Translations under genes and position numbers: made by a program | In this document: piece by piece, positions 1 to 10,243 of the stretch | Layout: every line of letters starts with the position of its first letter | Numbering within the stretch: position 1 is the stretch's first letter | Assembly: GCA_016928995.1 (NCBI GenBank) | Contig: JAFGJS010000128.1 | Coordinates: forward strand, 1 to 10,243 | Length of the DNA stretch: 10,243 bases | Source of the DNA: Candidatus Sumerlaeota bacterium | Lineage (GTDB): Bacteria; Sumerlaeota; Sumerlaeia; JAFGJS01 | Direction: 5' to 3' | Notes under the pieces: model-generated | Told to the model about the DNA's origin: nothing | Database searches by the model: none | Seen by the model: only the letters and a program-made list of their open reading frames with translations

Positions 1-72
1 AACAAGAGCAGGAGCTTGAGCAATGTATACAAAATTGTCGCCAAGGACGATCACGGCGTCAAGATTAATTGA
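1..72 (+). CDS. C-terminal end of an unidentified protein (partial, cut by the window edge)
   Basis: Frame 1 is open from the first base to a TGA at 70-72, giving 23 residues that end in SNVYKIVAKDDHGVKIN. Most codons end in G or C, as in the confirmed genes of the window, and the tail has an ordinary mixed composition, so this frame is the most plausible one. Frame 3 is also open, to a TAA at 66-68, but gives a Gln/Arg-rich peptide that looks less like protein. The segment is too short to assign a family, and I do not recognise it. Bases 4-15 also match part of the hexamer repeat found at 150-161, so the first residues (KSRS) may themselves derive from repeat sequence. The call rests only on codon use and the open frame. 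Confidence 0.35.
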   Translation, partial: NKSRSLSNVYKIVAKDDHGVKIN

Positions 73-98
73 CGACACGCCCTAGAATTGAAAAAGTG

Positions 99-170
99 TT
101 CGATTTCGATTTCGACTTCGACTTCGACTTCGACTTCGACAAGAAGAGCAAGAGCAGGAGCAGGAGCAAG
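99..170. repeat. Compound hexanucleotide microsatellite, 12 units in register
   Basis: Bases 99-140 are seven tandem 6-mers: two TTCGAT followed by five TTCGAC. Bases 141-170 continue in the same 6-base register with AAGAAG, AGCAAG, AGCAGG, AGCAGG and AGCAAG. The run therefore switches from a pyrimidine-starting motif to a purine-rich motif without losing period. It lies 26 bases after the stop of the upstream partial gene and outside any credible gene. In translation it gives dipeptide repeats (Ser-Thr, Lys-Ser), and unit gains or losses would never shift a frame. A 12-base piece, AAGAGCAGGAGC, occurs at 150-161 and again at 4-15. The unit is too short and has no spacers, so it is not a CRISPR array. 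Confidence 0.85.
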
Positions 171-256
171 AGTGAAGGGGGATAATGAGAAATCCGAGAT
201 AGCAGGATTTTCGAAGGTGCGTCATATGGAATCACACATGGGCGTTTCTTTTCGTG

Positions 257-291
257 CGGCGCGTCAAATTGGCGCGAAGCCGTGTTTTTTT
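257..291 (+). terminator. Candidate intrinsic terminator
   Basis: Bases 257-260 (CGGC) pair with 279-282 (GCCG), and 261-263 (GCG) pair with 273-275 (CGC). This leaves a three-base bulge on the 3' side and a nine-base loop. A run of seven T follows at 285-291. The stem is short, but GC-rich stem plus U-tract is the classical plus-strand arrangement. It could end transcription from the upstream partial gene, though it lies about 185 bases beyond that stop codon. Confidence 0.4.
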
Positions 292-303
292 CGTCGTGCG
301 GGC

Positions 304-330
304 TTGACAATTGGATTTTGCGGGTAGAGT
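304..330 (+). promoter_or_regulatory. Candidate sigma-70 promoter for the Gld-type operon
   Basis: A perfect TTGACA lies at 304-309 and a TAGAGT hexamer (4 of 6 to TATAAT) at 325-330. The 15-base spacer is shorter than the preferred 17. It sits just after the candidate terminator, the natural place for the promoter of the next unit, but would give a leader of about 260 bases. A lone TACAAT at 536-541 is an alternative -10 closer to the gene; it has no recognisable -35. Confidence 0.3.
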
Positions 331-392
331 TTGCTTTGCTGAAGAAGCATTGAGAAAAGCGGAGTTAATTGTTCGCTTGTAAAATGATTGTG

Positions 393-427
393 GCGGGGCG
401 CGCCGCACTGGCGCCGCTTTTGCTTTT
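393..427 (+). terminator. GC-rich hairpin followed by a T-rich run in the leader; possible attenuator
   Basis: Bases 393-396 (GCGG) can pair with 414-417 (CCGC) and 399-401 (CGC) with 411-413 (GCG), leaving a two-base bulge and a nine-base loop. TTTTGCTTTT follows directly at 418-427. The segment includes the palindrome GGCGCGCC. If transcription starts near 335, this hairpin lies inside the untranslated leader and could reduce read-through into the operon. No leader peptide or competing antiterminator fold is evident, so the role is tentative. Confidence 0.25.
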
Positions 428-462
428 CTGGCAGGCACAGGATCGATTTCTGTCCTAATGAA

Positions 463-476
463 AACCGGTCCCGGTT
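463..476. repeat. 14-base perfect inverted repeat upstream of the ATPase gene
   Basis: AACCGG and CCGGTT flank a TC centre, a perfect palindrome with six-base arms about 120 bases before the start codon. It could be a regulator binding site or a small hairpin (five pairs closing a four-base loop). A T-rich stretch at 484-493 begins eight bases later. No regulator gene lies nearby, so the function is unassigned. Confidence 0.4.
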
Positions 477-581
477 GAAGCTGTTTTTCTTTTGATTATT
501 TGTCATGCGTGAAGGGCGTTCTCTTCCAAGCGGTTTACAATACGCGTCTTTTTCACGGATGACTCTTCATCATACGTCAAC

Positions 582-598
582 GAGGAGTTGTCTTGATG
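582..598 (+). promoter_or_regulatory. Ribosome binding site deciding the ATPase start
   Basis: GAGGAG at 582-587 is eight bases from ATG at 596-598, the usual spacing, and only five from the in-frame TTG at 593-595. The ATG is therefore the preferred start. The choice changes the protein by one residue. Confidence 0.7.
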
Positions 599-1546
599 CC
601 AGTCATCAACGTGCAGGACCTTAAAAAGTACTACGGCCCGATTCAGGCCGTTAAAGGCGTGTCGTTCACCGCGGACAAAGGCGAAGTGGTTGGTTTTCTC
701 GGTCCTAACGGGGCGGGGAAATCGACGGTGATGCGCATGCTGACGTGTTTTCTGTCGCCGACGGCGGGAACGGCGTCCGTCGGCGGGCACGACATCCGTA
801 CGGATTCGCTGGAAGTGCGCAAACTCGCCGGCTACCTGCCGGAGAGCAATCCCGTGTATAACGACATGACCACGCTGGACTTCCTGAAGTTCATCGCCAA
901 GGTTCGCGGCATTCCGGCGGCGAAGCGCGAAAGCGCCATTGCCCGCGTGCTGGAGATCTGCCATTTGTCCGGCGTTCAGGCGCAGATGCTCGACACGCTG
1001 TCGAAGGGCTTCCGGCGCAGGGTGGGGCTGGCGCAGGCGCTGATTCACGATCCGGAGGTGTTGATTCTGGACGAACCGACGGATGGTCTCGATCCGAATC
1101 AGAAGCAGGAAGTGCGCGACATGATCATGCAAATGGCGCCGGACAAGACGATCATCATCTCGACGCACATTCTGGAAGAGGTGGAGGCGATCTGCAACCG
1201 GGCGATCGTGATCCACGAGGGTCTGATGGTGGCGGACAGCACTCCGGATGAATTGCGCGGGCGTTCGCGCTATCATGGCGCGGTGGCGTTGTCCGTGCGC
1301 GGCGCGGCGGATTCCATCGAAAAGCGGCTGGGCGAGATCGGCGATGTGGATCATGTGGAGCGTGGCGCGGCGCAGAACGGCGTGTGCGAGCTGATGATCT
1401 TTCCGCGGCCGGGCCAGTCGATCACGCGCAGCGTGCTGAAGGCGGCGGAGGCCGAGGGGTGCGAGATTGAGAACATTCACGTGGAGCGCGGCCGGCTGGA
1501 TGAGGTGTTCCGCTCCATCACGACGTCAGGAGGCAAACGAGGATGA
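596..1546 (+). CDS. ABC transporter ATP-binding protein, GldA-like
   Basis: Cytoplasmic ATPase subunit (316 residues from ATG 596) that would drive the membrane complex encoded downstream. The Walker A motif GPNGAGKST is at about residues 36-44. The signature reads LSKGF at about 135, a variant of LSGGQ common in GldA-type and related ABC-2 ATPases. Walker B is LILDEP with D159 and E160, followed by the D-loop GLDPNQ, and the switch histidine in ISTH is at about 191. About 100 residues follow the nucleotide-binding domain as a C-terminal regulatory-type domain, which is usual for this subgroup. Its stop codon overlaps the next start by ATGA. GldA of gliding Bacteroidota belongs to this family, but no other gliding gene is present here and the family is much wider than gliding. 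The substrate is unknown. Confidence 0.93.
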   Translation: MPVINVQDLKKYYGPIQAVKGVSFTADKGEVVGFLGPNGAGKSTVMRMLTCFLSPTAGTASVGGHDIRTDSLEVRKLAGYLPESNPVYNDMTTLDFLKFIAKVRGIPAAKRESAIARVLEICHLSGVQAQMLDTLSKGFRRRVGLAQALIHDPEVLILDEPTDGLDPNQKQEVRDMIMQMAPDKTIIISTHILEEVEAICNRAIVIHEGLMVADSTPDELRGRSRYHGAVALSVRGAADSIEKRLGEIGDVDHVERGAAQNGVCELMIFPRPGQSITRSVLKAAEAEGCEIENIHVERGRLDEVFRSITTSGGKRG

Positions 1547-2274
1547 GCGTGACGATGGCAATCATGCAACGCGAACTAAAGGGCTATTTCTCCACGCCAT
1601 TGGCTTACGTGGTGATCGTGATTTTTCTGTTTATGGTGGGACTATTCACCTTCACGACGCAATTTTTCGAGGCGAACATGGCCAGCATGTCCAGTTTTTT
1701 CGCCTGGCATCCGATTTTTTACTGTCTGCTGGCGGCGGCGGTGTCGATGCGGCTGTGGGCCGAGGAGCGCAAGAGCGGCACGGTGGAACTGCTATTCACG
1801 CTGCCGGTGACGCCGGCGCAGGCGATCGTTGGCAAGTTCGCCGCGGCGTGGGCGTTCCTGGGCATCGCGCTGTTGCTGACGGCGCCGGCCGCGATGTCGA
1901 TCTGCTATCTGGGCGATCCGGACAACGGCACGATCATCGGCGGGTACCTGGGATCGTTCCTGATGCTGGGCTCCTTTCTGGCCATCGGCGCATGCATGTC
2001 GGCGCTGACGCGCAGCCAGGTGATCGCGTTCATCCTGGGCGTGCTGATTTGCATCTTGTTGCTGTTGGCTGGTCATCCGCTCGTGCAGACGTATTTTTCG
2101 CAGAATTTTCCGGTGTGGGTCGGCGACGCCGTGGCTTCGGTCAGCGCGCAGACCCATTTTACGGAGATGGAGCGCGGCGAAGTGAGCTTGGCGAACATTT
2201 TCTACTTTGTCTCCATGATCATCGGCTGGCTGATGGCTTGTGGAGTGATTCTTGAGCAAAAAAAGGCTGAATAA
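1543..2274 (+). CDS. ABC-2 type membrane permease, GldF-like
   Basis: Inner-membrane channel subunit (243 residues) paired with the preceding ATPase. The N-terminus MSVTMAIMQRELKGYF is the amphipathic lead-in typical of ABC-2 permeases. About six hydrophobic helices follow, near residues 21-42, 55-70, 95-120, 130-155, 160-178 and 218-237. The cytoplasmic segment WAEERKSGTVELLFTLPVT, around residues 72-90, is the conserved coupling region of the family. The start overlaps the upstream stop by ATGA, and AGGAGG at 1528-1533 lies nine bases before it, so translation is probably coupled. The length matches single-domain GldF permeases, which do not include the auxiliary domain encoded separately by the next gene. 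The transported substrate cannot be read from the sequence. Confidence 0.9.
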   Translation: MSVTMAIMQRELKGYFSTPLAYVVIVIFLFMVGLFTFTTQFFEANMASMSSFFAWHPIFYCLLAAAVSMRLWAEERKSGTVELLFTLPVTPAQAIVGKFAAAWAFLGIALLLTAPAAMSICYLGDPDNGTIIGGYLGSFLMLGSFLAIGACMSALTRSQVIAFILGVLICILLLLAGHPLVQTYFSQNFPVWVGDAVASVSAQTHFTEMERGEVSLANIFYFVSMIIGWLMACGVILEQKKAE

Positions 2275-2288
2275 AGGAAAACGCGACA

Positions 2289-4190
2289 ATGAAAAGATTC
2301 ATGGGTTATTCTCAACTGGCCTTTATCCTGGTCATTCTGCTAGCCGCGAACCTGATCGGCTATCTGCTGCTCAACCGGATCAAGGCGGACTTGACGGAGG
2401 AGAAGCTTTATACGCTTTCGCAGGGATCGCGGAATATTCTGAAGAATCTGGATGATGTCATCACGGCGCGCTATTACTACTCGGCCACGGCCATGCGCGA
2501 CGAGCCGGGATTGAAGCAGTACGCCAACACCGTGCGGGACTTGCTGCGCGAATACGAGGAGAACTCGAACGGCAAGTTCAAACTGGAAGTGATCGATCCG
2601 TTGCCGGACTCCGATGAGCAGGTGAACGCCGAGCGCTTCGGCTTGAAACAGGTGCGCATCCCGAATTCACCGGATCCGATCTATATCGGACTGGCCTTGC
2701 GGGATGAAAGCGCGCATGAGCACACGATTCCGTTCCTTGATCCGCGACGGCTGCAGCATCTGGAGTACGACATCTCCAAGGCGCTGTTTGATCTGGCGCA
2801 TCCTGAGAAGCAGACCGTGGGGCTGATCAGCAGTCTGCCCGTGATGGGCGATCCGGCCGCGGCCATGATGCCTCAACAACGGCAAGGGCCGCGTCCCTGG
2901 GTGTTCGTACAGCAATTGAAGGAGTCCTACGACTTAAAGGAAATCCAGAGCGACGCGACGGAATTGCCCTCCGGTCTGAATCTGCTGATTGTGTATCATC
3001 CGAAGAATGTCAGCGAGGATTTGCAGTTCGCCATCGATCAGTATGTGCTGGGCGGGGGCAATGCGATTGTGTTCATCGATCCGTTCAGTCAACAGGAGAT
3101 GATGGCAAGCCAGCTGAACGCGAATGACTATCAGGCGCAGATGCAGGCGGATTACGCTTCAAACATGCCTGAGTTGCTCAAAGCCTGGGGCTTGAAACTG
3201 ATGGAGGAGAAAAAGGCTGACAACGGTCCGATGGGCGCGGGCGGCGGCGCGCAGGTCGTGGGCGATACAAGCCTGGCCCTGTCCGTCAACACGAATCAGG
3301 GACCGATGAAGTATCCGATCTGGCTGCAATTGACGGATAAAAATCGCGATCCTAGCGACATCGCCACGAGCGAATTGGAAAACATCATGATGATCGCTCC
3401 GGGAGGGCTGGAAGTGACTTCCGGCACGGCGGAGCAGACGCCGTTGCTGTTCACGTCAAACAAGGGTCAGCTGATTGATTCGTTCATGCTGCGTTTCACG
3501 AGCGATCCGGAGATGCTGCGCAAGCAACTGGATGAAAAAGGCGGCGGAGAGAAGATCACGCTCGCCTGCAAAGTTTCGGGCAAGTTTAAAACCGCGTTTC
3601 CTGATCGTGCGGCCAAGGACGAGAAACTGACGCAAAGCAGCGAGCCGGCCACGGTCATCGTTGTGGCGGACACCGACATGCTTGGCGATCAGTTTTCGGT
3701 CAACATTCAGAATATGTTCGGCATGCAGATGTTGCAGCTGCTGAACGACAATTTGCCGCTGTTCCTTAATATGACGGAGCACATGACGGGTTCGCAGGAC
3801 TTGATTGCGTTGCGTTCGCGTGGCAAGTCTCAACGCGAGTTCACGCGCATTCGCGAGATTGAAGAGGCGGCCAATGAGCGCTGGGCCGCTGAAGCCAAGG
3901 AGCTCGAGGAAAAACTCGCGAAGATGGCGCAGGAGATCAACCAACTGAATAGCGGCAGCGATGACAAGGTGCTGCTGAACCAGGAACTGATCAAGCGGAT
4001 CAGCTCGATCCGCGAAGAGCAGGCCAATGCGCGGATGAAGCTGCGCGAGGTTCGATTCAATCTGCGGCAGGACGTGGAGCGTTTGCAAAACCGGATCAAA
4101 TTCCTGAACATTTTTCTGACTCCGGCGATGGTCGCCTTCGTGGGATTTCTCATCGTCGGAACATGGCGCTTTAGGAGGTCGAAAGGATGA
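2289..4190 (+). CDS. GldG-like auxiliary protein of the ABC system (ABC_transp_aux family)
   Basis: A 633-residue bitopic protein. An N-terminal membrane helix (about 9-29) is followed by LNRIKADLTEEKLYTLSQGS, the conserved opening of GldG/ABC_transp_aux proteins, and then a large domain expected outside the cytoplasmic membrane. The remainder of the auxiliary region includes VYHPKNVSEDLQFAIDQYVL and GGGNAIVFIDPF, typical of the family's fold. Residues about 516-605 are highly charged and look like a helical coiled-coil pair broken near NSGSDDK. A second membrane helix (about 606-626) and a basic tail RRSKG end the protein. It starts 14 bases after the permease gene with AGGAAA upstream, and its stop overlaps the DUF4340 gene by ATGA. 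It probably binds the permease and reaches into the periplasm. The coiled coil could be an assembly arm or substrate holder (inference). No catalytic motif is visible. Confidence 0.88.
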   Translation: MKRFMGYSQLAFILVILLAANLIGYLLLNRIKADLTEEKLYTLSQGSRNILKNLDDVITARYYYSATAMRDEPGLKQYANTVRDLLREYEENSNGKFKLEVIDPLPDSDEQVNAERFGLKQVRIPNSPDPIYIGLALRDESAHEHTIPFLDPRRLQHLEYDISKALFDLAHPEKQTVGLISSLPVMGDPAAAMMPQQRQGPRPWVFVQQLKESYDLKEIQSDATELPSGLNLLIVYHPKNVSEDLQFAIDQYVLGGGNAIVFIDPFSQQEMMASQLNANDYQAQMQADYASNMPELLKAWGLKLMEEKKADNGPMGAGGGAQVVGDTSLALSVNTNQGPMKYPIWLQLTDKNRDPSDIATSELENIMMIAPGGLEVTSGTAEQTPLLFTSNKGQLIDSFMLRFTSDPEMLRKQLDEKGGGEKITLACKVSGKFKTAFPDRAAKDEKLTQSSEPATVIVVADTDMLGDQFSVNIQNMFGMQMLQLLNDNLPLFLNMTEHMTGSQDLIALRSRGKSQREFTRIREIEEAANERWAAEAKELEEKLAKMAQEINQLNSGSDDKVLLNQELIKRISSIREEQANARMKLREVRFNLRQDVERLQNRIKFLNIFLTPAMVAFVGFLIVGTWRFRRSKG

Positions 4191-5425
4191 AGCAGAAGCA
4201 GACTTGGACGGCGTTGTTTGTGGTCGCAGCGATTCTTGTTGGAGCCGCGGTGTATTTGCACAATCAGGCCTATCAGCCTTCGGCCCCGGCCGCTTCAGGC
4301 AAGCAAGGCAATGGCTTGCAGCGCGGCGACACCTTGCTGAAAACCTTGAGCGGAAAGATGGACCAGCTCCACGCCGTGGAATACATCCGTAACGATAAGA
4401 GCATCCGGCTGGAAAAAACGGAGGATGGCGTCTGGGTTGTGGCTTCGAGCGATAATTATCCCGCGAATGAAGCCAAATTGCAGAAGCTGTTCGTAGGGCT
4501 GGCGGAAATCAAAGTCGCCGATCGCTTGACGGACAAAAGCGAGCGCTATGCGAAATTCGGAGTCGAGGGCGATGCGGGCAAGGATGGCGTGATCTCGCTG
4601 CTGGATGCTTCCGGCGGCGTGGTCGAGCGGGTCATCCGCGGCGACGAGCGCAAGGCTTCGGAGGACGTGAATCAAAGAATCTCAGGACGGTACATGCGTC
4701 ACGGCGATGATCCTTATGTGTACCTCGTTGAAGAAAATCTGTTTTGGCTGAATGACGACATTACGCAATGGGTGGAGATGTCGATCTGCGAAATTCATTC
4801 CGATGACATCGTTTCTGTCGCGGTTGATCATGGCAGCACCGAGTCGTTCACCGTGGAGTGGGGCGAGGACGGCATTCCGGAGTTGACCGGCGGCGCGCCC
4901 GAGGGGATGAAGGTTCGCTCAAACGCTTATATGATGGCGCGCAGCGTGGCGAATGGCCTGTCGTTGAAGGGCGTGATGTCCGCGGACAATGAGGTGGCGA
5001 AGGAACTGAATTTCACCTCCGGTTCGCTGACCATCCGCCAGAAAGATGGAATGGTCTATCGCATTCAGACCGCCAAGCAGGATGGCGAATGCTACATGAA
5101 GATCGCTGCGGAGGACGCAGAGCCGACGTTCACCGTGGAGGATCGGGCGACTACTGAGGGCCTTCAGGCGGCGGAACAGGCCGCTGAAACGGCGAAGAGC
5201 GATGCCGTTGCGTTTAATGCGAAGCACGGCAAATGGATTTATCAAATCCACGAGTGGCTGTATTCCCGGCTGAACAAGAACCGCAGCGAGCTATTGGAGC
5301 CGGAAGAAGAGACGAAGGATGAGCCGAAGCCGGAGAACATTGCGCCGGTTGTCCAGGATCTCGCCATTCCAACGGTTGATGCCGAGGAAGCGTCAACGCC
5401 TACGACGCCTGTGCTGACTAATTGA
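4187..5425 (+). CDS. DUF4340 domain-containing membrane-anchored protein
   Basis: A 412-residue protein with an N-terminal signal anchor (about 8-25, no lipobox cysteine) and a soluble extracytoplasmic region. Two related segments are visible: one near residues 65-190, starting IRLEKTEDGVWVV and including the charged stretch DRLTDKSERYAKFGVEG, and a second near 205-310 including VEWGEDGIPELTGG. This fits DUF4340, whose function is not established. The segment KWIYQIHEWLYSRLNKNRSELL, near 346-367, ends the folded part. It is followed by an acidic Pro/Glu/Thr-rich tail that is probably disordered. It overlaps the GldG-like gene by ATGA with a strong AGGAGG at 4172-4177. The GldG plus DUF4340 pairing recurs in several bacterial phyla, so the two probably work in one complex. 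It is the last gene of the operon. Confidence 0.85.
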   Translation: MKQKQTWTALFVVAAILVGAAVYLHNQAYQPSAPAASGKQGNGLQRGDTLLKTLSGKMDQLHAVEYIRNDKSIRLEKTEDGVWVVASSDNYPANEAKLQKLFVGLAEIKVADRLTDKSERYAKFGVEGDAGKDGVISLLDASGGVVERVIRGDERKASEDVNQRISGRYMRHGDDPYVYLVEENLFWLNDDITQWVEMSICEIHSDDIVSVAVDHGSTESFTVEWGEDGIPELTGGAPEGMKVRSNAYMMARSVANGLSLKGVMSADNEVAKELNFTSGSLTIRQKDGMVYRIQTAKQDGECYMKIAAEDAEPTFTVEDRATTEGLQAAEQAAETAKSDAVAFNAKHGKWIYQIHEWLYSRLNKNRSELLEPEEETKDEPKPENIAPVVQDLAIPTVDAEEASTPTTPVLTN

Positions 5426-5453
5426 TCGCGTGGTTATAAAATTGAATTTTTTG

Positions 5454-5497
5454 CAGCGGAAACAGAGTTTGCGGACTTTGTTTCCGCTGTTTGCTTC
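5454..5497 (+). terminator. Strong hairpin ending the Gld-type operon
   Basis: Bases 5454-5469 pair with 5474-5489 over 16 positions, 14 Watson-Crick and two G-U, closing a four-base TGCG loop. The sequence TTTGCTT follows at 5490-5496, a modest U-tract. It begins 28 bases after the DUF4340 stop codon and sits before the exporter gene. This is best read as a plus-strand intrinsic terminator separating two units, perhaps with partial read-through because the U-tract is interrupted. Confidence 0.7.
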
Positions 5498-5593
5498 ATG
5501 GCGCGTAATAATCGCCGGCCGGAAGCGCGGGACGATTTTGTCGTTGCAATCATTGGCCGAACCTTTGATGGTCTTTCAGATGTTCTTTCATCC

Positions 5594-5607
5594 AGGAGCG
5601 CGAGTTG
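5594..5607 (+). promoter_or_regulatory. Ribosome binding site supporting a TTG start for the exporter
   Basis: AGGAG at 5594-5598 is six bases before TTG at 5605-5607. The frame is closed by a TGA at 5566-5568, and no ATG, GTG or TTG lies between that stop and 5605. The next in-frame ATG would fall inside the first membrane helix, so TTG is the credible start. Confidence 0.75.
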
Positions 5608-7518
5608 TACCTTAGCTATTACAAGCCTTATTTCCGGCCGCATGTTTGGCGCATCATCATTGCGTTGATCGCGATGTTGCTGTTCACCTTTTTTTCCATG
5701 GTCAGTGTGCCGGTCGTGATTCCCGTGTTGAAGTTGCTGTTTAACGAAGAGACGGCCGGGCAAGCGCAATTACTGCATGACAAGAAGGATGATGCGCCGG
5801 AGGGCGTCGAAGATCAGATTCGCGGATTTCTGGAGGACGCCGTTCTGCAAACGGGGCCGGGGCGCTGGGCGTATGATCACCTCGCCGGATTTCAGCGGAC
5901 TTACCTGGAAAATGCTGAGGCGGCGATGCGTTTCAAAGGATTGCTTTGGGTCGCGGGAATGCTCGTGCTGGTGACGGCGTTGAAGGGCGTTTGCGAATAT
6001 ATTTACACATGGCTGCTGTCCTATGCCTTTTTCCGCGTGGCGCTGGACGTGCGCGCGGAGATCTTCCGGCACATCCTGAATCTCGATTATAAATTCTTCA
6101 TCAATCGCAGCACGGGCGAGCTCGAGTCGCGTGTGCAGAATGACATCTATGCGTTGCGCATTGTGTTTCAAACGCTGGTCAACGGCGCGGTGGTGGCGCC
6201 GCTGGAAGCGATCATGATGCTCGCTTTTCTATTCTGGCTGAGCGTGGACATGACGCTGCTGATCTTGCTGGGCGGTCCGGTGATCGCGGCGATCATGATC
6301 GGCTTCGCGCGCATCATCCGCAAATACACGCGCCGTCAGCGCAAACGGATGGATCAGCTGAATTCGGTGATGGAAGAGGCGTTTCGTAATTTCAAACTGA
6401 TCCAAACCTACCATACGATGGACATTGAAGGGAATCGCTTCAACCGTGAGAATGACGCGATTTTCCGGCTTTATCTCAAGGGGCGCCTTGCGCAGTTCGG
6501 CGCTTCGCCGGTGATTGAAACGCTGGGCATGATCTGCATCGCCGGGATCCTGGCGCTGGGCGGGCATCGCATCATGCTGGCCGCGGATTCGCCGATGGAC
6601 GCGGCGACTTTCGGCGCGTATATCCTGGGGCTGTATAAACTCTACAAGCCCGTGCGCCAGCTTTCCCGCATCAACGCCAGCTGGCAGCAGGGAAGAGTTT
6701 CCACCGAGCGCATCCTGGACATTCTCAGCACTCGGCCTGAGGTTGTCGAGACGCCGAACGCGGCGCCGGTGAAGGGCTTCGAGCGCGAAATCGAATTTCG
6801 GAAGGTCCAGTTCCGCTATGGCGATAAGCAGGTGCTGAACGACGTGTCGTTCACGCTGAAGAAGGGCGGCAACATCGCCATCGTCGGCCGCGCCGGAAGC
6901 GGCAAGACCACGCTGGTGAATATGCTGCCGCGGCTGATCGATCCGGACGGCGGCTCGATCTTGCTGGACGGCCACGATATCCGGGAATACCGCCTGAATG
7001 AGCTGCGTGATCTTTTCGGCATTGTGACGCAGGAGGTGCTGCTGTTCAACGCGACGGTGATCGAGAACATCGCCTATGGCGATTCCCATCCGGACCTGTC
7101 GCGGGTGGAGCAGGCGGCGAAGCTGGCGCATGCGCACGAGTTCATCGAGCAATTAGGCGGCGGCGCGGGCTACGAGACCAACATCGGCGCGGCGGGCGTG
7201 AAACTCTCCGGCGGGCAGCGTCAGCGCATCGCCATTGCGCGGGCGATCTACCGCAATCCGCGGATTTTAATATTCGACGAGGCGACGAGCAGCCTGGATG
7301 AAGACACGCAGCGCCATGTGCAGGACGCCATCGACAACCTGTTGAAGAACCGCACGGCGATCGTGATCGCGCATCGCTTGAGCACGATCCAGCGCGCGGA
7401 CGAGATTCTGGCGCTGGACGACGGCAGGATCATCGAGCGCGGCACGCATCAGCAGCTGCTTGCGGCCAGCGGCTTCTACAGCCGGTTGTACAACCTGACC
7501 GGTGAAATTGAGAAATAA
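5605..7518 (+). CDS. MsbA-like ABC exporter (fused membrane and ATPase domains)
   Basis: A 637-residue half-transporter that probably works as a homodimer in the inner membrane, flipping or exporting a lipid, glycolipid or peptide. The N-terminal half holds the type I exporter membrane domain with about six helices, the first near 16-45 and the second near 109-137. The ATPase half has Walker A GRAGSGKT (428-435), the Q-loop in VTQEVLLFN, the signature LSGGQRQR (534-541), Walker B ILIFDE with D558 and E559, the D-loop SSLDE and switch histidine H590. All catalytic residues are present. It is longer than E. coli MsbA (582 residues), mainly because the loop between helices 1 and 2 has about 60 residues, many charged, on the outer face. 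A TTG start with good spacing is used. A role in envelope lipid or glycan export is inferred; the substrate cannot be proved from sequence. Confidence 0.92.
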   Translation: MYLSYYKPYFRPHVWRIIIALIAMLLFTFFSMVSVPVVIPVLKLLFNEETAGQAQLLHDKKDDAPEGVEDQIRGFLEDAVLQTGPGRWAYDHLAGFQRTYLENAEAAMRFKGLLWVAGMLVLVTALKGVCEYIYTWLLSYAFFRVALDVRAEIFRHILNLDYKFFINRSTGELESRVQNDIYALRIVFQTLVNGAVVAPLEAIMMLAFLFWLSVDMTLLILLGGPVIAAIMIGFARIIRKYTRRQRKRMDQLNSVMEEAFRNFKLIQTYHTMDIEGNRFNRENDAIFRLYLKGRLAQFGASPVIETLGMICIAGILALGGHRIMLAADSPMDAATFGAYILGLYKLYKPVRQLSRINASWQQGRVSTERILDILSTRPEVVETPNAAPVKGFEREIEFRKVQFRYGDKQVLNDVSFTLKKGGNIAIVGRAGSGKTTLVNMLPRLIDPDGGSILLDGHDIREYRLNELRDLFGIVTQEVLLFNATVIENIAYGDSHPDLSRVEQAAKLAHAHEFIEQLGGGAGYETNIGAAGVKLSGGQRQRIAIARAIYRNPRILIFDEATSSLDEDTQRHVQDAIDNLLKNRTAIVIAHRLSTIQRADEILALDDGRIIERGTHQQLLAASGFYSRLYNLTGEIEK

Positions 7519-7523
7519 CAGGA

Positions 7524-7534
7524 GCCCGGCGGGC
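7524..7534. repeat. Small GC hairpin between convergent genes
   Basis: GCCC and GGGC flank a three-base GGC centre in the 27-base gap between the exporter and the guanylyltransferase. It may contribute to transcription end on either strand, but no T-run follows in either direction, so this is weak. Confidence 0.2.
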
Positions 7535-7545
7535 GAAGGCGCTGG

Positions 7546-8643
7546 CTAAAGCAATTCCTCGCGACCTTGCGCTTTGAGCGCGGCGACGATCTCCTTCACG
7601 CGTTGAGCGTCCGAACGCCGGCAGATCATCACGGCGTCCGCGCTGCTGACAACAATCAAATCCTCCACGCCATATGCAGCGATCATCGGTGCGCCGTTTT
7701 TTATATCGCTGTAGAGGATGTTGTTTTTCGCCTCCAGCGTCAGCGCGTTGCCCACAATCACATTGCCCGCGCCATCCGGCTCGTTGATCCGCTCCGCGGC
7801 GTCCCAGGCGCCGATGTCGTCCCATTCAAACGTGGAGCGCACGCATGCCACGTTGCTGGCGCGCTCCATCACGCCGTAGTCGATGGATGTTTTTTCCAAT
7901 CTTGGAAACACTTCGCGCACCGCGTCGCCGCCGTCGCTGTTGACGATACCCTCGCGCATCTTGCGCACGCCTTCCGCGAGTTCCGGCATGGATTGCTCGA
8001 ACGCGCGAAACAGCGTCGCGTTGCTCCAGAAAAACATGCCGCTGTTCCAGAGATAGTTTCCCGCATCGAGTAACGATTGCGCCGTTTCCGCATCCGGCTT
8101 TTCGCAGAAACGTTTCACGCGGTTGATCCGCGCGCCGTTGCACTCGTAAAGATCTTCGCCAGTCTCGAGATAGCCGAAGCCCGTGTCCGGACGCGTGGGC
8201 ACGATGCCGATCGTCACGAGATTTTCGCCCTTCTCCGCCTCGGTATACGCCGCGTCCAGGTCGCTGCGGAAGCGCTCGAGCTTGCCGATGAAATGGTCCG
8301 CCGTGAGCACGCCCATCACCGGGGCGTTTTCGCCTTCGAATCCGGTGTGCGCCAGCGCCAGACCCAGGCACGGCGCGGTGTTGCGCGGCTCTGGTTCGCC
8401 GATCACGTTCTCCGGCGGCAGTTCCGGCAGCTCTTCGCGGATGCGTTGCGTCAGCCGCTCCGCCGTCAGGATGTAAAGATCCTCAGGAGCGATCAGTGAT
8501 CCGATCAATCGCTTTACGGAGACTCGCAGCATGGATTCTGCGCCTGCGAGCGGCAGCAGTTGCTTGGGCGAATCCCGCCGGCTGACCGGCCAGAAGCGCT
8601 CGCCAGCCCCGCCGGCCATGATCACTGCAATCCTTCGAGCCAT
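7546..8643 (-). CDS. manC: Mannose-1-phosphate guanylyltransferase
   Basis: Cytoplasmic enzyme making GDP-mannose from mannose 1-phosphate and GTP, the donor for mannose, fucose and rhamnose units in surface glycans. The 365 residues open with a nucleotidyltransferase signature: GGAGERFWPVSRRDSPKQ at about 11-28, which holds the GTP-binding glycines and the conserved R and K. Further family motifs are LTADHFI (usually PADH), GFGYLETG, FCEKPDAETA, YLWNSGMFFW, TSIDYGVMER and FEWDDIGAWD. The length fits the short single-domain form. The phosphomannose isomerase domain of long bifunctional enzymes is absent, so that activity must come from another gene. ATG at 8643 has a weak AGGG eight bases before it. 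It converges on the exporter gene and is not in its operon. The family call is firm; which glycan uses the product is unknown. Confidence 0.95.
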   Translation of the reverse strand: MARRIAVIMAGGAGERFWPVSRRDSPKQLLPLAGAESMLRVSVKRLIGSLIAPEDLYILTAERLTQRIREELPELPPENVIGEPEPRNTAPCLGLALAHTGFEGENAPVMGVLTADHFIGKLERFRSDLDAAYTEAEKGENLVTIGIVPTRPDTGFGYLETGEDLYECNGARINRVKRFCEKPDAETAQSLLDAGNYLWNSGMFFWSNATLFRAFEQSMPELAEGVRKMREGIVNSDGGDAVREVFPRLEKTSIDYGVMERASNVACVRSTFEWDDIGAWDAAERINEPDGAGNVIVGNALTLEAKNNILYSDIKNGAPMIAAYGVEDLIVVSSADAVMICRRSDAQRVKEIVAALKAQGREELL

Positions 8644-8680
8644 TCATTTATCCCTAGTCTGTGATTTACAGTATTCATGC

Positions 8681-8709
8681 AAGGTATCGGTATGATTTAC
8701 TATAGTCAA
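8681..8709 (-). promoter_or_regulatory. Candidate promoter for the guanylyltransferase gene
   Basis: On the minus strand TTGACT (8704-8709, 5 of 6 to the -35 consensus) is followed after 17 bases by TACCTT (8681-8686, only 3 of 6 to the -10). It lies about 40 bases before the start codon, in an AT-rich stretch. The octamer GTAAATCA occurs twice here (minus strand, 8693-8700 and 8662-8669), 31 bases apart. The first copy is within the spacer, so these may be regulator half-sites. Confidence 0.3.
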
Positions 8710-8743
8710 GCCACAGTGTTTATTCAGCATCACGCCGAAGAAC

Positions 8744-8826
8744 ATCTCCATATCCCCAGCATCTCCCCATCACCAATAAATGAAAGATATTATCAGGAGA
8801 TAGGGAGATGCTGGGGATATGGAGAT
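8744..8826. repeat. Long inverted repeat: 31-base arms, 21-base loop
   Basis: The arms at 8744-8774 and 8796-8826 are reverse complements at 29 of 31 positions, the outer 24 being perfect. Read on the minus strand, one mismatch becomes a G-U pair and only one U-U mismatch remains. On the plus strand both are true mismatches. Within each arm the motif ATCTCC recurs, giving a roughly two-fold internal repeat. It starts 29 bases after the stop of the minus-strand zinc-ribbon gene, so it may end or protect that transcript, but no U-run follows it. No target-site duplication is evident at its ends. It could also be a REP/MITE-type dispersed element, which one window cannot settle. Confidence 0.9.
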
Positions 8827-8854
8827 AAGCAATAGAATTTACGGATTCCATGAA

Positions 8855-9145
8855 TCAATGCCGCAAAAAGCGTTTCTTCATCAGCCGGTGGATTTCCTTA
8901 CGGCATTTGTCGCAGAGCGTGAATTGATAATCCTCGTAGACTTCGTCCGCGGCTTCCTCGACCTGATGCTCGCTCATGTTTTGCATCTGCTCAACCATCG
9001 CCTTGAGCTGCGCCATGTGATCCTGCTCGAGGTCTTCCTCAGAGAATTCCAGCGCGCCGGCTTCGGCGAACAGGCTGATGCGCAAGGTGAACGCTTGCAG
9101 CTTCGGCTCAAGCTCGCCCCCGCAATAATCGCAATGCCGTCCCAC
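8855..9145 (-). CDS. Small zinc-ribbon protein with two CxxC pairs, function unknown
   Basis: A 96-residue protein starting with GTG at 9145. AAGGAG lies eight bases before it, and the in-between ATG is in another frame. CDYC (residues 5-8) and CDKC (78-81) could together bind one zinc, bringing the two ends of the protein close. Between them is an acidic, mostly helical stretch (about 34-72) rich in Glu, Gln, Met and Asp, including EDLEQDHMAQLKAMVEQM. The C-terminus KEIHRLMKKRFLRH is basic. It follows the MEMO-family gene by 20 bases on the same strand and should be co-transcribed. There is no signal peptide or membrane segment, so it is probably cytoplasmic. The fold suggests binding to a protein or nucleic acid rather than an enzyme. 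I do not recognise a named family. Confidence 0.75.
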   Translation of the reverse strand: MGRHCDYCGGELEPKLQAFTLRISLFAEAGALEFSEEDLEQDHMAQLKAMVEQMQNMSEHQVEEAADEVYEDYQFTLCDKCRKEIHRLMKKRFLRH

Positions 9146-9160
9146 GGCTCATGCTCCTTT
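9143..9160 (-). promoter_or_regulatory. Ribosome binding site supporting a GTG start
   Basis: The minus strand reads AAAGGAG at 9160-9154, then eight bases, then GTG at 9145-9143. This puts the first CxxC five residues into the protein and keeps a 20-base gap from the upstream stop codon. Confidence 0.7.
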
Positions 9161-9165
9161 TTGAA

Positions 9166-10023
9166 TCAGGCGAACATCGCGGCGGCGTAACCCACGACGT
9201 AGCCGTGGTGAGATGGCGATACATCGGCGCTGGTGCTTGTATTCAGCACGCGGCCGCTCTCCGCGCCCATCAGACGCGCCAGGCGCATCACCAGAGTGAT
9301 CGGACACGATCCGCACGCCGAAAATTCCCGGCCGGCGATGCCATCGTCAAACGCATCCGGATTGAACGCTTCCACGGCGCGGGTGAACGCCTCGGTCTGA
9401 CGCCGGCACTCGTCCAAGTCATCGCCATGATACAGATCGGAGCTGGCCACGAGCAGCGTGGAATCGTTCGCGTTTTCGCCGTCCAATTCCTGCATCGTGT
9501 CGTGGATCGCGCGAGCGAGCTCTTCCGCTTCTTCGCTGGACAACTTGCCCACCAGCATCGGAGCCAGGGTGAATTCGTCATTATGCAATGATTGCACAAA
9601 GGGAACCTGCACTTCCAGCGAGTGCTCCGTCACGTCCGCCGAATCACTGAGTTGCACCAGGCCGGAGCGCTGTTCCAATCGTTCGCAAAACGCCCTGTCG
9701 ATCATCGCGGCGCCTAGCGGCGTTTCATACGAATCGCCGTCGTAGATCGTCGCGCCTGGAAAAAAATCATGATGACTCGGCGCCGCGATCAACACGCGCG
9801 CATAGCGCTGGCCTTCCGCCGAAGCGTATGCGTGCGCCGCCGTCCGTCCGCTGTAGATATAGCCTGCATGCGGACAAATCAGCGCGATCGGCTTCACATC
9901 CTTCAACGATGGCGAGAGTGTATCGCGCGTCGATCGAAGATATTCGCGGACATCCTGCGCCAGCTCGCGCGGATTGCTTGGGTAGAACCGTCCGGCCTGA
10001 GCCGGTTTGCGTGTACGGCGCAT
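9166..10023 (-). CDS. amrB: AmmeMemoRadiSam system protein B (MEMO family)
   Basis: A 285-residue protein of the MEMO family, related in fold to class III extradiol dioxygenases. The family opening RKPAQAGRFYPSNPREL is at about 5-21. Likely metal or active-site residues are H52 in CPHAGYIYSG, H84/H85 in PSHHDF and C237 in SACGSCPI, matching the His-His-Cys set described for human MEMO1. Other conserved motifs are ETPLG, EHSLEVQVPFVQ (133-144), ASSDLYH (193-199) and the C-terminal GYVVGYAAA. The length is usual for the family. ATG at 10023 has AAGGAG eight bases before it. No AMMECR1-like or radical SAM partner gene is in the window, though the partial upstream gene cannot be judged. A zinc-ribbon gene follows 20 bases downstream. 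The biochemical role of bacterial MEMO proteins is not settled. Confidence 0.93.
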   Translation of the reverse strand: MRRTRKPAQAGRFYPSNPRELAQDVREYLRSTRDTLSPSLKDVKPIALICPHAGYIYSGRTAAHAYASAEGQRYARVLIAAPSHHDFFPGATIYDGDSYETPLGAAMIDRAFCERLEQRSGLVQLSDSADVTEHSLEVQVPFVQSLHNDEFTLAPMLVGKLSSEEAEELARAIHDTMQELDGENANDSTLLVASSDLYHGDDLDECRRQTEAFTRAVEAFNPDAFDDGIAGREFSACGSCPITLVMRLARLMGAESGRVLNTSTSADVSPSHHGYVVGYAAAMFA

Positions 10024-10171
10024 GGTTATCGCTCCTTGTGCCTTGCGGCAAGAGAACTATGACGCCTGTATGGCGCGCGGTCATGGTGCGGCGCCAATGT
10101 TAAATTTACCGCAAGCGGTTTATGGAATGCAAGCCCGCATCGCAGGTGGATCGCAGGCGGGCGCATCTTGA
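10024..10171 (-). promoter_or_regulatory. Intergenic region upstream of the MEMO gene with short palindromes
   Basis: Two small palindromes share the core CTTGCGG: CTTGCGGCAAG at 10042-10052 and ACCGCAAGCGGT at 10108-10119. A poor promoter match on the minus strand (TTGCAT, 18 bases, TAAATT) lies beside the second. Either palindrome could be an operator for the MEMO and zinc-ribbon unit. Nothing here is strong enough to name a regulator. Confidence 0.25.
10133..10162 (-). terminator. Hairpin with a tandem 11-base repeat after the window-edge gene
   Basis: GCCCGC (10133-10138) and GCGGGC (10157-10162) can pair around an 18-base loop, just past the stop of the partial minus-strand gene. The loop region is two copies of an 11-mer, ATCGCAGGTGG and ATCGCAGGCGG (10139-10149 and 10150-10160). 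No clear U-run follows on the minus strand, so termination is only a possibility. Confidence 0.3.
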
Positions 10172-10243
10172 TCAAGCTACCAAGCGTTCGCTCCAGATTT
10201 CGTCCCAGTCGTCGTTTCTTCGCGCGAGTTCGAGCAGCAACAG
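10172..10243 (-). CDS. C-terminal end of an unidentified protein (partial, cut by the window edge)
   Basis: On the minus strand the frame is open from the window edge to a TGA at 10174-10172. It encodes 23 residues that start with a leucine-rich stretch and end NDDWDEIWSERLVA. The mix of Trp, Asp, Glu and Arg looks like ordinary protein. A possible hairpin follows the stop, and the MEMO gene lies 148 bases downstream on the same strand. The fragment is too short to place in a family. It may or may not share a transcript with the MEMO gene. Confidence 0.45.
   Translation of the reverse strand: MLLLELARRNDDWDEIWSERLVA

Follow-up and report, generated by a model that had tools for sequence, protein, structure and literature searches.

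A GGRGAT stem-loop in a gene junction of a Candidatus Sumerlaeota bacterium, a probable gene-less member of a proposed class of word-array cassettes

Genomic context

The window, that is, the whole stretch of DNA analyzed here (10,243 bp), is an entire contig of a 4.55-Mb assembly with 161 contigs. A same-strand run of genes that starts with a MEMO-family protein is interrupted by a long hairpin (Table 1), which lies between co-directional minus-strand genes shortly past the stop codon of the zinc-ribbon-like gene, the kind of position in which the cassettes described below are found. Relatives of the zinc-ribbon gene are present in 29 of 39 genomes of the class. No orthologous MEMO/zinc-ribbon/ManC junction was found in the class, the relatives detected having neither a MEMO nor a ManC gene beside the zinc-ribbon gene. 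No target-site duplication was seen by eye at the ends of the hairpin, where the flanks read GAAGAAC and AAGCAAT.

Table 1. Features of the junction that holds the hairpin
Feature	Position	Strand	Remarks
Mannose-1-phosphate guanylyltransferase-like protein (ManC)	7546-8643	-	Downstream gene of the junction; start 100 nt after the hairpin
Left arm	8744-8774		GGRGAT in reverse, as ATCYCC words at 8744, 8752 and 8761; spacing 8 and 9 nt
Loop	8775-8795		21 nt, without ORF
Right arm	8796-8826		GGRGAT words at 8796, 8804, 8813 and 8821; spacing 8, 9 and 8 nt; 29/31 complementary to the left arm
Zinc-ribbon-like protein, 96 aa	8855-9145	-	Upstream gene of the junction; stop 28 nt before the hairpin
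MEMO-family protein (AmmeMemoRadiSam B)	9166-10023	-	Start of the same-strand run

Sequence and folding of the hairpin

The hairpin is the longest inverted repeat of high identity in the window. As stated in a preliminary description of this DNA, its arms are 31 nt long and pair at 29 positions. The complementarity is 94% and the spacing 21 nt. The two differing positions, 8768 and 8772, give C.A and A.A on the plus strand and G.U and U.U on the minus strand, so the differences are indeed milder in the minus-strand RNA, as had been noted. The minimum free energy is -52.8 kcal/mol on the plus strand and -61.5 kcal/mol on the minus strand (z about -10 for both), and none of the shuffled sequences folded as low on either strand. 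A scan of positions 8600-8900 agreed with the reported lack of a U-run: neither a terminator-like U-run nor a terminator match, as expected of an intrinsic terminator, was detected near the stem, and no sigma-70-like promoter match was detected in the same interval. In Rfam no family attained the gathering score, and all matches listed were generic microRNA hairpins. When 1.07 Mb of the own genome was scanned with the same thresholds, 50 inverted repeats were found, among which the hairpin ranks ninth, against one mirror (non-complement) control; because of this ratio, a chance origin of the hairpin is excluded.

The GGRGAT word family in the own genome

The preliminary description had suggested a dispersed palindromic element, to be recognized by many BLASTN copies. 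BLASTN detected no second close copy in the own genome, and among 40 relatives only a 19-nt match in one; the suggestion therefore fails as regards conserved copies and holds in kind, since both the word and the architecture are dispersed. The partial matches within the genome have in common the word GGRGAT, repeated every 8-9 nt. The pattern GGRGATN{1,4}GGRGATN{1,4}GGRGAT gave 15 matches at seven loci of the own genome, and the reversed control pattern gave none. GGRGAT arrays form gene-less inverted repeats at C97 and C76 and at C40 enclose, in inverted orientation, an intact GxxExxY gene (TIGR04256, PDDEXK_3). GGRGAT arrays belong to the GxxExxY type. The arm order is not the same throughout: the ATCTCC arm comes first in the window, whichever strand is read, whereas the GGRGAT arm comes first in the C40 cassette and in most siblings, and a C40-like cassette that simply lost its gene therefore fails as an origin. 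The hairpin shares with the cassettes a pair of inverted arrays built from a single short word; its 21-nt loop encloses no GxxExxY or S23 gene, and it is accordingly filed as a gene-less form and not as an autonomous one.

Word arrays around GxxExxY and S23 genes

The locus at C40 pointed to a wider regularity, namely that a short, cassette-specific word, arranged in inverted arrays, often encloses GxxExxY and 23S-IVP/S23 genes. The own-genome set (n = 16) comprised eight PDDEXK_3 matches and eight of nine 23S-IVP/S23 genes (PF05635), the one omitted coming from a broken gene whose other half was counted. Most of their flanks carry inverted short-word arrays, and the word differs almost each time. 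The inverted match between a gene's own upstream and downstream flanks was higher than every cross-pairing in 12 of the 16. In named genomes that span many phyla, 32 of 77 GxxExxY loci exceeded the 99th percentile of cross-pairings (medians 18.5 own versus 8.5), and 45 failed this strict test; S23 loci from the class passed in 16 of 22 cases (medians 19.25 own versus 8.0). Word length follows the resident protein, being 7 nt for S23 (24 of 32 arms) and 8-9 nt for GxxExxY (52 of 64 arms, with a period of 8 or 9); the right arm in the window has a period of 8.

At L086:18515-18984, a cassette built of CGCAGAGA words surrounds a small, hydrophobic protein for which no Pfam match passed the cut-off, possibly a third type of cargo.

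Position of the cassettes, and filled and empty junctions

Of the 23 sites of the own-genome sample that could be classified, 20 have co-directional genes on their two sides, and the distances to the stop codon and to the next start are often 4-30 nt. This is a modest excess (p = 0.012 against the 63% of intergenic base pairs that are co-directional, p = 0.06 against the 71% of junctions). In named genomes, where the flanking genes were named from their translations and not by family search, cassettes are present between trpE and trpG, nuoM and nuoN, hisH and hisF, and mutA and mutB, and another apparently splits a metH. Among 30 genomes of one genus, 28 have a gap of -8 to 20 nt between mutA and mutB, and in the other two the gap is filled by GxxExxY cassettes of about 560 and 630 nt, which differ from each other in word and protein; a third GxxExxY cassette occupies the mutA-mutB junction of a Bacteroidaceae genome. 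Comparison of filled with empty junctions shows that the cassette is gained or lost as a unit, by whichever route.

The metH gene of a Prosthecobacter assembly (L173:1-4385) appears to be split by its GxxExxY cassette at a domain boundary. In an Omnitrophota assembly (L151:780-4355), a single his-type operon carries two GxxExxY cassettes, one between hisH and hisF and one after hisF.

Gene-less relatives

Gene-less versions of the cassettes are common. About 17 of the 50 inverted repeats found in the own genome were gene-less word hairpins by inspection, with words that include GAGCAA, ACAACGGC, CGCAAAGA and GTTCAGAG. In the surroundings of the named GxxExxY loci, a sample of 1.21 Mb, which is biased toward cassette neighborhoods, contained 92 inverted repeats, 50 of them word-like, against two mirror controls. 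At least four gene-less GGRGAT hairpins with loops of about 20-30 nt are present in G008, a relative from the same class and another family. In five hairpins of G008, a hairpin's own arms carry matching letters at the A/G position of the word in 19 of 20 cases, against 70% across hairpins, a weak signal of covariation that was reached by 6 of 120 permutations and that the spacer letters do not show.

The preliminary description had read the strand bias of the mismatches as a sign that a folded minus-strand transcript is kept. This does not extend to the siblings: of 18 gene-less word hairpins, two or three of which (in G008) have an ambiguous transcript strand, eight were more stable on the strand presumed to be transcribed (Wilcoxon p = 0.91).

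Several other hairpin sets were observed in the own genome. Gene-less hairpins of the GAGCAA word, whose loops resemble one another and measure about 92 nt, occur at L065:6481-6624, L075:5737-5872, L078:2760-2903, L106:9683-9826 and L114:4765-4924 and are the most MITE-like set of the genome; a second set, with a common loop of about 30 nt, occurs at L068:5314 and L108:15240. A REP-like palindrome family, CCGCGACCGTSAGGGAGCGGCCC, has no word structure (L062:1820-1908, L074:234-320, L088:7218-7300, L118:4363-4435 and L087:2782-2861).

Interpretation and comparison with known systems

We think, with somewhat better than even confidence, that the hairpin is the gene-less form of a stem-loop cassette from a dispersed class. 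In this class, two facing arrays of a word of only 6-9 nt form a long stem, often around one small GxxExxY (PDDEXK_3) or 23S-IVP/S23 gene, and members sit in gene junctions just past a stop codon. The copy in the window would be a non-autonomous derivative of the GxxExxY type, its gene lost or never present, and its insertion, which breaks no reading frame, would be tolerated for that reason. In the minus-strand transcript the hairpin would fold into a double-stranded stem, a putative substrate of RNase III that is probably cut; the MEMO/zinc-ribbon mRNA would therefore be separated from the ManC mRNA. Persistence of the hairpin would be selfish or neutral and would not reflect a dedicated regulatory role.

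The closest known parallel is the intervening sequence (IVS) of 23S rRNA. Such sequences without an ORF occur in Salmonella. Mobility of the cassettes and their processing by RNase III are proposed here on the model of Coxiella, whose 23S IVS contains an S23 ORF preceded by three tandem heptamers, has 28-bp terminal inverted repeats, and is excised by RNase III (PMC4990558). Like the IVS of Coxiella and Leptospira, the cassettes are stem-loop inserts with or without an S23 (PF05635) ORF, they contain tandem words as do the Coxiella heptamers before the ORF, and they are inserted where continuity is not needed (PMC4990558). The hairpin differs in that it lies in a junction of protein genes and not in a 23S rRNA helix, has no ORF, and carries its GGRGAT words at 8-9 nt; excision by RNase III is established for Coxiella, whereas for the window a long stem is predicted. 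RNase III is also known to cut mRNA at the terminal inverted repeats of Correia elements (PMC10969869).

Foremost among the alternatives is a functional element at the mRNA 3' end, either a protector of the MEMO/zinc-ribbon message or a bidirectional terminator or insulator, with the words incidental. The close spacing to the stop codon upstream, the 100 nt left before the next start and the free energy of -61.5 kcal/mol on the transcript strand would suit it. At least two of the GGRGAT hairpins examined in G008 sit between convergent genes, a position for which a 3'-end role is just as plausible, and such a role therefore keeps some standing. It is nevertheless unlikely: neither a U-run nor a terminator match was detected, the siblings show no preference for the transcript strand, and the same architecture both encloses genes and occurs inside operons, where a terminator would do harm. 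The role as 3'-end protector or small RNA that had been proposed for the hairpin finds no specific support.

Marginally less probable is an ordinary MITE: a DNA transposon reduced by deletion, whose transposase would lie elsewhere and whose terminal inverted repeats (TIRs) would be the arms. The hairpin resembles MITEs (Correia, ERIC, BrickBuilt, Chunjie) in being a short, dispersed, intergenic palindrome with terminal inverted repeats and no transposase gene, MITEs too being found within operons, and MITE-like families such as the GAGCAA hairpins with the loop of about 92 nt exist in the same genome. It departs from them in that its arms are internally repetitive and made of a word that varies by copy, unlike the TIRs recognized by a transposase. 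No target-site duplication was seen and no transposase parent was found; the word at the ends is shared with a GxxExxY cassette and not with a known transposase, and the genes enclosed by such arrays are GxxExxY and S23, which are not known transposases. The earlier label "REP/MITE" falls for a REP of the RAYT type and is doubtful for a MITE, for which size, inverted ends and intergenic position fit and the target site does not.

Two simple-repeat tracts grown by slippage and facing each other by chance are a very improbable explanation. The words are short and single unpaired arrays do exist (C38), but inverted repeats exceed mirror repeats 50 to 1 in the own genome and 92 to 2 around the named loci, own-flank matches lie far above cross-flank matches, and a fixed junction either has a cassette of about 500 nt or lacks it. 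The least credible alternative of all is a REP palindrome mobilized by RAYT (Y1 tyrosine transposase). The hairpin is likewise an extragenic palindrome near gene ends, Y1-transposase-like genes (by translation) lie in a RAYT-like arrangement between long inverted repeats at L101:14118-14772 and L104:16550-17365, and a separate REP-like palindrome family is present in the genome. However, the repeats at the Y1-like genes are rich in GC and lack the word-array structure, the gene that the GGRGAT arrays enclose is a GxxExxY gene, no Y1 gene stands beside the arrays examined, and the hairpin has neither a shared sequence family nor a second close copy.

The preferred reading, a gene-less cassette, may be taken further. 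More tentatively, at slightly less than even chances, the cassettes form a widespread and undescribed class of mobile stem-loop elements in protein-gene junctions, with arms made of copy-specific words whose length follows the resident protein, and of which the 23S IVS are merely the best-known members. Within this broader reading, the association of word length with the resident protein implies that the S23 and GxxExxY proteins may act on the arrays or help to build them. GxxExxY and 23S-IVP/S23 proteins are common, and we know of no function for them; only two of the 5.39 million papers searched name GxxExxY. Inverted word arrays, in many cases within operons, and a word length tied to the protein give them a testable role, in an IVS-like or transposon-like element at gene junctions. 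No description of such word-array cassettes was found in open papers, subscription journals and bioRxiv being outside the scope of the search. The class would explain many unannotated hairpins, including that of the window, and offers an origin for the intervening sequences of rRNA.

The left end of the contig also carries word arrays, of GAGCAR hexamers at 3-23 and of TTCGAY hexamers at 99-175, which are probably part of another such element, cut by the contig end.
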